Positions 1 to 64,000 of a stretch of DNA of 64,000 nucleotides are shown in pieces. Both the position numbers and the translations under genes were made by a program. This stretch comes from Natrarchaeobaculum sulfurireducens. GTDB taxonomy: Archaea > Halobacteriota > Halobacteria > Halobacteriales > Natrialbaceae. Each line of letters starts with the position of its first letter. Position 1 is the stretch's first letter. The stretch spans positions 3,162,001 to 3,226,000 of the forward strand of contig NZ_CP024047.1 in assembly GCF_003430825.1 (NCBI RefSeq), read 5' to 3'. The notes beneath the pieces are model-generated. The model ran no database searches and was not told the DNA's origin. It saw nothing but the letters and a program-made list of their open reading frames with translations.

Positions 1-3
1 TGT

Positions 4-22
4 TGTCGTACGCCGTACGACA
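4..22. promoter_or_regulatory. 19-bp palindrome, possible operator
   Basis: Two perfect 9-base arms (TGTCGTACG and its complement) flank a single central base. It lies about 200 bases upstream of the MCM gene at the window edge, so the gene it might serve could be to the left. Role as a repressor site is inference only. Confidence 0.35.
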
Positions 23-191
23 GTCAGTACGCGAGCGGGAATACAGGAGACGGCGTGTTCGTCGCCCACTGTGGCGACGGCCGTCGAACGGACGGTTCGA
101 CGTGGCCCGAACTCGATCCGTTCAGTTCTCGAGAGGAGTTCTCACGGCGTGCCCAGAGCAGTCGACGACCAGTGTCGACAGGGTTTGCGAC

Positions 192-200
192 CATTTATAC
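192..200 (+). promoter_or_regulatory. TATA-like box of mcm
   Basis: The A+T-rich stretch CATTTATAC sits about 28 bases before the MCM start codon in otherwise G+C-rich DNA. The spacing fits a leaderless or nearly leaderless haloarchaeal transcript starting at the ATG, and supports the ATG at 226. Confidence 0.5.
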
Positions 201-225
201 CTGATGACGGCCGTACAACAGTGCA

Positions 226-3200
226 ATGGCGCAAGCGGGCAATTCTGAACTCGTCGACGCGTTCGAGCGGTTCTTCCGCGACTACTACGATAACGAAATC
301 AAACAGCTTGCGCAGCGATATCCGAACGAACAGCGGTCCCTGCCGGTCGACTGGCAGGACCTCTATACGTTCGATCCGAACCTCGCAGACGACTTTCTCG
401 AGCATCCCGAACAGCTCCAGCGGTACGCCGAGGAAGCCCTGCGACTGTACGACCTTCCGATCGACGTCAGCCTCGGCCAGGCACACGTCCGGGTTCGAAG
501 CCTGCCCGACTCGGAGTCGCCCGAAATCCGTGAGATCCGCGCCCGGCACATGAACAAGCTCGTCCAGGTGCGCGGAATCGTTCGCAAGGCGACCGACGTT
601 CGTCCCAAGATCGAAGAAGCCGCCTTCGAGTGCCAGCTCTGTGGCACCCTGACACGCGTCCCACAGTCGACGGGCGACTTCCAAGAGCCCCACGAGTGTC
701 AAGGCTGTGAACGACAGGGGCCCTTCCGTGTGAACTTCGATCAGTCGGAGTTCGTCGACGCCCAGAAGCTCCGCATCCAGGAGAGTCCCGAAGGGCTCAG
801 AGGCGGTGAGACGCCACAGGCACTCGACGTCCACGTCGAAGACGACATCACCGGCGAGGTGACTCCCGGCGACCACGTCTCCGCCGTGGGCGTCCTCCGA
901 CTCGAACAGCAGGGCAACCAGCAGGAAAAATCGCCGATCTTCGACTTCTACATGGAAGGGATGTCCGTCGATGTCGACGAAGAGCAGTTCGAGGACATGG
1001 ACATCACCGAGGCGGACAAACAGGAGATCGTCCGCCTCTCGGGCGACGACGGCATCTACGAGAAGATGATCGGCTCCATCGCGCCAGCGATCTTCGGCTA
1101 CGACGACGAGAAACTCGCGATGATCCTCCAGCTCTTTTCCGGCGTGACCAAACAGTTGCCCGACGGCTCGAGGATCCGTGGCGACCTGCACATGCTCCTG
1201 ATCGGTGACCCTGGTACCGGAAAGAGCCAGATGCTGGGCTACATCCAGAACATCGCACCCCGCTCGGTCTACACCTCCGGGAAGGGGTCGTCCTCGGCGG
1301 GGCTTACGGCCGCTGCGGTTCGCGACGACTTCGGCGACGGCCAGCAGTGGACCCTCGAGGCCGGCGCGCTCGTGCTCGCCGACCAGGGGATCGCTGCGGT
1401 CGACGAACTCGACAAGATGCGGTGTATTACCGGTGACTCACTGGTCCACACCGCCGATGGAATCAAACCGATCAGGGACGTCGCTCACGAAGCGATCACC
1501 GACGGGACGATCGAAGAGTTAGACAACGGCCGAACGATTCGAGAGGTCGACCTAGCTGTCTGGACGATGACAGATGACGGGGCTCTCGAGGAGCGTGACG
1601 TTCTCGCTATCCACGAATACGATGCCCCCGACGAACTCTGGGAAGTCACGGTAGAGAGCGGAGAGCGGCTAACGACGACAGCCGATCACCCGTTTTTCGT
1701 TTTGGATGGCGGAGAGAGGGCAGAACGAAACGCGGCGGAACTCGAGGTCGGGGATTGGGTGTACGTCCCTCGCACACTCCCGACCCGTCTGACCGACGGC
1801 GGTGTAAGCGCGTTATCTTCAACTGATTCCGAAACGAAACGGAACGAGTTGTCGCCAGCTCACGGGTCGATCCTGGGATACATCGCCGGTGATGGAAATA
1901 TCTTCTATGACCGGGATGAGGGAGTTTACGGGTTCAGGTTTACGAACAAAGAGCAAGAACTACTCGAGGACTTCGAAACGGCCTGTGAAGGCGCATTTGA
2001 CGCGACCGCCGTTCGCCACCCGAGCGAGCAGCGAGACGATGGCGTCGAGACGGTTCGTCTTCACCGAAAAGCGCACGTTGACGAACTTCTCGGACTGGGT
2101 GCGAACCTGGAGAACTATGACGAGAAGCGATTGCCTGAGGAGGTGACGAGAGCGCCTCGAGAGACGAAAGCCGCTTTCGCTCGCGCGCTTGCTGACTCGG
2201 AAGGCACCGTCGACGAACGAGCGGTAAAGATCCACTCTTCGAGTTACGAGCTACTGCTCGGAACGAAAATGCTGCTGCTCGAGTTCGGTATTTCGAGTCA
2301 GATCCAGACTCGAGAACGCGAAGATGGTCGTGACTTGCACGTTCTTGCGATCACGGCAAAGCGGTCTCTGGAAGCTTTCAACCGCCATATCGGTTTCACG
2401 TTGAATCGGAAGCAGCACGCGCTTGAGTCTGCCTGTGGACGGACAACGGGGACCCGGACGATTCTCGATGTCGTTCCGGAGTGCGGAGAGTTGCTCGAAC
2501 AGCTCCGTGGTGGCCTACGGTTGTATCAGTCGGAGTGTGGTCTCGAGAACGGTTCCACCTACTGTAACTTCGAAAACGAGGACGCAAACACGTCACTGCG
2601 TCTGGCGACGACAATTCTCGAAACGTTCGAAGAGCGAAAAGCGGAGGCTGTGGCCCATCACGACGAACTCAGCACTGAGACATCGTGGGAACGACTCGAT
2701 GAACTCCGTCAACGGTACCACATCTCACAGCGTGAATTGGCGGTAGGGATGTCCCTTTCCCAGCAGCAACTGTCTGCTAAATGGGGTTTCGATTCAGACC
2801 ACAGAGCAAAAGTTCGCCAACGGTTACGAAAGTTGTTAGAGACGCCATCTACGGTGGACCTGACTCCACTTCGTGAACTCGTCGATGGCGACGTGAAGTG
2901 GCGGCGGGTTACGTCTATCGAACGGATTGACTCTAGAGAACACGTCGACGGCCGAATAGCAGTCCTCGAAGAACAGTTAGCCGATGAATTAGAAGTGACG
3001 GATACAGACGGGATCAGAGAACGGGCCAAGGAGGTGCTCAGCAACCCAGTCCGCAACTCTGAGACCTGGTACGAACTCCGTGAGCAACTCGAGACGTACG
3101 GAATTTCCTTCCAGCAGGTGGCAACGAAGATGGACGTTGCTGGCTCGACTGTTTCGAGGTGGTTCTCCGGGACCGTCGATGTTGGCAACTTCGATGAGGT

Positions 3201-4257
3201 TAGTCGCGTTTGTAACGAACTACTCGCTGAAAAACGACGACGCATCGCTGACCTCCTCGAAGAGATCGAGCGCAGGGGTCGACCTCGGGTGTACGATCTC
3301 ACCGTCGAGGGAACGCATAACTTCCTCGCAAACGGCATGATCGTCCACAACTCAGAAGACCGCTCGGCCATGCACGAAGCCCTCGAGCAACAGAAGATCT
3401 CCGTCTCGAAAGCCGGCATCAACGCAACGCTCAAGTCCCGCTGTTCGCTGCTGGGTGCGGCGAACCCCAAGTACGGCCGCTTCGACCAGTACGAGCCGAT
3501 CGGCGAGCAGATCGACTTAGAGCCCGCGCTCATCTCGCGGTTCGATCTCATCTTCACGGTCACCGACCAGCCGGACGAACAGAAAGACCGCGACCTCGCA
3601 GAGCACATCATCAACACGAACTACGCGGGGGAGCTGACGACTCAGCAACGCGAAATGACTTCTCTCGAGGTCAGCACCGACGAGATCGAAGAGATGACCG
3701 AGAAGGTCGATCCGGTGATCGACGCCGAGTTGCTCAGAAAGTACATCGCCTACGCGAAGCAAAACTGCCATCCGCGGATGACCCAGGAGGCTCGCGAGGC
3801 GATCCGTGATTTCTACGTCGACCTCCGCTCGAAAGGCTCCGACGAAGACGCCCCGGTGCCCGTAACCGCACGGAAACTCGAGGGGCTGGTCCGGCTCTCG
3901 GAGGCGAGCGCACGGGTGCGGCTGTCCGATACGGTCGAACTCGAGGACGCCGAGCGCGTGATCGAGATCGTCCGGTCGTGTCTTCAGGACATCGGCGTCG
4001 ATCCGGAAACCGGTGAGTTCGACGCGGACATCGTCGAGGCGGGGACGTCGAAATCACAGCGCGACCGAATCAAGAACGTCAAGGGACTCATCAGCGACGT
4101 CGAAGAGGAGTACGACGAGGGAGCACCGGTTGACATCGTCCTCGAGCGCGCCGCAGAGATCGGCATGGACCAGTCGAAAGCCGAACACGAGATCGAGAAG
4201 CTCAAACAGAAAGGCGAGGTGTACGAGCCGAGTACGGACAACCTGCGGACGACCTGA
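226..4257 (+). CDS. mcm: Replicative DNA helicase MCM with an in-frame intein
   Basis: This is the archaeal minichromosome maintenance helicase, which unwinds DNA ahead of the replisome as a hexameric AAA+ ring. The 1343-residue product is far longer than the usual ~700 because a 643-residue intein interrupts it. In order: N-terminal OB/zinc region with cysteines at 136, 139, 158 and 161; Walker A GDPGTGKS at 327-334; Walker B ending DELDKM at 393-398; intein 400-1042; then the resumed extein beginning SEDRSAMHEAL, arginine finger SRFD near 1105, and a C-terminal winged helix. Removing the intein restores an uninterrupted helicase of about 700 residues. The start is the ATG preceded by a TATA-like box at leaderless spacing. 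Confidence 0.97.
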   Translation: MAQAGNSELVDAFERFFRDYYDNEIKQLAQRYPNEQRSLPVDWQDLYTFDPNLADDFLEHPEQLQRYAEEALRLYDLPIDVSLGQAHVRVRSLPDSESPEIREIRARHMNKLVQVRGIVRKATDVRPKIEEAAFECQLCGTLTRVPQSTGDFQEPHECQGCERQGPFRVNFDQSEFVDAQKLRIQESPEGLRGGETPQALDVHVEDDITGEVTPGDHVSAVGVLRLEQQGNQQEKSPIFDFYMEGMSVDVDEEQFEDMDITEADKQEIVRLSGDDGIYEKMIGSIAPAIFGYDDEKLAMILQLFSGVTKQLPDGSRIRGDLHMLLIGDPGTGKSQMLGYIQNIAPRSVYTSGKGSSSAGLTAAAVRDDFGDGQQWTLEAGALVLADQGIAAVDELDKMRCITGDSLVHTADGIKPIRDVAHEAITDGTIEELDNGRTIREVDLAVWTMTDDGALEERDVLAIHEYDAPDELWEVTVESGERLTTTADHPFFVLDGGERAERNAAELEVGDWVYVPRTLPTRLTDGGVSALSSTDSETKRNELSPAHGSILGYIAGDGNIFYDRDEGVYGFRFTNKEQELLEDFETACEGAFDATAVRHPSEQRDDGVETVRLHRKAHVDELLGLGANLENYDEKRLPEEVTRAPRETKAAFARALADSEGTVDERAVKIHSSSYELLLGTKMLLLEFGISSQIQTREREDGRDLHVLAITAKRSLEAFNRHIGFTLNRKQHALESACGRTTGTRTILDVVPECGELLEQLRGGLRLYQSECGLENGSTYCNFENEDANTSLRLATTILETFEERKAEAVAHHDELSTETSWERLDELRQRYHISQRELAVGMSLSQQQLSAKWGFDSDHRAKVRQRLRKLLETPSTVDLTPLRELVDGDVKWRRVTSIERIDSREHVDGRIAVLEEQLADELEVTDTDGIRERAKEVLSNPVRNSETWYELREQLETYGISFQQVATKMDVAGSTVSRWFSGTVDVGNFDEVSRVCNELLAEKRRRIADLLEEIERRGRPRVYDLTVEGTHNFLANGMIVHNSEDRSAMHEALEQQKISVSKAGINATLKSRCSLLGAANPKYGRFDQYEPIGEQIDLEPALISRFDLIFTVTDQPDEQKDRDLAEHIINTNYAGELTTQQREMTSLEVSTDEIEEMTEKVDPVIDAELLRKYIAYAKQNCHPRMTQEAREAIRDFYVDLRSKGSDEDAPVPVTARKLEGLVRLSEASARVRLSDTVELEDAERVIEIVRSCLQDIGVDPETGEFDADIVEAGTSKSQRDRIKNVKGLISDVEEEYDEGAPVDIVLERAAEIGMDQSKAEHEIEKLKQKGEVYEPSTDNLRTT
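1423..3351 (+). other. MCM intein with LAGLIDADG homing endonuclease and two HTH-like segments
   Basis: Protein-splicing element spanning MCM residues 400-1042. The first residue is Cys (CITGDS), block B contains TTADHPF, and the end is VHN followed by Ser, so all classical splicing residues are present. Two dodecapeptide-type endonuclease motifs are visible, LGYIAGDG near 550 and ARALADSEGTV near 652. Two helix-turn-helix-like stretches follow (about 824-855 and 948-985, the latter with GSTVSRWFSG). The insertion lies directly after the Walker B motif, a strongly conserved site typical for inteins. Its codon usage is visibly more A+T-rich than the flanking extein, suggesting separate ancestry. 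Confidence 0.93.
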
Positions 4258-4352
4258 ACGACCGCCACGAGACCTATCAAGACGGTTCTCGGAAGGAGCG
4301 GAAAATACCGACGACGGTACAGTGTCGCAGTCGAGGGTGTACCGACGATCGT

Positions 4353-5255
4353 TCAGGAGAGGTCTCGCAGCGTCTCGACCGTCGATCGGATGGTCACTGT
4401 CGCGACCCCGGCAACCTCGGCAGCGGCAGCCTGCGTCAGCGTCGGCCACTCTTCGCGTTCACTGGCGGCCTGATACAGACAGGCTGCGGCGACGCCGCTC
4501 GGGTTTCGTCCGCCGAGGCGACCGGCCTCGAGTAACGCAGTGGCGTGTTCGTGAGCACGGTGTTCGACGGCGGTTCCGACCTCGAGTTTGGAGGCGTATC
4601 GCGGAAGGTACTGCGTCGGATCGATGGGGCCGGTCTGGAGACCGAGGTCGCGGTTGACGGCGTCGTAGGCGACTTTCAGTTCGTTCTCGTCGGCGCGGGC
4701 GACGACGACGATCTCGTCGACGGTACGCGGAGTCGACTGGGTCCGACACGTCGCGTAGATGGCGGCGGCCGCAAACCCCTCGATCGACCGTCCCTGGAGC
4801 AAGCCTTCCGACTGGGCCGACTCGAACAGGGAACACGCCTGTTCCTGTAGCGACTTGGGGAGCGAAAGCGACGATGCGATCCGACCGATCTCGGTAAAGC
4901 CGTACACCTGATTGCGCTCTGCTTTCGAGGAGATTCGAGTGCGATTATGTTCACGTCGAAGTCTGGCGATCTGGCGGCGCTTTCGGCCGGTTACCCTGAC
5001 CTCGTAGTTCGTCCCCGAACCGGTTCCATATCCGATCTCGGTCGACAGCCCTCGGTCGTGTCGAGAGCGCGTGAGCGGTGCACCCGTGCGCCGGCGCTCG
5101 GTCTCCTCGTCGTCGAACGATCGCCACTCGGGACCACGGTCGATCGCGGCTTCGCCATCGACGAGTCCGCACTTCTCACAGACCATCTCGGTCCCTGTTC
5201 GTCGTACTCTCCCGTTACATTCCGGGCAGGCTACAGACCAGTCCATCTCCACCAT
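4353..5255 (-). CDS. tfb: Transcription initiation factor IIB (TFB)
   Basis: Archaeal TFB bridges TBP at the TATA/BRE and RNA polymerase. The 300-residue length is typical. The N-terminus has a zinc ribbon with cysteines at 10, 13, 26 and 29, followed by a B-finger/linker and two cyclin-like repeats (roughly 100-195 and 200-300, the second with GRLGGRNPSGVAAACLY). Haloarchaea carry several TFB paralogues with different promoter or stress specificities, and which one this is cannot be told from sequence alone. It is convergent with mcm and divergent from the DUF2071 gene. An internal ATG three codons on (MDWSV) is an alternative start. Confidence 0.95.
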   Translation of the reverse strand: MVEMDWSVACPECNGRVRRTGTEMVCEKCGLVDGEAAIDRGPEWRSFDDEETERRRTGAPLTRSRHDRGLSTEIGYGTGSGTNYEVRVTGRKRRQIARLRREHNRTRISSKAERNQVYGFTEIGRIASSLSLPKSLQEQACSLFESAQSEGLLQGRSIEGFAAAAIYATCRTQSTPRTVDEIVVVARADENELKVAYDAVNRDLGLQTGPIDPTQYLPRYASKLEVGTAVEHRAHEHATALLEAGRLGGRNPSGVAAACLYQAASEREEWPTLTQAAAAEVAGVATVTIRSTVETLRDLS

Positions 5256-5291
5256 TGGTGATAACTACCTAACACAACATCGATCGTGATT

Positions 5292-5300
5292 GTATTTAAA
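5292..5300 (-). promoter_or_regulatory. TATA-like box of tfb
   Basis: On the minus strand the sequence reads TTTAAATAC, about 37 bases before the TFB start. The short sequence ATTGGTGAT occurs on both sides of it (5254-5262 and 5303-5311), which could mark a repeated regulator site. That last point is speculative. Confidence 0.5.
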
Positions 5301-5529
5301 CTATTGGTGATGGAAATAACCTTCGGTGAGACAGTTCTAGTGTCGACCGGCAAGGGTGGACCCGGAGTGGTCGAGTGACCCGATTCAGTCGTCGAACCCG
5401 TCGACATATCCCGGGGAAGACAGAGGTCCTCATTCGGATGGGTCAACAACCACCGTATTTGACAGCCAGCTATCCGCTTTATGCGTGTGCTCGAGGTAGG
5501 ACGCGACAGCGATTTCGGTGACCCTAGCA

Positions 5530-6285
5530 ATGACCGAGCAACGAACGGATCCCTACCAGTGGCGAGTTCCCGACGGCGCATCACCAACTGCACCCCACAT
5601 CGCGTCGATGACCTGGCGAGATGGCCTGTTCGCACACTGGCCGATCGAGCCCGATGCCTTGCGACCACACGTTCCGCGGGCGCTCACGCTCGAGACGAGA
5701 GACGGATCGGCGTGGGTGAGCGTGTTGCCGTTCGTCCTCGTCAACGCAGGCCTTCGCGGCACGCCGTCGGTCACCAGGCTGGCGTTTCCCGAACTCGACG
5801 TCAGAACGTACGTCCGCTACCGGGGCGACCCTGGCCTGTTTTTCTTCAGCATCGACGTTGGGAACTCGCTGGTCGCCGGGACCGTAGCCCGGACGACGCG
5901 TCTGCCAGTACAGTACGCCCGCATGCGCGTCGGTTCGGGCGGGGAAGGAGTCGGCTTTTCGAGCACCCGAGACGCCCGACCGTTCGAGAGGGACGCCCTC
6001 GCCCGGTTCGAAGCGACGTACGAACCAGTCGACGACAGCGTCCAGCCCGAACCCGGAACACTCGAGCACTGGCTCGTCGAACGGCGACGGTTCTACGCGC
6101 CGACGGACGGTGGGTTACTGGCCGGCGAGTTCGCCCACGATCCGTGGCCGCTCCAGCCGGCCGACGTGACGATTCACGAGAACACGATGTTCGAGGCCAA
6201 CGGGTTGCCAACGCCCATCGAGGAGCCGATCGTTCACTACTGCGGAGAACTCGAGATGACAGGATCGATCCCACGTCGCGTCTGA
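5530..6285 (+). CDS. DUF2071 (YqjF-type) protein
   Basis: The protein is about 251 residues with the hallmarks of the DUF2071/YqjF family, which adopts an acetoacetate-decarboxylase-like barrel: an early TWRDGLFAHWP segment, VSVLPFVLVNAGLRG, then LDVRTYVRYRGDPGLFFFSIDV. Biochemical function of the family is not established, and no signal peptide or membrane segment is visible. An upstream GTG at 5518 would add four residues; I prefer the ATG at 5530. It is a single gene convergent with the ornithine cyclodeaminase-like gene. Confidence 0.85.
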   Translation: MTEQRTDPYQWRVPDGASPTAPHIASMTWRDGLFAHWPIEPDALRPHVPRALTLETRDGSAWVSVLPFVLVNAGLRGTPSVTRLAFPELDVRTYVRYRGDPGLFFFSIDVGNSLVAGTVARTTRLPVQYARMRVGSGGEGVGFSSTRDARPFERDALARFEATYEPVDDSVQPEPGTLEHWLVERRRFYAPTDGGLLAGEFAHDPWPLQPADVTIHENTMFEANGLPTPIEEPIVHYCGELEMTGSIPRRV

Positions 6286-6345
6286 GGCAACTGGTTTTCG
6301 GTAGCTCGGGTCGTCGAGAAGGAACTCGAGTCGACCCCGACGTCG

Positions 6346-7344
6346 TTAGTTCGACTTGTCGACCCCGACGAGATCGTACGGCTGGCCAGCGTCGCCTGCC
6401 ATCGCCCGTTCGTAGACGACGTGGGCGGTGGCGACGTCCTGGATCGCGAGGCCAGTCGAGTCGAAGACGGTGACGCCGGTGTCGTCGACTCGACCGTCTG
6501 TCGCCCCGACGACGAGTTCGCCGATTTCGGCGTCGATATCGACATCGGTGAGCGTGCCGTCGTGGTACGGGACGTTGATCTCGCCGGAGTGTGTACACTG
6601 TTCGTGGTCGTCGATGACGATCGTCGCGGCCTCGAGGAGGGCGTCGGTTAGTTCGTGTTTGCCCTCGGCGTCAGCACCGATCGCGTTGACGTGGGTATGC
6701 TCGGCGACGTCGTCGAGGTCGACGATCGGGTCTCTGACGGGAGTCACCGTCGAGAGGACGTCGCAGTGGCCTGCCTCGGAGATCGAACCTGCACGGACGT
6801 CGAATCGGTCGCCGAAGGCGTCGACGAACCGATCGATACGCGACTCATCCATATCCGCGACGACGACGTCTTCGATCGGTCGGACCTCGCTGATCGCCTC
6901 GAGTTGCGTGTACGACTGGACGCCCGCGCCGACGATCCCCAGACTCGAGGCGTCTTCGACGGCGAGATACTCCGTGGCGACCGCTGCGGCCGCGCCCGTC
7001 CGTTTCATCGTCAGCGCCGTCCCGTCCATGATCGCGAGCGGGAACGCGGTCACGGGGTCGGAGTAGATCATGGTCCCCAGCACCGTCGGCAGGTCGTGAT
7101 CGTCGGGATTGTCCGGGTGGACGTTTACCCATTTGATCCCCGCGGCGTCCCACTCACCCGTATCGAGATACGCGGGCATCGACCGGAAGTCGCCGTTGTA
7201 CTGTGGCAGATCGATATACGATTTCGCTGGCATCTGCGTATCGCCACGTTCGAACGCCCCGAAGGCCAGTTCCACCGCGTCGATTACCTTGGTCATCTCT
7301 GCGTTCTCGTCGACGTCCGAACTCCCCAGTAGAAGCGTGTTCAT
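6346..7344 (-). CDS. Ornithine cyclodeaminase / alanine dehydrogenase family protein
   Basis: NAD(P)-dependent enzyme of the OCD/mu-crystallin family, which acts on small amino or imino acids (ornithine to proline, alanine/pyruvate, or ketimine reduction). The 332-residue protein shows the substrate-binding TLTMKRTGAAAAVATEYLA segment and a Rossmann glycine motif LGIVGAGVQSYTQ followed by VVVADMDESR. The substrate cannot be assigned; archaeal members of this family include alanine dehydrogenases. An in-frame upstream extension exists, but the ATG at 7344 begins the conserved sequence and has a TTTTA box about 26 bases upstream, fitting a leaderless transcript. Confidence 0.88.
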   Translation of the reverse strand: MNTLLLGSSDVDENAEMTKVIDAVELAFGAFERGDTQMPAKSYIDLPQYNGDFRSMPAYLDTGEWDAAGIKWVNVHPDNPDDHDLPTVLGTMIYSDPVTAFPLAIMDGTALTMKRTGAAAAVATEYLAVEDASSLGIVGAGVQSYTQLEAISEVRPIEDVVVADMDESRIDRFVDAFGDRFDVRAGSISEAGHCDVLSTVTPVRDPIVDLDDVAEHTHVNAIGADAEGKHELTDALLEAATIVIDDHEQCTHSGEINVPYHDGTLTDVDIDAEIGELVVGATDGRVDDTGVTVFDSTGLAIQDVATAHVVYERAMAGDAGQPYDLVGVDKSN

Positions 7345-7456
7345 ACCGGCGAGTATTGAGACGAGCGACTTAAAATGATGTACCCTTCCATACGCGGTTC
7401 GTGTCGGTGAGACTGTCAGACACGTCACCGATTCGAGTAGAGGGAGTCTCAACGGT

Positions 7457-7542
7457 GTATAGTAGCAACGGCACCGGTTTGCACACTGATCGCCGATCCG
7501 TCTGGCGAGCAGGTGCGCACTGACGTGCAGTGGCTACTATAG
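7457..7542. repeat. 86-bp dispersed hairpin repeat, copy 1
   Basis: Terminal inverted arms TATAGTAGC / GCTACTATA bound the unit. Internally there are small stem-loops, CACTG-CACGT-CAGTG and TCGCC...GGCGA. A second copy of the same 86-base length and roughly 86% identity lies inverted at 44330-44415. The remainder of the 7345-7628 intergenic region holds the promoter of the preceding gene and no visible gene. Likely a MITE or REP-like element; I do not recognise a named family. Confidence 0.75.
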
Positions 7543-7628
7543 GTGGCACCGAAAAAAAACGTCCAGCAGTGGGCGCTTTGCTCCCGCGCTACTCCGCGGT
7601 TGGGTGGACGTACGTCGTTCCCCCTCGG

Positions 7629-9299
7629 TTACATCATGCCGCCCATGCCGCCGCCCATACCGCCCATGCCGCCACCCATGCCGCCGCCGGCGGGCATGTC
7701 TTCGTCATCGTCGTCGTCGGCAACGGCGAGGTCGCCAGCGGCGATGACGTCGTCGATGCGCAGCAGCATGACGGCCGCCTCGGTGGCGGATTCGATGGCC
7801 TGAGTCTTCACGCGCAGTGGCTCGTAGACGCCTTCCTCGGCCATGTCGATGGTGTCGCCGGTGTAGGCGTCCAGTCCTGCGGCTTCGTTGCCGCCGTCGT
7901 GGTCGGCACGGAGCTCGACGAGCGAGTCGATGGGGTCCAGCCCGGCGTTCTCGGCCAGCGTGCGGGGGATGACCTCGAGGGCGTCGGCGAACGCCTCGAC
8001 GGCGAGCTGTTCGCGGCCGCCGACGGAGTCAGCGTAGTCGCGCAGGGCAAGCGAGAGTTCGACTTCGGGCGCGCCGCCGCCGGCGAGCACCTTGCCGTCC
8101 TCGATGGTCGTGCGGACGACGCCAAGCGAGTCCTCGATGGCGCGGTCGACCTCGTCGATGACGTGCTCGGTGCCACCGCGGAGGATGAGCGTGACGGCCT
8201 TGGCGTCCTCGACGTCCTCGACGAAGATGCGCTGGTCGCCCGCGATGTCCTTCTGGGCGACGCTGCCGGCGAAGCCGAGGTGGTCTTCGGTCAGGTCGTC
8301 GACCGAGGAGACGGGACGGGCACCCGTCGAGCGAGCCAGCTGCGTCTGGTCGCTGGATTTGACGCGGCGGACCGCGATGATGCCCTCCTGGGCGAGGTAG
8401 TGCTGGGCCATGTCGTCGATACCGCCGTCGACGAAGACGACGTCAGCGCCGACGTCGGCGATCGTCTCGGCCATCTCACGCAGCTGAGCCTCTTCCTGTT
8501 CAAGGAACTGCTCGAGCTGGGCTGGGTCGGTGACGTTGACTTCAGCGTCGATCTCGGTCTCTTTGATCTCGAGGGCGCCGTCGATGATGGCGACGTTTGC
8601 GTCCTCGGCGAAGTACGGCATGTTCTCGGAGACGCGCTCTTTGTCGACGATGACGCCTTCGACGAGTTCGGAGTTCTCGATGGAGCCACCGACGACCTTC
8701 TCGATGCTGACGTTGTCCGTGTCGATGCCGTCCTCGTCGGCGACTGCCTGAACGGCTTCGACGACGAGGTCCGAAAGCAGGTCACGGGCGCTCTCTGCAC
8801 CTTTGCCGGTCATCGCCGTAGCGGCGATCTTGTGGAGGATCTCGTCGTCGTCGGCTTCGACGTCGATGGCGATCTCCTCGAGCGCGTTGCGGGCTTCTTC
8901 GGCGGCCTGGCGATAGCCCTGTGCGAGCGTGGTTGCGTGGATGTCCTGCTCTAGAAGCTCTTCGGCCTGGCTGAGGAGTTCGCCGGCGATGACGACGGCG
9001 CTCGTGGTGCCGTCACCGACTTCGTCTTCCTGGGTCTCGGCGACTTCGACGATCATGTCAGCTGCCGGGTGGTCGATCTCCATCTCCGAGAGGAGCGTGA
9101 CACCGTCGTTCGTCACGATGACGTTGCCCGACGAGTCGACGAGCATCTTGTCCATCCCTTTCGGGCCGAGGGTGGTGCGTACCGATTCGGCGACGGCCTT
9201 GCCGGCCTGGACGTTCATCGACTGTGCGTCTTTTCCGGAGGTTCGCTGGCTGTCATCCGAGAGAACGATGAGAGGCTGGTTGCCCATCTGTTGTGCCAT
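7629..9299 (-). CDS. Thermosome subunit (group II chaperonin)
   Basis: Subunit of the archaeal group II chaperonin (Cpn60/TCP-1), the ATP-driven double-ring folding machine of the cytoplasm. At 556 residues it is full length. Visible signatures include the N-terminal [15 protein letters not shown], the nucleotide-binding GPKGMDKML and GDGTTSAVV segments, and the apical and intermediate domains. The C-terminus is an Asp-rich stretch followed by a GGM-repeat tail, typical of haloarchaeal thermosomes. Haloarchaea encode two or three paralogues (thsA/B/C or cct1-3); I cannot say which this is. The promoter has a clear TATA box and expression is expected to be heat-inducible by analogy. Confidence 0.97.
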
Positions 9300-9322
9300 A
9301 GTCAGAGGAAACGTTGTTTGTT

Positions 9323-9337
9323 ATTCTATAAAAGCGT
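9323..9337 (-). promoter_or_regulatory. TATA-like box of the thermosome gene
   Basis: On the minus strand the sequence CTTTTATAGAATAAC lies about 25-37 bases upstream of the ATG at 9299. This gives a very short or absent leader. Confidence 0.55.
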
Positions 9338-9495
9338 TTTGGATGTGGGAGACGGCAAAACCGCCAGCAGAGAGCGATAAGGTGACAAGGGACAATCGAC
9401 GAGAGAACCAAGGCATACGGCCGGATGCCTTCGACAACGGCCGGAAGCCGAACCGGAGGCGTGCGTGAAAACGACGGACTGGACGAGCGGCTGGG

Positions 9496-10053
9496 TTAGG
9501 AGTCCCCGCCTGGGAACCGGTGATACTGGAGGCCCTGATGTTTCATCTCGTTGTGTCGCTCCTCGAGGAAGGAGTAGACGGCACCGTGGGGCGCACCGTC
9601 TAGGAGCATCTCGGCGGCACTACGGACGGCATCGACCTGCTGAGGCGTACCGATGATCCCGAGGGTCGAACCGTAGATGACGACGTCGGCTCCGGACAAC
9701 TCTTCCATGAGTTCGCGGGTTCGCCCACCTTCGCCGATGAGTCGACCTTTCTTGCGTTTCATGTCGTTCGTGTTGCGCGAGGCAGCGTCGATGTCGACGA
9801 GGTCGAACAGCATGAGTTCGTCCTCGAGCAGTCGAAGCGCCGCATCGGGAGCAAAGCCGCGTCCGATGGCACGAACGATATCGGGACCTTTCAGGCCGCG
9901 AACGGGGTCACCGACGGTTTCGACGGCGACGGCACCATCTTCGGAGTCGATGTCGAGGCGAATCTCGGCTTCCGCTTCGATCTTGCGCATCGTCTCACCG
10001 CCTTCGCCGATGAGGACGCCGATGCGGTCCTGCGGAATCTTCACGTGTTGCAT
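9496..10053 (-). CDS. Dim2/Krr1-like KH-domain RNA-binding protein
   Basis: The 185-residue protein carries two KH domains, the first with IGVLIGEGGETMRKIEAE near 11-28 and the second with a diverged GRLIGEGGRTRELMEE near 103-118. This matches archaeal Dim2p/Pno1 homologues, which act in small-subunit ribosome biogenesis and bind near the 3' end of 16S rRNA. In many haloarchaea the order is eIF1A, rio1, KH gene. Here rio1 lies upstream on the same strand with a phosphoesterase gene between and no eIF1A adjacent. Function is assigned by family. Confidence 0.92.
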   Translation of the reverse strand: MQHVKIPQDRIGVLIGEGGETMRKIEAEAEIRLDIDSEDGAVAVETVGDPVRGLKGPDIVRAIGRGFAPDAALRLLEDELMLFDLVDIDAASRNTNDMKRKKGRLIGEGGRTRELMEELSGADVVIYGSTLGIIGTPQQVDAVRSAAEMLLDGAPHGAVYSFLEERHNEMKHQGLQYHRFPGGDS

Positions 10054-10221
10054 GTGCCTCGATACTGGCTGCGTGAGGTTAAGGTCTTGGTCCGCCAGTA
10101 GCCGCTGGGAGCCCTGTTCCCAGCCCAGGGCCGCTCGCTCTTGTGCCAGGACGGAAGCTCCTTCCGTGGATTCGCTCGTCGCCGTTCTCGCAGTTCCGAC
10201 AGCGAACGACGACTGGTCGAA

Positions 10222-10725
10222 TCACTCGAGCACTGACCGGAAACGCACGGACTCCGAGAGCGTGTCGATAATCGCAACCGTCCGGTCGTCCTCGGAGGGT
10301 GTCAGAACGTGTGCACCGGGGTTGATCACCGTTGTCCGACCCTCCTCGGAGAGGTCGCGGGTATGATGATGGCCGTAACAGACGAAGTCATACGTCTCGC
10401 CGGCGGCGATCGCCTCGACCTCCGCTTTATGCTCGCCGTGAAGGACAGCGAACGAGAGGCCATCGAACTCGAGATCGGCGAATCGACCGTGGAGTTCGCT
10501 CTCACCACCCAGCGCGTCGAAAGCCGCCTGCAGGTTGCGGGCATCGCCATCGTTGTTCCCGAGGACGCCGTGGAGTTCGAACGTATCGAAGTACTGGACC
10601 AGTAGCGGTGCGACGAAGTCCCCACAGTGAACGACGACCTCGACGCCCTCCTCGCGGAAAATCTCGGTCGCGCGTTCAGTTGCCTCGACGTTGTCGTGTG
10701 TGTCGGAGAGGAGTCCGATCTTCAT
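10222..10725 (-). CDS. YfcE/MJ0936-type metallophosphoesterase
   Basis: Small calcineurin-like phosphoesterase of 167 residues. The metal-binding motifs are complete and in order: SDTHDN near the N-terminus, CGDF, LGNNDGD, LHGEH, and GHHHTRD towards the C-terminus. Family members hydrolyse phosphodiesters such as cyclic nucleotides or generic substrates; the natural substrate is unknown. I chose the ATG at 10725 because the conserved beta strand (KIGLLSDTH) begins there. The gene lies between rio1 and the KH gene on the same strand. The 168 bases after it contain a perfect 7-bp hairpin (10105-10125), possibly a terminator or processing site. Confidence 0.92.
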   Translation of the reverse strand: MKIGLLSDTHDNVEATERATEIFREEGVEVVVHCGDFVAPLLVQYFDTFELHGVLGNNDGDARNLQAAFDALGGESELHGRFADLEFDGLSFAVLHGEHKAEVEAIAAGETYDFVCYGHHHTRDLSEEGRTTVINPGAHVLTPSEDDRTVAIIDTLSESVRFRSVLE

Positions 10726-10812
10726 ACGCAGTGACGCGGCTGCGAGCATCAAAGTCGTTCGGGGACAGACCCCAGCGGCGAATCCTGCGGGTCGATACTC
10801 ACCGCGAACGGG

Positions 10813-11682
10813 TCAGTCCCGCGAGGGATCTGGATCAGGGTCGGTGACGAACTCGAGCAACTCGTCGGGGTCGGTCTCGAGTCCCTGCCGGGAGAAGAAG
10901 TTCGCAACGTTCGTACAGTCACGCTCTAAGAAATCACGGCTGTTGGGGTGGTGGACGGTGACGGCCTGGCCGACGTCGATGATCACCAGTTGGCCCTCGT
11001 TGAAAACGACGTTGTACTCGCTCAGATCGCCGTGGATGATTCCAGCGGCGTAGAGCCGACGCATGTACTCGCGCATGACTTCGTAGGCGGTCTGTGGGTT
11101 CTCGATGTGAACCTCGCCGAGGCGCTTTGCGCGGCCTTCCTCGTTGCCGATGTACTCCATGACGAGGACGTTGCGCTCGACGGCGATCGGTTCGGGGACG
11201 CGCACGCCCGCCTTTCTCGCCCGCTCGAGGTTGGCGAGTTCCTTTTTCGTCCAGGCGAGTACGACGTCTTTTTTCTTGCCGCCCAGTCCCTCGAACCGGG
11301 GGTCGCCCTCGAGGTACTCACGCATCTGCCGGAAGTTCGAGGCGTTGATGCGGTAGACTTTGACCGCGACGTCACGATCGTCACCGAGTGCGTGGTAGAC
11401 GTTCGCTTCCTTGCCCGTCGAGAGCGGGCCGCCGAACGCTTCGACGTGGCCGTCCTGGACCAGTTTGTACAGCGCGGCAAAGGTCGCGTCGTCGAACACC
11501 GACTGCTCGACTTTGAACTGATCTGCGTCTTTGATCCGCGTCTCGAACTGCTCGAACTCCCGGTCGCGCTTGCGAGCGATCCGGTCGGCCTCGGTGTCCG
11601 TAACGTCGATCTCCTCCCACTCGTCGCCCGGCGACTCGACTTCCTCTACGTCGACCAGTTCGAACTCGGCTTCCTCTCCCAT
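10813..11682 (-). CDS. rio1: Atypical serine/threonine kinase Rio1
   Basis: RIO1-family protein kinase/ATPase of 289 residues, involved in late 40S/30S ribosomal subunit maturation. An acidic N-terminal extension precedes the RIO domain. The flexible P-loop is GPLSTGKEANVYHA, the catalytic loop IIHGDLSEYN, and the metal-binding loop IIDVGQAV. Those Rio1 signatures (STGKEA and IDxxQ) separate it from Rio2. The neighbouring KH-domain protein belongs to the same ribosome-assembly theme, as in other haloarchaea. Confidence 0.96.
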   Translation of the reverse strand: MGEEAEFELVDVEEVESPGDEWEEIDVTDTEADRIARKRDREFEQFETRIKDADQFKVEQSVFDDATFAALYKLVQDGHVEAFGGPLSTGKEANVYHALGDDRDVAVKVYRINASNFRQMREYLEGDPRFEGLGGKKKDVVLAWTKKELANLERARKAGVRVPEPIAVERNVLVMEYIGNEEGRAKRLGEVHIENPQTAYEVMREYMRRLYAAGIIHGDLSEYNVVFNEGQLVIIDVGQAVTVHHPNSRDFLERDCTNVANFFSRQGLETDPDELLEFVTDPDPDPSRD

Positions 11683-11760
11683 CTATCCGAAGCTACGAGC
11701 GCGGTGCGGGTAAAGGCTGGGTATCGGCCGAGTGTTGGTCGAAGCCTTATCTCCCACCCC

Positions 11761-12213
11761 GTGCTAGTGCCAGCCAATGTATCACTCACAACGCCACGGT
11801 CGGACGACGAGGGACGAGTCGTGATCGGTCACGAGGTCACCCTCGAGTGGCCCGGCCATCGGCGCCGGACCGTGATGGTTCCGTCCCAGGAGACGGTGCT
11901 CGAGGCTGCCAGCCGAGCCGGCGTTCGACTGCCGTACGACTGTCGGTCGGGAACCTGCATCACCTGCGTCGGTCGACTGCTCTCGCTCGAGCGCGAAGCG
12001 GACTCCGGCGAAGACGAGGACGGGACGACTGACAGTGACGAACCACTCGACGCCGCACTGGCGTTCGATTACCGTAGTCCCCCGGAAGCGCTGACCGACC
12101 AGGAACGAGCGGACGGCTACGTCCTGTTGTGTATCGCGACCCCGCGAGCGGACTGTCGGGTCCGCGTCGGGCCGATGGTTCGAGCCGAGGTCGGTGACAG
12201 CCCCTGGAGTTGA
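11761..12213 (+). CDS. Plant-type [2Fe-2S] ferredoxin
   Basis: The protein carries the cluster-binding signature CRSGTCITC (C-x4-C-x2-C) plus a fourth Cys in VLLCIATP, the normal arrangement of plant/halobacterial-type ferredoxins that shuttle electrons in the cytoplasm. An acidic insert (SGEDEDGTTDSDE) separates the third and fourth cysteines, as in haloarchaeal members. The start is uncertain because no in-frame ATG lies upstream of the fold. GTG at 11761, 11767 or 11821 are candidates; the TATA-like CTTATC about 20 bases earlier favours the first two. Confidence 0.85.
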   Translation: MLVPANVSLTTPRSDDEGRVVIGHEVTLEWPGHRRRTVMVPSQETVLEAASRAGVRLPYDCRSGTCITCVGRLLSLEREADSGEDEDGTTDSDEPLDAALAFDYRSPPEALTDQERADGYVLLCIATPRADCRVRVGPMVRAEVGDSPWS

Positions 12214-12265
12214 CGCCCTCGAGGGTTGGCGCTCTCCGCCGCGAGCGCGACTGCGGTAGCATTAA

Positions 12266-14377
<2,112 letters not shown>

Positions 14378-14473
14378 CGAGCAGTGGCCGTCGGCCGCAC
14401 GCAGGTCCCGGATCGTGGTGACCGGCGGCCGAGTCGCCGAGAGGGTTTTGACGGTGGGGTTGCTGAATGTTAC

Positions 14474-14788
14474 ATGGCCGATTCCGACCCCGACCTCGTC
14501 CTCTACGAACTCGCGGGCTGTCCCTACTGTGCGAAGGTTCGGCGCGTACTCGAGGCCCTCGATCTCGAGTACGACTCCCACTCCGTCCCTCGCGCCCGGC
14601 GCGACCGGACGGCTGTCTACGAGGCCAGCGGGCAGTACGGCGTCCCGGTGCTCGTCGATCGGCCGAACGGCGTCGAGGGGCTGGCCGAAAGCGACGACAT
14701 CGTCGCGTACCTCGCCGAGGAGTACGGCGACGGCCAGCCGCCACAGCCGTCGGGGCTGGTCGACCGCGTGCTCACCCGGCTGTTCTGA
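14474..14788 (+). CDS. Glutaredoxin-like / GST N-terminal-domain protein
   Basis: Protein of 104 residues with a thioredoxin fold of the glutaredoxin/GST-N type. The redox motif CPYC lies at about residues 15-18 (ELAGCPYCAKVRR), the cis-Pro region is YGVPVLVD, and ESDDIVAYLAEEYG matches the GSH-site helix. Haloarchaea use gamma-glutamylcysteine rather than glutathione, so the thiol partner is inferred. The ATG at 14474 begins the fold; upstream sequence in the same frame is non-conserved. Confidence 0.88.
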   Translation: MADSDPDLVLYELAGCPYCAKVRRVLEALDLEYDSHSVPRARRDRTAVYEASGQYGVPVLVDRPNGVEGLAESDDIVAYLAEEYGDGQPPQPSGLVDRVLTRLF

Positions 14789-14810
14789 ACGCGCTCGAGG
14801 CGTCGGACGA

Positions 14811-15773
14811 TCACGCTTCGGCCGGTAGGCGCTCTGCGAGCGCTCGTACCGTCTCGAGTCCCTGAACTTCCCCTTCGCGTTCGGGAAGCGTGACGACCTC
14901 GAGATCGTCGAACGTCTCGCGGACCGATTGCACCCGCGTTTCGTGGCGCTCGTGACGGGCGTGACAGCGCGAGCAGTCCGGATCTGGACGCTCGAGGACC
15001 TGATTCACCACCAGACGGCCGACCGATACGTCGGCCTCGCGAAGGCGGGCAACGAGTCGCTCGGATTCAGCGATTGCCATCCGCTCGGGGAGCAAGACCA
15101 CACGAAACTCGGTCGTCTCGGGATCGACGAGCACGTCGCGAGCGCGCTCGAGGCGTGCCTGAAGCGCGACGAGATCGTCTTCGCCGTCGCTCGAGCCGGT
15201 CATCGCCGCCATCGGTCCGAAGACCGCGCTGCGGGCGGCGGTGCCGATCCGGCGAACCTGTCCACGGAGCGAGCGAGTCGTCTCGAGGGCGAGGCTCACC
15301 ACTTCGGGGGTGTCGAACAGCCGCAGCGTATGGCCGGTCGGCGCGGTGTCGAAGACGACGACGTCCCAGCGGCCGTCGTCGACGTACTCGACGAGCAGAT
15401 CCAGCGCGGCGAGTTCGTCGCTTCCTGCCGGCGCACCCGAGGCGAAGACCCGTTCGACCGCTTCGTCGTCGAGTCTGATACCCGCGCTTCGGAGATCCGC
15501 AGCGAGGGCCGTGGCAATGCGCTCGTAGCGTTCCTGTTGTGTCTCGGCGTCGATCTCGACGGCCCACAGGCCGCCTTCGTCTCCGGATTCGGCCTCGAGT
15601 TCGGTCGGCTCCGGACCGAGGTCGACCTCGAGGGAGTCGGACAGCGAGTGTGCCGGGTCCGTCGAGACCACGAGCGTCTCGCGGCCGCTGTCGGCCAGTC
15701 GAAGGGCTGTCGCAGCCGCACAGGTCGTCTTGCCGACACCGCCTTTGCCGCCGTAGAAGAGACAGTCGGTCAT
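14811..15773 (-). CDS. ArsA/Get3-family ATPase
   Basis: SIMIBI-class P-loop ATPase of 320 residues. The deviant Walker A GGKGGVGKTT is at 8-17, switch I STDPAHSLSD follows, and FDTAPTGHTLR is the ArsA/Get3 signature. A CxxC pair (CSRCHARH, about 270) matches the zinc-binding cysteines used for Get3 dimerisation. Archaeal Get3 homologues are thought to handle tail-anchored membrane proteins; an arsenite-pump role is less likely because no ars genes are nearby. It is convergent with the glutaredoxin-like gene. Confidence 0.93.
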   Translation of the reverse strand: MTDCLFYGGKGGVGKTTCAAATALRLADSGRETLVVSTDPAHSLSDSLEVDLGPEPTELEAESGDEGGLWAVEIDAETQQERYERIATALAADLRSAGIRLDDEAVERVFASGAPAGSDELAALDLLVEYVDDGRWDVVVFDTAPTGHTLRLFDTPEVVSLALETTRSLRGQVRRIGTAARSAVFGPMAAMTGSSDGEDDLVALQARLERARDVLVDPETTEFRVVLLPERMAIAESERLVARLREADVSVGRLVVNQVLERPDPDCSRCHARHERHETRVQSVRETFDDLEVVTLPEREGEVQGLETVRALAERLPAEA

Positions 15774-15886
15774 TCGGCCTCGAGTATCCCGGCGAGGGAC
15801 CTAAGTCTCCTGCCGAACGACGACACTGGTTCGTGACCGACACAGAGTCGAAGCGACGAAACGACCGGAAAACCGGATGGACCTGC

Positions 15887-16858
15887 TCAGAGGTCGACGC
15901 GATCGAAGCGATAGAGCGCGACCGCGATCGGGACGACGATCCAGAACAGGAGGACGACGAACGAGAACCAGTCCTGGAGATAAAACGGCACCGAGCCGTC
16001 GAACATGGCATCCTCGATCGCCACGCCGAGTTCCGTCTCTGCGGCACTCGTGACGATCGAGAGGGCGTTGTTGTAGGCGTAGCCGGGATCGATCGACTCG
16101 ACGAAGTACGCCCAGTCGGGGAGGCGCTCGAACTCCATCGGCCCGTCGTCGGTGTCGATCGTGTACGTCTCACCGGCGATGTAGCCCTGGTTCATCAGCA
16201 ACTGGAAGGTCGTGTTGATGGCGTTCCAGACGATATAAAAGAGGACGAAGACGCCGACCATCGCCGCGCCAGCAACGGTAGTCGATCGGGTGAGCGAAGA
16301 GAGTGCAACGGCAATGCTGGTGTAGGCAACGCCGTAGAGGATCGACATCGCGAGCAGGCCGACGTAGTCGGCGACGTCGAACGCCCCGAGCATCGCGGCG
16401 ACGACGACGGCCGCGAGGACGAAGCCGACGATCAGCGAGATCGACAGTACAGCAGAGCGGCCGATGAGTTTGCCGAGCAGCACGTCCTTTCGGGAGTGAG
16501 GGAGCGAGAGCAGGATCTTAATACTGCCGCGTTCGCGCTCACCGGCGATCGCCTTCCAGCCCAGAATCAGGGCGATCAGCGGGATCACGAGCCGAGTGAT
16601 CTCGCTGACGAAGACCACGAGTGCCTCCGTCGTCGCGCCGGCCTGAGCGATGTCCTCGCCGAAGTAGGAGACGACGCCGGTAATCGTGACCAACAACGTG
16701 AAGAAGAAGACGCTCAGGCCCCAGAACAGCCACGAGCGAACGGCGTCCTGAAAGTCCTTTTTCGCGATCGCCCGGACGCTGTCGGGGTTGATCGAACTCG
16801 AGGGCGAAGCGGGCTCGGCTGAAACAGCGTCCGTTCCGGTGTCAGTTTCGGGACTCAT
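15887..16858 (-). CDS. ABC-2 type transporter permease
   Basis: Membrane protein of 323 residues with about six hydrophobic helices (for example FWGLSVFFFTLLVTITGVVS and FVLAAVVVAAMLGAF) and the ABC-2 family motif RERGSIKILLSLPHSRKDVLLGKLIG. It forms an exporter with the ATPase encoded immediately upstream; the two genes overlap by ATGA, indicating translational coupling. The substrate is unknown. Relatives are often called NosY-like or copper-processing permeases without evidence here. Confidence 0.92.
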   Translation of the reverse strand: MSPETDTGTDAVSAEPASPSSSINPDSVRAIAKKDFQDAVRSWLFWGLSVFFFTLLVTITGVVSYFGEDIAQAGATTEALVVFVSEITRLVIPLIALILGWKAIAGERERGSIKILLSLPHSRKDVLLGKLIGRSAVLSISLIVGFVLAAVVVAAMLGAFDVADYVGLLAMSILYGVAYTSIAVALSSLTRSTTVAGAAMVGVFVLFYIVWNAINTTFQLLMNQGYIAGETYTIDTDDGPMEFERLPDWAYFVESIDPGYAYNNALSIVTSAAETELGVAIEDAMFDGSVPFYLQDWFSFVVLLFWIVVPIAVALYRFDRVDL

Positions 16859-17787
16859 CGCGCATGCACCTCCGTTCCCCCGTCGGCCGTATACGACTGG
16901 AAGACGTCCTCGAGCGACGCTTCGCGCGTCGAGAAGTCCTGCACGTCGATGCCGCGCTCTTCGAGTTCGCCGAGCACGGCAGTTTTCGAGCCGTCGACCT
17001 GAACGACCAGCGTCGGCGGCTGTCCGTCCTCGGAGGTGGCGCTCGAGACGTCGGGCAGTGATCGGACGGCCTGGAGGTCGTCGTCGTCGACCCGGTCGAC
17101 GGTCACGCGCAGGGTCGTCCCATCACCGACGGACTCTCGGAGGCCGGAAACGGTGTCGATAGCGACCATCTCGCCCTCACGGAGGATGCCGACGCGGTCA
17201 CAGACCGCTTCGACTTGCTCCATGATGTGACTCGAGAAGAAGACGGTCGCGCCGCGGGCGTTCTCCTCGCGGACGATATCACGCATCTCGCGTGCCCCGT
17301 TGGGGTCGAGACCGGTGGAAGGTTCGTCCAAGATAAGGAGGTCGGGTTCGCCCACGAGCGCCATCGCGAGCATCAGTCGCTGGGACATTCCCTTCGAGAA
17401 GCCGCCGGCTTTTTTGTCGATCGCGTCTTCGAGGCCGACGCGCTCGAGGAGCGCCAGCGGGTCGTCGGCGGCACCTTTCGACTCGATAGCGAACTCGAGG
17501 TGCTGGCGGGCCGTCAGGCGGTCGTAGGTCTCGACGCCTTCGGGGAGGACGCCGGTTCGTGACCGGATCGTCCGGCTGTGGGCCTGGGCGTCGAGGCCGA
17601 GGACCTCGACCCGGCCGGTGGTCGGCCGGATGAAATCGAGGAGGATGTTGATCGTCGTCGACTTGCCGGCACCGTTGGGGCCTAAAAATCCGAACACCTC
17701 GCCCTCTTCGACCTCGAACGAGAGGTCAGAAAGCGCGAGCAGTTGCCCGTAGGACTTGGTCAAGCCGTCGACTCGAATAGCGGACAT
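16855..17787 (-). CDS. ABC transporter ATP-binding protein
   Basis: ATPase of 310 residues. Walker A GPNGAGKST is at 36-44, the signature region reads GFSKGMSQRL (a common variant in ABC-2 exporters), and Walker B is LLILDEPSTGLD followed by the H-loop SSHIMEQ. It also has a C-terminal regulatory domain of about 80 residues. It overlaps the permease start by four bases. An in-frame extension upstream to 18156 is not supported; the ATG at 17787 (MSAIRVDGL) begins the conserved domain. Confidence 0.95.
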   Translation of the reverse strand: MSAIRVDGLTKSYGQLLALSDLSFEVEEGEVFGFLGPNGAGKSTTINILLDFIRPTTGRVEVLGLDAQAHSRTIRSRTGVLPEGVETYDRLTARQHLEFAIESKGAADDPLALLERVGLEDAIDKKAGGFSKGMSQRLMLAMALVGEPDLLILDEPSTGLDPNGAREMRDIVREENARGATVFFSSHIMEQVEAVCDRVGILREGEMVAIDTVSGLRESVGDGTTLRVTVDRVDDDDLQAVRSLPDVSSATSEDGQPPTLVVQVDGSKTAVLGELEERGIDVQDFSTREASLEDVFQSYTADGGTEVHAR

Positions 17788-17959
17788 GGGTGGAGTCACA
17801 CCCGCGTTTCCGATAAGGTTTGTCACTCGAGACGCATAATATACGTCAGTCGGCCCGAGAATAAATGCCACTGAACGCCCGTGGATAGTCGGCGAAGCCG
17901 GTCCATCGACGCTCGAGACCGTCCGGTGACGAACTGGAGACGACCGAGGCCAGACGGAA

Positions 17960-18229
17960 TCAGATCGGATCGTCCGGATCAAACGCTCGAGCGACGCGGT
18001 CCGCCTCCGCAGCATATCGGTCGCGGGTCGCCGCGTCGTCGACGGACTCGAGGTCGGCGTCCGGGACGGCAACGGCCGCGGTGACGGGAGTTCCGGTTCG
18101 CAGTGCCGTCGAGGACCGCTGTCGTCGCTGGTAGCGCGAGCCGTCCGGCGTCGCATAGACGAGCGTCACGAGGTTACGGTCGCCGAACGTGCGTTCGACG
18201 AGCCAACACCGGCTGGTCGAGTCGGACAT
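17960..18229 (-). CDS. Conserved haloarchaeal hypothetical protein
   Basis: Soluble 89-residue protein starting MSDSTSRCWLVERTF. It has a beta-rich first half (RNLVTLVYATPDGSRY) and a charged helical end (TRDRYAAEADRVARAFDPDDP). No membrane segment or metal motif is seen. I recognise the layout from other haloarchaea but know no function. It is divergent from the PH-like membrane protein gene. Confidence 0.7.
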   Translation of the reverse strand: MSDSTSRCWLVERTFGDRNLVTLVYATPDGSRYQRRQRSSTALRTGTPVTAAVAVPDADLESVDDAATRDRYAAEADRVARAFDPDDPI

Positions 18230-18325
18230 ACCCGAACTAATGGATCGAGCCCCGAGAGGGTACCGGCTCGAGCGGGCCACGATGTTCTTGTGGTTCGCCG
18301 ATCCAGATACGACGGAGGAGTATCG

Positions 18326-19360
18326 ATGGAGTGGACCGAGCGCGTCGATCGACTGCTGTACGACGGCGAAACGGAGACGCGACGCGTCGGCGTTGGCGAC
18401 GCGACGATCGTCGTGACGAGTCACCGAGTCCTCGCGTTCACACCGGGTGATGGCCCCCGCTATCGGGCCGTCGACCGGCCGAACGTCGGTCGCGTGACCG
18501 TCGAATCCACCGGTCGAACGTGGGCGCTAGGGAAGGGATTGTTCTTCGGTGTCGTTGCACTCGGAAGCGCGATCACGGCAACCCTGGTCAGTTTCACAGC
18601 GCTCGTTCCAGATCTCGGCACCGACGGTTCGGCCGACCCACCGTCTCCCGGTGCCGACATCGCGGACGAGATGGTGGCTACACTCGAGGCCATCCTCACC
18701 GCACTCGAGCTGGTTGTCGTCGGCCTCGCTTTCCTCTCGGGACTCGCCGCCGCCGGCTATCTGGTTCGATACGTCCGCTCACGAACCCGGCGGCTCGTGA
18801 TCGAAGTCCACGGGGGCGAGGATATCGACGTCCCCGTCAGCAGCGCCGTCGGCGCGGCCGCAGTCGAACTTCGGAACGCGATCGGGCCGGAACCGACGCT
18901 CGAGGGCGAACGAGCCAGCCCGTTCGGGCGTGACGCGATCGAATTCGGGCCGAGCCACGACGCCGATGAAGACTCGAGAGGCGGAGCCTCCCTCCGCGAG
19001 CGCCGGACTCTCGAGGACGATCGACGAAGGGGCCTCGAGAGCGGTAACGAACTCGACGGCGAGTCGGCGGCGGCTCCACGCGACGACCTCGAGTCCGCAT
19101 CACCTCGAGGCGACGAGTCCGATCCCGCGTTCCTCGAGCGTGACGCGGACGATGGGGCGGCGAACGAGAGCGGAGTGGGTGGCTTCGTGTTCGACGAACC
19201 CGCTCGAGAGGTATCAGAGGCAGCCACGACCGACTGTATCGGGACCGGTGAGGTCGACGACGACGGGACAGTCGACAGAGTGGACAGTGACGGGGTAGAT
19301 GACGACGGAGCGGACGACAGAGCGGACGGGAACGGATGGGACGACGACAGCAGCGCGTGA
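18326..19360 (+). CDS. Two-helix membrane protein with PH-like N-terminus and acidic tail
   Basis: Protein of 344 residues. The first 70 resemble bacterial-PH/YdbT-like domains ([15 protein letters not shown]). Two long hydrophobic segments follow ([20 protein letters not shown], about 74-93, and a second about 125-155). The rest is a disordered, very Asp/Glu-rich cytoplasmic tail with DDD repeats, probably tolerated low complexity. The start is the ATG preceded by GGAGGAG, an unusually strong Shine-Dalgarno for a haloarchaeon. It ends 37 bases before uvrC. Function unknown. Confidence 0.8.
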
Positions 19361-19397
19361 CGTCAGGCTGAAAGCCGCCGACGACCTAGGGTCGCCG

Positions 19398-21176
19398 ATG
19401 AACGCCGAGGGGGTTCGCGACCGTGCCGGATCGTTGCCGCGCGAGCCTGGCGTCTACCAGTTCCGCGAGGATGAGACGACGCTTTACGTCGGGAAGGCCG
19501 TCGATCTCAGGAGCCGAGTTCGGTCGTACGCCGATCCGCGAAGCGCCCGCATCCGGCGGATGGTCGATCGCGCCGACGACGTCGAAATCGCCGTCACCGA
19601 CACTGAAACGCAGGCGCTGTTACTCGAGGCGAACCTGATCAAGCGCCACCAGCCCCGCTACAACGTTCGGCTCAAAGACGACAAATCGTACCCGATGGTG
19701 CAACTGACTGACCACGAGGCACCCCGGATCGAAGTCACGCGGGACCCCTCGGAGTCGGCGACCGTCTTCGGCCCCTACACCAACAAGGGCCGGGTCGAAA
19801 CCGTCGTAAAAGCCCTGCGGGAGACCTACGGCGTCCGTGGCTGTTCGGACCACAAGTACGCAAACCGCGATCGTCCCTGTCTGGACTACGAGATGGGCCT
19901 CTGTACGGCCCCCTGTACCCGCGAGATCAGCGCCGGTGACTACCGCGAGGACGTCGCGTCGGCCGAACGCTTCTTCGAGGGCGAAACCGGCATCCTCGCG
20001 GACCCACTGCGCCGCGAGATGGAAGTGGCCGCCGAAGAACGCAACTTCGAACGTGCGGCGAATCTCCGGGATCGCCTCGAGACCGTCGAGGTCTTCCACG
20101 GCGAGGGCGGCGAGGCGGTCCAGTCGGTCGGCGACGAACGCGCCGTCGACGTCCTCGGGGTCGCCATCGAAGGCGAAGACGCCACCGTTGCCCGACTGCG
20201 CGCCGAACATGGGAAACTCGTCGACCGGGAGCGCCACTCGCTCGAGGCGCCCGGAGCGAGCGACCCGACCTCGGGACCGGCCGGTGACGAGGGCGTCGGC
20301 GAGACGGGCGGCGTCCCAGCCGTCCTCGCGGCCTTTCTCGTCCAGTACTACGCCGAGCGCGACCTGCCCGACGCCCTGCTGTTGCCCGAACGCCACGGCG
20401 ACGACGAGGTCACCGCCTGGCTCGAGGCAGAAGGCGTCTCGGTTCGGGTCCCCGGCGCGGGTCGGGAGGCCAAGCTGGTCGACCTCGCGCTGAAAAACGC
20501 CCGCCGAAACGTCGGCCGACGCGACGAGTGTGGGATGCTCGCCGACGCGCTGGGTCTCGACTCAGCGCGGCGAATCGAGGGCTTCGACGTGAGCCACGCC
20601 CAGGGCACGGCTGCGGTGGGGAGCAACGTCACCTTCGTCGACGGCAGCGCCGCAAAGAGCGACTACCGCCGGAAGAAGTTGACCGACCAGAACGACGACT
20701 ACGACAACATGCACACACTGCTCGAGTGGCGGGCCAGCCGAGCCGTCGAGGGTCGCGACGACCGGCCCGATCCCGATTTGCTCGTGATCGACGGCGGCGA
20801 GGGGCAACTCGAGGCCGCCCGCGACGCGCTCGCGGACGTGAACTGGGACGTGCCCGCCGTCGCGCTGGCGAAAGCCGAAGAGCGCGTGATCACCCCGGAT
20901 CGGGAATTTCGCTGGCCCGACGACGCCCCACACCTCCACCTCTGCCAGCGAGTGCGAGACGAAGCCCACCGCTTTGCGGTGCAGTACCACCAGACTATCC
21001 GCGACGAGGTCAAAACCGTCTTAGACGACGTCCCGGGCGTCGGTCCCGAGACGCGAAAGCGCCTGCTCGGCCGGTTCGGCAGCGTCGAGAACGTCCGCGA
21101 AGCGAGCCTCGAGGACCTCCAGAGCGTGCCGGGCGTCGGCGAGAAAACGGCGGAGACGATCAAATCACGGCTGTAG
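19398..21176 (+). CDS. uvrC: Excinuclease ABC subunit C
   Basis: UvrC makes the dual incisions during bacterial-type nucleotide excision repair. Visible in 592 residues: GIY-YIG nuclease (PGVYQFRED ... [13 protein letters not shown]), a cysteine-containing region ([16 protein letters not shown] ... CTAPC), a UVR motif ([20 protein letters not shown]), an RNase-H-like endonuclease domain ([20 protein letters not shown]) and tandem helix-hairpin-helix at the end. I start at the ATG at 19398; an in-frame extension to 19299 would overlap the previous gene and is not conserved in character. UvrB is also in this window at 34.3 kb. Confidence 0.96.
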
Positions 21177-21239
21177 TCGGACCCGTCGGACAAGCGCTCG
21201 AGCCGACGGATTTTTCCTCCATGCGGCGAGCCTCGGTCT

Positions 21240-22106
21240 ATGGACGACGAGACCGTCGGTATCGCCCTCGTGCTGACCTCTGCGATCGGCTTCGGGACGC
21301 TGGGGATCTTCGGCGTGCTGGCGGCCGACGAGGGGCTGTCGATTCCGACGGTGCTGGCGCTTCGCTTTGCCCTCGCGGCGGTCGTCGTCTGGGCCGTCCT
21401 CTGGTTCCGGGGACGATTTCGACTGCTCAGGGGTCGAATGCTGGCGATCGCGTTCGCGCTCGGCGCCGTCGGCTACGCGACCCAGAGCGGGCTGTACTTC
21501 CTCGGCCTCGAGTTCATGACCGCCGGGATGGTCGCTATCGTCCTCTACACCTATCCCGCGTTCGTCGTCTGTCTCGTCGCGATCGTCCACCCGAGCCGGG
21601 TGACGACGGTGCTGGTGGTCGCACTTGGGCTTTCGATCGGCGGCGTCGCGCTCATCACCGGCGCCGATCCGGCAGGCGCCGATCCGGTGGGCGTCCTCGT
21701 CGTCCTCGGCGCGGCACTGGCGTACTCGCTGTACATCGTAGTGAGCCAGCGGGCGCTCCTCACCGTCGACGCCGAGATACTGACTGCGTTCGTCCTCCCC
21801 GCAGCAGCTGTCACGTTCGTCGTCTTCGGCCTCGGGACGGGGACGCTCGCGATGCCAGACGGCGCGAGCGCGTGGGCCGTCGCGCTGGCGATCGCGATCC
21901 TCGCGACGGTCGTTCCCGTGCTCACCTTCTTCGCTGGCATCGCCAGGATCGGCGCGAGTCGTGCGAGCATCATCAGCACCGCCGAGCCGGGCGTGACGGT
22001 CGCCCTCGGCGCGCTCGTGCTTGGCGAGCCCGTCACGGCCGTCACGATCGTCGGCGGCACGCTCGTCGTCGTCGGCGTGATCCTCATCCAGCGCGAAGGG
22101 ACCTGA
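21240..22106 (+). CDS. EamA/DMT-superfamily transporter
   Basis: Integral membrane protein of 288 residues with ten predicted helices in two EamA repeats. The repeats are visible as GIALVLTSAIGFGTLGIFG at the start and VVLGAALAYSLYIVVSQRA midway. Drug/metabolite transporters of this family move amino acids, nucleotide sugars or metabolites; the substrate is not predictable. It starts 63 bases after uvrC and may be co-transcribed, without an obvious functional link. Confidence 0.92.
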   Translation: MDDETVGIALVLTSAIGFGTLGIFGVLAADEGLSIPTVLALRFALAAVVVWAVLWFRGRFRLLRGRMLAIAFALGAVGYATQSGLYFLGLEFMTAGMVAIVLYTYPAFVVCLVAIVHPSRVTTVLVVALGLSIGGVALITGADPAGADPVGVLVVLGAALAYSLYIVVSQRALLTVDAEILTAFVLPAAAVTFVVFGLGTGTLAMPDGASAWAVALAIAILATVVPVLTFFAGIARIGASRASIISTAEPGVTVALGALVLGEPVTAVTIVGGTLVVVGVILIQREGT

Positions 22107-22160
22107 CCCCGTTGTGAGTGCAAGGGCAGGGCTATTTTGCGGAGCCGCCGCTGATACGGT

Positions 22161-22457
22161 ATGGCAGACAACGACGAACTCGAGGACCTGCTCGAGGAAC
22201 TCGACAGCGGCGGCGACCTCGAAACGTCCCAGCAGGTCCTCTCGATCCGGATGGAGAGTCGACGCTACGGCAAACCGGTGACGATCGTCGAGGGGTTCGA
22301 CCTCGAGCAACGCGAGGTCGAGTCGACCGCCTCCGAGTTGAAACAGGCCCTGGGGACGGGCGGTACGGTCGACGACGGACGAATCGAACTCCAGGGCGAC
22401 CACCGTGATCGGATTCCCGACCTGCTTCGCGAGCGGGGGTTCGACGTTCGTGAGTGA
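22161..22457 (+). CDS. Translation initiation factor aIF1 (SUI1)
   Basis: SUI1/eIF1-family protein of 98 residues. It has a disordered acidic N-terminus and the core QVLSIRMESRRYGKPVTIVEGF, followed by ELKQALGTGGTV and IELQGDHRDRIPDLL. These are the standard aIF1 segments that contact the 30S P site and enforce start-codon fidelity. Length and motif order are normal. Upstream CTATTTTG is a plausible TATA box at leaderless distance. Confidence 0.95.
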   Translation: MADNDELEDLLEELDSGGDLETSQQVLSIRMESRRYGKPVTIVEGFDLEQREVESTASELKQALGTGGTVDDGRIELQGDHRDRIPDLLRERGFDVRE

Positions 22458-22581
22458 GCGGCCGGACGAGGCTCGCTAGCGCGGCTCCACCGCGTGAACC
22501 ATCTGTGAGAGTCGATGAGACACTCGTGAGAATCGGTGACTCGGTCGAAGTCACTTTACCTCCGCTCTGACAAGTAGAGGT

Positions 22582-23100
22582 ATGGACATTCGGCCAGCCA
22601 AGCCAGACGACTTCGAGGCGATCGAGGCCGTCGCCCGGGCGACGTGGCACGACACCTACGACGACCTCGAGGCGGACGTCATCGACGAGACCGTCGACGA
22701 CTGGTACACCGACGACTCGATGCCACTCGAGGCCCCGGGGACGGTCGTCCTCGTCGCCGAGCGCGCGGGGCCACGATCCACGAGTAGCCGGACGGAGTCC
22801 AGCGAGGACGACGAGATCGTCGCGTTCACTCACGCCGTCGCCCAGGGAGATGCCGCCGACGTCCTCCGGATGTACGTCCACCCAGACTACCAGGGCGACG
22901 GAATCGGCACCGAACTCCACGAGCGCTTGCTCGCGGAACTCGAGGCCTATGACATCGAGCGGGTCCGCTCGATCGACTTCGCGTTCAACGACGCGAGCCG
23001 ACGCTTCTACGAGGGGCTCGGCTTCGAACAGACGGACACCGGCGAGGTCGTGATCGACGGCGAGTCCTACGACGAGGCGATGTACACGCTCGAGTTGTGA
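22582..23100 (+). CDS. GNAT-family N-acetyltransferase (copy 1)
   Basis: GCN5-related acetyltransferase of 172 residues with the acetyl-CoA loop region VLRMYVHPDYQGDGIGTELHE (motif A, Q/R-x-x-G-x-G/A) and motif B ending RRFYEGLGFEQ. A second, clearly related gene lies at 23734-24216. The two share an identical stretch encoding TYDDLEADVIDET and a similar C-terminus, so they are recent paralogues. This copy has an extra loop (about 60-80, SERT-rich) absent from the other. Substrate unknown. Confidence 0.92.
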   Translation: MDIRPAKPDDFEAIEAVARATWHDTYDDLEADVIDETVDDWYTDDSMPLEAPGTVVLVAERAGPRSTSSRTESSEDDEIVAFTHAVAQGDAADVLRMYVHPDYQGDGIGTELHERLLAELEAYDIERVRSIDFAFNDASRRFYEGLGFEQTDTGEVVIDGESYDEAMYTLEL

Positions 23101-23175
23101 GCCGTACGCGGGGCGCGCTCGTCGACGGAGACGGCTTGAGAACCAGGCGTCGACATACGCGTGCAGGACCTCGAC

Positions 23176-23589
23176 CTACGCCTGCAGGGCCTCGACGACC
23201 CTGACGGCGACGTGATAACTCAGCGCGAGCATGGCGATGCCGACGCCGGCGACCATGACCCCGATCGAGAGCACCCAGAGGTCGACCGCGAACTCGGGCG
23301 GCGTGGGGCCGTCGACCGGCACCAACAGCCCGATCGCGTGGAGCAACAACAGCGGGATCGCCATCAGGAAGCCAGCCGCCGACAGCCACAGTTGCCGCTT
23401 GAAGCCGGCGACGAGCGCGATCGCGAGAAGTCCCAGCCCCAGCAGTACCGAGATCGGAGACCCACCGACGTAGATCGCCGTGAGAAGCTGGAAACTGACC
23501 ATCCCGACGGCCGTCACGGTCAGTCCGGCGGCCGTATGCAGCGCCAGCCGTTCCCTTGTTGTGTCCCGTCTGCCAGCTACAGCACCCAT
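23176..23589 (-). CDS. Four-helix membrane protein, haloarchaeal
   Basis: Protein of 137 residues with four hydrophobic segments (GLTVTAVGMVSFQLLTAIYV, ISVLLGLGLLAIALVAGF, LSAAGFLMAIPLLLLHAIGL and WVLSIGVMVAGVGIAMLALS). There is a short basic N-terminus and no signal-cleavage site. It sits antisense between the two GNAT genes. I recognise no family. Confidence 0.75.
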   Translation of the reverse strand: MGAVAGRRDTTRERLALHTAAGLTVTAVGMVSFQLLTAIYVGGSPISVLLGLGLLAIALVAGFKRQLWLSAAGFLMAIPLLLLHAIGLLVPVDGPTPPEFAVDLWVLSIGVMVAGVGIAMLALSYHVAVRVVEALQA

Positions 23590-23733
23590 TGATAGCCGTT
23601 CGTTCCCTCCTGTCTTGAATATTCAGTTCGGCAGACTCGTTTCGCCAGCGGTCAGGTCGCTATCGCAGCCGCAACGAGTGTGCCGACGCACGTCGGTGGA
23701 AACACTTTGATGCTCGATCACGTACACGCGCGC

Positions 23734-24216
23734 ATGGAGATCCGACCAGCCACCGCCGACGACCGCGACCGGATTCGGGACGTTGCCCGCGACGCCTGGC
23801 ACGAAACCTACGACGACCTCGAGGCGGACGTCATCGACGAGACCATCGACGACTGGTACGGCGACGAGTCGTTCGAACAGGCGCTCGAGAAGCCCGGCAC
23901 GGCCGTCCTCGTCGCCGAGCGCGATGGCGAGCTCGTCGGCTTCACCCACGGCGTCGTCAGCGAGGACGAAGGTGACGTCCTCCGGATGTACGTCCACCCC
24001 GACCACCAGGGCGAAGGCATCGGCACGGCGCTTCACGAACGCTTGCGCGAGGACCTAGAAGACTTCAACATGAACCGGATGCACGCGATCGACCTCGAGT
24101 CCAACGACGCGAGCCGCGAGTTCTACGAGGAGCTCGGGTTCGAGCAAACCGACCACGCCGAGGTCGAACTCGGCGGCGAAACACACACGGAGGCCGTGTA
24201 CACGCTCGAGTTGTGA
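23734..24216 (+). CDS. GNAT-family N-acetyltransferase (copy 2)
   Basis: Acetyltransferase of 160 residues paralogous to the gene at 22582. Motif A is VLRMYVHPDHQGEGIGTALHE and motif B REFYEELGFEQ. I start at the ATG at 23734 (MEIRPATADDRD); the in-frame sequence before it is unlike GNAT N-termini. It is the last conserved gene before the toxin island, whose relics begin about 50 bases downstream. Confidence 0.92.
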   Translation: MEIRPATADDRDRIRDVARDAWHETYDDLEADVIDETIDDWYGDESFEQALEKPGTAVLVAERDGELVGFTHGVVSEDEGDVLRMYVHPDHQGEGIGTALHERLREDLEDFNMNRMHAIDLESNDASREFYEELGFEQTDHAEVELGGETHTEAVYTLEL

Positions 24217-24264
24217 CGCCTCGAGGGGTCAGAGCAGTGTCGCTGGGAGAGGATCGGCGTCGAG

Positions 24265-24310
24265 CCTAAACCTCCTCGGTCGGCGGCGCGATTCCCTCGT
24301 CGCCGCCTGC
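24265..24310 (-). repeat. Relic resembling the uvrB 3' end at the left edge of the toxin island
   Basis: Read on the minus strand, this segment encodes [13 protein letters not shown] followed by TAG. The intact UvrB at the other side of the island ends [14 protein letters not shown]. The nucleotide match is about 80% over 36 bases, and most differences fall at third codon positions, so the relic is not a very recent copy of this uvrB. It is out of frame with the cassette sequence running into it. Confidence 0.6.
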
Positions 24311-24690
24311 TCGCTCAAGGACAGGTCTTCGAGATGACGGAGGCCCTCGAGTTGATTGAAAGACGTCCCATCGATATCGTTTCGATCAAGGAGTTTCGCG
24401 ACCCGATACTGTCCGCCGACGATCGAACCCCGCTCAACACTCGTTCGCCGCCCTCCCGTGTCAGTCCGGCCGAACCGTGGAGCCCTCGAGAGAGTTGCTG
24501 ACGACTGTACCTGACCGGCGCCGTCGCGGTCTGACCGCCCTGCTTTGCGATCTGGGCCGCCCGCTGGACCTGCGGTGTGCTGATCCGGTCGACCGTCGAC
24601 TGCATCGTGTCGGTGCTCTTGAGTGCCTTGCCGGCCTCGCCGGCAGGCACCGCCATCTCGACGACGAACCAGAAGACGTGCCGCCATCAC
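24266..24690 (-). pseudogene. Decayed fourth pretoxin cassette
   Basis: The minus strand from 24690 reads WFVVEMAVPAGEAGKALKS and continues through the same linker as the intact toxin. After GVRS, near 24434, one base is missing relative to the intact copy (11 versus 12 bases). The reading frame then shifts before GGQYRVAKLLDRNDIDG, and homology ends near NQLEG. No nuclease tip and no immunity gene follow. This is the degenerate, promoter-distal end of the cassette array; the 24217-24728 stretch holds nothing else I can identify apart from the uvrB-like relic. Confidence 0.8.
24491..24676 (-). repeat. Pretoxin-linker repeat, copy D
   Basis: Fourth copy of the linker repeated at 26418-26526, 28328-28436 and 30011-30181. 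Over its first ~64 bases (plus-strand order) it is identical to copy C, whereas further along it matches the active copy A. Confidence 0.85.
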
Positions 24691-24728
24691 CTGACCGATC
24701 GGTCCGCCCGTAGCAGCCGAGACGCGGG

Positions 24729-25463
24729 TTAGTGGTAGCGCTCGGTCTTCGCCAGCGGAACCCCGAGGTGATCGGCGACCTCGAGACAGGGCTCGGCGGC
24801 GTGGTGACACTGCTTAGGCGGCTCGCGGACCGAGAGGAATACGCCGCCGTTGTCAAGTTCCTCGACGTACCAGGCGGGTGCGGAACGCACCCGCTCGCGG
24901 CCGATCGCTTCGACCGTCTCGGGCCGAAAGACGTTGTACTCGTACAGCGGCGGAGTCGTCGTCGCAACGAGGTCATCGATCGTGTCATCCTCACCGATTG
25001 CGAGACCGCCCCGTCGGCCGAATCCCCACCTCGGCTCGAGAACGTCCGAGGCTCGCCCGAGGAGTTCAACGAACTCCCGACGACGGAGCTTTACCTGTTC
25101 GAGTGTCTCACGTGTCGGATCCTTCAACGGATAAATCCACGCGGTGAACGTTAGGTACGGCGTCGATTCGTACGCGGGGAATCCAGCACCGTCTCGACTG
25201 AAACCGATCGAGAGGTCGTCCCAGCCCATCGGGGCCTTCACCGTTACGCTGTTAGCCGATCGAGCGATCTGAGAAACCTTGGATACACTGGCGCTTGACG
25301 TTTTGCTCGTGTTTTCTTCGTCTGTGTAGATGACATCAAGTTTGCTCTGGTCCTCGTCGGCTCCCGAATACTCCAGAAACAATTCGAAGAGCGACTCATA
25401 GGTGTCTCGAGATGGTTCCCGGCCGAACAGGTGGGCGATCTGTATTGTGTCGTAATCTTCCAT
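24729..25463 (-). CDS. Immunity protein of cassette C (Imm3)
   Basis: Acidic soluble protein of 244 residues with no signal peptide, 11 bases after the stop of the third toxin tip. Its last third carries VEAIGRERVRSAPAW followed by ELDNGGVFLSV, shared with the other two immunity candidates at 26680 and 28576 (GR-E/D-R-V/L-x2-APAW). The middle has a loosely conserved GFGR/GFGK segment. Position (directly after a nuclease tip) and the shared family make immunity the best guess. It is noticeably more A+T-rich than flanking core genes. I recognise no Pfam family with certainty. Confidence 0.7.
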   Translation of the reverse strand: MEDYDTIQIAHLFGREPSRDTYESLFELFLEYSGADEDQSKLDVIYTDEENTSKTSSASVSKVSQIARSANSVTVKAPMGWDDLSIGFSRDGAGFPAYESTPYLTFTAWIYPLKDPTRETLEQVKLRRREFVELLGRASDVLEPRWGFGRRGGLAIGEDDTIDDLVATTTPPLYEYNVFRPETVEAIGRERVRSAPAWYVEELDNGGVFLSVREPPKQCHHAAEPCLEVADHLGVPLAKTERYH

Positions 25464-25474
25464 AATGTGATCTG

Positions 25475-26236
25475 TTAATTCGTGATAACGGATCCGTCGC
25501 TCTCGTCGACTACTCTAATTGTGACCTCCGCATTATTCCACTCTCCGCTGTTCGCTACCCTGTTTTCCCATTCCGCGACTTTCGATCTCACTAAATCCTC
25601 GTCACCGACTTGCGTGGCGCGCACTTCAAACGCGTTCCCGTCGAATGCCACGTCATCGTGGTCCATCATGGTCTGCAGCTTTCTATCGAATTGTGTATCT
25701 ATCTCGTCCGCACTGTAACCGAATGTAGATTTACTCTCGACGACCTCTCCGTTCGTTCGCTGGATGTCTAATTCGCCGATTTGTCGCTTTCCGTCGTAGA
25801 CCTCGAGGTCCATCCGCTCGATGTTCGCGGCTCCGATCTCGTCGGCACGACGAACTTCCCGAACCGCACCCTGGACGTTCCCGGGGTCACCAGCCGTGAT
25901 GAAGTCCTCAACCGGACCACTGTTCAATCCATCGACCCCCTGCAAGTCGTCCGCGTGTCTCGCGAAAGCATCGACGTCGTCAGTGGCTGCGACTCCCTGG
26001 CCGTGGTTTCTCGCGGCTGCCGACCGGAACTCGGTCGCGCGGTCGATATCGAGGTCGAGCACCCGCTGTAGCGAATCGCCGTCGAGTTCGTCTATGAGCC
26101 GAAGCCCGTCCCCGTCCGTCTGCCTGACCAGTCGCTCTGCACGGGTTTTTGCGGGTCCGTCGAGGTCGTCGATGGTCCGCACGGCCCGATCGATCTGACC
26201 GTAACTGACCCCATCGTCGTCGGCTGCTCTGTACAC
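25475..26236 (-). CDS. Orphan toxin tip of cassette C (restriction-endonuclease-like)
   Basis: The only possible start is GTG at 26236, but the frame is open back to about 26527, where a TAG precedes the linker motif SAVDRLSTPQ. There is no promoter or ATG, so it looks like a silent C-terminal cassette. The tip region contains GNVQGAVREV, then GELDIQRTNGEVVESKS, a D-x(8)-ExK arrangement like PD-(D/E)xK nucleases. The first ~70 residues are nearly identical to cassette B while the remainder differs. It is followed after 11 bases by its own immunity gene. Nuclease activity is inferred. Confidence 0.7.
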   Translation of the reverse strand: MYRAADDDGVSYGQIDRAVRTIDDLDGPAKTRAERLVRQTDGDGLRLIDELDGDSLQRVLDLDIDRATEFRSAAARNHGQGVAATDDVDAFARHADDLQGVDGLNSGPVEDFITAGDPGNVQGAVREVRRADEIGAANIERMDLEVYDGKRQIGELDIQRTNGEVVESKSTFGYSADEIDTQFDRKLQTMMDHDDVAFDGNAFEVRATQVGDEDLVRSKVAEWENRVANSGEWNNAEVTIRVVDESDGSVITN

Positions 26237-26525
26237 CGCTCGTCGAAACGACTCGGCGGTGTCGCCCGAGCCGTCGGCGATAATCCTGACTGTGTGATCG
26301 TCGAGCCTCGCTGCCGTTTGTGCATTATCGACCTGTTTCCCGGTCGATCGACTCGGTCCAAGCAGCCGATTTGCAGCATCCTCCGTCAGTGAGAAGGTAC
26401 CAACGGCAGCCCGCGAGAGTTGCTGACGACTGTACCTGACCGGCGCCGTCGCGGTCTGACCGCCCTGCTTTGCGATCTGGGCGGCCCGCTGAATCTGGGG
26501 TGTGCTGAGCCGGTCGACCGCCGAC
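26082..26525 (-). repeat. ~445-bp direct repeat shared by cassettes B and C (copy C)
   Basis: Nearly identical to 27988-28437. It covers the pretoxin linker, the segment SLTEDAANRLLGPSRSTGKQ and the start of the tip (YRAADDDGVSYGQIDRAV). Homology stops abruptly where the tips diverge. This accounts for the otherwise gene-free 26237-26525. From 26526 to 26679 there is only a junction with no recognisable gene. Confidence 0.88.
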
Positions 26526-26679
26526 TAGACTCGGTTCCTCTAGAGGCGTGGTCACCGTAACGCCGTTATCGCCGAGGCTGTGGAGGAAGTGGCCGTCCGG
26601 TAGTAGAACCAGTGACACAGTGTCAATCGAAACACGGTGGTGATGGCTCAATCCCTCCCGCGGACGGATCGAGGCGACC

Positions 26680-27384
26680 TCAGTCGACGTCCAGATATTC
26701 GGCTACGTGTTCCTCACCGTCAGCCCACTCGTCGGCCGGTTCGAACGGATTGTCGGATGCGACCAGCATGACATGTCCGGTCTCCAGTTCACGGACTTCC
26801 CAGGCGGGCGCCTCCAGTACCCTCTCACGCCCCATTCGTTCGACTGCGGCGGAATCGAAGACGTTCAGCCAGAACACGTCGAGCACTCGAGCGGAGAGGA
26901 GCTCGTCGACCGTCGGAACCACCTTCGGAGAGACGATCGATCCGAACTTACCGAATCCGTAGTCGGGATCGGTCTCGACGACGGCGAGTTCCACCAGATC
27001 GAGATACTGTTGCACCCGTGCTCTCGCCTCGGCCTGCGTCCGAGCGTCCTTTCGGTGTCCAAACTCGTACTTGTTCGCCCACAGGTACAGGTGCCAGGTC
27101 TCGACCGTAGGAAGCACGTCGGTATCCTTTTCGATCCAGACTCGTAGATCATTCCGTTCAATAGCCACGGCAGTGGTCTCGAGACTGTCAACTGCTTCAA
27201 CGACTTCGTCGTTGTTTGCGGCGGTGAATCGTTTATCATCTATCCAATAAACGTAGTCGTCTCCGAACTGTGGGCTAAGTTTCCACCCCGCGTTCAGTGC
27301 TGCTTTGAGCACTCGCTGGAGTGGTGCGGAGGGACGAATTCCGTACATCACGTACGTGGAAATCGTGTCAGACACGGTGGTCAC
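26680..27384 (-). CDS. Immunity protein of cassette B (Imm2)
   Basis: Soluble protein of 234 residues. It starts with GTG overlapping the stop of toxin tip B as GTGA, indicating translational coupling. Its C-terminal third has VERMGRERVLEAPAW and then ELETGHVMLVAS, matching the other two immunity candidates. The preceding DYGFGKFG and VFWLNVF also align with them. Position and coupling to the tip argue for immunity; the molecular mechanism is unknown. Confidence 0.7.
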   Translation of the reverse strand: MTTVSDTISTYVMYGIRPSAPLQRVLKAALNAGWKLSPQFGDDYVYWIDDKRFTAANNDEVVEAVDSLETTAVAIERNDLRVWIEKDTDVLPTVETWHLYLWANKYEFGHRKDARTQAEARARVQQYLDLVELAVVETDPDYGFGKFGSIVSPKVVPTVDELLSARVLDVFWLNVFDSAAVERMGRERVLEAPAWEVRELETGHVMLVASDNPFEPADEWADGEEHVAEYLDVD

Positions 27385-28145
27385 CCTTCGACCGGCGGTA
27401 GCTCTTCGAACTCGACGGTGATACTGTTTACCCCGTTGTCCGGGTTCTGTTCGATAGCGCGTGCAGTTTGTCGGATCTCGCTCTGTTGTTGTTGGGTGAG
27501 ACGGTGTGTTTTCGTAAACTGAACGGTTTTTCCGTCGAGATCGATCTCTCCGGCTCTGTGTGCCTGGTCGAAGCTATCTAGTTTATCATTCGCTTGACGG
27601 ACCCGGATCGTATTTTTCGCCTCGATGATCCGACCAGGTCGCTCAACGTCGATGTCGGTGATCCGGTTTCCGTCGTTGTCCGTCACGACACGTGCGACCG
27701 ACTGAAGGTCTTCGACGTCTCCGCTGGCGACGGCTACCCGAAGTTCGTACTGCGCACCTCGAAGGTTTCCAGCGTCGCGGTACGTCGGAATTTCGTCGAT
27801 GAGGCTTCCCGGACCGTCGTCGAAACCGCGCACGCCGCTTCCCGCCAGGCGATCCGCGTCTCGCGCGAACTGTTCGGAACGCGCAACGTCAAACAGGTCC
27901 GAGTCAGCTGCCGCGAGCCGCGCGAGCTGGGCACGGATAGCATCCGCGTTGCTCACCTCGAGCCGGAGCATCGTGTCGAGTACACCGCCGTCCATCTCGT
28001 CCACGAGCCGGAGCCCGTCGCCGTCGGTCTCCCTGACCAGTCGCTCTGCACGGGTTTTTGCGGGTCCGTCGAGGTCGTCGATGGTCCGCACGGCCCGATC
28101 GATCTGGCCGTAACTGACCCCATCGTCGTCGGCTGCTCTGTACAC
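27381..28145 (-). CDS. Orphan toxin tip of cassette B (restriction-endonuclease-like)
   Basis: GTG at 28145 is the only candidate start, but the frame is open upstream through SLTEDAANRLL and ESTVDRISTPQIQRAAQ to a TGA near 28490, with no ATG. It thus looks like a startless C-terminal cassette. The tip has GNLRGAQYELRVAVASG, then ITDIDVERPGRIIEAKNT, the E ... D-x(n)-ExK pattern of PD-(D/E)xK nucleases. It overlaps its immunity gene by four bases. Domain fold is inferred from motif order. Confidence 0.72.
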   Translation of the reverse strand: MYRAADDDGVSYGQIDRAVRTIDDLDGPAKTRAERLVRETDGDGLRLVDEMDGGVLDTMLRLEVSNADAIRAQLARLAAADSDLFDVARSEQFARDADRLAGSGVRGFDDGPGSLIDEIPTYRDAGNLRGAQYELRVAVASGDVEDLQSVARVVTDNDGNRITDIDVERPGRIIEAKNTIRVRQANDKLDSFDQAHRAGEIDLDGKTVQFTKTHRLTQQQQSEIRQTARAIEQNPDNGVNSITVEFEELPPVEG

Positions 28146-28437
28146 CGCTCGTCGGAACGGCTCGGCGGTGTCGCCCGAGCCGTCGGCGACAATCCTGACT
28201 GTTTGATGGTCAAGCCTCGCTGCCGTTTGTGCAGTATCGACCTGTTTTCCGGTCGATCGACTCGGTCCAAGCAGCCGATTTGCAGCATCCTCCGTCAGTG
28301 AGAAGGTACCAACGGCAGCCCGGGAGAGCTGCTGACGACTGTACCTGACCGGCGCCGTCGCGGTCTGGCCACCCTGTTTCGCGATCTGGGCGGCCCGCTG
28401 AATCTGGGGCGTGCTGATCCGGTCGACCGTCGACTCG
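27988..28437 (-). repeat. ~450-bp direct repeat shared by cassettes B and C (copy B)
   Basis: Partner of 26082-26525. The linker part (28328-28436) also matches copies A and D. Together with the short junction 28438-28575, it accounts for the gene-free stretch between tip B and the first immunity gene. Confidence 0.88.
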
Positions 28438-28575
28438 ACGGTGCCGATACTTTTGATATGACAGCCTCGCTGACTGAGATTGCTAACTCACCGTGCCAGC
28501 TGAACCACCCTGTATCAAATTGAACGATAGCGTGAAACTCCGCCGTGTGCGTCCAGTATTCGAACTGGGTCTGGG

Positions 28576-29256
28576 TTACGCCAGGTCGAGATATTCGGTC
28601 ACGGCGTCGTATCGTTGGTTTCGCGATTCGGACAGCGGCAGCGGCGAAATCCACAGGAAGACGCCACCGTCATCACACTCGTCGATCCGCCAGGCAGGCG
28701 CATTAAGAAGACGGTCCCGACCGAGTCGCTCGGTCATTTGTGGACCGTAGCCGTTCACCCAGAACAGGTCTTCGAGCTGACCGTTTTTGACTGCCTCCCT
28801 CGACAATGAGGCTTCATCGAGATAGGTATCACCGTATATGTACAGCGGGGATAGATAATCATATAGCTCGAGAACAAACTCGTAGATGAGTGCCGGTTCG
28901 CTGTCCCACCACGGTCTCGTGTACCACTCATCGATGGAGAGTGCGACGCTCGATTCGATCGGTCGGTCCGGTGCGTCGAGATTAATCTGTAAGCCTACGT
29001 TGAGATCGTCGTACCAGAATCTGATAGAACCACACCCAGCACGCTCGAGTGCTTGCGTCGCTTCCTCGATACTCGAGCCCGTTACCTGTCGCCAGTCCGT
29101 CTCTTCTGTGGTATAACGGAACTGGTTCGTCGTCTCTTCCTCAGGTGGGGACCGCGCACAGCCTAAGTCCTCGAAGCAGTACCCGAGGAGTTCCGCTACG
29201 TCACGGTGAGTCAGCTCTGATGGAAGCAGGTAAGGTATCGACAAACACTCGCTCAT
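28576..29256 (-). CDS. Immunity protein of the active cassette (Imm1)
   Basis: Protein of 226 residues starting with an ATG that overlaps the toxin stop (ATGA at 29253-29256). A GTG five codons upstream is a weaker alternative. It carries MTERLGRDRLLNAPAW and then ECDDGGVFLWIS, the same C-terminal signature as the immunity candidates of cassettes B and C; the N-terminal two-thirds is diverged. It is acidic, without signal peptide or membrane segment, so it would act in the cytoplasm, consistent with blocking an incoming nuclease. Function is inferred from context. Confidence 0.72.
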   Translation of the reverse strand: MSECLSIPYLLPSELTHRDVAELLGYCFEDLGCARSPPEEETTNQFRYTTEETDWRQVTGSSIEEATQALERAGCGSIRFWYDDLNVGLQINLDAPDRPIESSVALSIDEWYTRPWWDSEPALIYEFVLELYDYLSPLYIYGDTYLDEASLSREAVKNGQLEDLFWVNGYGPQMTERLGRDRLLNAPAWRIDECDDGGVFLWISPLPLSESRNQRYDAVTEYLDLA

Positions 29257-30407
29257 TCGTAGGTCCTCCACTCGACTTGTGAGTCATCCAGGAGATGCCG
29301 AACGTCACTACTTGGTTCCTCCCGGAACGCAACTTCGATCGTCCCACCTTCTACGTCGGTATAATCCCTGTAGTGGCCAAGTTGAGTACTCAAGTCATCG
29401 TACTTATTAGACCCAGTGGTGACTGTGCTGTAGTCACCACTTTTTGCTTCGATAACCCGCCCGTCGGTCGTTTCGATGTCTATCTCACCTCTGGCGTGTG
29501 GGTTTGACTTCCCAAGTTCTTGTATATTGTCTGCACCTCGAGTGACGGCGACTTCCGCTTCGAACGCCGCTCCTCGGACGTTACTCGCGTCACCTGCGGC
29601 CATACGCTGTGCGAGATCACCAACCCCATCTGCATCAGCCCGTGACAGCGTCTCCAGATCATTGACAACCCGGTTGACGTCAATCTCGTCGCTATGTCTC
29701 ATCAAATTCGACGCGAGGGCTTCGGTGTTCACGCCAAGATCCATCTGATGGACCCGCCAAACCTCGCCGCCACCGTCGGTCGCGATCGCCCGAGCCGTAT
29801 CGTCACCGCCGCGGTGGACGGTCGAGCCGACCGCTGGCTGGGTGCCCTCGTCGAGTTGGTTCAGGGGATTGCCATCGACGTCGTTGCGCTCCAGATGTTT
29901 GGCAACCTGATACTGTCCGCCGACGGATCGAACCTCGCTGAGCACTCGCTTACTGGCGTCTCGCGTCAGCCCGATCGAACCCTGCAGCCCTTGGGACAGC
30001 TGCGCCCGCGTGTACCGGACCGGCGCCGTCGCGGTCTGGCCACCCTGTTTCGCGATCTGGGCGGCCCGCTGGACCTGCGGTGTGCTGATCCGGTCGACCG
30101 TCGACTGCATCGTGTCGGTACTCTTGAGCGCCTTGCCCGCCTCCCCGGCAGGCACCGCCATCTCGACGACGAACCAGAAGAAGTAGCCCTGGTACCAGCC
30201 GTACCGGAAGTCGTCGTAGTACTGATCACCGGGCTCGTGGGGGTTATTGAACTGCTGTTGGTCTTCGACTGCCGCGGGCAACGCCTCGATGACCTCGTCG
30301 AAATTCTCGACGGCCTCGGGAATCGCCTTCGCTGCCTCCACGATCACGTGCGGATCGTCGTAGATCGCCAGCACGCCGCCGAGGGTCTCACCCGCACCGG
30401 TCGTCAT
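29253..30407 (-). CDS. Pretoxin linker plus nuclease-like toxin tip (C-terminal half of the split polymorphic toxin)
   Basis: Protein of 384 residues when read from ATG 30407, but the same frame continues upstream for 10 codons to the amber codon ending the carrier, so this is probably the tip of one 1660-residue protein. Order: helical segment, an aromatic hydrophobic stretch (YGWYQGYFFWFVVEM, about 69-83), the repeated linker (ALKSTDTMQSTVDRISTPQ), a variable middle, and a tip with NVRGAAFEAEVAV and GEIDIETTDGRVIEAKSG. The E ... D-x(8)-ExK order fits a PD-(D/E)xK nuclease. It overlaps Imm1 by four bases. As an independent protein it would lack a signal peptide. Confidence 0.8.
   Translation of the reverse strand: MTTGAGETLGGVLAIYDDPHVIVEAAKAIPEAVENFDEVIEALPAAVEDQQQFNNPHEPGDQYYDDFRYGWYQGYFFWFVVEMAVPAGEAGKALKSTDTMQSTVDRISTPQVQRAAQIAKQGGQTATAPVRYTRAQLSQGLQGSIGLTRDASKRVLSEVRSVGGQYQVAKHLERNDVDGNPLNQLDEGTQPAVGSTVHRGGDDTARAIATDGGGEVWRVHQMDLGVNTEALASNLMRHSDEIDVNRVVNDLETLSRADADGVGDLAQRMAAGDASNVRGAAFEAEVAVTRGADNIQELGKSNPHARGEIDIETTDGRVIEAKSGDYSTVTTGSNKYDDLSTQLGHYRDYTDVEGGTIEVAFREEPSSDVRHLLDDSQVEWRTYE
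30011..30181 (-). repeat. Pretoxin-linker repeat, copy A (active cassette)
   Basis: Full-length linker encoding FFWFVVEM through TATAPVRYTR. It is repeated, with partial truncation, at 28328-28436, 26418-26526 and 24491-24676. Homology to copy D extends the full length, while copies B and C break off after STVDR. Confidence 0.88.
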
Positions 30408-30437
30408 TCCCTCGAGGAAGCCGAGCGCTTCCTCGAC

Positions 30438-30440
30438 CTA
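30438..30440 (-). other. In-frame amber codon between carrier and toxin tip
   Basis: On the minus strand the codons read ACC AGT GCC TAG GTC GAG GAA GCG. The frame is the same on both sides: 34247 minus 30440 and 30440 minus 30407 are both multiples of three. A single base change (for example from CAG, GAG or TGG) would explain the stop. Confidence 0.9.
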
Positions 30441-33400
30441 GGCACTGGTGTACCCGGCAGCACGAAGTTCCTGGGATACCTGATGGAAGATGCCGCCGAC
30501 CTCGATCGCTTCCGCTTCGGTCGTCCCGACCTCCTCGATGGGGCCATGGCGGTCGTCGACCTGAACGGTTACGGCGGTTCCTTCGAAGAGATCGGCGAAC
30601 GTCGAGAGCGTCCCCGTCTCGAACTCGAGATGCCCGCTGTCGTGCGTCCCCGAGAGTGAGAGCGTATCTTTGACCGATCCGTCCTGAACGATCCGTGCCT
30701 CTCCGAGTCCGGCCTGGTCTTCTGCGAGGAACTGCGCCTCGTACGTGCCGGTGGTGTCGAGTTCGGCGTCGACGTCGACGCCGTCCCAGCCGATCGAAAC
30801 GGAGCCGTCGACGGACGGATCGTCGAAGTGCGCGTAGGTGACGGTTACCTCCGGCGAACTGATGTCGAACAACGTCGGATCATCCGCGTCGGCGTCCGGA
30901 ACGCCGTCACCGGTCGTGTCGGTCGATTCCGGATCCGTTCCCAGTTCTTCGACTTCCTCGCGGTCCGACAGCCCGTCGCCGCTGGTGTCGTTGAGGAGCG
31001 GATTCGCGTAGGTACGTTTCGTCTCGAAGAGGTCGTCCACGTCACCGAGATCGTCGAGATGCTCGGCGTCCTCGAGTTCGCCGAGTACCTCGAGCGAGCC
31101 CTCGCGTGAGTCAGTGTAGCCGATCTCCCAGCCGTCCTCGAGTTGCTCGCGGTCGATCAACCCGTCGCCGGTGGTGTCGACCTTCGAGGGATTGTGCTCG
31201 GCGTTGGTGACCTGCGCTTCGACGTGGTACTCGCCGTCATCCTCGAAGACACGATAGTCCACGTCGAGCGTCTCGTTGTCGAGGATACCGTCACCGCTGG
31301 TGTCGGTCGCGATCGGGTCGAGGTCGATCGGCTGGCCGGTCACGTCGCCCGAGCCCGCTGGCATCGTCAGATTTAGATCGGCGACCGCGTCGGGGATGCC
31401 GTCGTCGTTCGAATCGCGGAGGGTGACGTTCGCCTCGCCGACGCGCTCGAGGACGACGTCCTCGCTGAAGCCGTCGAAGTCGATCGTCCGTCCGCAACAG
31501 GCACCCGTTCCGGTCGAGATGGTAAAGGGCTTCTCCAGGCGGTCGAACGCCGTCGTGGTCGCCTGCCAGTCCGGCCGGGTGTCGCCGGGCTCCCACTCAC
31601 GGTACTTCATCTCGCCGTCGTCCCAGGCGATCTCGAAGCGAACCCACGACTCCCTAGAGACGCCGGTCTCGATCTCCGGATCGGGATCGTCGGTGTGGCG
31701 CCACTCCACGCCGGTATCGGTGATCCGGACGCCGAGGTCGACGTCGTTGCCGCTGCCGATCCCCCAGCGGATCCCGGCACCGGTCGACTCGCTCGAGGTG
31801 ATGTACGCCCCGGCGACGGTGTACTCGCCGTCGGTATCGATCGTCGTCGGCTCGTAGATCGCGGTCTCGACGTTGCTGCAGTACAGCGACTCCTCGCCCT
31901 CGAGGACGGTGTCGTCTTGGAATGAACAACCGCTCGATAGATCCCAGTGGCTCTCGTTCGTCCAGTCGTCCTGTCCCTCGCCGCCCAGCAGATCGCGAGG
32001 CAGGTCGGACGGATCAGTCACGCGGGCGGCGTCACCACCGGTTTCCGCGGCGACGCGCTCCAGGGTCTCGACGTCCGAATCGTCACCGACCGCCAGGGTG
32101 TTGATCGTGACGTCAGCGTCGGCCGCGGACTCGGCGACCTCGACGGCCGCGGACTCGTTCACGGCTTCGCCAGTCGACAGCGCGATCAGTTCGCGGTCGT
32201 CGTAGAGACCGTTCTCCTCGAGTTCGGCGATGCCAGTCTCCAGTCCGGCCTCGAACCCGCCAGCTTCCGGCGTCGCCTCCAGGTCGTCGATCTCGTCACG
32301 AACCACCCCGTGGTCGGTTCGCAGGCCCGTTTCGAGGGTCGCATCTCCACCGTATCCGACAAGGCCGGATCGGTCCTCGCTGGCGAGTCCCTCGACGAGT
32401 GCGTCCGCCGCCTCGCGAGAGACGTCGAGGGGCGCTTCCGACGCGTTCTCCGTGACCGTCTCTTCGACAACCAACATGACGTCGGCGAGGGCGAAATCGT
32501 CCGCCTCCTCGACGATGTCCTCCTCGTCGAGGACGGCCGAGTCCGTCGTCGCGTCGTTCCAGCCGTCGACCGAGAACACCGAGAAGTACGAGAAGCCCTC
32601 GACTTCGGCGGTGGCGACGCCTTCGTCGGCGTCGATCTTGGTGTCGACGGGCGTCCAGGGCTCGTCGGTTTTCGGATCCCAGGTGAACACCAAGAGGTTG
32701 TCCGCCTCAGGATCCGCCCCTTCGTCGATCGGAATCTCGACGGTCGCCTCGTCGAATTCCTGCTGGCTCGAGATACGAACCATCGGGCCCGCACGATAGG
32801 GATCGTCCTCCGCGGGCGTCTCGTCGCGTACCGAAATATCGCTCTCGTGGAGCCCGTCACCGCCGACATCGACGGAGACACCCGAGGAGTCGTTCGTGAC
32901 GTCGACTTCCTGATACTCGTCGAGATCCGGCCGGTCCAGAATAACGTCATCGAGGTCGACGTGAAGCTCCTGGGTCGCCTCGGCCGTCCGCTCGTCGTCG
33001 TGTTCGGCCGTCGCCGTCACCGTGACGGTCACGTTCTCGGGTTCGGACCCGAGGTCGACGAACGTCGTCCCGCTCGCGGTCGACGTCGCCGACTCGCCGG
33101 CGATCAGCGAGATCTCGTCGGCGGTGCCGTTCCCGTCGACCGTCACGTCGGCCTCGTCGTAAGCGTACGGGCGGACGTCCTCGAGTATCGCCTGAACCGG
33201 GACGACGACCGAGTCGTTTCGCTCGAAGGCTCGATTCTGCGAGAGCAACAGCGTCGGCTCGGTGTTTTTCTCGACGGTATCGAGCGCTTTTTCGCCGTGT
33301 TTCCAGGCGTTCTCGAGATGCGTCAGTGCGTTCGCACGATCGGTCGGCTCAGCGTCCGCTCCAGCGGTGTCGTCGGCTCGCTCGAGTGCGTCGATTGCGT

Positions 33401-34125
33401 TGCCGAGTGCGCTCTCGGCTGCCTGTCGCTGGCCGCGATTGCGGAACTCGTCGTCGTTCGCGGCGACGACGGCCTGTGCGTCGACGACGGTGTGTCGCGC
33501 ACTCCGGTCGCTGGCCGCGTACAGGTCCTGACTGATCTCGTCGACGATTGCTTCCTCGTCCTCGTCGACGGCTTCGGCCAGGTCCGCGAGCGCCCGCTGT
33601 GCGTCGGCGTATCGCTCGAACGCCTCACGCGATTCGACGTACTCGAGGTGTCGATACGCCTGCAACGAGGTGTTGACCGCCGTGACGATCTCGTCCGCGG
33701 CCGCCGTTGCGAGGTCGTCAGTTTCGCCGGTTTCGTCGGTTTCGTTCGCGGCAGTCTCAAGGTCGAGTTCCTCGAGTCGTTCGACCGCGTCGACCGCCGT
33801 CTCGATCGACGTGTTCGCCTCGAGTTCCGGCACCGTTACGTTCGCGTCGCCGCGATCGTGTCCGGGTGGTCCGCCGCCGCTCTGCCCCGGCGAACCACCG
33901 TCACCGTCGGCGTCATCGGCGTGCCCAGGCGGCTCGCCGTCGCTGCGGCCGGGTGGTCCGTCACCGTGGCCAGGTGGCCCATTTCCCTGGATCGGAACAT
34001 GGGTCGATCGGTCGGTCGCCGCCTCAGCACTCGGGCCGGCCGCGAGCGCAGGCATGGCGATCATCGAGGTCGCCATGAGCACGGCGAAGAATATTGCAGC
34101 GATTTTTTTCTCTGGTACAACCCAT
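30438..34125 (-). CDS. Secreted polymorphic-toxin carrier with VWA-like domain and calcium-binding repeats
   Basis: Large surface/secreted protein of about 1230 residues. Order: Sec signal peptide (KKIAAIFFAVLMATSMIAM, cleavage near ALA), Gly/Pro/His-rich spacer, helical region, beta domain, VWA-like domain in which the MIDAS DxSxS is replaced (MLVVEETVTENASE), a lectin-like domain (SHWDLSSGCSF onward), then thrombospondin-type-3/calcium repeats (DTSGDGILDNE, DTTGDGLIDREQLEDG, DTSGDGLSDREEVEELGTD). It ends at the amber codon. The start is a problem. The ATG at 34125 fits the promoter (TATA-like box ~22 bases upstream) and would give MGCTREKKIAAIFF, but only if the seven-A run at 34102-34108 lost one A. 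The first downstream in-frame ATG (34076) cuts into the signal peptide. Confidence 0.8.
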
Positions 34126-34140
34126 ATACCGCAGTGTGAA

Positions 34141-34154
34141 ATAGTATATTTTAG
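34141..34154 (-). promoter_or_regulatory. TATA-like promoter of the toxin carrier
   Basis: Minus-strand sequence CTAAAATATACTAT, strongly A+T-rich, lies about 16-29 bases upstream of the ATG at 34123-34125. This spacing predicts a leaderless transcript starting near that ATG. Confidence 0.6.
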
Positions 34155-34348
34155 TTGTTTTGGTCTAGTGTGAAGGCGTAACAAGTACGATAATAAATAG
34201 TACTCGTTCGGCGTCGTATTTCCGACCCGACGGCTGCGTCTTGTCAACGCATCGCCCCCTCACGAAACCGGCAACTGGCTACGAAGGCGTCACAATACAC
34301 CGACGGTAGACCGCAGCGAACGACCGCGACCGGATAGAAGAATCGAAA

Positions 34349-36406
34349 CTAAAACTCTTCGGTCGGTGGCGCAATCCCTTCGTCCTCGCCACCATCCAGG
34401 TCGAACTCCTCGCGAACCTCCCGAATCCGGTCCCGGATGTCCGCCGCGAGTTCGAACTCGAGGTTGTTCGCGGCTTCCTGCATCCGGTCTTCGAGTTCGT
34501 CGACGTAGCGGGCGGCCTCGTCATCGTCCTCGAGCGAGCGTCCGGAGACTTCGCTGGTGTCGGTCTTGCTTCCTGGGAGGTTCGTCTCGCCGATGTCCTT
34601 CTCGATCGTGGTGGGCTCGAGGCCGTGTTTGGCGTTGTACTCCTGCTGGATCCGGCGGCGGCGCTGGGTTTCGTCGATCGCCGACTCCATCGCGTTCGAG
34701 GGCTCGTCGGCGTAGAGGATCACCTCGCCGTTGACGTTGCGGGCGGCCCGCCCCATCGTCTGGACGAGGGTGGTCTCGCTGCGCAGGAACCCCTCTTGGT
34801 CGGCGTCGAGGATGGCCACCAGGCTCACTTCGGGAATGTCAAGCCCTTCCCGCAGGAGGTTGATCCCGACGAGGACGTCGATCTCGCCCAGCCGCAGCGA
34901 GCGGATGATCTCGTGGCGCTCGAGCGTGTCCGTCTCGTCGTGCATATAGGCGACGTTCACGCCCGCCTCCTCGAGGTACTCGGTGAGGTCTTCGGCCATC
35001 CGCTTGGTGAGGGTGGTGACGAGCGTGCGCTCGTCGCGTTCGATGCGCTCGTCGATACGGTCCATGAGGTCGTCGATCTGTCCCGTCGCGGGTGAGACCT
35101 CGACTTTCGGGTCGACGAGGTGGGTGGGGCGGACGATCTGTTCGACGATCCGGTCGCTCTGCTCGCGCTCGTAGTCACTCGGCGTTGCGCTCACGTACAG
35201 CGTCCGGTCGGTTTTTTGCTCGAATTCCTCGAAGGTCAGCGGCCGGTTGTCGTAGCTGGTCGGCAGCCGAAAGCCGTTCTCGACCAGCGAGTCCTTCCGG
35301 GATTTATCACCCGCGTACTGGCCGCGAATCTGGGGGAGCGTGACGTGTGATTCGTCGACCACCGTAAGGAAGTCCTCGGGGAAGTAATCGAGCAGCGTAT
35401 ACGGCGCATCACCTGACTCACGATCTGAGAGATACAGCGAGTAGTTCTCAATGCCCGAACAGTATCCCGTCTCGGCCATCATCTCGAGGTCGAACGTGGT
35501 TCGCTCCTCGATGCGCTGGGCGGCGACGAGGTCCCCCTTGCGCTCGAAGTACGAGATCCGAGAGTCGAGGTCCGTGCGGATCTCGTCCATTGCGCGCTCG
35601 AGTTTCGGCTCCGGGATCGAGTAGTGCTCTGCGGGGTGGACGAGGACCGCCCGCTGTTCGCCTTTGGTCTCGCCCTCGAGCGGGTCGACCTTGATCATCC
35701 GGTCGATCTCGTCGCCCCAGAGTTCGACGCGGACGGCGTACCGGCCGTACATCGGGAAGATCTCGATCGTATCGCCCCGGACCCGGAACGTGCCCTGGGT
35801 GAAGTCGACGTCGTTTCGCTCGTAGTTCAGATCGACCAGTTGCGCGAGCAAGTCGTCGCGGCCAACGTCGTCGCCGACCTCGAGCCGAAGCGCCATCTCG
35901 ACGTAGTTGCGCGGGTCACCGAGGCCGTAGATCGCGGACACCGAAGCCACGACGATCACGTCCTCGCGCGTCAGGAGCGAGCGCGTAGCCGAGTGGCGAA
36001 GCCGGTCGATCTCGTCGTTGATCGAGGCGTCTTTGTCGATGTAGGTGTCGGTCTGTTCGACGTAGGCTTCGGGCTGGTAGTAGTCGTAGTACGAGACGAA
36101 GTACTCGACGGCGTTGTCGGGAAAGAGGGTTCGGAACTCCTCGTACAGTTGGGCGGCGAGCGTCTTATTGTGGGCGATCACCAGCGTCGGCTGCTGGAGT
36201 TCCTCGATCAGCCAGGAGACGGTGTTCGTCTTCCCGGAGCCGGTCACCCCGAGTAGCGTCTGTTTTTCAGCCCCCGACTGATAGCCTGCCGCGAGCTGTT
36301 CGATCGCTTCTGGCTGGTCGCCCGCAGGCTCGAACGGTGCGTCGACCTCGAACGGGTGGTCGACGTCCGGACGGTCGGGTTGCAACGGGCCTTGCGTGTC
36401 GCTCAC
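34349..36406 (-). CDS. uvrB: Excinuclease ABC subunit B
   Basis: UvrB verifies DNA damage and loads UvrC in bacterial-type nucleotide excision repair. The protein is about 685 residues with Walker A GVTGSGKT, the beta-hairpin region [24 protein letters not shown]-type box [10 protein letters not shown], helicase motifs [17 protein letters not shown] and QTMGRAARN, and the C-terminal UVR motif ([23 protein letters not shown]). GTG at 36406 ([19 protein letters not shown]) fits haloarchaeal UvrB N-termini; an ATG at 36460 would add 18 unlikely residues. A short relic of its 3' end lies at the far edge of the toxin island. Confidence 0.97.
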
Positions 36407-36496
36407 AGTGTTCGTGACCAGGGACCGAAGGCACTTGACCGACACGCTTGGCGCGGACACGTCGCTCGCTCGAAGCGAACAGGAGGCGGCGGCGCG

Positions 36497-37258
36497 TCAG
36501 TAGTCTTCGTCCGCCTCGAATTCGCCGTCGACCGTCGGGAGGACCGTGAACGCTCGAGTGTCGAGCCCTTCTGGCGGCTCGAGGTAGCCGATCGCGTTCG
36601 CGGTGTAGGCGGTCCCGAGTTCGAGGTCGACGGGGAACTCGGCGACGACGGTCCCGGGATCGCCCGCTGGGGTGACCGCCAGCGTGTAGCTGCCAGCGGG
36701 CACCGCGACGTAGTTCGTCGACTCCTCGAAGGCGACGTCTTCGAATAGTGGTTCACCGTCGGCGAGGACGTCGACGACCGGTGCGTCCGGTGACGCGTGG
36801 AAGAGCCGGACCAGCGCGGAGCCGGCGTCGACGAGAACCTCGGGCCGGAACGTGTCCGCGCCGAGTTCGCCGATCGCGGCGACGGTGTAGAAGGCGCTCT
36901 CGAACTCGACATCGTCGTCGAAGACGACCGCCTCGCGATCGCCCGCCGCGGTGATCGTGATCCGGTACGTTCCGGGTGCGATCTCGAGGTACGGCGAGAC
37001 CTCCGCGTACGCGAACTCGGCGAGGACCTGATCGTCATCGACGTAGACGTCCACGGCCGGTGCGTCGGGCGAGAAGTGAGCGACCCGGATCGCGGCCTCG
37101 GGGACGGCCGGTTCGTCGGGACCCGCGTGCTCGTCGTTGCCTTTCGTCTTCCGTTCGTCGTCTTCGTACTCCCCCACTGCGAGGACGGTTCCGCTGGCGG
37201 CTGTGAGGCCACCTGCAGCACCGATCGCTTTCATCGCCGTTCGTCGTGAGACTGGCAT
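36497..37258 (-). CDS. Secreted DUF4397-domain protein
   Basis: Exported protein of 253 residues. The N-terminus (SRRTAMKAIGAAGGLTAASG) looks like a twin-arginine signal. It is followed by two DUF4397 repeats, each with the characteristic HFSPDAPAVDVYVD or FHASPDAPVVDVLAD sequence and a beta-sandwich pattern. The family is found in surface or cell-wall-associated proteins; its exact role is unknown. The ATG at 37258 is used because it begins the signal peptide. It is followed by uvrB on the same strand. Confidence 0.85.
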   Translation of the reverse strand: MPVSRRTAMKAIGAAGGLTAASGTVLAVGEYEDDERKTKGNDEHAGPDEPAVPEAAIRVAHFSPDAPAVDVYVDDDQVLAEFAYAEVSPYLEIAPGTYRITITAAGDREAVVFDDDVEFESAFYTVAAIGELGADTFRPEVLVDAGSALVRLFHASPDAPVVDVLADGEPLFEDVAFEESTNYVAVPAGSYTLAVTPAGDPGTVVAEFPVDLELGTAYTANAIGYLEPPEGLDTRAFTVLPTVDGEFEADEDY

Positions 37259-37502
37259 AGTGCATCCGAGATGCAGGAGTACGCTCGGAAAAAACGGATA
37301 GTCAGTATCGATGGTTGTTCCGAGATTTCCGTATTTTGGCTCGACGTACACGTACGGTCACGAGCGAAGGCGGAAACTACACTCGGGTATGCGGATCGAT
37401 CACGAGAGGTATTCGACGATCGACCGCTGGAGACGGATCGTCCATCGTCGGGTAGACAATGTCCGGCCAACCCTTATCCGGGCGGTCGTGCTGGCTCAGA
37501 AC

Positions 37503-37772
37503 GTGACCGAGACGCTCAAACAGGCACGCGACGACCTGAAGCAGGCGGAGAAAACGGCCGACGACGAGGGCACCCGCGAAGAGATCAGGGAAACAGCCGA
37601 GGCCTACCGTGACTACGTTGTCGGGGATCACGAACCCGACCACGCGATCCTCGACGAGCACCTGAACACCCTCCGACAGATCCGAAGACAGGTCGACGGC
37701 GACACCGAAGAGCAGATCGAACGCGCCCTCGAGGCGACCGAAAACTACCGGACAGACGTCGAGCAGGCCTGA
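37503..37772 (+). CDS. Small helical haloarchaeal protein (DUF7553-like)
   Basis: All-helical acidic protein of 89 residues from GTG 37503 (VTETLKQARDDLKQAEKTAD ...), resembling haloarchaeal DUF7553-type proteins. An upstream GTG at 37488 is possible. A CCTTATCC box about 27 bases upstream supports a start in this area. There are no catalytic motifs. It is divergent from the DUF4397 gene; the 244-base gap between them holds promoters and nothing else evident. Confidence 0.7.
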   Translation: MTETLKQARDDLKQAEKTADDEGTREEIRETAEAYRDYVVGDHEPDHAILDEHLNTLRQIRRQVDGDTEEQIERALEATENYRTDVEQA

Positions 37773-37881
37773 CGGCACTCCATCGAGGACAGCCACTGAC
37801 AGTCCGGTCGTCGACGCGTCCCTCGCCGTCGAACCGACACGACGACGGCACACCGGTCTCGAGCGAGCACTGCCCACGCAC

Positions 37882-38952
37882 TCACTCGACCGCACTGGGT
37901 GGTCTCTCGTCAGCAGACTCATGGCGGCTGCGAAGCCGTCGGTAGAGCCCGATCGCCAGCGCCCCGAGACCGAGCAGGGCGATCAACAGGTTGAGCGGGT
38001 CACCGACGATGGGCACCTGGCCGAGGACGACGGCACCGGCCAGGCCGACGACTAACGCGAGCCACGGATTCTCGAGGTCGGCGGACGAGAGGAGCCAGGC
38101 AGCGACGGCGAACCGGCCGTAGACGACGCCGACCCAGATCGCGAACACGAACGCGACCGCCCCGAGCACCGTGATCGGGATGCCGATCACCGTGATCGCG
38201 ATCGCAGCCAGCAGGATCGGGACGCCGACGAGCACTCCCAGGCCCGCGAGCCCGGCCCTGATCGGCATCGTGGCGACGTCGTCAGCGACGGTCCGTGAGA
38301 ATCGCGGGAAGAGCCCGAGCAAGACGGCGCCGAGCAGGAGGTTCATCACGAACGCGTAGACGGCGAAAAGCCAGGATGCAACCGGCTGGAGCGTCGGGGT
38401 GACGTCGACGGGCGACTCCTCGACGATCGTGCCCGCCACGGCCTCCTCGTTGCCCTCGAGCGTGCCGGCGTACCGGAGGTCGCCCTCGAGCTGGGCGCCC
38501 TCGCCGAGCGTGATCGTCTCGGCGGCGAGCCGGACGTCGCCGTCGATGGTCCCGTCCAGGCGGGCCGTCCCAGCGGCTGCATCGAGAGTCCCACCGACCG
38601 AACCGGTCTCGGTGACGACCAGATTGCCACCGGCCGCGGAGACGCTGCCGTCGACCGAGCCGGCGATGTCGACGTTACCAGCCATCGCCTCGAGGTCGCC
38701 GCCGACCTCGCCGCCGTCTTCGACCTCGACGTTCCCCGCAGCGGCGCTGACGTCGCCGGTGACGGTCCCGCGAACGATCACGTTCCCCGCGAGCGCGTCA
38801 ACGTCGTCGACGGTCTCGTCCGCCTCGATGACGATCGTGCCGCCGGTTGCGCCGTCGGACTGGCCCGCTACGGGACCTACGAGCAGTCCGGTCGCAATCA
38901 CGAGAGCTGCCAGTACGACCAGCAGTCGGCCTCGAGTGACTGGTGTAGGCAT
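37882..38952 (-). CDS. Bactofilin-like (polymer-forming) membrane protein
   Basis: Protein of 356 residues. A signal peptide (LLVVLAALVIATGLLVGPVAG) is followed by a right-handed beta-helix of short repeats (VRGTVTGDVSAAAGNVEV, IAGSVDGSVSAAGGNLVV, LDGTIDGDVRLAAETITL), typical of polymer-forming cytoskeletal/bactofilin domains. The second half has about four transmembrane helices and a short basic-acidic tail. The beta-helix would lie outside the cell. It probably has a structural role in the cell envelope; no partner genes adjacent. Confidence 0.85.
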   Translation of the reverse strand: MPTPVTRGRLLVVLAALVIATGLLVGPVAGQSDGATGGTIVIEADETVDDVDALAGNVIVRGTVTGDVSAAAGNVEVEDGGEVGGDLEAMAGNVDIAGSVDGSVSAAGGNLVVTETGSVGGTLDAAAGTARLDGTIDGDVRLAAETITLGEGAQLEGDLRYAGTLEGNEEAVAGTIVEESPVDVTPTLQPVASWLFAVYAFVMNLLLGAVLLGLFPRFSRTVADDVATMPIRAGLAGLGVLVGVPILLAAIAITVIGIPITVLGAVAFVFAIWVGVVYGRFAVAAWLLSSADLENPWLALVVGLAGAVVLGQVPIVGDPLNLLIALLGLGALAIGLYRRLRSRHESADERPPSAVE

Positions 38953-39057
38953 AGGATCGGTACACCGATCTCGACTGTAAAAGCGTGGTGTCGATCGGGT
39001 AACACGAGAGTGCGGACAGAGGGGACGCTATCGCTGCCGAGGATTGCCGACGCGTGA

Positions 39058-40188
39058 TCACTCGAGTCGAGCCAGCACGGCGTCTTTCTCGTAGGAAAGC
39101 GAGAGCGATCTCGAGCGGCCGCGACCGTCGACCTCGGCGTAGTCGGCGTCGATCAGGCCGAGCTGGTCGAGTTTGTTGACGAGCTCCGAATAGCGGGTGT
39201 AACCGAGGTCGGTCTCTTCGTGAAACGCCTCGTAGACGTCGCCGGCCTGTTCGCCGTCGTTGTGGGCGATAACGGCGAGCAACGTTCGCTCGGTGTCGGT
39301 CAGGCCCGACAGCGACCGTGAGAGATTGATGTACTTCGACTTCTCGTAGGCGGACTCGACGTCTTCGCGCTCGACGGTACGACTGGCACGCATCTCGGCG
39401 TTCAACCCGGCCCGACGGAGGAGATCGATCCCCACCCGGAGGTCGCCGCTGTCGGCCGTGAGGGTGGCGACGTACTCGAGGGTCTCGAGCGAGATGACGC
39501 CGTCGTGAAAGCCGCGTGCGACGCGTTCGTCGAGGATGTCGACGATCTCGGGCTGGTCGTAGACGGGGAAGTAGACGTCTTCGGGGCGGAAGACGCTCTG
39601 GACGCGCGAGTCGAGTTCGTCGATCACGTTGAGAGCGGGATCGGACGAGACGACGATAACGCCGATCTTCGCCCCGGGATACTCCTCGTGGGCGCGCAAC
39701 AGCGAGTAGAGCGTATCGCTCGCTTCGTTCTCATAGAAGAGGTAGTTGACGTCGTCGAGGGCGACGACGAGCACCTTGTCCTCCTCGACGAGCTTTTCGG
39801 CTATCTGTCCGAACAGTTTCTTGAACGAGATTCCCGACGACGGTGGCTCGTAGTCGAACGTCCCCTCGAAGAGTCGCGAGAACACGGAGTAACGCGTGGC
39901 GTTCACCTGGCAGTTGACGCGGATGGTCCGGACGTCGCTCGTCTGCGCACCGACTTCGTCGAACAGTTTCTGGATCCCGGTCGTCTTGCCAGTCCCCGGC
40001 GGTCCTCGGACCATGACGTTCAGCGGACGTGATCCGCGCACCGCTGGGCGTAACGCATAACTCAGGCTCTCCATCTGGCCCGCACGGTGACTGAACGTCT
40101 CGGGAACGTAGTCGATCTCGAAGACGTGTTCGTTCCGGAACACGGACTCATCCCACGACAACATTCCCCCGTCGGGATCGTCTCCCAT
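39058..40188 (-). CDS. Orc1/Cdc6-family replication initiator-like AAA+ protein
   Basis: AAA+ ATPase of 376 residues with Walker A GPPGTGKTTG, a Walker B variant VVALDDVNYLF, sensor 1 VIVVSSDP, sensor 2 GDLRVGIDLLRRAG and a C-terminal winged helix (YTRYSELVNKLDQLGLID). Haloarchaea carry many paralogues; only some bind an adjacent origin. I see no cluster of ORB repeats in the neighbouring intergenic DNA, so an origin here is not supported. The start is the ATG at 40188 (MGDDPDGG); a longer in-frame form is unlikely. Confidence 0.93.
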   Translation of the reverse strand: MGDDPDGGMLSWDESVFRNEHVFEIDYVPETFSHRAGQMESLSYALRPAVRGSRPLNVMVRGPPGTGKTTGIQKLFDEVGAQTSDVRTIRVNCQVNATRYSVFSRLFEGTFDYEPPSSGISFKKLFGQIAEKLVEEDKVLVVALDDVNYLFYENEASDTLYSLLRAHEEYPGAKIGVIVVSSDPALNVIDELDSRVQSVFRPEDVYFPVYDQPEIVDILDERVARGFHDGVISLETLEYVATLTADSGDLRVGIDLLRRAGLNAEMRASRTVEREDVESAYEKSKYINLSRSLSGLTDTERTLLAVIAHNDGEQAGDVYEAFHEETDLGYTRYSELVNKLDQLGLIDADYAEVDGRGRSRSLSLSYEKDAVLARLE

Positions 40189-40315
40189 CACTTTCACCAC
40201 GCTGTCGAAGCTACTTAGTTGTTCGCTGTCTGTGAAATTGGACCGGCGAGAAACGCGAAAAACGGCACTCGGTCGGTCGATCTCGAGCGCCGCCACGGTC
40301 GTTCGACGGACCCGC

Positions 40316-40483
40316 TCACGCGAGTTCGACGCGTTCCATCCACCGCTCGAGGTCTGCCGGATCAATCCGGCCGCCGTGGGTCATCCGAACGTGCGCTCGC
40401 ACCAGTCGTTTCACCGCCTCGGCGCTGCTCGAGCACACCTGAAACCGGCAGTTTCCCCGTCGCCACGCGAATTGGTATGACAT
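40316..40483 (-). CDS. DUF1059 small metal-binding protein
   Basis: A 55-residue protein, MSYQFAWRRGN followed by CRFQVCSSSAEAVKRL and HVRMTHGG. The order C-x4-C then H-x4-H matches the DUF1059 predicted small metal-binding family, common in haloarchaea and bacteria. Function unknown. Confidence 0.8.
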   Translation of the reverse strand: MSYQFAWRRGNCRFQVCSSSAEAVKRLVRAHVRMTHGGRIDPADLERWMERVELA

Positions 40484-40631
40484 ACGGAGACATTTGTCTG
40501 TGAACGAGTAGCCGTTCGACTTGCCGATGCAAGTGCCGTCGACGGATCGCCGTGTGGTGATTCCGACGGCTCCGCAAAAATTTGTTAACATCACCAGTTG
40601 CTTTATCAATAGAGAGTGAGTGTGATTCGCC

Positions 40632-40943
40632 ATGGGAACGATCGACGCCAGCGACCTCCTGCCCGCCGACCGGCTCCAAGCGGCTGCTCTCGAGGGCGAC
40701 ATCACACAGTTACACCGCGGCGACCCGCACGCGAGCGTCGGAGACACCTTCGAGATCGAGGGAACGACGTTCGAGATCGTCGAGGTCTCGGAACGACGGC
40801 TCGGCGACCTCACCGATGAGGACGCCCGCGCGGAGGGGTCGTCGGATCTCGAGGCGTACAAACGACGGATCGAACGCACACACGGGACGACGTGGGACGA
40901 CGAGAACACTGCCTATCGCCACCGGTTCGAGCCGATCGACTGA
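40632..40943 (+). CDS. ASCH-domain protein
   Basis: Protein of 103 residues with a beta-barrel ASCH/PUA-like fold signature: VGDTFEIEGTTFEIVEVSERRLGDL, then AYKRRIERTHGTTWDD and YRHRFEPI at the end. ASCH domains bind RNA and some cleave acetylated cytidine; the activity here is unknown. A TATA-like TTTATCAATA lies about 30 bases upstream of the ATG. It is convergent with the MutS-type gene. Confidence 0.85.
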   Translation: MGTIDASDLLPADRLQAAALEGDITQLHRGDPHASVGDTFEIEGTTFEIVEVSERRLGDLTDEDARAEGSSDLEAYKRRIERTHGTTWDDENTAYRHRFEPID

Positions 40944-40980
40944 TCGAGCCCACAACGGAAACCGGTTCGTGCTAGCCCGC

Positions 40981-43050
40981 TCAGTCGAACTTCTCGAGCA
41001 GCCGGTCGTAGAACTGCGGTTCCGACACACTCACAGCGTCGCCGCCGTTGGCTCGCATCGCGTCGTCGGCTTCGGTGGCGAGTTTCTCGACGATCAGCTC
41101 CGGCGTCGAACGCGCGAGATGGTCTTTGACCGGCGAGCGGTTGACCTCGAGTTCGCCGTCGACCAGTCCCACGGCTTCGATACCGTCGATCGTCACGTCG
41201 AAGGCAGCCATCTCGCGGATCTCACCGGCGAGGTGGGAGACGAAGACGGCCGTCGCGCCGTTGTCATCGAGCGCCTCGAGAATTCCTGCGATGATCTTCG
41301 CGCTCGCGCCGGGTTCGGTGATGCTCTCGAGTTCGTCGACGAGCACGAGCGAGCCCTCACCGCCCTGAGCGAGGTCGGCGAACTCCCGCACCGTCGACTC
41401 GAACGCGCCCGCATCGAGGGTGCCCTGGGTCTTGGCGTGGTAGTGGAGGTCGTCGAACCGGCGGAGTCGGGCGCGCTCGGCGGGGACCGGCAGCCCCATG
41501 TGGGCGAGCACGACGACGCTCGCGACGAGGTCGAGCATCGAGGTCTTCCCGCCGCTGTTGACTCCCGACAGCAAGGCGACGCCCGAGACCTCGTAGTCGA
41601 CGGGGTCGATCGCCTCGAGCGGTTCGTCGAGCAGCGGCGACCGACCGGCGTCGATCCGAAAGCCGACATCACCACCATCGGCTTCCTCGGCAGCATCTCC
41701 ATCCACTCCCTCGTCGGTCCAGACGAACTCGGGCATCGTACAGCCGTAGTCGTCGGCAAATCGGGCGATCGCGAGTTCGACGTCGAGCTCGAGGGCGTCG
41801 CGAACGAGCGTTCGCGCGGCCTCGCGCTGGTCGGATAGGTCGGCCGCGAGTTCGCGCTTGAGCCGTCCCGCGCGCCGTTCTTTGGCCGCCGTTAGCTCCT
41901 CGCGAAGTCGGGAGACGGCGTCGTCATCGCGTTCGACCGGGAACGTCGGCTCGTCGCTGAAGACCCGGCGAGCGATCTCGGCCTCACCCGTATCGAGCGC
42001 CAGCGCCTCGAGTAGGTGTTCGCGAGCGGCCTCGACGGCCGCGGCGTACTCGTCGGCCAGTTCCCGCGACAGCAGCGAGTCGACGCCAGCACCACGTTCG
42101 ACTAGCGAGAGGAGGTCTGCACCCTCGATCGTCACGTCCTCCTCGCGGATCGCCTCCCGGAGCTGATCGTTCGCGACGCTCTCGGCCGTCCCGACGGCGG
42201 CGTCGAGGTCGTCGACGGCCACCGTCAGCCGATCGAGTTCGTCATCGCCAGCAACCGTACCGTCGGCTTCGAGTCGTGAGAGCCCCGCCTCGAGCGCCGC
42301 GAGATCGCAGTCGGGCTCGAGGTCGCCGACGCGATGGACCTCGATCGCGGCGACGATCGGCTCTCGATTGCGCGCGAAGAACGCGAGCGGACGTTCGGGA
42401 ACCACCTCAGCCGGGTTTTCGAGCGCGTCGGGTTCGACCTGGACGTCGCCGTCGATCGCGACGCCCGCGAACGACTCGTCGAGGGCGATGACGGTCGAGT
42501 ACCCCCTGGCGAGTTCGGCCAGTCCCTGGGCGTCCTCGACGATCTCGACGGAGAGCTCCGGAATCGCCTCGCGTGCCTCGGTGTAGCGTTCCGCGTCCGT
42601 CGTCGCCAGACAGCGCTCACGAACCCGGACGTCGCCGGGTTCTGAGAGCGGGGACACGGCCTCGAGCGCCTCGAGGACGGCCGGGTCGGGCTCTCGCTCG
42701 ACCGCTTCGCGGGCGAACGCTCGAACGTCCTCGATCCGCGAGCGGCTGGGGCTCGGGTAGATGGTCTCGAGGCGCTGGGCGGCGTAATCGGTGACCGTCC
42801 GCGCTTGTAACAACGCTAGAACGGCGCGGTAGACTTCACGTGCGCGGTCGGTCGCGAGGAAGCCGCCCGGATCGTCGTGTTCTACCCGGATCGCCCCGCG
42901 GGCGATCCGTGCGGCCCGTCCCTGCGAGACGCCCGGCGCTCGAGCGAGTGCAGCGACGTCGCCCGCCCGAAGCGCACGCTCGGGGTCGTCGAGTTCGGCT
43001 AGCGCCCGGGCAGTCTTCGTGCCGACGCCCGGAATCGACTCGAGGTCCAT
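40981..43050 (-). CDS. MutS-type ATPase with N-terminal helix-hairpin-helix
   Basis: Protein of 689 residues. N-terminal HhH (SIPGVGTKTARALAEL), a long helical core, Walker A LSGVNSGGKTSML, Walker B GSLVLVDELESITEPG and the switch FVSHLAGEI place the C-terminus in the MutS/Smc-like ABC class. No MutS mismatch-recognition domain I and no Smr domain are visible, so it is not canonical MutS1 or MutS2. Haloarchaea commonly carry this separate MutS-like family; its role (recombination, repair) is unresolved. I start at the ATG at 43050. Confidence 0.88.
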   Translation of the reverse strand: MDLESIPGVGTKTARALAELDDPERALRAGDVAALARAPGVSQGRAARIARGAIRVEHDDPGGFLATDRAREVYRAVLALLQARTVTDYAAQRLETIYPSPSRSRIEDVRAFAREAVEREPDPAVLEALEAVSPLSEPGDVRVRERCLATTDAERYTEAREAIPELSVEIVEDAQGLAELARGYSTVIALDESFAGVAIDGDVQVEPDALENPAEVVPERPLAFFARNREPIVAAIEVHRVGDLEPDCDLAALEAGLSRLEADGTVAGDDELDRLTVAVDDLDAAVGTAESVANDQLREAIREEDVTIEGADLLSLVERGAGVDSLLSRELADEYAAAVEAAREHLLEALALDTGEAEIARRVFSDEPTFPVERDDDAVSRLREELTAAKERRAGRLKRELAADLSDQREAARTLVRDALELDVELAIARFADDYGCTMPEFVWTDEGVDGDAAEEADGGDVGFRIDAGRSPLLDEPLEAIDPVDYEVSGVALLSGVNSGGKTSMLDLVASVVVLAHMGLPVPAERARLRRFDDLHYHAKTQGTLDAGAFESTVREFADLAQGGEGSLVLVDELESITEPGASAKIIAGILEALDDNGATAVFVSHLAGEIREMAAFDVTIDGIEAVGLVDGELEVNRSPVKDHLARSTPELIVEKLATEADDAMRANGGDAVSVSEPQFYDRLLEKFD

Positions 43051-43227
43051 GCTTCTCGAGCGGCGAAACAAACCGGAGCGAGAAAAAGCTCCCGCCCATC
43101 GCTCGAAGAGCGTGTGACCTCGTCACACATTGCAGTCGCTCAAGTCGACAATCGGCGGGCGACGAACGCCGCTGAGCCGAGCGTGGGTCGGGCTGTGTCG
43201 AGAGGGAAGCGGATCTCGCGGTCGTCG

Positions 43228-43995
43228 TTAGACTGGGTCAGTTGGACGCGAACAGCGGAGACAGAGCGTCCGGTTGCCCACCCAGTTTACGTCGGTCGAA
43301 TCACAGGCTGGACACCGGTGGTGGGTGGTCGCATACTCGGTCGTGCCACGTGGAGCCGCGAGGTATCCGTCCGCGACGAGTCGCTCGACGAGCCCTGGGA
43401 ACCGGCGTTTCTTGTATCTGGCTCGAGCCGCGAGGAACTGACCGGCGGCCGTCGGGTCTCGCCCGTGGAGGTCCTCCCAGTCGATCGCGACCTCGCCGTT
43501 AGCGAGGCTGCGTGCGACCTGCTTTATCGGGGCGGCTGCCGCCAGAAACAGCGGCGTCGAACTCAACTGGGCCGGGTCGTCGACCGCCTGGCTGGCTTCC
43601 TCGTATGCGTCGGCCGCATCGTCGTAGATCGCCGAGCCACCGGAGAGCCCACCCGCAACGTGACAGTCCGCTCGTAGCTCCTCGAAACACGCAGCCTGTG
43701 CCGGATTCTGCGCCCGATTCGCGAGATCGCCCGAAACGGAAGCGGCCTCGGTAGCCCTGAACCGTGCTGGCCTCGAGTCGTCGGCGACCCGATAACACAG
43801 CGTCGCGATCAGGAGGTACTGAACGCCGGTCCCGACCCAGCCGCGGTCGTCTATCTCGAACGGCTCGACGCCGGGTCGTGGATCGGCGAGAACGGCCCAT
43901 CCCGCTCGCGTGTACTCGTCGCCAGCGTTGGTATAGGAACGCCGGGAGAGCGCCTCGATCGCCTCGTCTCGGTGTCCGCGGTCCTGCGTAGACAT
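43228..43995 (-). CDS. Haloarchaeal hypothetical protein with C-terminal zinc finger
   Basis: Protein of 255 residues, mostly helical. The N-terminal part (EALSRRSYTNAGDEYTRAGW) resembles TPR/HEAT-like packing. The C-terminus is a zinc ribbon, HHRCPACDSTDVNWVGNR followed by CLRC. No enzymatic motif is visible; a regulatory or adaptor role is possible but unsupported. It starts at the ATG at 43995. Confidence 0.75.
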   Translation of the reverse strand: MSTQDRGHRDEAIEALSRRSYTNAGDEYTRAGWAVLADPRPGVEPFEIDDRGWVGTGVQYLLIATLCYRVADDSRPARFRATEAASVSGDLANRAQNPAQAACFEELRADCHVAGGLSGGSAIYDDAADAYEEASQAVDDPAQLSSTPLFLAAAAPIKQVARSLANGEVAIDWEDLHGRDPTAAGQFLAARARYKKRRFPGLVERLVADGYLAAPRGTTEYATTHHRCPACDSTDVNWVGNRTLCLRCSRPTDPV

Positions 43996-44054
43996 ACGAT
44001 ACGTACGGCGGAGGGGACGACAAGCGTTCGGCCTACACGCGCTCGAGCGGTGAG

Positions 44055-44258
44055 CTATCCGCTCTCGGGATCGCGGTTCGCGAGCACGACGGTGAGAGCA
44101 CCGCCGCCGAGGAGCCAGCAAATGCCCAACCCGAGCAAGACGACGTTTGCGGTGACCGCACCGGTCGCGGCGACGGTCACTCCGAACAGGACGATCGCAC
44201 AAAGCATCAGTTGATAGAATCGTTCCTGCTCGGCGAACCAGCGGACGTACGCTTCCAT
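44055..44258 (-). CDS. Small two-helix membrane protein
   Basis: Protein of 67 residues, MEAYVRWFAEQERFYQLML then VLFGVTVAATGAVTANVVLL and LLGGGALTVVLANRD. It has two transmembrane segments and no other features. Function unknown. Confidence 0.65.
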   Translation of the reverse strand: MEAYVRWFAEQERFYQLMLCAIVLFGVTVAATGAVTANVVLLGLGICWLLGGGALTVVLANRDPESG

Positions 44259-44329
44259 GTCGAGTGATAGGTCACCACGGGGTAACGAGCGTATCGATAG
44301 AGCGGGGGCGGGTCGGTTCCGTGCCAGAT

Positions 44330-44415
44330 CTATCGTAGCCACTGCACGTCAGTGCGCGCCTGATCGCCAGACGGATCGGCGATCAGTGTCCACATCGGTG
44401 CAGGTGTTGGTATAG
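44330..44415. repeat. 86-bp dispersed hairpin repeat, copy 2
   Basis: Inverted relative to copy 1 at 7457-7542, the same 86-base length, with about a dozen differences concentrated at the ends. The core GCCACTGCACGTCAGTGCG and CGCCAGACGGATCGGCGAT are almost unchanged, which suggests selection on, or recent spread of, the core hairpins. It lies between the divergent small-membrane-protein genes. Confidence 0.75.
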
Positions 44416-44452
44416 CGGTATCGGTATCACCTCGGCTCGACAATGACCAGGT

Positions 44453-44674
44453 ATGGGACTGAAACGACTGCTCGGCTCGAGGGCGACCCGTTCACTGACG
44501 GTTCTTTCGGTGTGCAAAGCGGCGAAGCGGGCGTTCGACCGTGGGAGTCGAGCGCGTGCCGTATTGTTGCTCGGCCTCGCCGTCCTCGCCTGGAAGTGGG
44601 CGATACTCGGCCTGGTGGCACAGGGCGTCCTCACGATGTTGCGCGCGAGGAAACCCGGTTCGGGCTCGACGTAG
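44453..44674 (+). CDS. Small single-helix membrane protein
   Basis: Protein of 73 residues with a basic N-terminus and one or two hydrophobic segments (AVLLLGLAVLAWKWAILGLV). Composition and start look like a genuine haloarchaeal small protein, but no homologue is recognised. Confidence 0.55.
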   Translation: MGLKRLLGSRATRSLTVLSVCKAAKRAFDRGSRARAVLLLGLAVLAWKWAILGLVAQGVLTMLRARKPGSGST

Positions 44675-44790
44675 CGACGCACAGTCGGTCACGGTGAGCC
44701 GACCGGGAGGTCGTGATCGAGCGGCGCTGAACGCCGCTGAATTCGCCCCATCCAGCAGCGTTTTTCACTATCAGGACGAACGAAGAGTCG

Positions 44791-45438
44791 ATGTCCGAGC
44801 CGACCCTGGTCGTCGTCCGAAACGAGGTCGATCCCGACTGTACGTTCCACTGTGATGCCATCAGCGACGCCCTCCCCGACGCTCGCACGGTAGCGTACCC
44901 AGACGGAGACCGACCCGACCTCGAGGCCGTCGACGGAGTCGTCCTCTCGGGGTCGACCGCGGGCGTCTACGAGGCCGACGACCGACCCTGGATCGTCGAG
45001 CAGCAGGCACTCGTCGACGAGCTACTCGAGCGCGAGATTCCGACGCTCGGGATCTGTTTCGGCCACCAGCTCGTCAACGCGGCCCTCGGCGGAACCGTCG
45101 AGCCCGCGGAGGAGACCTGTCGGCCGGTCCGCGTCGATATCGCTGATGATCCCCTCTTTCGCGGCCTCGAGCCCGTCGTCCCCGTCGTCCACGGCGACGT
45201 GGTGACCGAGGTGGGCGACGGCCTCGAAGTGCTCGCTAGCGCCGACTACTACCATGCTTTCGCCACCCGTCACCGCGAGGCCCCGCTGTGGACCGTCCAG
45301 TTCCACCCCGAGTTGACGGCCGCCCACCGGGACCGGCTCGCAGCCGATTTCGACTGGACCGAAGCCGACTACGGCTTCGACGACGTCAACGCCCGGCGCG
45401 TCCTCGAGAACTTCGTCTCGATCGTCGCCGACTGCTGA
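44791..45438 (+). CDS. Class I glutamine amidotransferase
   Basis: GATase of 215 residues. The nucleophilic cysteine lies in LGICFGHQL, the oxyanion strand in VVLSGSTAGVYE, and the catalytic His-Glu pair in TVQFHPE. It is close to GMP-synthase-type or stand-alone GATases. There is no partner synthetase adjacent, so the amide acceptor is unknown. Confidence 0.92.
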   Translation: MSEPTLVVVRNEVDPDCTFHCDAISDALPDARTVAYPDGDRPDLEAVDGVVLSGSTAGVYEADDRPWIVEQQALVDELLEREIPTLGICFGHQLVNAALGGTVEPAEETCRPVRVDIADDPLFRGLEPVVPVVHGDVVTEVGDGLEVLASADYYHAFATRHREAPLWTVQFHPELTAAHRDRLAADFDWTEADYGFDDVNARRVLENFVSIVADC

Positions 45439-45618
45439 TGGGGGGTCGAGGGAGTGGCGTGGCTCCCGGACGTTCGGTACAGCGCCTCGACAGTAGCAGC
45501 CGAGATCGGCCACCCAATTACGTGTGACTCGACCTGTATTCTCACGATACCGCGGGTAATCAGCGCTTACACGCCGGCTACTCGACCGGTCGGGGCGGCG
45601 AGCACTGGAGCCCACGAA

Positions 45619-46398
45619 TTACTCGTCGACGACCTCGGCGGGAGCACCCACGCGGAGCGTCGAGCCTCGGTCTGCCTCACGAACCTGCGCGATGAGCATC
45701 AGCGTATAGTAGTGGTCGAACGCGTCCTCGTCGGCGAAAGCGGGGAACGTCTCCCGACGTTTCTCGAGAAACCGCTCGCGGAACTCGGGGAGCGCCTCGC
45801 CGGTGTCGGGGTCGCGTCCGGGGACGACACACCGAGCGCAGGGTGTGACGCCCTCGAGCGTGACGTCGCCGACCGTGAACGACGGGGCGTCAGCGCCGAC
45901 GAATCGATCCTCCCAGAACGCCGGAACGCCCGAGATTTCGAGGTTCGCCCGGAGTCGACGCCGGACACTTTCGACGGTCAGTTCGTCGAACCAAGACGCG
46001 ACGGCCTCGAGCGTCGCGGTGCTGATCACCGACGGCCCCATCTCGGGTCGGTCGACGAAGCCGGTCGACCGATCTCGCTCGATCGTGAGGTCGATCTCGA
46101 GTGTGTCGCCAAACAGGGTTGCGGCGCGCTCGCGTTCACGAGCGTCCACGAGATCGAATCGCCGGTGCTCGCCGTCGGGTCCGGTGACGGTCAGTTCCGA
46201 CGTCTGTGGGTCGAAATCAGTGTCGAACGCGTGTATCTCGGCGGTTCGTTTCGCGGTGACGGCCTCACCGTCGGCGTCACGCAGGACGAACTCCCGGTCG
46301 CGTTCGAGCGTTCCACCGTCGAGGACCTGTGCCGCTTCGAGGTCGACCCCGTTGAGACTCTTGACGGGGTAGACGCGAAGACGCTCGAGTCGAGCCAT
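45619..46398 (-). CDS. MOSC-domain protein (YcbX-like)
   Basis: Protein of 259 residues with the N-terminal MOSC beta-barrel (LERLRVYPVKSLNGVDLEAA) and a C-terminal MOSC domain (DRSTGFVDRP, EGVTPCARCVVPGRDPDTG, with the Cys expected to bind molybdenum or sulfur). YcbX-type proteins reduce N-hydroxylated bases or act in molybdenum-cofactor chemistry; the specific role here is inferred. A DsbB-like gene lies just upstream. Confidence 0.92.
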   Translation of the reverse strand: MARLERLRVYPVKSLNGVDLEAAQVLDGGTLERDREFVLRDADGEAVTAKRTAEIHAFDTDFDPQTSELTVTGPDGEHRRFDLVDARERERAATLFGDTLEIDLTIERDRSTGFVDRPEMGPSVISTATLEAVASWFDELTVESVRRRLRANLEISGVPAFWEDRFVGADAPSFTVGDVTLEGVTPCARCVVPGRDPDTGEALPEFRERFLEKRRETFPAFADEDAFDHYYTLMLIAQVREADRGSTLRVGAPAEVVDE

Positions 46399-46479
46399 GG
46401 GGACACTGGGGTTGGGAGTTACCTATACGTACTCGTTCGTTATCGGGGACTCCGACGGTACGGAGGGTGCTGGCGGCGG

Positions 46480-46890
46480 TCAGGGAGTCCGGCGCTCGAA
46501 GAGCGTAAGCGCGAGCAGTCCGGCGGTAATGAGGGTAAACGCCAGCAAAGACAGCCGTGGGATCGTCAGGAAGCCAAGGCCCTGCCAGTAGATCGCGCCA
46601 CAGCCAGCGCCGACGCCGCAGGTCACGCCCGACGAGCCGGTGGCCTGGATCACGACGTGGTAGCCAGCGAGGACGAGGCCGAGCCCCGACAGTGGGAGCC
46701 CGGTCTTCCAGACACCCGGACGGTCCTCGAGCGCGCCGACGACGAGGACGACCACGAGCGGGTACATCAGGATGCGTTGGTACCAGCACAGCTCACAGGG
46801 CGGAAAGCGCATGATCTCGCTGAAATAGAGGCTCCCAGCGGTCGCGACCGCGGCGACGAGCGCACAACCGACGAGGAGACGACGTCGCAT
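46480..46890 (-). CDS. DsbB-like disulfide oxidoreductase
   Basis: Membrane protein of 136 residues with four helices, the first-pair motif FPPCELCWYQRILM and a second cysteine pair (TCGVGAGCG), as in DsbB/VKOR-like enzymes that re-oxidise thiol partners using quinone. The start is the ATG at 46890. It lies next to a MOSC protein and a glycosyltransferase without obvious functional coupling. Confidence 0.9.
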   Translation of the reverse strand: MRRRLLVGCALVAAVATAGSLYFSEIMRFPPCELCWYQRILMYPLVVVLVVGALEDRPGVWKTGLPLSGLGLVLAGYHVVIQATGSSGVTCGVGAGCGAIYWQGLGFLTIPRLSLLAFTLITAGLLALTLFERRTP

Positions 46891-46969
46891 ACATCCACCT
46901 CCGCAGGAAGCACGGTTCAATTATTCGGTGGCTCCCACTGCTGGGGTCGACCACGACTCGCCGACGGAC

Positions 46970-47935
46970 TCACTCCGCTCGCGGAGCCACCCGCTCTCGA
47001 CCGCGGTCGCACTCGAGTCCGATCGCCCGCTCGTAGTGCTCGAACAGTCGGTCGACGACGACGTCCTTGCTCACCTCCCGGACGGCCGCGCGCCCGTTCG
47101 ATCGTTCGTCACGCTCGAGTACCTCGAGCAGACCATCGACGAGCCCCGCGTCATCGGTGGCGACGACCGAGGGATCGACGCCGGCGAGTCGTGTGCGGAC
47201 GTCGCCGACGTCGAGCGAGACGACCGGGAGGTTGCAAGCGAGTGCTTCTTTGACTGAGGTCGGCGATCCCTCACTGTCGGAAGTGAGCAAGAGCGCGTCG
47301 GCGGCGTTCATGTACGTCGAGACGGCCCCGTGGTCGACGTCGGAAACGACCTGCAGGTTGACTGGGCGGTCGAATAGGTTGTCAACGGTGTTGACAAGCT
47401 CCCTCGCGCGTGGGTAGTTCTTGACGGTCCGTTCGGGCGGATACGGGAAGAGGACGTGGTGTTCGTCGTGAGACCAGCCGACCGCCTCGCGAGCCTGAGA
47501 CTGGGGTTCAGGCTGGAACTTCTCGAGGTCGATCCCGAACGGAAGGACGGTACAGTCACTTCCCAGCGTCCGTTCCATCTCCTCGGTCATCACGACGACC
47601 TCCTCACACAGCGGCGCACACGCCCGCGCGATCGGTCCACCCGGTCCCTGGAGGTCCGTCCCCCAGAGCGTGAGGACGACCGGGAGCCGACGCTGGGCGA
47701 GCGCCATCGGCGCAGTCAGCCCGTAATGGGCGTGAACGAGGTCGTAGTCCTGCCGGGCTTCTCGGACCACCTCGGGGAAAAACTGGAGGTAGTGACGAGC
47801 GCTGCGAGAGGTCCCCGCGGCGACGTGGCCGGGCACCGAAAGCAGCCGCGTAGAGACGCCGCGCTCTTCGAGTGCCTCGAGCTGCTGGGTCAGAAACGGC
47901 GCGTCGGCGTACGTGGTGAGCACGAGGACGTTCAT
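46970..47935 (-). CDS. GT4-family glycosyltransferase
   Basis: Protein of 321 residues starting MNVLVLTTYADAPFLTQQ. The C-terminal Rossmann half contains LEKFQPEPQSQAREAVGW, PPERTVKNYPRARELV and the GT4 signature LLTSDSEGSPTSVKEALACN (the E-x7-E region that binds the sugar-nucleotide). It belongs to retaining GT-B transferases that build surface glycans. It diverges from the two SDR genes downstream, forming a small sugar cluster. Confidence 0.9.
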   Translation of the reverse strand: MNVLVLTTYADAPFLTQQLEALEERGVSTRLLSVPGHVAAGTSRSARHYLQFFPEVVREARQDYDLVHAHYGLTAPMALAQRRLPVVLTLWGTDLQGPGGPIARACAPLCEEVVVMTEEMERTLGSDCTVLPFGIDLEKFQPEPQSQAREAVGWSHDEHHVLFPYPPERTVKNYPRARELVNTVDNLFDRPVNLQVVSDVDHGAVSTYMNAADALLLTSDSEGSPTSVKEALACNLPVVSLDVGDVRTRLAGVDPSVVATDDAGLVDGLLEVLERDERSNGRAAVREVSKDVVVDRLFEHYERAIGLECDRGRERVAPRAE

Positions 47936-48072
47936 TCGGGAGAGCGTGAGCCGGTGACGGCTATTGTTAATTCGCTCGCACAGCCATCCGTTCGAGAGTA
48001 AGGGCAGGCAACAGTCCCCGCCTGCGTGTAGCGTTCGGATTACAAAGCCCGTCCGGCGGGACAGTCGCGACG

Positions 48073-49155
48073 ATGACGACGACACTCGAGGGATCGACAG
48101 TCCTCGTGACGGGCGGCTGTGGCTCGATCGGTTCGAAACTCGTCTCGGAACTGGTCGCACGGGGGCCAGAGCGGATTCGAATCGTCGACAACAGCGAGCA
48201 GCGACTGGCCGCGTTCGTAGGCACCTATACCGACCGAGAGCCGGAGATCGAATCGGTGCTCGCGAACGTCCGGGACAAAGACCAGCTGGCCGTCGCGATG
48301 CGAGACGTCGATATCGTCTTCCACGTCGCGGCGATGAAACACGTCCCGATGGTCGAGGACAACCCCTACGGGGCCGTTCAAACCAATGTTACCGGAACAC
48401 AAAACGTGGTCGAGGCGGCCGCCGACGCCGGCGTCGACCGACTGCTCGGCGTGAGCACGGACAAGGCGGCGAACCCGACGTCGACGATGGGGGCGACGAA
48501 GCTGATCGGCGAGCGAATCGTCTCCTCGTTCGACGCGAACCGGCCGCCCGACGACCTCACGCTCGGCTCGGTTCGCTTTGGCAACGTCGTCGGCACGGAG
48601 GGGTCTGTCGTCCCGCTCTTTTATGAACAGCTCAGATCGGGCGGGCCGCTGACCGTCACGGATCCGTCGATGACGCGATTCGTCATGCGTCCCGAAGACG
48701 CCGCGACGTTCGCCATCGACTCCTGTCTGCGAATGGACGGTGGCGAGGTGTTCGTCAAGAAGATGCCCGCCCTCCGCATCGGCGACCTCGCCGAGGCTAT
48801 GCGCGAGCACTACGCCCCACAGTTCGGGTACGATCCGAGCGCCGTCGGGATCGACCTGGTGGGAGCGAAACCCGGCGAACGGTACCACGAAAAACTCGTC
48901 GCCGAAGACGAACTCCGGTACACCGACGAGCGCGAGGACTACTTCGTCCTCTATCCGCAGTACGACGAACTGGACGTCGACACCGACCTCGAGGGCGAGT
49001 ACACCTCCGAAAACGAACGGCTCTTAGAGCACGACGAGATCGTCGACCTGATCGGGCCGACGATCGGCGACGAGCAACCCACTGGGTCAGAAGAGCCAGC
49101 GGCCAGTACGGCGGGCTCTGATCCGAGCGAACGGGGACGGAACCGAGGGAGATGA
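48073..49155 (+). CDS. SDR-family nucleotide-sugar dehydratase/epimerase (CapD/PglF-like)
   Basis: Protein of 360 residues. NAD-binding TGGCGSIGSKL (about 14-24) is followed by DIVFHVAAMKHVPM and LGVSTDKAANPTSTMGATKL. The Tyr of the usual YxxxK is replaced by Met, as in UDP-GlcNAc 4,6-dehydratases of the PglF/FlaA1 type. The extra C-terminal ~60 residues are acidic and disordered. It overlaps the next gene by ATGA, so the two are probably an operon for one deoxysugar. Confidence 0.92.
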   Translation: MTTTLEGSTVLVTGGCGSIGSKLVSELVARGPERIRIVDNSEQRLAAFVGTYTDREPEIESVLANVRDKDQLAVAMRDVDIVFHVAAMKHVPMVEDNPYGAVQTNVTGTQNVVEAAADAGVDRLLGVSTDKAANPTSTMGATKLIGERIVSSFDANRPPDDLTLGSVRFGNVVGTEGSVVPLFYEQLRSGGPLTVTDPSMTRFVMRPEDAATFAIDSCLRMDGGEVFVKKMPALRIGDLAEAMREHYAPQFGYDPSAVGIDLVGAKPGERYHEKLVAEDELRYTDEREDYFVLYPQYDELDVDTDLEGEYTSENERLLEHDEIVDLIGPTIGDEQPTGSEEPAASTAGSDPSERGRNRGR

Positions 49156-50114
49156 GTGAGTCCGTCGGCGTCCTCGGAGCCTCCGGCTACGTCGGGAGCG
49201 CGGTCGTCTCGACCCTCGAAACCGAAGCCTACGACGTCTACCCGGCTGCTGGCTCGAGCCACGAGACGTATCCGACGGTCGATCTGCGAGACCGTGAGGC
49301 GATCCGCTCGTTCGTCGACGATGTCGGGTGTGTCGTCAACACCGCCGGGCTCGTCGGCGTCAACGCCTGCGAGGCGGACCCCGAAGCCGCCTTCGAGATC
49401 AACGCGATCGGCGCGACAAACGTCGCCTGGGCGTGTGCCCGCCGAGGCGTGCCGCTGGTCCACCTTTCGAGCGTCGCAACGATCGGCGACCCGGAGCGAC
49501 AACCAATCACGGCCGAGCACCCACGCGATCCGACGACGACCTACGGACGGACGAAACTGATCGGTGACCGCGCCGTCCGAACCGCCACCGACGGCCGGAC
49601 GCCCTCGATCACGTACTGTCTCACCAACCCGTACGGTACCCCACCCGATCGAGCGGTCGCTGGCAACTCCGTGGTCGACTTCTTTCTCGAGCGTGCCATC
49701 GCGGGCGAGTCGCTGCCCGTCCACCGGCCCGGCATCCAGGAGCGTGACTTAATCCACGTGACCGACGCGGCCGCCGCAGTTGTCGCGGCCGTCGACGCGG
49801 TGATCGACCCGGACGCCTCACCCGACGCCCGCCAGTACGTCCTCGGTAGCGGCGACGCCTACAGCATCCTCGAAGTCGCCGGACTGGTCGCCGCCGCGTG
49901 TCACGAGACGATCGGCTCGAGCCCCGACGTTGAACTCCGCGAACGGCCGACTCCCGACCAGCCGGTTATTCGGCGCTTCGACATCGACACACGTGAACTC
50001 GAGGCGACGCTGGGTGTCGAGCCGACGACGACGCTCGAGGGGTGGGTCGACGAGGAACTCAGGCACAGACTCGACGAGCGAGAACGCGGTCGAAACGCGG
50101 CGCATTCAAGATAG
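49152..50114 (+). CDS. NAD-dependent sugar epimerase/reductase (RmlD-like)
   Basis: Extended SDR of 320 residues. The N-terminus is GVLGASGYVGSAVV, followed by VVNTAGLVGVNACEADPEAAFEIN, LVHLSSVATIGD and TYGRTKLIGDRAV with the catalytic YxxxK. It resembles dTDP-4-dehydrorhamnose reductase and GDP-fucose synthase-like enzymes. It starts inside the stop of the previous gene (ATGA). Confidence 0.92.
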   Translation: MSESVGVLGASGYVGSAVVSTLETEAYDVYPAAGSSHETYPTVDLRDREAIRSFVDDVGCVVNTAGLVGVNACEADPEAAFEINAIGATNVAWACARRGVPLVHLSSVATIGDPERQPITAEHPRDPTTTYGRTKLIGDRAVRTATDGRTPSITYCLTNPYGTPPDRAVAGNSVVDFFLERAIAGESLPVHRPGIQERDLIHVTDAAAAVVAAVDAVIDPDASPDARQYVLGSGDAYSILEVAGLVAAACHETIGSSPDVELRERPTPDQPVIRRFDIDTRELEATLGVEPTTTLEGWVDEELRHRLDERERGRNAAHSR

Positions 50115-50294
50115 CCACTCGGTTTGCCACGGCGTATCGAACGTCGAAGCCAGGAGCCGAACAGATGCAAGACGGTCGGCCGGTGCGTCGGTCGCTTCGA
50201 CTCGCGGGCTCGAGTGCTGAGCCGTTTCGCGTTTGCAAAAACAGCGTTCGCTCGGAGTGTACGCTCCTCTCGAGATATGGATTCAAAGAGAACA

Positions 50295-50367
50295 CGCCGA
50301 AGCCAGGACTCGAACCTGGGACAACCTCGTTAACAGCGAGGTGCTCTACCATCTGAGCTACTTCGGC
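50295..50367 (-). tRNA. tRNA-Asn (GTT)
   Basis: Minus-strand 73-mer beginning GCCGAAGTAGCTCAGATGG. It has acceptor stem GCCGAAG/CTTCGGC, anticodon stem CCTCG/CGAGG with loop CTGTTAA (anticodon GTT), T-arm CCAGG-TTCGAGT-CCTGG, and G discriminator. There is no intron and CCA is not encoded, consistent with archaea. A TATA-like box (CTATCAAATACA) lies about 20-31 bases upstream. Confidence 0.97.
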
Positions 50368-50462
50368 TCGTTTCCTGATAGCAGGGTGTATTTGATAGGG
50401 CTTTCGTTTTGCCCGCTGCGTGTTCGATACCCTTTCACGCACTGCTCGAGTACGAGTACCCG

Positions 50463-51890
50463 ATGAGCGAGGACGAGGCCGAGTACGACACCGAAGGCGG
50501 ACCGTCGACCGGTACGGCGGACGACGTAGCCGACCGCGATCAGGACCTCGAGCGGGTCATCACCGCGGCTCGCGACCGCGTCGACCCGAGCGACGACGAG
50601 CGCGAGCGACTGCGGACGATCGCCGACCGACTCGTCGACCGCGCCGAGGCCGCAGCGACCGACCTGTGTACCGACGCCGACGTCTTACAGGTCGGCTCGA
50701 GCGCCCGCGGGACGTGGGTCAGCGGCGACCGCGACATCGACGTCTTCGTCCGCTTCCCACCCGACCTCGACCGCGAGACGCTCGCGTCCTACGGCCTCGA
50801 GGTTGGCCACGCCACCGTTCCCGACGGCCACGAAGAGTACGCCGAACACCCCTACGTCAAAGGCGAGGTCGAGGGGTTCGACGTCGACGTCGTCCCCTGT
50901 TTCCGGCTCGAGTCGGCGACCGAGATCCAGTCGGCCGTCGACCGAACACCGTTTCACAACCAGTACTTACTCGATCGGCTCGACGACGACCTCGCCGCCG
51001 ACGTCCGCCTCACGAAAGGCTTCATGAAGGGGATCGGTGCCTACGGCAGCGACCTCCGAACCAGGGGCTTTAGCGGCTACCTCACCGAACTGCTCGTCTG
51101 TGAGTACGGGGGCTTCCGTGGCCTGCTCGAGGCCGCCGCCAACTGGAAGCCGCCGGTCGAACTCGATCCCGAAGACCACGGGCAGGAAACGTTCTCCGAT
51201 CCGCTCGTCGTCATCGACCCGACCGATCCCGAGCGAAACGTCGCCGCCGTCTGCTCGAGCGAGAACGTCGCCCGCCTCCAACACTACGCCCGCCGGTTTC
51301 TCGAGCAGCCACACCCCTCCGTTTTCGATCCACGAGAGCCGGAGCCACTCTCCGAGTCGGCGCTTCTCGACCACCTCGAGCGTCGCGCCACGACGCCGAT
51401 CGCCGTGCGGTTCGACGCACCCGACCTCGTCGATGACCAGCTCTACCCGCAGCTGTATAAGTCGCTGTCGGGGATCACCCAGGGACTCGACGACCGCGGC
51501 TTCGACGTCTTCCGCGGGACGACGTACGCCAACGAGACGGCCGTCGTCTTCGCCGAACTAGCCGTCGCGACCCGTCCCGCCGTCGAACGCCACCAGGGAC
51601 CGCCAGTTGACGTCAAGACACACGCAGAGGGATTCTACAACGCCTACGCAGACGATGACGACACCTACGGCCCGTTCCTCGAGGGGAGCCGGTACGTCGC
51701 CGAACGCGAGCGCCGGTTCACCAGTGCCCGCGAGTTCCTCGAGAGCGACCGGCTCTTCGACGTCGGCCTCGGCGCACACGTCGAGACGGCGCTCGAGGAC
51801 GGCTACGAGGTGTTCGTCGGCACCGAGGTAACGACGCTGCTCGAGGAGTTCGGCGGCGAACTCCGGCGGTACTTCGACCCACGGCCCTGA
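50463..51890 (+). CDS. cca: CCA-adding tRNA nucleotidyltransferase (class I)
   Basis: Adds CCA to tRNA 3' ends without a nucleic-acid template. The 475-residue protein has the archaeal class I signature LQVGSSARGTWVSGDRDIDVFVRF near 77-100 (metal-binding D-x-D), followed by VDVVPCFRL and KGIGAYGSDLRTRGFSGYL. An acidic disordered N-terminus is normal for halophiles. It lies next to a tRNA gene that itself lacks an encoded CCA. Confidence 0.96.
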   Translation: MSEDEAEYDTEGGPSTGTADDVADRDQDLERVITAARDRVDPSDDERERLRTIADRLVDRAEAAATDLCTDADVLQVGSSARGTWVSGDRDIDVFVRFPPDLDRETLASYGLEVGHATVPDGHEEYAEHPYVKGEVEGFDVDVVPCFRLESATEIQSAVDRTPFHNQYLLDRLDDDLAADVRLTKGFMKGIGAYGSDLRTRGFSGYLTELLVCEYGGFRGLLEAAANWKPPVELDPEDHGQETFSDPLVVIDPTDPERNVAAVCSSENVARLQHYARRFLEQPHPSVFDPREPEPLSESALLDHLERRATTPIAVRFDAPDLVDDQLYPQLYKSLSGITQGLDDRGFDVFRGTTYANETAVVFAELAVATRPAVERHQGPPVDVKTHAEGFYNAYADDDDTYGPFLEGSRYVAERERRFTSAREFLESDRLFDVGLGAHVETALEDGYEVFVGTEVTTLLEEFGGELRRYFDPRP

Positions 51891-52013
51891 GCGTGGACTG
51901 TCGGTCTCGTCCGGAAAGCCTGTACCACCACAGTGTGAGTCGGGTCACAACCGGTGGGTTCACCCATGGGAACAGCGGGGGGCAAATCCAAAGAAGAGGT
52001 CCGACCGACAGTA

Positions 52014-53087
52014 TCAGGAACTGAAGTCGGTACAGACCGGGATGCCGACGGTGTTGAACTCGGTCATCGCGTCGAGTTCGTCGGGAACCTCGTGGATGTC
52101 GACCGTCTTTTCGACGAGCGCAGTGGGATCGAGTTTCCCGGTTTCGATCATATCGAGCATCTCGGAGTACCGTGAGGGCTGAAGTCCCAGCGAGCCGACG
52201 AAATCGATCTCCTTGGCGACGAACTCATCGGTCGGTAACGAGACTTCGCCCTGTTCGTCGCTGGTCGTGAGCCCGATCTGGACGTGGCGGCCACCCTTCT
52301 TCAGGGAGTCGACCGCATTTCGACAGGTCGTTTCGATCCCCAGCGCGTCGACTGAGACGTCCGCACCGCCATCGGTGATGTCGTGGACTTCTTTGACCGG
52401 GTCGTCGACGTCACTCGCGTTAACCGTCGCTACGGCACCGAGTTCCTCGGCTCGCTCGAGTTTATCATCCATCAGATCGACCCCGATGACGTTCGCGCCC
52501 AGCGCGTTGGCGATGTGAACCGCCGAGAGGCCGATTCCGCCACAGCCGTGGACGACAACGGCTTCGCCGCGGCCGACGTCACCACGGTGGGCCATCCCGT
52601 GATACGACGTCATGAACCGACAGCCACAGCCGGCAGCCGTTTCGGCGTCGATCGAGTCCGGCAGCGGGACGGCGTTGACGTCCGCGTTCGGGATGTGTAC
52701 CTCCTCGGCGAACGCCCCCGGCGCCTCGTTCATGAATCCGAGTCCGACATGGTTTTCACAGATGTTCTCCCGGCCGTTTCGACAGAGATCACACTTTCCA
52801 CAGGCGAAGTTGAACGGGATCGCGATCTCCTGACCCTCTTCGACGTTTTCGACGTCTTCACCGACGTCGACGACGGTGCCGGTCGGCTCGTGGCCGAGGA
52901 TGTGTGGCGGATCCGGACGGTAGCCGAACCAGTCCCAGTCTCCCTGCCAGCAGTGCCAGTCGCTCCGGCAGACGCCACAACCTTCGACCGTCGCGACGAC
53001 ACCATCGGATTCCGGCTCCGGGCGGTCGACCTCCTGTACCTCGAGCGGTTCTTGAAACTCCTCCAGTACGACGGCTTGCATCGACAT
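52014..53087 (-). CDS. Zinc-dependent alcohol dehydrogenase
   Basis: Medium-chain dehydrogenase/reductase of 357 residues. Catalytic zinc ligands are in GCGVCRSDWH and LGHEPTG, and structural zinc cysteines are CGKCDLCRNGRENIC. The Rossmann motif VHGCGGIGLSAVHIA is followed by VIGVDLMDDK, an acidic residue after beta-2 that suggests NAD. The substrate could be alcohols, polyols or glutathione-independent aldehydes; not determinable. The MSMQ start at 53087 is used. Confidence 0.93.
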   Translation of the reverse strand: MSMQAVVLEEFQEPLEVQEVDRPEPESDGVVATVEGCGVCRSDWHCWQGDWDWFGYRPDPPHILGHEPTGTVVDVGEDVENVEEGQEIAIPFNFACGKCDLCRNGRENICENHVGLGFMNEAPGAFAEEVHIPNADVNAVPLPDSIDAETAAGCGCRFMTSYHGMAHRGDVGRGEAVVVHGCGGIGLSAVHIANALGANVIGVDLMDDKLERAEELGAVATVNASDVDDPVKEVHDITDGGADVSVDALGIETTCRNAVDSLKKGGRHVQIGLTTSDEQGEVSLPTDEFVAKEIDFVGSLGLQPSRYSEMLDMIETGKLDPTALVEKTVDIHEVPDELDAMTEFNTVGIPVCTDFSS

Positions 53088-53351
53088 ACTCACGATGGAA
53101 CGACCGTGCCCGTCATTAACCCACACTATTAATACTGTATTTCCTGCGACGTACGTCAGGACTTCGTGTAGACGACCGACGAAAAAGCGCCACGACGGTC
53201 GACGCCGACACGTCCCAAAATACACCGCAAGAGGTCGATAAGGGCCTATTGACCGTCGGGAACAACGGATCGGTGTTGACGATGGCCTCCCGAGCGCGAG
53301 CCACGTGAAAAACCACGGAGAGGGTGGTCGTCTCCAGTGACCGTCCGGAGG

Positions 53352-54365
53352 TCAGTTCAGGCCGTGTTCCTCGAGGACGTCTTCGATCGTCGCCTCGGCA
53401 CGACTCGAGAGATCGTCGTCCGGTTCGATCGGTTCGCGGCCGTCGAACGTTTCGTGGACCAGCGCGACGCTTTCGGCCAGCACATCGAGACCGTAGCCTC
53501 CCTCGAGGACGAACGCGAGCGCGGCATCGACGTCGTCGGCGAGCGTCCGCAGTCGGTCGGTCATCAGCGCGTAGGCCTCGGTCGTGAGTCGAACGCGCGA
53601 GATGGGGTCGTGGCGATGGGCGTCGAAGCCGGCGCTGATGATGAGGAGGTCGGGGTCATACGCCTCGAGTGCGCCGGCGACCGGTCCGTCGACGATCGCC
53701 AGATACGCCGCGTCGTTCGTCCCGGCTGGCACTGGGACGTTCATCGTCGTTCCCGCCCCCGCACCCTCGCCGGTTTCGTCGAGGTCACCGGTACCCGGGT
53801 AGAGCCCGCGTTCGTGGATCGAGACGAAGAAGACGTCCTCGCGGTCGTAGAAGATGTCCTGTGTGCCGTTGCCGTGGTGGACGTCCCAGTCGACGATCGC
53901 CACGCGATCGACGGCGTAGGCATCGTTCTCGAGGGCTTGCTGGGCGGCGACCGCGACGTTGTTCGCAAAGCAAAATCCCATCGCGTCTTCGGGGACGGCG
54001 TGATGGCCCGGTGGCCGTCCGATCGAAAACGGCGTTTCCCGGCCCGTCGCCCCCTCGAGCGCTTCCTCGACGGCCCAGCAGGCCAGCCCGGCGCTTCGAC
54101 AGACCGCATCCCACGTCTCCTCGACGGCGACCGTATCGGGATCCCAGTTTCCACCACCGTCAGCACAGAACTCCTCGACCGACTCCACGTACTCCCTGTC
54201 GTGAACGCTCGCGATCTCGTCGACTCCCACCGGATCGGGTTCGACGTACTTGATGCCGTGTTTCGTCTTCAGGCGCTCCCGAATCGCCCGTAGCCGGTCC
54301 GGTGCCTCGGGATGGCGCGGACCGGGATCGTGTGCGAGACAATCCTCGCTGTAGCCAAATTGCAT
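53352..54365 (-). CDS. Histone deacetylase family protein
   Basis: HDAC/acetylpolyamine amidohydrolase of 337 residues. Signature residues include IGRPPGHHA, VAIVDWDVHHGNGTQ (Asp/His zinc ligands), and ISAGFDAHRHDP. The gene begins one base after the stop of the histone gene on the same strand, so the two are almost certainly co-transcribed. The likely substrate is an acetylated protein, plausibly the adjacent histone, or acetylpolyamines; neither is proven. Confidence 0.94.
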   Translation of the reverse strand: MQFGYSEDCLAHDPGPRHPEAPDRLRAIRERLKTKHGIKYVEPDPVGVDEIASVHDREYVESVEEFCADGGGNWDPDTVAVEETWDAVCRSAGLACWAVEEALEGATGRETPFSIGRPPGHHAVPEDAMGFCFANNVAVAAQQALENDAYAVDRVAIVDWDVHHGNGTQDIFYDREDVFFVSIHERGLYPGTGDLDETGEGAGAGTTMNVPVPAGTNDAAYLAIVDGPVAGALEAYDPDLLIISAGFDAHRHDPISRVRLTTEAYALMTDRLRTLADDVDAALAFVLEGGYGLDVLAESVALVHETFDGREPIEPDDDLSSRAEATIEDVLEEHGLN

Positions 54366-54366
54366 C

Positions 54367-54798
54367 TCACTCGAACAGCGAGAAGTACGTCTCGATGTCG
54401 TCGTCGGTGATCGTTCGGCGATCGGCGTGATGGGCGAGAATTGCCGCCGCCTTCGCGACGTTGTCCGCATAGTCCTCGAGGATGTCCGCGAGGGCAATGC
54501 GTGCGTCCATCGAGACGCGGTATCGGTCGTCTATTTCGATCCTGGCGATGCGGTCGACCGGCGCGACGGGCAACTCGAGATCGTCTTTATCAACGAGTTG
54601 TTCGACGCCAAAATCCGACGCCATCAGCGTCTTTCGCCCGTCCACGGTGGCCCGTTCGGCGGCGTCGACGGCCAGTTCGCTCCCGTGTTCTTGGATCCGC
54701 GTCGCGAGTTCCTTCGACGCATCGGCACTCACCCGAAGATCGCCCGCGTTCCGCCGGATGATCGTATCTACCGGGGCGAACGGGAGTTCGACGTTCAT
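54367..54798 (-). CDS. Doublet histone
   Basis: A 143-residue protein made of two histone folds in tandem: the first starts ELPFAPVDTIIRRNAGDLRVS and ends TLMASDFGVEQL, the second starts LPVAPVDRIARIEIDDRYRVS and ends RRTITDDDIETYF. Fused histone doublets are typical of haloarchaea. It is very acidic for a histone. In haloarchaea the doublet histone is expressed at low level and may act more as a regulator than as bulk packaging. It is followed by a histone-deacetylase gene. Confidence 0.96.
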   Translation of the reverse strand: MNVELPFAPVDTIIRRNAGDLRVSADASKELATRIQEHGSELAVDAAERATVDGRKTLMASDFGVEQLVDKDDLELPVAPVDRIARIEIDDRYRVSMDARIALADILEDYADNVAKAAAILAHHADRRTITDDDIETYFSLFE

Positions 54799-54937
54799 AT
54801 CATGATAGGCGAAGCTAACTCCCTTAACGCTTTTCCTAGGCGCTCGATGAGGTTGCTCGAGCCATCTAAGACACTGGCGAAACGAGCCATCAACCCACGG
54901 TAGAACGAGAGCGAAGATCGGACCGTAAACGGCGTCG

Positions 54938-56362
54938 TCAGAAGACGTCAGTCGCCTCGAGTCGACCGTCGCGGACGACACCCCGAGCCGTTATCTCTTC
55001 ACCGAGACCGACATCGACGTTCGTCGCGACGCTCATCGTCGTCTCACCGTCGTCTAACACGACGGGATTGCCAGCCTGGACGACGACGCCGGTGAACTCG
55101 AGTTCCTCGCCGTCGGACGGGTCGTCGGTATCCGAAGCCGAATCGGACGCCGTCGGTTCGCCGGTTGTAGACTGCTCGTCGCCGTTGTCCGCGCCGTCGG
55201 CGAACGCCGACAGCCCAGCGCTCGCCCCGTCGTCGTCCGCTCCGGCGTCGCCCGCCGACTCGGACTCGAGCACCGTGATCGTCGACTGCCAGCCCGCCGA
55301 AGCCTCGAGATCGTCCTGCCAACCGTCCTGAATCTCGACATCGCCGAGTGCGACCTCGTCGCCGGGACCGACGTCGACGTCTGCTTTCTCGCCCCAGAGG
55401 GCGACGCGAATGTCGTCGGTCGCATCCTGAACCCGAATGTTTCGGACCTGGCCTTCCGAGCCGTCATCACGGTCGAAGGTGCGTTTCGGATCCGCCGAGC
55501 GAACGACACCCGCGATATCGACCGTCTGGCCGATCTCGACGGTCTCGATGGGTGTGCTTTCGGGGACGTACTCGACGTCCTCGTCGACTTCCTCGACCGT
55601 TCCGCGGTTGCCGACGTGGAGTTCGAGGTTGCCGTCGCGTTCTTTGACGTAGCCGTCGACGACCTCGACGGTCGCATCGGGCTCGAGTTCCGTGGCGAGG
55701 TCGGCCCGTTCGTCCCACAGCGTGACGCGAATGCGTCCCGTCTCGTCGCCGAGAGTGAGATTTGACACCCGTCCTTCGGAGCCGTCGTCGCGGTCGAACG
55801 TTCGGACGGAACCGGTGTCAAGAACTAGCCCGACGAGGTTGACGTTCGAGAGACCAAGCGAGAGGTCCTCGACAGTGTGGGTATCGGAGACGGTGACGTC
55901 GATTTCGGTCTCGTCGTCCGGTTCGACGTCGTCAACGCTCACTTCGACGCCCGAAAAGCCCTCCTTGGGTCGGCCAGCGACCTTGAGCACTTGTCCTTCC
56001 TCGAGTTCGGAGACCGCGGCTTCGGCGTGTTCGTCCCAAAACGCGGCCCGAACCGAACCGGTCTCGTCGGCGACCTCGACGTTGACCACGCGGCCGTCCG
56101 CGTCCTCACCGTCGCGCTCGAACGTCCGTAACTCGCCAATCGAGATCACCTTCGCGACGAACTTCGCTTCCTCCATGCCGGGTTCGATGTCGGCGACGCC
56201 GCCGACCTCGCTCTCGCCGATCTCGTGAGCGACGAGCATCGCCGCCGTCTCTTCGTCCGCGAGTCCGCCCATCTGCTCGACTTTCGCCTCGACGGCCTCG
56301 CGAAACTCCTCGAGGGAGACGTCGGCCTCGAGGTCTTCGTAGACGCCCTCGATGTCGCTCAT
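54938..56362 (-). CDS. Single-stranded DNA-binding protein RPA with multiple OB folds
   Basis: Replication protein A-like protein of 474 residues. It contains three clearly recurring OB folds (about 70-165, 175-265 and 275-365), recognisable by repeats such as GSVRTFDRDDGSEGRVSNLTLGDETG and KRTFDRDDGSEGQVRNIRVQDATD. A low-complexity acidic linker and a fourth short OB-like end (GVVVQAGNPVVLDDGE) follow. It corresponds to haloarchaeal Rpa1/RpaC-type proteins. It starts at the ATG at 56362. It lies upstream of the histone-HDAC pair on the same strand. Confidence 0.93.
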   Translation of the reverse strand: MSDIEGVYEDLEADVSLEEFREAVEAKVEQMGGLADEETAAMLVAHEIGESEVGGVADIEPGMEEAKFVAKVISIGELRTFERDGEDADGRVVNVEVADETGSVRAAFWDEHAEAAVSELEEGQVLKVAGRPKEGFSGVEVSVDDVEPDDETEIDVTVSDTHTVEDLSLGLSNVNLVGLVLDTGSVRTFDRDDGSEGRVSNLTLGDETGRIRVTLWDERADLATELEPDATVEVVDGYVKERDGNLELHVGNRGTVEEVDEDVEYVPESTPIETVEIGQTVDIAGVVRSADPKRTFDRDDGSEGQVRNIRVQDATDDIRVALWGEKADVDVGPGDEVALGDVEIQDGWQDDLEASAGWQSTITVLESESAGDAGADDDGASAGLSAFADGADNGDEQSTTGEPTASDSASDTDDPSDGEELEFTGVVVQAGNPVVLDDGETTMSVATNVDVGLGEEITARGVVRDGRLEATDVF

Positions 56363-56758
56363 ACTATGCTCGTGCATGCATAGCCCGCGCATAAGCGTTG
56401 TCCATTCGCGTCGACAGCCGTTGAGACGAAATGGCGTCTAGCAGGACCGAGACGGCCACAGAGAGAGGGTACAGCGAAGAACAAATCATCGGTTCGATCG
56501 GACTCGAGTGAACGTGCATGCCCGCTTTGGGTCCGGTATCGGATATAAACCTTCGAGTCAATCGACTGTTGAGGCCGCACACGAGCATTCGGGACGGCGG
56601 AACTGTCGTCCGCGGGTCCGAACGCATGGGTACCTATCGACCCTCGAGAACGACCGGCGAAATACCGGTCAACGAAGTGACTCGAGGCGGCCAGTTCGAG
56701 GGTCTCAGCGGGTAGCTTTCGAAAGGGCTTTAATACTTACCCGGCTACGAGTAGATGA
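56363..56758. other. Gene-poor intergenic region before tRNA-Arg
   Basis: A TATA-like GATATAAACC sits near 56541-56550 and could start a short transcript. A 65-codon frame at 56518-56715 (ends GEIPVNEVTRGGQFEGLSG) is possible but unsupported; the only internal ATG (56626) would give 29 codons. The right end holds the tRNA promoter. I see no RNA family or other gene. Confidence 0.4.
56729..56740 (+). promoter_or_regulatory. TATA-like box of tRNA-Arg
   Basis: The sequence TTTAATACTTAC lies about 20-30 bases before the mature 5' end of the tRNA. Confidence 0.55.
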
Positions 56759-56831
56759 GTCCTGATAGGGTAGTGGACTATCCTCTTGGCTTGCGGAGCC
56801 AGGGACCGGAGTTCAAATCTCCGTCAGGACG
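56759..56831 (+). tRNA. tRNA-Arg (GCG)
   Basis: A 73-mer with acceptor GTCCTGA/TCAGGAC, D-arm containing TAGGGTAGTGGACTA, anticodon loop TTGCGGA (anticodon GCG, reading CGC), T-arm CGGAG-TTCAAAT-CTCCG and G discriminator. No intron. It is followed directly by a series of hairpins and T-arm-like fragments. Confidence 0.95.
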
Positions 56832-57137
56832 TTTCTCTGCAGCACAAACCCACGAGCGAAGCGAGTGGGCTGTGCTGCAGGAAACTCCCCGGAGATTTGA
56901 ACACGAGAGTCGCAGCCCGGGAAGCGAACGAAGTGAGCGACCCGGAACGTCTCTCACCTGTTCAAATCTCCTGATGGCGTTCGCTCCGCTCACGCCATCC
57001 GTGCCCAACGCTCACGCCGTTCGCGTTGGACTCCGCCAGAACGGTTTCCGAACACAACGACGACGAGCGAGACGTCAGCCAACGAGTCAACGGGATATCA
57101 GAAGGCTCATCTCGAGCGAGAGTCGAAACCAGGGAAG
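56832..57137. repeat. Hairpin cluster and tRNA T-arm fragments downstream of tRNA-Arg
   Basis: No gene in 306 bases, but repeated structure. There is a long hairpin with outer arms CTGCAGCACA/TGTGCTGCAG (56837-56880) and inner CCCAC/GTGGG. An inverted copy of the tRNA T-arm, GGAGATTTGAAC, lies at 56891-56902, and a direct copy, GTTCAAATCTCC, at 56960-56971. A palindrome GATGGCG...CGCCATC follows near 56973-56999. tRNA 3' ends are common integration sites, so this looks like a scar of past integration and excision. Confidence 0.7.
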
Positions 57138-58343
57138 ATGCCCTCCAGACGTGAGCTGCTCCTCGGGGTCACGGCCGCGAGTACCGCCGCAGTCGCTGGC
57201 TGTCTCGGCAACACCGGCGCTGGTCCCGGAACTGACGACGACTACACGTGGCCGACCGTCGGCGCGGACCTCCGGAACTCGAGGGCGATTCCCGACGGGG
57301 TCGCCCCGCGAGACGAGCCGGACGTCGAGTGGCGCGTCGACCTCGAGTCCTCACAGGCGACCAGCGAACCGATCGTCACCGACGACACCGTCCTCGTGAC
57401 GACGGGGCTCGATATCGTCGCGTTCGACAGGGAGACGAGAAACCGACGCTGGTCGATCGACCCCGACAGCGAGGCCTACGCCTACAACAGCTCGCCAACA
57501 GTGTTCGACGACACCGCGTACGTCCCCGAACGCAGGGAGCTGACGGCTCGAGACCTCGAGTCCGGCGCGGTCGAGTGGTCGTTCGAACTCGAGCGAATCG
57601 TCAGCGAGAGTGCGCTGACGGTGACGGATACGGGCGATGACGGCCGGGTCTACGTCGCCGCCGGCAACACCATCCACGCACTCGACGCGGAGAGCGGCGA
57701 CGAGCTCTGGGAACAGGAGCTGCTCGGCATCGCACAGTACGCGCTCGCGAAACACGCGGACTGGCTGTTCGTCGCGACGCGCGGCGGCGAACTGTACCGA
57801 CTCAATAGCTGGGAGGGGGCCGTCGAGTGGCGGCGGACGATCGAAGCGGGAATCTCGAGTGCGCCGATCGTGCTCACCTCGGACGACCGCCGACGCGGCC
57901 ACGGCGTCGCCATCGCGGGCGGCGACGGCTCGATCACGTATTTCGATGTCGGTGGCGAACGCGAGTGGGAGACTGAACTCCACGCGTTCGGTGAAGACGG
58001 CCTCGCGATCGGCCACCGTCGGCTGCTCGCCCGGTCGGGGTCGACGCTCTATGCGCTCGAGACGGACGACGGTGACGAGCGGTGGCGGGTGGACCTCGGA
58101 GAGCACACCCGAGGTCCGCCGATCGTCGTCGGCGATACGGTCTACGTCGGCGGCGATCGACTCCGTGCGATCGACATCGACGGCGGCGTCGGCGTTCGGA
58201 CGGTTCGCGTCGGCGAGCAACGATTCGAACGCGAAGAGACCGGCGACGTCGGCTACGTCACGGCCGCTGGCGGGACCCTGTTCGTGACGACGAATGTCGC
58301 GGCCATGGACGAGGAATCCGCAGAACTACTCGTCCTCTCTTGA
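57138..58343 (+). CDS. PQQ-like beta-propeller lipoprotein
   Basis: Protein of 401 residues. A twin-arginine signal with lipobox (SRRELLLGVTAASTAAVAGC, Cys at 21-22) predicts export and lipid anchoring. The rest is a series of PQQ-type blades with the recurrent D-x(n)-G-x-x-x-W pattern (AFDRETRNRRWSID, ALDAESGDELWEQEL, ALETDDGDERWRVDL). It probably binds a ligand or protein partner at the cell surface; no enzyme activity is implied. Its stop codon abuts the right end of the IS element, so the native C-terminus may have been altered. Confidence 0.88.
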   Translation: MPSRRELLLGVTAASTAAVAGCLGNTGAGPGTDDDYTWPTVGADLRNSRAIPDGVAPRDEPDVEWRVDLESSQATSEPIVTDDTVLVTTGLDIVAFDRETRNRRWSIDPDSEAYAYNSSPTVFDDTAYVPERRELTARDLESGAVEWSFELERIVSESALTVTDTGDDGRVYVAAGNTIHALDAESGDELWEQELLGIAQYALAKHADWLFVATRGGELYRLNSWEGAVEWRRTIEAGISSAPIVLTSDDRRRGHGVAIAGGDGSITYFDVGGEREWETELHAFGEDGLAIGHRRLLARSGSTLYALETDDGDERWRVDLGEHTRGPPIVVGDTVYVGGDRLRAIDIDGGVGVRTVRVGEQRFEREETGDVGYVTAAGGTLFVTTNVAAMDEESAELLVLS

Positions 58344-59935
58344 CATCTTCCACACGGCTGAAGCCGTGGGATTCCTCCGTGGGCAATCCGGCCAGCAGAT
58401 TACCCCGGCTGTGAACTTGCGGGTTCGCCGACGCTGGTTTAGTCAACCGGACTCGACTGTTCCCCAAAACTCCCGGGTGTCCAATCGTGTCCATCCCACT
58501 CCCAGTACGCCCCCTCATCGTCGAGGGATGCGTCCCCATCGCGTTCAGCAGATAGGGCGGCGGGTCGTGCCATCGGCCCAACCTCGTTTTGCAGCAGATT
58601 CCACGCCCCCGCCACATCACTATGGGCATCCAACCCACAGTCGTGACACCGAAACTCGTCGCCATCTCGAACGACGTTGTTGCTCTCACACTTGGGACAC
58701 TCGCTACTCGAATTAGCCTCGCTCACCGGCTCAACGCCAATACTAACGTCTCCGAACGTGAGTTCGATGCGTTCAACCAACTGTCGGTGTGACCAGAACG
58801 CGTGGGTCTTCTCGCTCACGCTCGCCGACCAATGCGCTTTCAGTACGTCGGTCAGATCACCAACGTACACCGTATCCACGTTGCGCGAAAGGAGCCACTC
58901 TGCGGCGTGTTTCACGGCAGCGTCACGACTGTGATCGCGTTTCTCACCACGTTCATCGTATATGCGCTGAATGCGTCGACTCGTGTACCGATCGTCGGGG
59001 AGCTGTGATTGCAACGTAGCGATTTGACCGGACAACACGCGAAACCGTTCAAACTCCGGTCGAGCGTGGTAGACGGCGGTTTCCCCAGTCGAGGTGACGA
59101 TGGCAAGGGTGTTGTTCGCGCCGACATCGATAGCAGCAACGTGCGTCGTGTTCTCCGTTTGGAGTGTGTGAGTGAACGCATCCAGTCGCTGTTCCTGCAA
59201 TCTGTCTGGCCGAATGCGAACTGGATGCTTGACACGAATCCTGTCTGCTGCTTCGTCATAGACGAGTTCTAACCGCGCATCGTCACCGTTCCACTGCGGG
59301 TTACCGCGCACTCCGAGCGTGACGCGCTCGTTGTAGTCGAAGCCGTATTTCTCTTCGAGTGCGTCTCCGACGCCGAACTCCAACGTACTCCGCTTCTCGT
59401 CCCAATCGATGGTGTAGAGGTCGTTACGGACGAGGCCGTGCAACTCGTATCCGTCGTCACGGTTCCCCCAGTAGCCGGGTGGACTGGGTTTGTCGGTTAG
59501 CGCAGTGTTGGAGTCGTCGTAGTATTTGTCGAGGAGTTGGAAGTGACTGCGCCACGCCTCGCTGTTTTTTCTGGCGACCTGTTGGCAGGTGGCTTTGCCG
59601 AGGATGGGCGCGTAGTCATCGTAGAGGTCGGTGTACTCGGCGTCCCAGACATCGCCGTCTTCTTGGAAGTATTGTTGTCGGCGTCGGTAGTTGATCTGGT
59701 TCCACAAGGGGGCGTGGGCGGCCAACCACTCGAACAAGCACTGCCGATATCGCTCACTGGCGGGGTCGGCGGTGTACTCGTTCGTTCGTTGTGGTCGGTT
59801 GCTCACGCATATAGTGTCAACGTAGTATATTGTAAACATTGGGATTGCATTATGGCGTTGGGTTCGTGGATTGGTTCAGCAGTGACAGATTTATCCCACG
59901 ACTAAAGTCGTGGGCTTTCTCCTGTCATCCCTGTA
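58344..59935 (-). mobile_element. IS1341-type (IS200/IS605 family, tnpB-only) insertion element
   Basis: One tnpB gene flanked by subterminal hairpins: CCCACGAC-TAAA-GTCGTGGG at 59895-59914 (left end) and CACGGCT-GA-AGCCGTG at 58353-58368 (right end). No tnpA (Y1 transposase) is present, so movement would need a helper in trans. The exact termini are uncertain by a few bases. Confidence 0.8.
58439..59806 (-). CDS. tnpB: TnpB (RNA-guided nuclease-like protein of IS605)
   Basis: OrfB/TnpB protein of about 455 residues. RuvC-I reads AAIDVGANNTLAIV with its Asp, and a zinc ribbon (CPKCESNNVV ... CHDCGLDAH) is followed by the RuvC-III Asp in DAHSDVAGAWNLL. The position corresponding to the RuvC-II glutamate (usually VxxEDL) reads VYVGDLTDV, that is Gly. 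TnpBs use an RNA from the element's right end as guide; that RNA would derive from around 58344-58500. The start is uncertain: GTG at 59806 fits an upstream AATATACTA box, ATG at 59839 adds 11 residues. Confidence 0.9.
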   Translation of the reverse strand: MSNRPQRTNEYTADPASERYRQCLFEWLAAHAPLWNQINYRRRQQYFQEDGDVWDAEYTDLYDDYAPILGKATCQQVARKNSEAWRSHFQLLDKYYDDSNTALTDKPSPPGYWGNRDDGYELHGLVRNDLYTIDWDEKRSTLEFGVGDALEEKYGFDYNERVTLGVRGNPQWNGDDARLELVYDEAADRIRVKHPVRIRPDRLQEQRLDAFTHTLQTENTTHVAAIDVGANNTLAIVTSTGETAVYHARPEFERFRVLSGQIATLQSQLPDDRYTSRRIQRIYDERGEKRDHSRDAAVKHAAEWLLSRNVDTVYVGDLTDVLKAHWSASVSEKTHAFWSHRQLVERIELTFGDVSIGVEPVSEANSSSECPKCESNNVVRDGDEFRCHDCGLDAHSDVAGAWNLLQNEVGPMARPAALSAERDGDASLDDEGAYWEWDGHDWTPGSFGEQSSPVD

Positions 59936-60080
59936 AGCCGAGAGCACGCAGAACACCGTCCATCGAGACATTGTGCCTGAGACGGTGTTCCCGACGTACG
60001 CGACGCCAACGAGGGACGCCACCACGACGAGTCGGCTCCGACGAAAACGGTCTTGACTCGAGAGGCCGTACCCTGGGACG

Positions 60081-60509
60081 ATGTCAGGCGAAGATACCAC
60101 GCTCTCGCGGTACACCCTCGAGGGGACCAGAGAGAGCCCGAAGCGGATGACCGTCGACACCGGCGAGGCGACGTTCGAGATCGGACACGACGTGAACCCG
60201 GTCGAGTACTTACTCGGATCGGTGGCTGGTTGTCTCAACTCGACGGCGACGATGGTCGCCCGGGACATGGACATACGGATCGAGGAGTTGACCGTGACCG
60301 TCGAGGGCGGTGTCAACTACGACTCGTATATGGGCACCGAAACCGACGATCGTCCGGGACTACAGGGACTCGAGGTAACCCTCGAAATCGACGCCGACGC
60401 GAGCGACGACGAACTTTCGGCGTGGCTCGAGGCAGTGAAAGCCCGCTGTCCGGTCACGGACAACGTCGAGAACGAGACGGGTATCGACGTGACACTCGAG
60501 TCGGGCTGA
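60081..60509 (+). CDS. OsmC/Ohr-family peroxiredoxin-like protein
   Basis: Protein of 142 residues with the OsmC fold and two redox cysteines, GCLNSTA near 51 and RCPVTDNV near 127. OsmC-like proteins reduce organic hydroperoxides in the cytoplasm. The order of strands and the length are normal. Gene placement beside RNase P RNA is not informative. Confidence 0.9.
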   Translation: MSGEDTTLSRYTLEGTRESPKRMTVDTGEATFEIGHDVNPVEYLLGSVAGCLNSTATMVARDMDIRIEELTVTVEGGVNYDSYMGTETDDRPGLQGLEVTLEIDADASDDELSAWLEAVKARCPVTDNVENETGIDVTLESG

Positions 60510-60585
60510 TCACGCGCGAGAGACGGCAGGCCGGTCTGATCGCTCACGAGAGGTGGAGCCGGACGACGGCGTCGCCACTCGAGTA

Positions 60586-61010
60586 GCAAAACTGGGCGAG
60601 AGGAGTAAGCCCCCTTCTGTTCGTCCCGGCATTCGGCTGAGCGTCCGCGCCGTCCGCGGAGACCGCGGGGCGTTCGGGCTACCACGGCACGGACTTGCAC
60701 CGGTGAGGGTTCGCCGTTCCATCGATCCTCGGCCGTCTGTCCGCAGTCGATCGTGCCATGCACGATCTATGGGTTCGAACCATGTGGTTCGACTGCGGGC
60801 CCATCAGCGGGTCAACTTCCCTTCCTTGCGGTCGGGTTCGCACGCATCATCGGTCGGGCCGAGACGTGTCGTTTCTGTTCCAGAGCCAGCGGTCTCCCGC
60901 TCCGGACTTGCGTCCGGTCACCTGCCCGAACAGGTGGGGGGACTTTCCTCGCGAGCGTGGCGCGTCTCAGAGACGGGCCACGTCAGGTGCGTTGGGCAAC
61001 CCGAAGAGTT
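60586..61010 (-). ncRNA. rnpB: RNase P RNA
   Basis: The universally conserved blocks are on the minus strand. GAGGAAAGTCCCCCCACC (5' half of P4, 60933-60950) is preceded by a P3-like hairpin (GTGGCCCGTCTC ... GAGACGCGCCAC). ACAGAAGGGGGCTTA (3' half of P4) covers 60606-60620. The intervening ~310 bases contain GGTGCAAGTCCGTGCCGTGG-like specificity and L15 sequence. Total length of ~425 suits archaeal type A. Ends are approximate because I could not pair P1 with certainty. It matures tRNA 5' ends. Confidence 0.9.
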
Positions 61011-61214
61011 GGCCAACGGTAAGAGCGTGATCATCCCGAAGGGATGGGGCACGTTGTACGGGTTCGCCGTCACCGACGAACTCGCCGCGGCAGCCGGGCT
61101 CTCTCTCCCAATTGTATTACGTACCGTCGTCGAATAAGTCCCTCGGTCAGCAACGCGATTCGGTCGCACGCCGAATGGAAGCGTTTTAGGACGGGTACAT
61201 CCATGTACATGTGT

Positions 61215-61814
61215 ATGTCCCAGGGACAGGGCGTCGACCTCTCTTACGAGGACGGGGCGCGTGCAGTCGAACTCGCACGCGAAGCCGTCGAATCCTACGT
61301 ACAACACGGGCAACGAGAACAACCAGGCAGCATGCGCGAGGCGTTTTACGAGCGAACCGGCGCGTTCGTCCGCCTCGAGTCTACACGCGGCCGGGGGAGC
61401 TTGCGCGGCTGTGCGGGTGGCTACCGCTCGGGTGAGCAGCTCGGTCACGTCATCGTCGACGCGGCGATCGAGGCTGCAAGCGAGAACTCCTGTGGCTCCG
61501 AGGTTACGCCCTCCGAGCTACCAAATCTCACGGTCTCGGTCTGTGCAGTCCGAAACGTCGTTCTCACGGACGATCCACTCGCCGACCTCGAACTCGGCAC
61601 CCACGGTGTCGCGATCGACGGCGGTGAAGGTGGCTGGCTCTACCCCACCGTCCCCGTCGAAAACGGCTGGAGCGAACGTGAGTACCTCGATCGAACCTGT
61701 CGGAAGGCCCGACTCGCACCCGGAGCCTGGCAGGACGACGACGTCGTCGTCACGCTGTTTGAAGGGCAGGTCTTCCGCGAGCGCAAAGGCGACGGGAGCA
61801 TCGAAGAAGTCTAA
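61215..61814 (+). CDS. AMMECR1-domain protein
   Basis: Protein of 199 residues of the AMMECR1 family (TIGR00296-like), with the hallmark RGRGSLRGCAGG (LRGCIG motif), then VTPSELPNLTVSVCAV and GVAIDGGEGGWLYPTVPVENGWS. Biochemical function is still unclear; a nucleotide or metabolite chemistry role has been suggested for relatives. I start at the ATG at 61215 (MSQGQGVDL); other ATGs at 61203 and 61209 are possible. It is divergent from rnpB with about 200 bases between. Confidence 0.88.
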   Translation: MSQGQGVDLSYEDGARAVELAREAVESYVQHGQREQPGSMREAFYERTGAFVRLESTRGRGSLRGCAGGYRSGEQLGHVIVDAAIEAASENSCGSEVTPSELPNLTVSVCAVRNVVLTDDPLADLELGTHGVAIDGGEGGWLYPTVPVENGWSEREYLDRTCRKARLAPGAWQDDDVVVTLFEGQVFRERKGDGSIEEV

Positions 61815-61904
61815 CTACTGACGGACACACCGGCGTACTCGAGACATGTCGCTGCTGACACCCGCGTAGTCGTATTCTCGCCGTTATCCGTACTCGAGTG
61901 GGCA

Positions 61905-62213
61905 CTAGGCGAATCGCCACCCGACTCGCCGGTAGCACTGACCTGACTGTCGTCGTTCCCGTTCGCTCCTGGCGTTTCGACGAGGACGCGTCGCCTCGAA
62001 CCATAGCTGGAGGGCGAGCCAGAGTCCGACGAGGTAGACGGCGGCCCTCGCGAAGACGGTGCGCTCGAGACCAACGCCGACGACCGACGAGAGCAGCTCA
62101 GAAACGACTATGACGGCGTAGAACGTCAGCACGGCGAGGACGACGAGCCTGACGAACAGCCAGTTCGCGAGGTCGAACGTCGAGGCCGTTGGCTCGGGGG
62201 TGAACGCTGCCAT
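61905..62213 (-). CDS. Small two-helix membrane protein (paralogue pair, copy 1)
   Basis: Protein of 102 residues with a FDLANWLFVRLVVLAVLTFY helix, a second segment (VFARAAVYLVGLWLALQLWF) and a basic-acidic tail. The first helix is similar in layout to the neighbour's HDVANRLVGHLLLIGFVSVV, suggesting a tandem duplication. No known function. Confidence 0.65.
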   Translation of the reverse strand: MAAFTPEPTASTFDLANWLFVRLVVLAVLTFYAVIVVSELLSSVVGVGLERTVFARAAVYLVGLWLALQLWFEATRPRRNARSERERRQSGQCYRRVGWRFA

Positions 62214-62258
62214 AACGGGGATCGATCACGGAATACGGGTAGTCTTTCGATAGGTTCG

Positions 62259-62528
62259 TCACGATAATCGTCCTTCGTCTTCGAGTCGTCGCTCGAGTTT
62301 CGACTCGAGCAACTCGTCGATCGCGTCGAAAACCGCGTGGACGACGAGCCACAGGACGGCAACGTTTACCAGAGCGACGGCAATGTACACCAGCGGACCG
62401 TGCGGAGCGACAATGAAAAACGCGATGAAACTGAGTACGACACTCACGAATCCAATAAGAAGCAGGTGGCCCACCAGCCGGTTCGCGACGTCGTGGGTCG
62501 TCAGTTCGGTACCAGAGGGCGTGCTCAT
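62259..62528 (-). CDS. Small two-helix membrane protein (paralogue pair, copy 2)
   Basis: Protein of 89 residues, THDVANRLVGHLLLIGFVSV, a second hydrophobic segment (PLVYIAVALVNVAVLWLVVH), and an amphipathic C-terminus (IDELLESKLERRLEDEG). The gene is followed by its smaller-spacing relative on the same strand. Confidence 0.65.
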   Translation of the reverse strand: MSTPSGTELTTHDVANRLVGHLLLIGFVSVVLSFIAFFIVAPHGPLVYIAVALVNVAVLWLVVHAVFDAIDELLESKLERRLEDEGRLS

Positions 62529-62649
62529 ATCGGCGCCTCGAGCGTCGAACTATTCAACGTTCTGATCGGTACGCAATTCGATCGGAATCCAACCGTCTCG
62601 GTGTCGGTCTAACTCTGTTTGCTCTCCCGAGTTCGACCAAACGAATTCC

Positions 62650-62975
62650 TGCCGGTGTCAGATCTCGACCGACGCCAACCGGGAGCTGTACGCGGTGACG
62701 ACCCGCGTCGTCGCCCAGATGGACGCCCCGGTTCCGACGGTTGCCGTGCTCTCACGGGGACGGGAACTCGCGGCCGACCAGACTGCCGCGACGAGACTGG
62801 GTCGCCTGCAGCACTCGCCAGCGCACTCGAAACGCTCGAGGCCCGCATCGACGAAACGCCCACCAAAGACCTCCGCGAAGCCGTGGGCATCTCCTCGCTG
62901 TCGATCCTTTCGCCCGAGCGGCCTATCGTGAAACTGCGAGAACTCGAGAAATCTCGGACGGCTTCCCCGTCGTAG
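62650..62975 (+). pseudogene. Frameshifted gene remnant
   Basis: One frame reads VTTRVVAQMDAPVPTVAVLSRG then RELAADQTAATRLG and then loses sense. A different frame takes over as ALASALETLEARIDETPTKDLREAVG and SSLSILSPERPIVKLRELEK before stopping. The two halves look like one protein joined across a frameshift near 62800. I do not recognise the family. Confidence 0.4.
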
Positions 62976-62980
62976 CCGGC

Positions 62981-64000
62981 TTATTCGTCGGCACCGAACC
63001 CGACCGCCTCGGCGTCGGCCAGACAGCGTTCGGTCGCCGTCTCGAGGTCGAACTCACGGACGACCTCGCCGTCGCGGACGAGCGGCTCGAGCAGCGCCTC
63101 GCCATCGGTGGGCCCGTCGCGGTCGGCGAGCGTGACGTGGTGGTCGCCGTCGGGGGTACGGTAGACGTCCTTGACGCCGGCGAGTTTGCCGCGCTTGGAG
63201 AGTGGCTCGCCCGCTATTTCGACGATATCGAGGCTGAAGTCGACCGGATCGCAGTTCGTTATATGACTGCCAACGCCGAAGCCGTCGGCCACGTCTCGCA
63301 GGTCACGGAGTTGCTCGGGACCGAGGCCGCCACTGCAGAAGATGTCGATGTCCTCGTAGCCCCGCGCGTCGAGTTCCCAGCGGACTTCGCGGATGATGTG
63401 TCGGAAGTCGCCACGTCGAGAGCCGGTCGTGTCGATGCGGACGCCGTCTAAGTCGTCGCCGAGCGTCTCGGCTGCCAGAAGGCTCTCGCTTTTTTCGTCC
63501 CAGAAGGTGTCGACCAGCGCGATGCGGGGCGTGTCCTCGGAGACCGCTTCGTCGAACGCCCGCCAGGCGTCGGACTGGTTGCCCTCACCGAAACAGAACA
63601 TGAGCGCGTGGGGCATCGTCCCGCTCGCCTCCCGGCCGAGGATGTCGCCCGCCGCGACGTGGGAAAAGCCGTCCAGGCCAGCCAGAAGCGCCGCGCGCTC
63701 GACGACCGCCGCGATCGAGGGGTGGACGTGCCGGGCACCGAACGAGAGGACGAGCGAGTCGGGCGCTGCAAGCCGCACCTCGAGCGCCGCCGTCGCGAAG
63801 CCACTCGGCTGAGAGAGTAGCCCGAGCAGGGCGGTCTCGAGTTCGGCGAACTCGAGGTACGGCCCCTCGAGACGCATCACGGGGCCGCCGTCGAACAGCT
63901 GGCCGTCGGGGAAGGCGTCGACGTCGACGGCTCGCCCCTCGAGCAGCGTCGCGGCGTCTGCGACGCCAGTAAACACCTCGAACGCGCCGGTCGAGAACTG
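62981..64000 (-). CDS. Nicotinate phosphoribosyltransferase (5' end outside window)
   Basis: Archaeal-type NAPRTase, C-terminal ~340 residues in this window. The phosphate-binding region reads RIDTTGSRRGDF, catalytic/ribose contacts lie in LSFGARHVHPS and IFCSGGLGPEQLRDL, and SLDIVEIAGEPLSKRGKLAG is the family signature. It converts nicotinate and PRPP to NaMN in NAD salvage. The frame continues beyond base 64000 (QFSTGAFEVFTGV at the edge), so the start is missing. Confidence 0.93.
   Translation of the reverse strand, partial: QFSTGAFEVFTGVADAATLLEGRAVDVDAFPDGQLFDGGPVMRLEGPYLEFAELETALLGLLSQPSGFATAALEVRLAAPDSLVLSFGARHVHPSIAAVVERAALLAGLDGFSHVAAGDILGREASGTMPHALMFCFGEGNQSDAWRAFDEAVSEDTPRIALVDTFWDEKSESLLAAETLGDDLDGVRIDTTGSRRGDFRHIIREVRWELDARGYEDIDIFCSGGLGPEQLRDLRDVADGFGVGSHITNCDPVDFSLDIVEIAGEPLSKRGKLAGVKDVYRTPDGDHHVTLADRDGPTDGEALLEPLVRDGEVVREFDLETATERCLADAEAVGFGADE

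Follow-up and report, generated by a model that had tools for sequence, protein, structure and literature searches.

Features of the locus

The window analyzed here, a stretch of 64,000 nucleotides from Natrarchaeobaculum sulfurireducens (contig NZ_CP024047.1), contains two copies of an 86-bp repeat in opposite orientation (Table 1), which confirms the lengths, positions and orientations given in the initial annotation. Copy 1 is located between two genes whose translations suggest an ornithine cyclodeaminase-like and a thermosome-like product, while copy 2 is bordered by two ORFs, one of which would reach into the element if read from its GTG start. An annotated ornithine cyclodeaminase-like gene (L359:13625-14653) also adjoins a copy of the repeat in N. 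magadii pNMAG01, perhaps by coincidence.

Copy 2 matches copy 1 with an E value of 1.6e-23 in blastn, and chance is thereby excluded. When the two are read in the same orientation, 12 of the 86 positions differ, 9 of these 12 being within the first 26. The differences are thus clustered, as had been described, but in one arm and not at both ends.

Table 1. Features of the window discussed in the text
Feature	Position	Strand	Remarks
Repeat copy 1	7457..7542	+	86 bp, counting TA and one outer base at both ends; profile E 5.2e-27
Copy 1, putative transposable unit	7460..7539	+	80 bp, TAGTAGC...GGCTACTA; deduced from the empty sites of other copies and the table of ends
Copy 1, inverted ends	about 7460-7474 and 7525-7539	+	
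Copy 1, left TA	7458..7459		putative target duplication, by analogy with empty sites elsewhere
Copy 1, right TA	7540..7541		putative target duplication, by the same analogy
Repeat copy 2	44330..44415	-	86 bp; profile E 3.9e-24
Copy 2, putative transposable unit	44333..44412	-	80 bp; left end eroded, TACCAAC for TAGTAAC
Ornithine cyclodeaminase-like gene (putative)	6346 to about 7344	-	borders copy 1; name read from the translation
Thermosome-like gene (putative)	7629-9299	-	borders copy 1 on the other side; name read from the translation
ORF beside copy 2	44055-44342	-	GTG start would overlap the element; internal ATG near 44258
ORF beside copy 2, other side	44453-44674	+	
Archaeal RNase P RNA gene	60599-60985	-	Rfam search of the window

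Copy number and distribution

The repeat is by no means limited to the two copies of the window; a restriction to these two, with conserved synteny in relatives, had been named in advance as an argument for a local regulatory role instead. In the same genome, blastn locates at least 40 places (the best 40 of 78 candidates were scored), and a profile built on 40 copies out of 10 genomes locates at least 67 distinct places at E<=1e-5 with the strands merged (150 of 2432 candidates scored). Since RNAalifold yields only 6 pairs for the 40-copy alignment, the corresponding model R1 is effectively a sequence model. All of the at least 67 places listed are on the chromosome, i.e., the 3.52 Mb contig of a three-contig genome of 3.79 Mb, and none is on the other two contigs (P 0.007 under uniform spread).

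Blastn across 41 genomes detects the repeat in 18, including its own, all of which belong to one family (Natrialbaceae). The profile extends this to 132 of the 391 genomes of the class, distributed over 34 of 86 genera and the families f1, f4, f5, and f7. Of 72,556 plasmid records, 29 carry the repeat, and these are haloarchaeal by name. Phages gave no blastn match, and one exact pattern of the repeat gave 0 matches in viral contigs.

For 90 of 114 copies, the closest copy belongs to the same genome, compared to a mean of 33 and a maximum of 49 in label shuffles; identities are inflated, however, for most of the copies from other genomes, which were gathered by an exact pattern. This result supports separate bursts of amplification in each lineage.

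Fold, ends, and coding content

Copy 1 forms a full-length imperfect hairpin, with a calculated fold energy of -25.1 kcal/mol as DNA (z -5.6) and -43.3 kcal/mol as RNA (z -5.5). Among 200 shuffled versions none is equally stable, for DNA and RNA alike. The consensus terminates in CTATAG on both sides, the outer left C being present in only 61% of the copies, and the majority ends of the aligned copies read TAGTAAC at one end and TAGTAGC at the other, constituting terminal inverted repeats. The central part is variable, consisting either of a short stem or of stems with extra paired sequence (units of ~120 to 266 bp), while the hairpin is retained between subfamilies.

In variants of 126, 126, 192, and 266 bp, stop-free stretches extend to 41, 38, 57, and 83 codons at most, respectively, which is too short for a transposase. 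Two further units, of 204 and 316 bp, have uncertain lengths because each includes an N. The suggestion that the repeat has no coding function is plausible, as 55 of the 57 scored copies, three of them at the edge of a stretch, lie outside the ORFs predicted by a crude home-made gene caller, which recovered 17 of 23 annotated stops in a control on one stretch. The 57 copies are found between tandem (24), divergent (16), and convergent (12) genes, at an edge (3), or within an ORF (2).

The very stable fold, the location of most copies outside predicted ORFs, and the hairpin kept between subfamilies are all in line with a structured small RNA or a cis-regulatory hairpin under selection at many loci. 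The covariation score points in the same direction, being 0.069 as compared to 0.062 in shuffles (reached by 15 of 500) and to values from 0.015 to 0.052 in the slid controls, with a structure taken from one row of the alignment, in which 86% of the cells are paired. With the same one-sequence structure, the number of double-change cells is 10. Shuffles give 5.0 +- 1.8, a value of 10 being attained by 1 of 500, yet the slid controls give 6 to 13. Moreover, mutations present in only one or two of 56 copies from the same genome are spread evenly over the element (mean 1.31 per column, variance/mean 1.04), which is the pattern that drifting insertions should produce. For private mutations of this kind, the special conservation ascribed earlier to the core does not hold. 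Rfam gives no match within the element, neither at the gathering score in the window nor at E<=1 for three loci, where the single, chance-level match (E 0.77) is outside of it. With the covariation being weak and equivocal and all gene configurations occupied, we regard selection for an RNA or regulatory function as highly unlikely, and the argument that the repeat loci encode a small RNA is weakened. The pair counts fit a hairpin that is renewed by transposing masters and decays in each copy.

Insertion sites

The flanks of 57 copies were joined without the element and sought in close relatives, and the junctions could be aligned for 14 sites with usable relatives, comprising 30 relative loci. 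At 12 of the 14 sites and 21 of the 30 loci, exactly two nucleotides replace TATAG...CTATA. The dinucleotide in the relative is TA at five of the twelve two-base sites (L099, L115, L096, L168, and L188). The other seven show CA (L125 and L097) or TG (L130 and L180), four sites together, and AA/GA (L147), GT (L126), or CC (L021) at one site each, the L126 and L021 junctions being poor alignments. L097 was set against eight loci, perhaps including paralogues, five of which read CA. A different length is seen in one of two relatives for L115 and for L180 and in one of three for L168. The two exceptions to the two-base rule are L165, with 14 bases, and L061, with four.

TA accounts for 2.7% of dinucleotides near the junctions and occurs at no more than three of the 12 sites at any other offset. 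Its presence at five of 12 corresponds to P 9e-6 against this local frequency and 1.4e-6 against the window's 1.8%, and nine TA, CA, or TG in 12 sites to P 2e-7 (window frequency); these statistics compare dinucleotide frequencies and offsets, the junction script itself having been run on real sequences only. CA and TG are one transition away from TA; either the relative may have drifted or the target may be less strict. The two-base junctions with TA thus favor a unit that reads TAGTAAC...GGCTACTA and is flanked by TA. Target duplication of TA, which is found here, is a mark of IS630/Tc1-mariner elements. L189 holds two elements, one of them positioned at the other's terminal TA, and L124 contains a single element.

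The first scan for duplications, on 180 copies and with CTATAG counted as part of the element, gave nothing convincing (best z 3.2 over many combinations). We attribute this misleading outcome to the fact that TA belongs to the ends and to the target alike. Comparison of the fetched loci among themselves for empty sites provided few usable pairs, and the joined flanks of copy 1 have no match in four relatives.

Two copy flanks (positions 690-779 and 1201-1280 of the joined-flank query) have dozens of matches in other genomes, and a short palindromic motif, CTGTCSGACAG, is found near copies at three places in 367,842 bases of the genome under study (L044:2517 and 2662, L054:4919). The motif and the multi-match flanks probably belong to at least one additional family of dispersed repeats.

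The junctions also bear on the possibility that the repeat is a REP- or REPIN-like element, copied by a Y1 transposase (RAYT or IS200-like) acting on single-stranded hairpins. The full-length imperfect hairpin would suit such a mechanism, as would the GTAG close to one end, a hallmark of REP sequences, and the spacing of some copies, only 0.6 to 1.5 kb apart. Against this, the two-base junctions with TA and the kinship of the ends with IS630 elements (see below) point elsewhere, and none of the three Y1_Tnp genes of the genome is flanked by the repeat, the nearest being about 31 kb from a listed copy. A REP-like origin, which had been offered as one option, therefore appears very improbable.

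IS630 elements and the candidate helper

Of 125 genomes of the family, 75 encode transposases with the PF13358 domain, and a set of 107 IS630 loci (L238-L344) was collected. Unsupervised detection of inverted repeats that begin with TA gives TATAGTA-type ends in 23 of the 27 best-hit loci (L268-L294). One of these, L268, corresponds to NMAG_RS21280 of N. magadii, annotated as ISNamo16 family, from which we name the group. The consensus ends of the ISNamo16-like group are TAGTAACCGTTAGAA and TAGTAGACGTTAGAA, derived from 35 of the 107 loci; these were picked for TATAGTA at both ends, and the first five matching bases are therefore partly due to selection. The group member L332 carries TAGTAACCACTAGAA.

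The repeat agrees with the ISNamo16-like ends in 14 of 16 terminal bases (8 per end) and in 20 of 30 over 15 bases per end, while six other IS630 end types do not exceed 9 of 16 and 13 of 30. The swapped pairing of the ends still gives 12 of 16, so that the left/right asymmetry is a modest point. At L268 (N. magadii pNMAG02) and L288, ISNamo16-like elements are inserted inside repeat copies, both at the same CTAG and with TA doubled. Such nesting reveals the target rule of the group and its occurrence in the same genomes as the repeat; it does not show that the group moves the repeat.

Among the 107 loci, no autonomous IS630 element with the subterminal ACTGCAA of the repeat was found. A search for the repeat's own ends in these loci gave 18 matches, which were considered as an autonomous version and rejected, as they are repeats nested in or beside an IS, or the IS630 ends themselves. 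In three genomes holding the repeat (G007, G008, and G011), the PF13358 search gave no match.

The IS630 elements of the genome under study have ends of another type in the four copies examined (of five). These copies, with ends TAGTGATG, are 99.7 to 100% identical (G000 C1:49475, C2:55897, C2:64453, and C3:3334278), and as they are near-identical and found on all three contigs, this element has probably been active recently.

Proposed origin of the repeat

The best reading of these results is that the repeat constitutes a MITE family of IS630 type, amplified separately in each lineage. It is short and lacks a transposase gene, has terminal inverted repeats, is dispersed in high copy number, shows the TA duplication of the helper type, and possesses transposon-related ends. 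Of the options put forward in the initial annotation, it is the MITE that gains support, through the many copies, the inverted ends, the TA at the junctions, and the IS630-like ends. That the repeat is a mobile, non-autonomous element targeting TA is very probable.

According to this proposal, a non-coding mini-transposon of ~80 bp with the ends TAGTAAC.../TAGTAGC... would insert at TA and duplicate it. As the repeat has no gene, it would have to move in trans by means of an IS630/Tc1-mariner transposase, most likely an ISNamo16-like or closely related one; we consider it somewhat probable that the helper comes from the ISNamo16-like group. Judging from the sequences, an IS630 transposase would cut the repeat ends in spite of the differing subterminal bases. 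The inserted copies would have no selected role and would drift, new bursts presumably arising from a few masters per lineage. Plain drift does not explain, however, why a full-length hairpin, which exceeds what a MITE needs, is kept between subfamilies, with a covariation score above those of all slid controls.

A high-copy repeat present in about a third of the sampled haloarchaeal genomes is thus given likely boundaries, a target rule, and a candidate helper. The copies of Natrialba chahannaoensis that have empty sites in close relatives provide material for the study of archaeal IS630 trans-mobilization. Among the papers listed by searches of the openly available literature, none describes the repeat family by title or in the beginning of its abstract; subscription journals or ISfinder may. 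The terms "MITE" and "IS630" are absent from the available parts of the N. magadii genome paper, which reports transposases and IS elements (PMC3403918), and of the Natrinema J7-2 paper (PMC3402447).

Comparison with known systems

The family appears to be new but of an ordinary, known kind, the IS630-type MITE. Stowaway and other eukaryotic Tc1/mariner MITEs likewise combine a TA duplication, a hairpin, and a helper acting in trans, and differ from the present repeat in host domain and sequence. ISNamo16-like IS630 elements, such as NMAG_RS21280 of Natrialba magadii, share the outermost bases and double TA at CTAG in the two nested cases, but they are about 1055 bp long with a transposase, and their subterminal sequence is GTTAGAA instead of ACTGCAA.

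Among haloarchaea, Haloquadratum walsbyi is described as having MITEs, PATEs, and SMRs (PMC3119063). PATEs, derived from IS605, have neither terminal inverted repeats nor a target duplication; the repeat has both, and this class was rejected. The SMRs are described in the same paper as small mobile repeats, 80 to 110 bp long, that have inverted ends, lack a duplication, and are mobilized in an unknown way (PMC3119063). The present repeat agrees with them in size, inverted ends, and dozens of copies, and its first flank scan likewise revealed no duplication. By definition, though, an SMR has ends unrelated to transposons and leaves no target duplication, while the empty sites of our repeat give two-base junctions with TA and its ends resemble those of IS630, and we accordingly give an SMR assignment hardly any weight. 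A bolder and rather doubtful extension would be that some of the enigmatic small mobile repeats of haloarchaea are themselves IS630-type MITEs, whose TA duplication is hidden since the ends read TATA; one helper group, recognizing little beyond the outer 6 to 8 bases, would then spread full-length hairpins across many genera and be repeatedly lost from genomes that keep the repeat.

Among the close counterparts are also the Haloquadratum MITEs, which are likewise short, gene-less, and bounded by inverted ends. IS630 is not named in the main text of the paper on them, which reports that they have only a few terminal bases in common with their helper transposon (PMC3119063). The present repeat differs from these MITEs in being almost one full hairpin.
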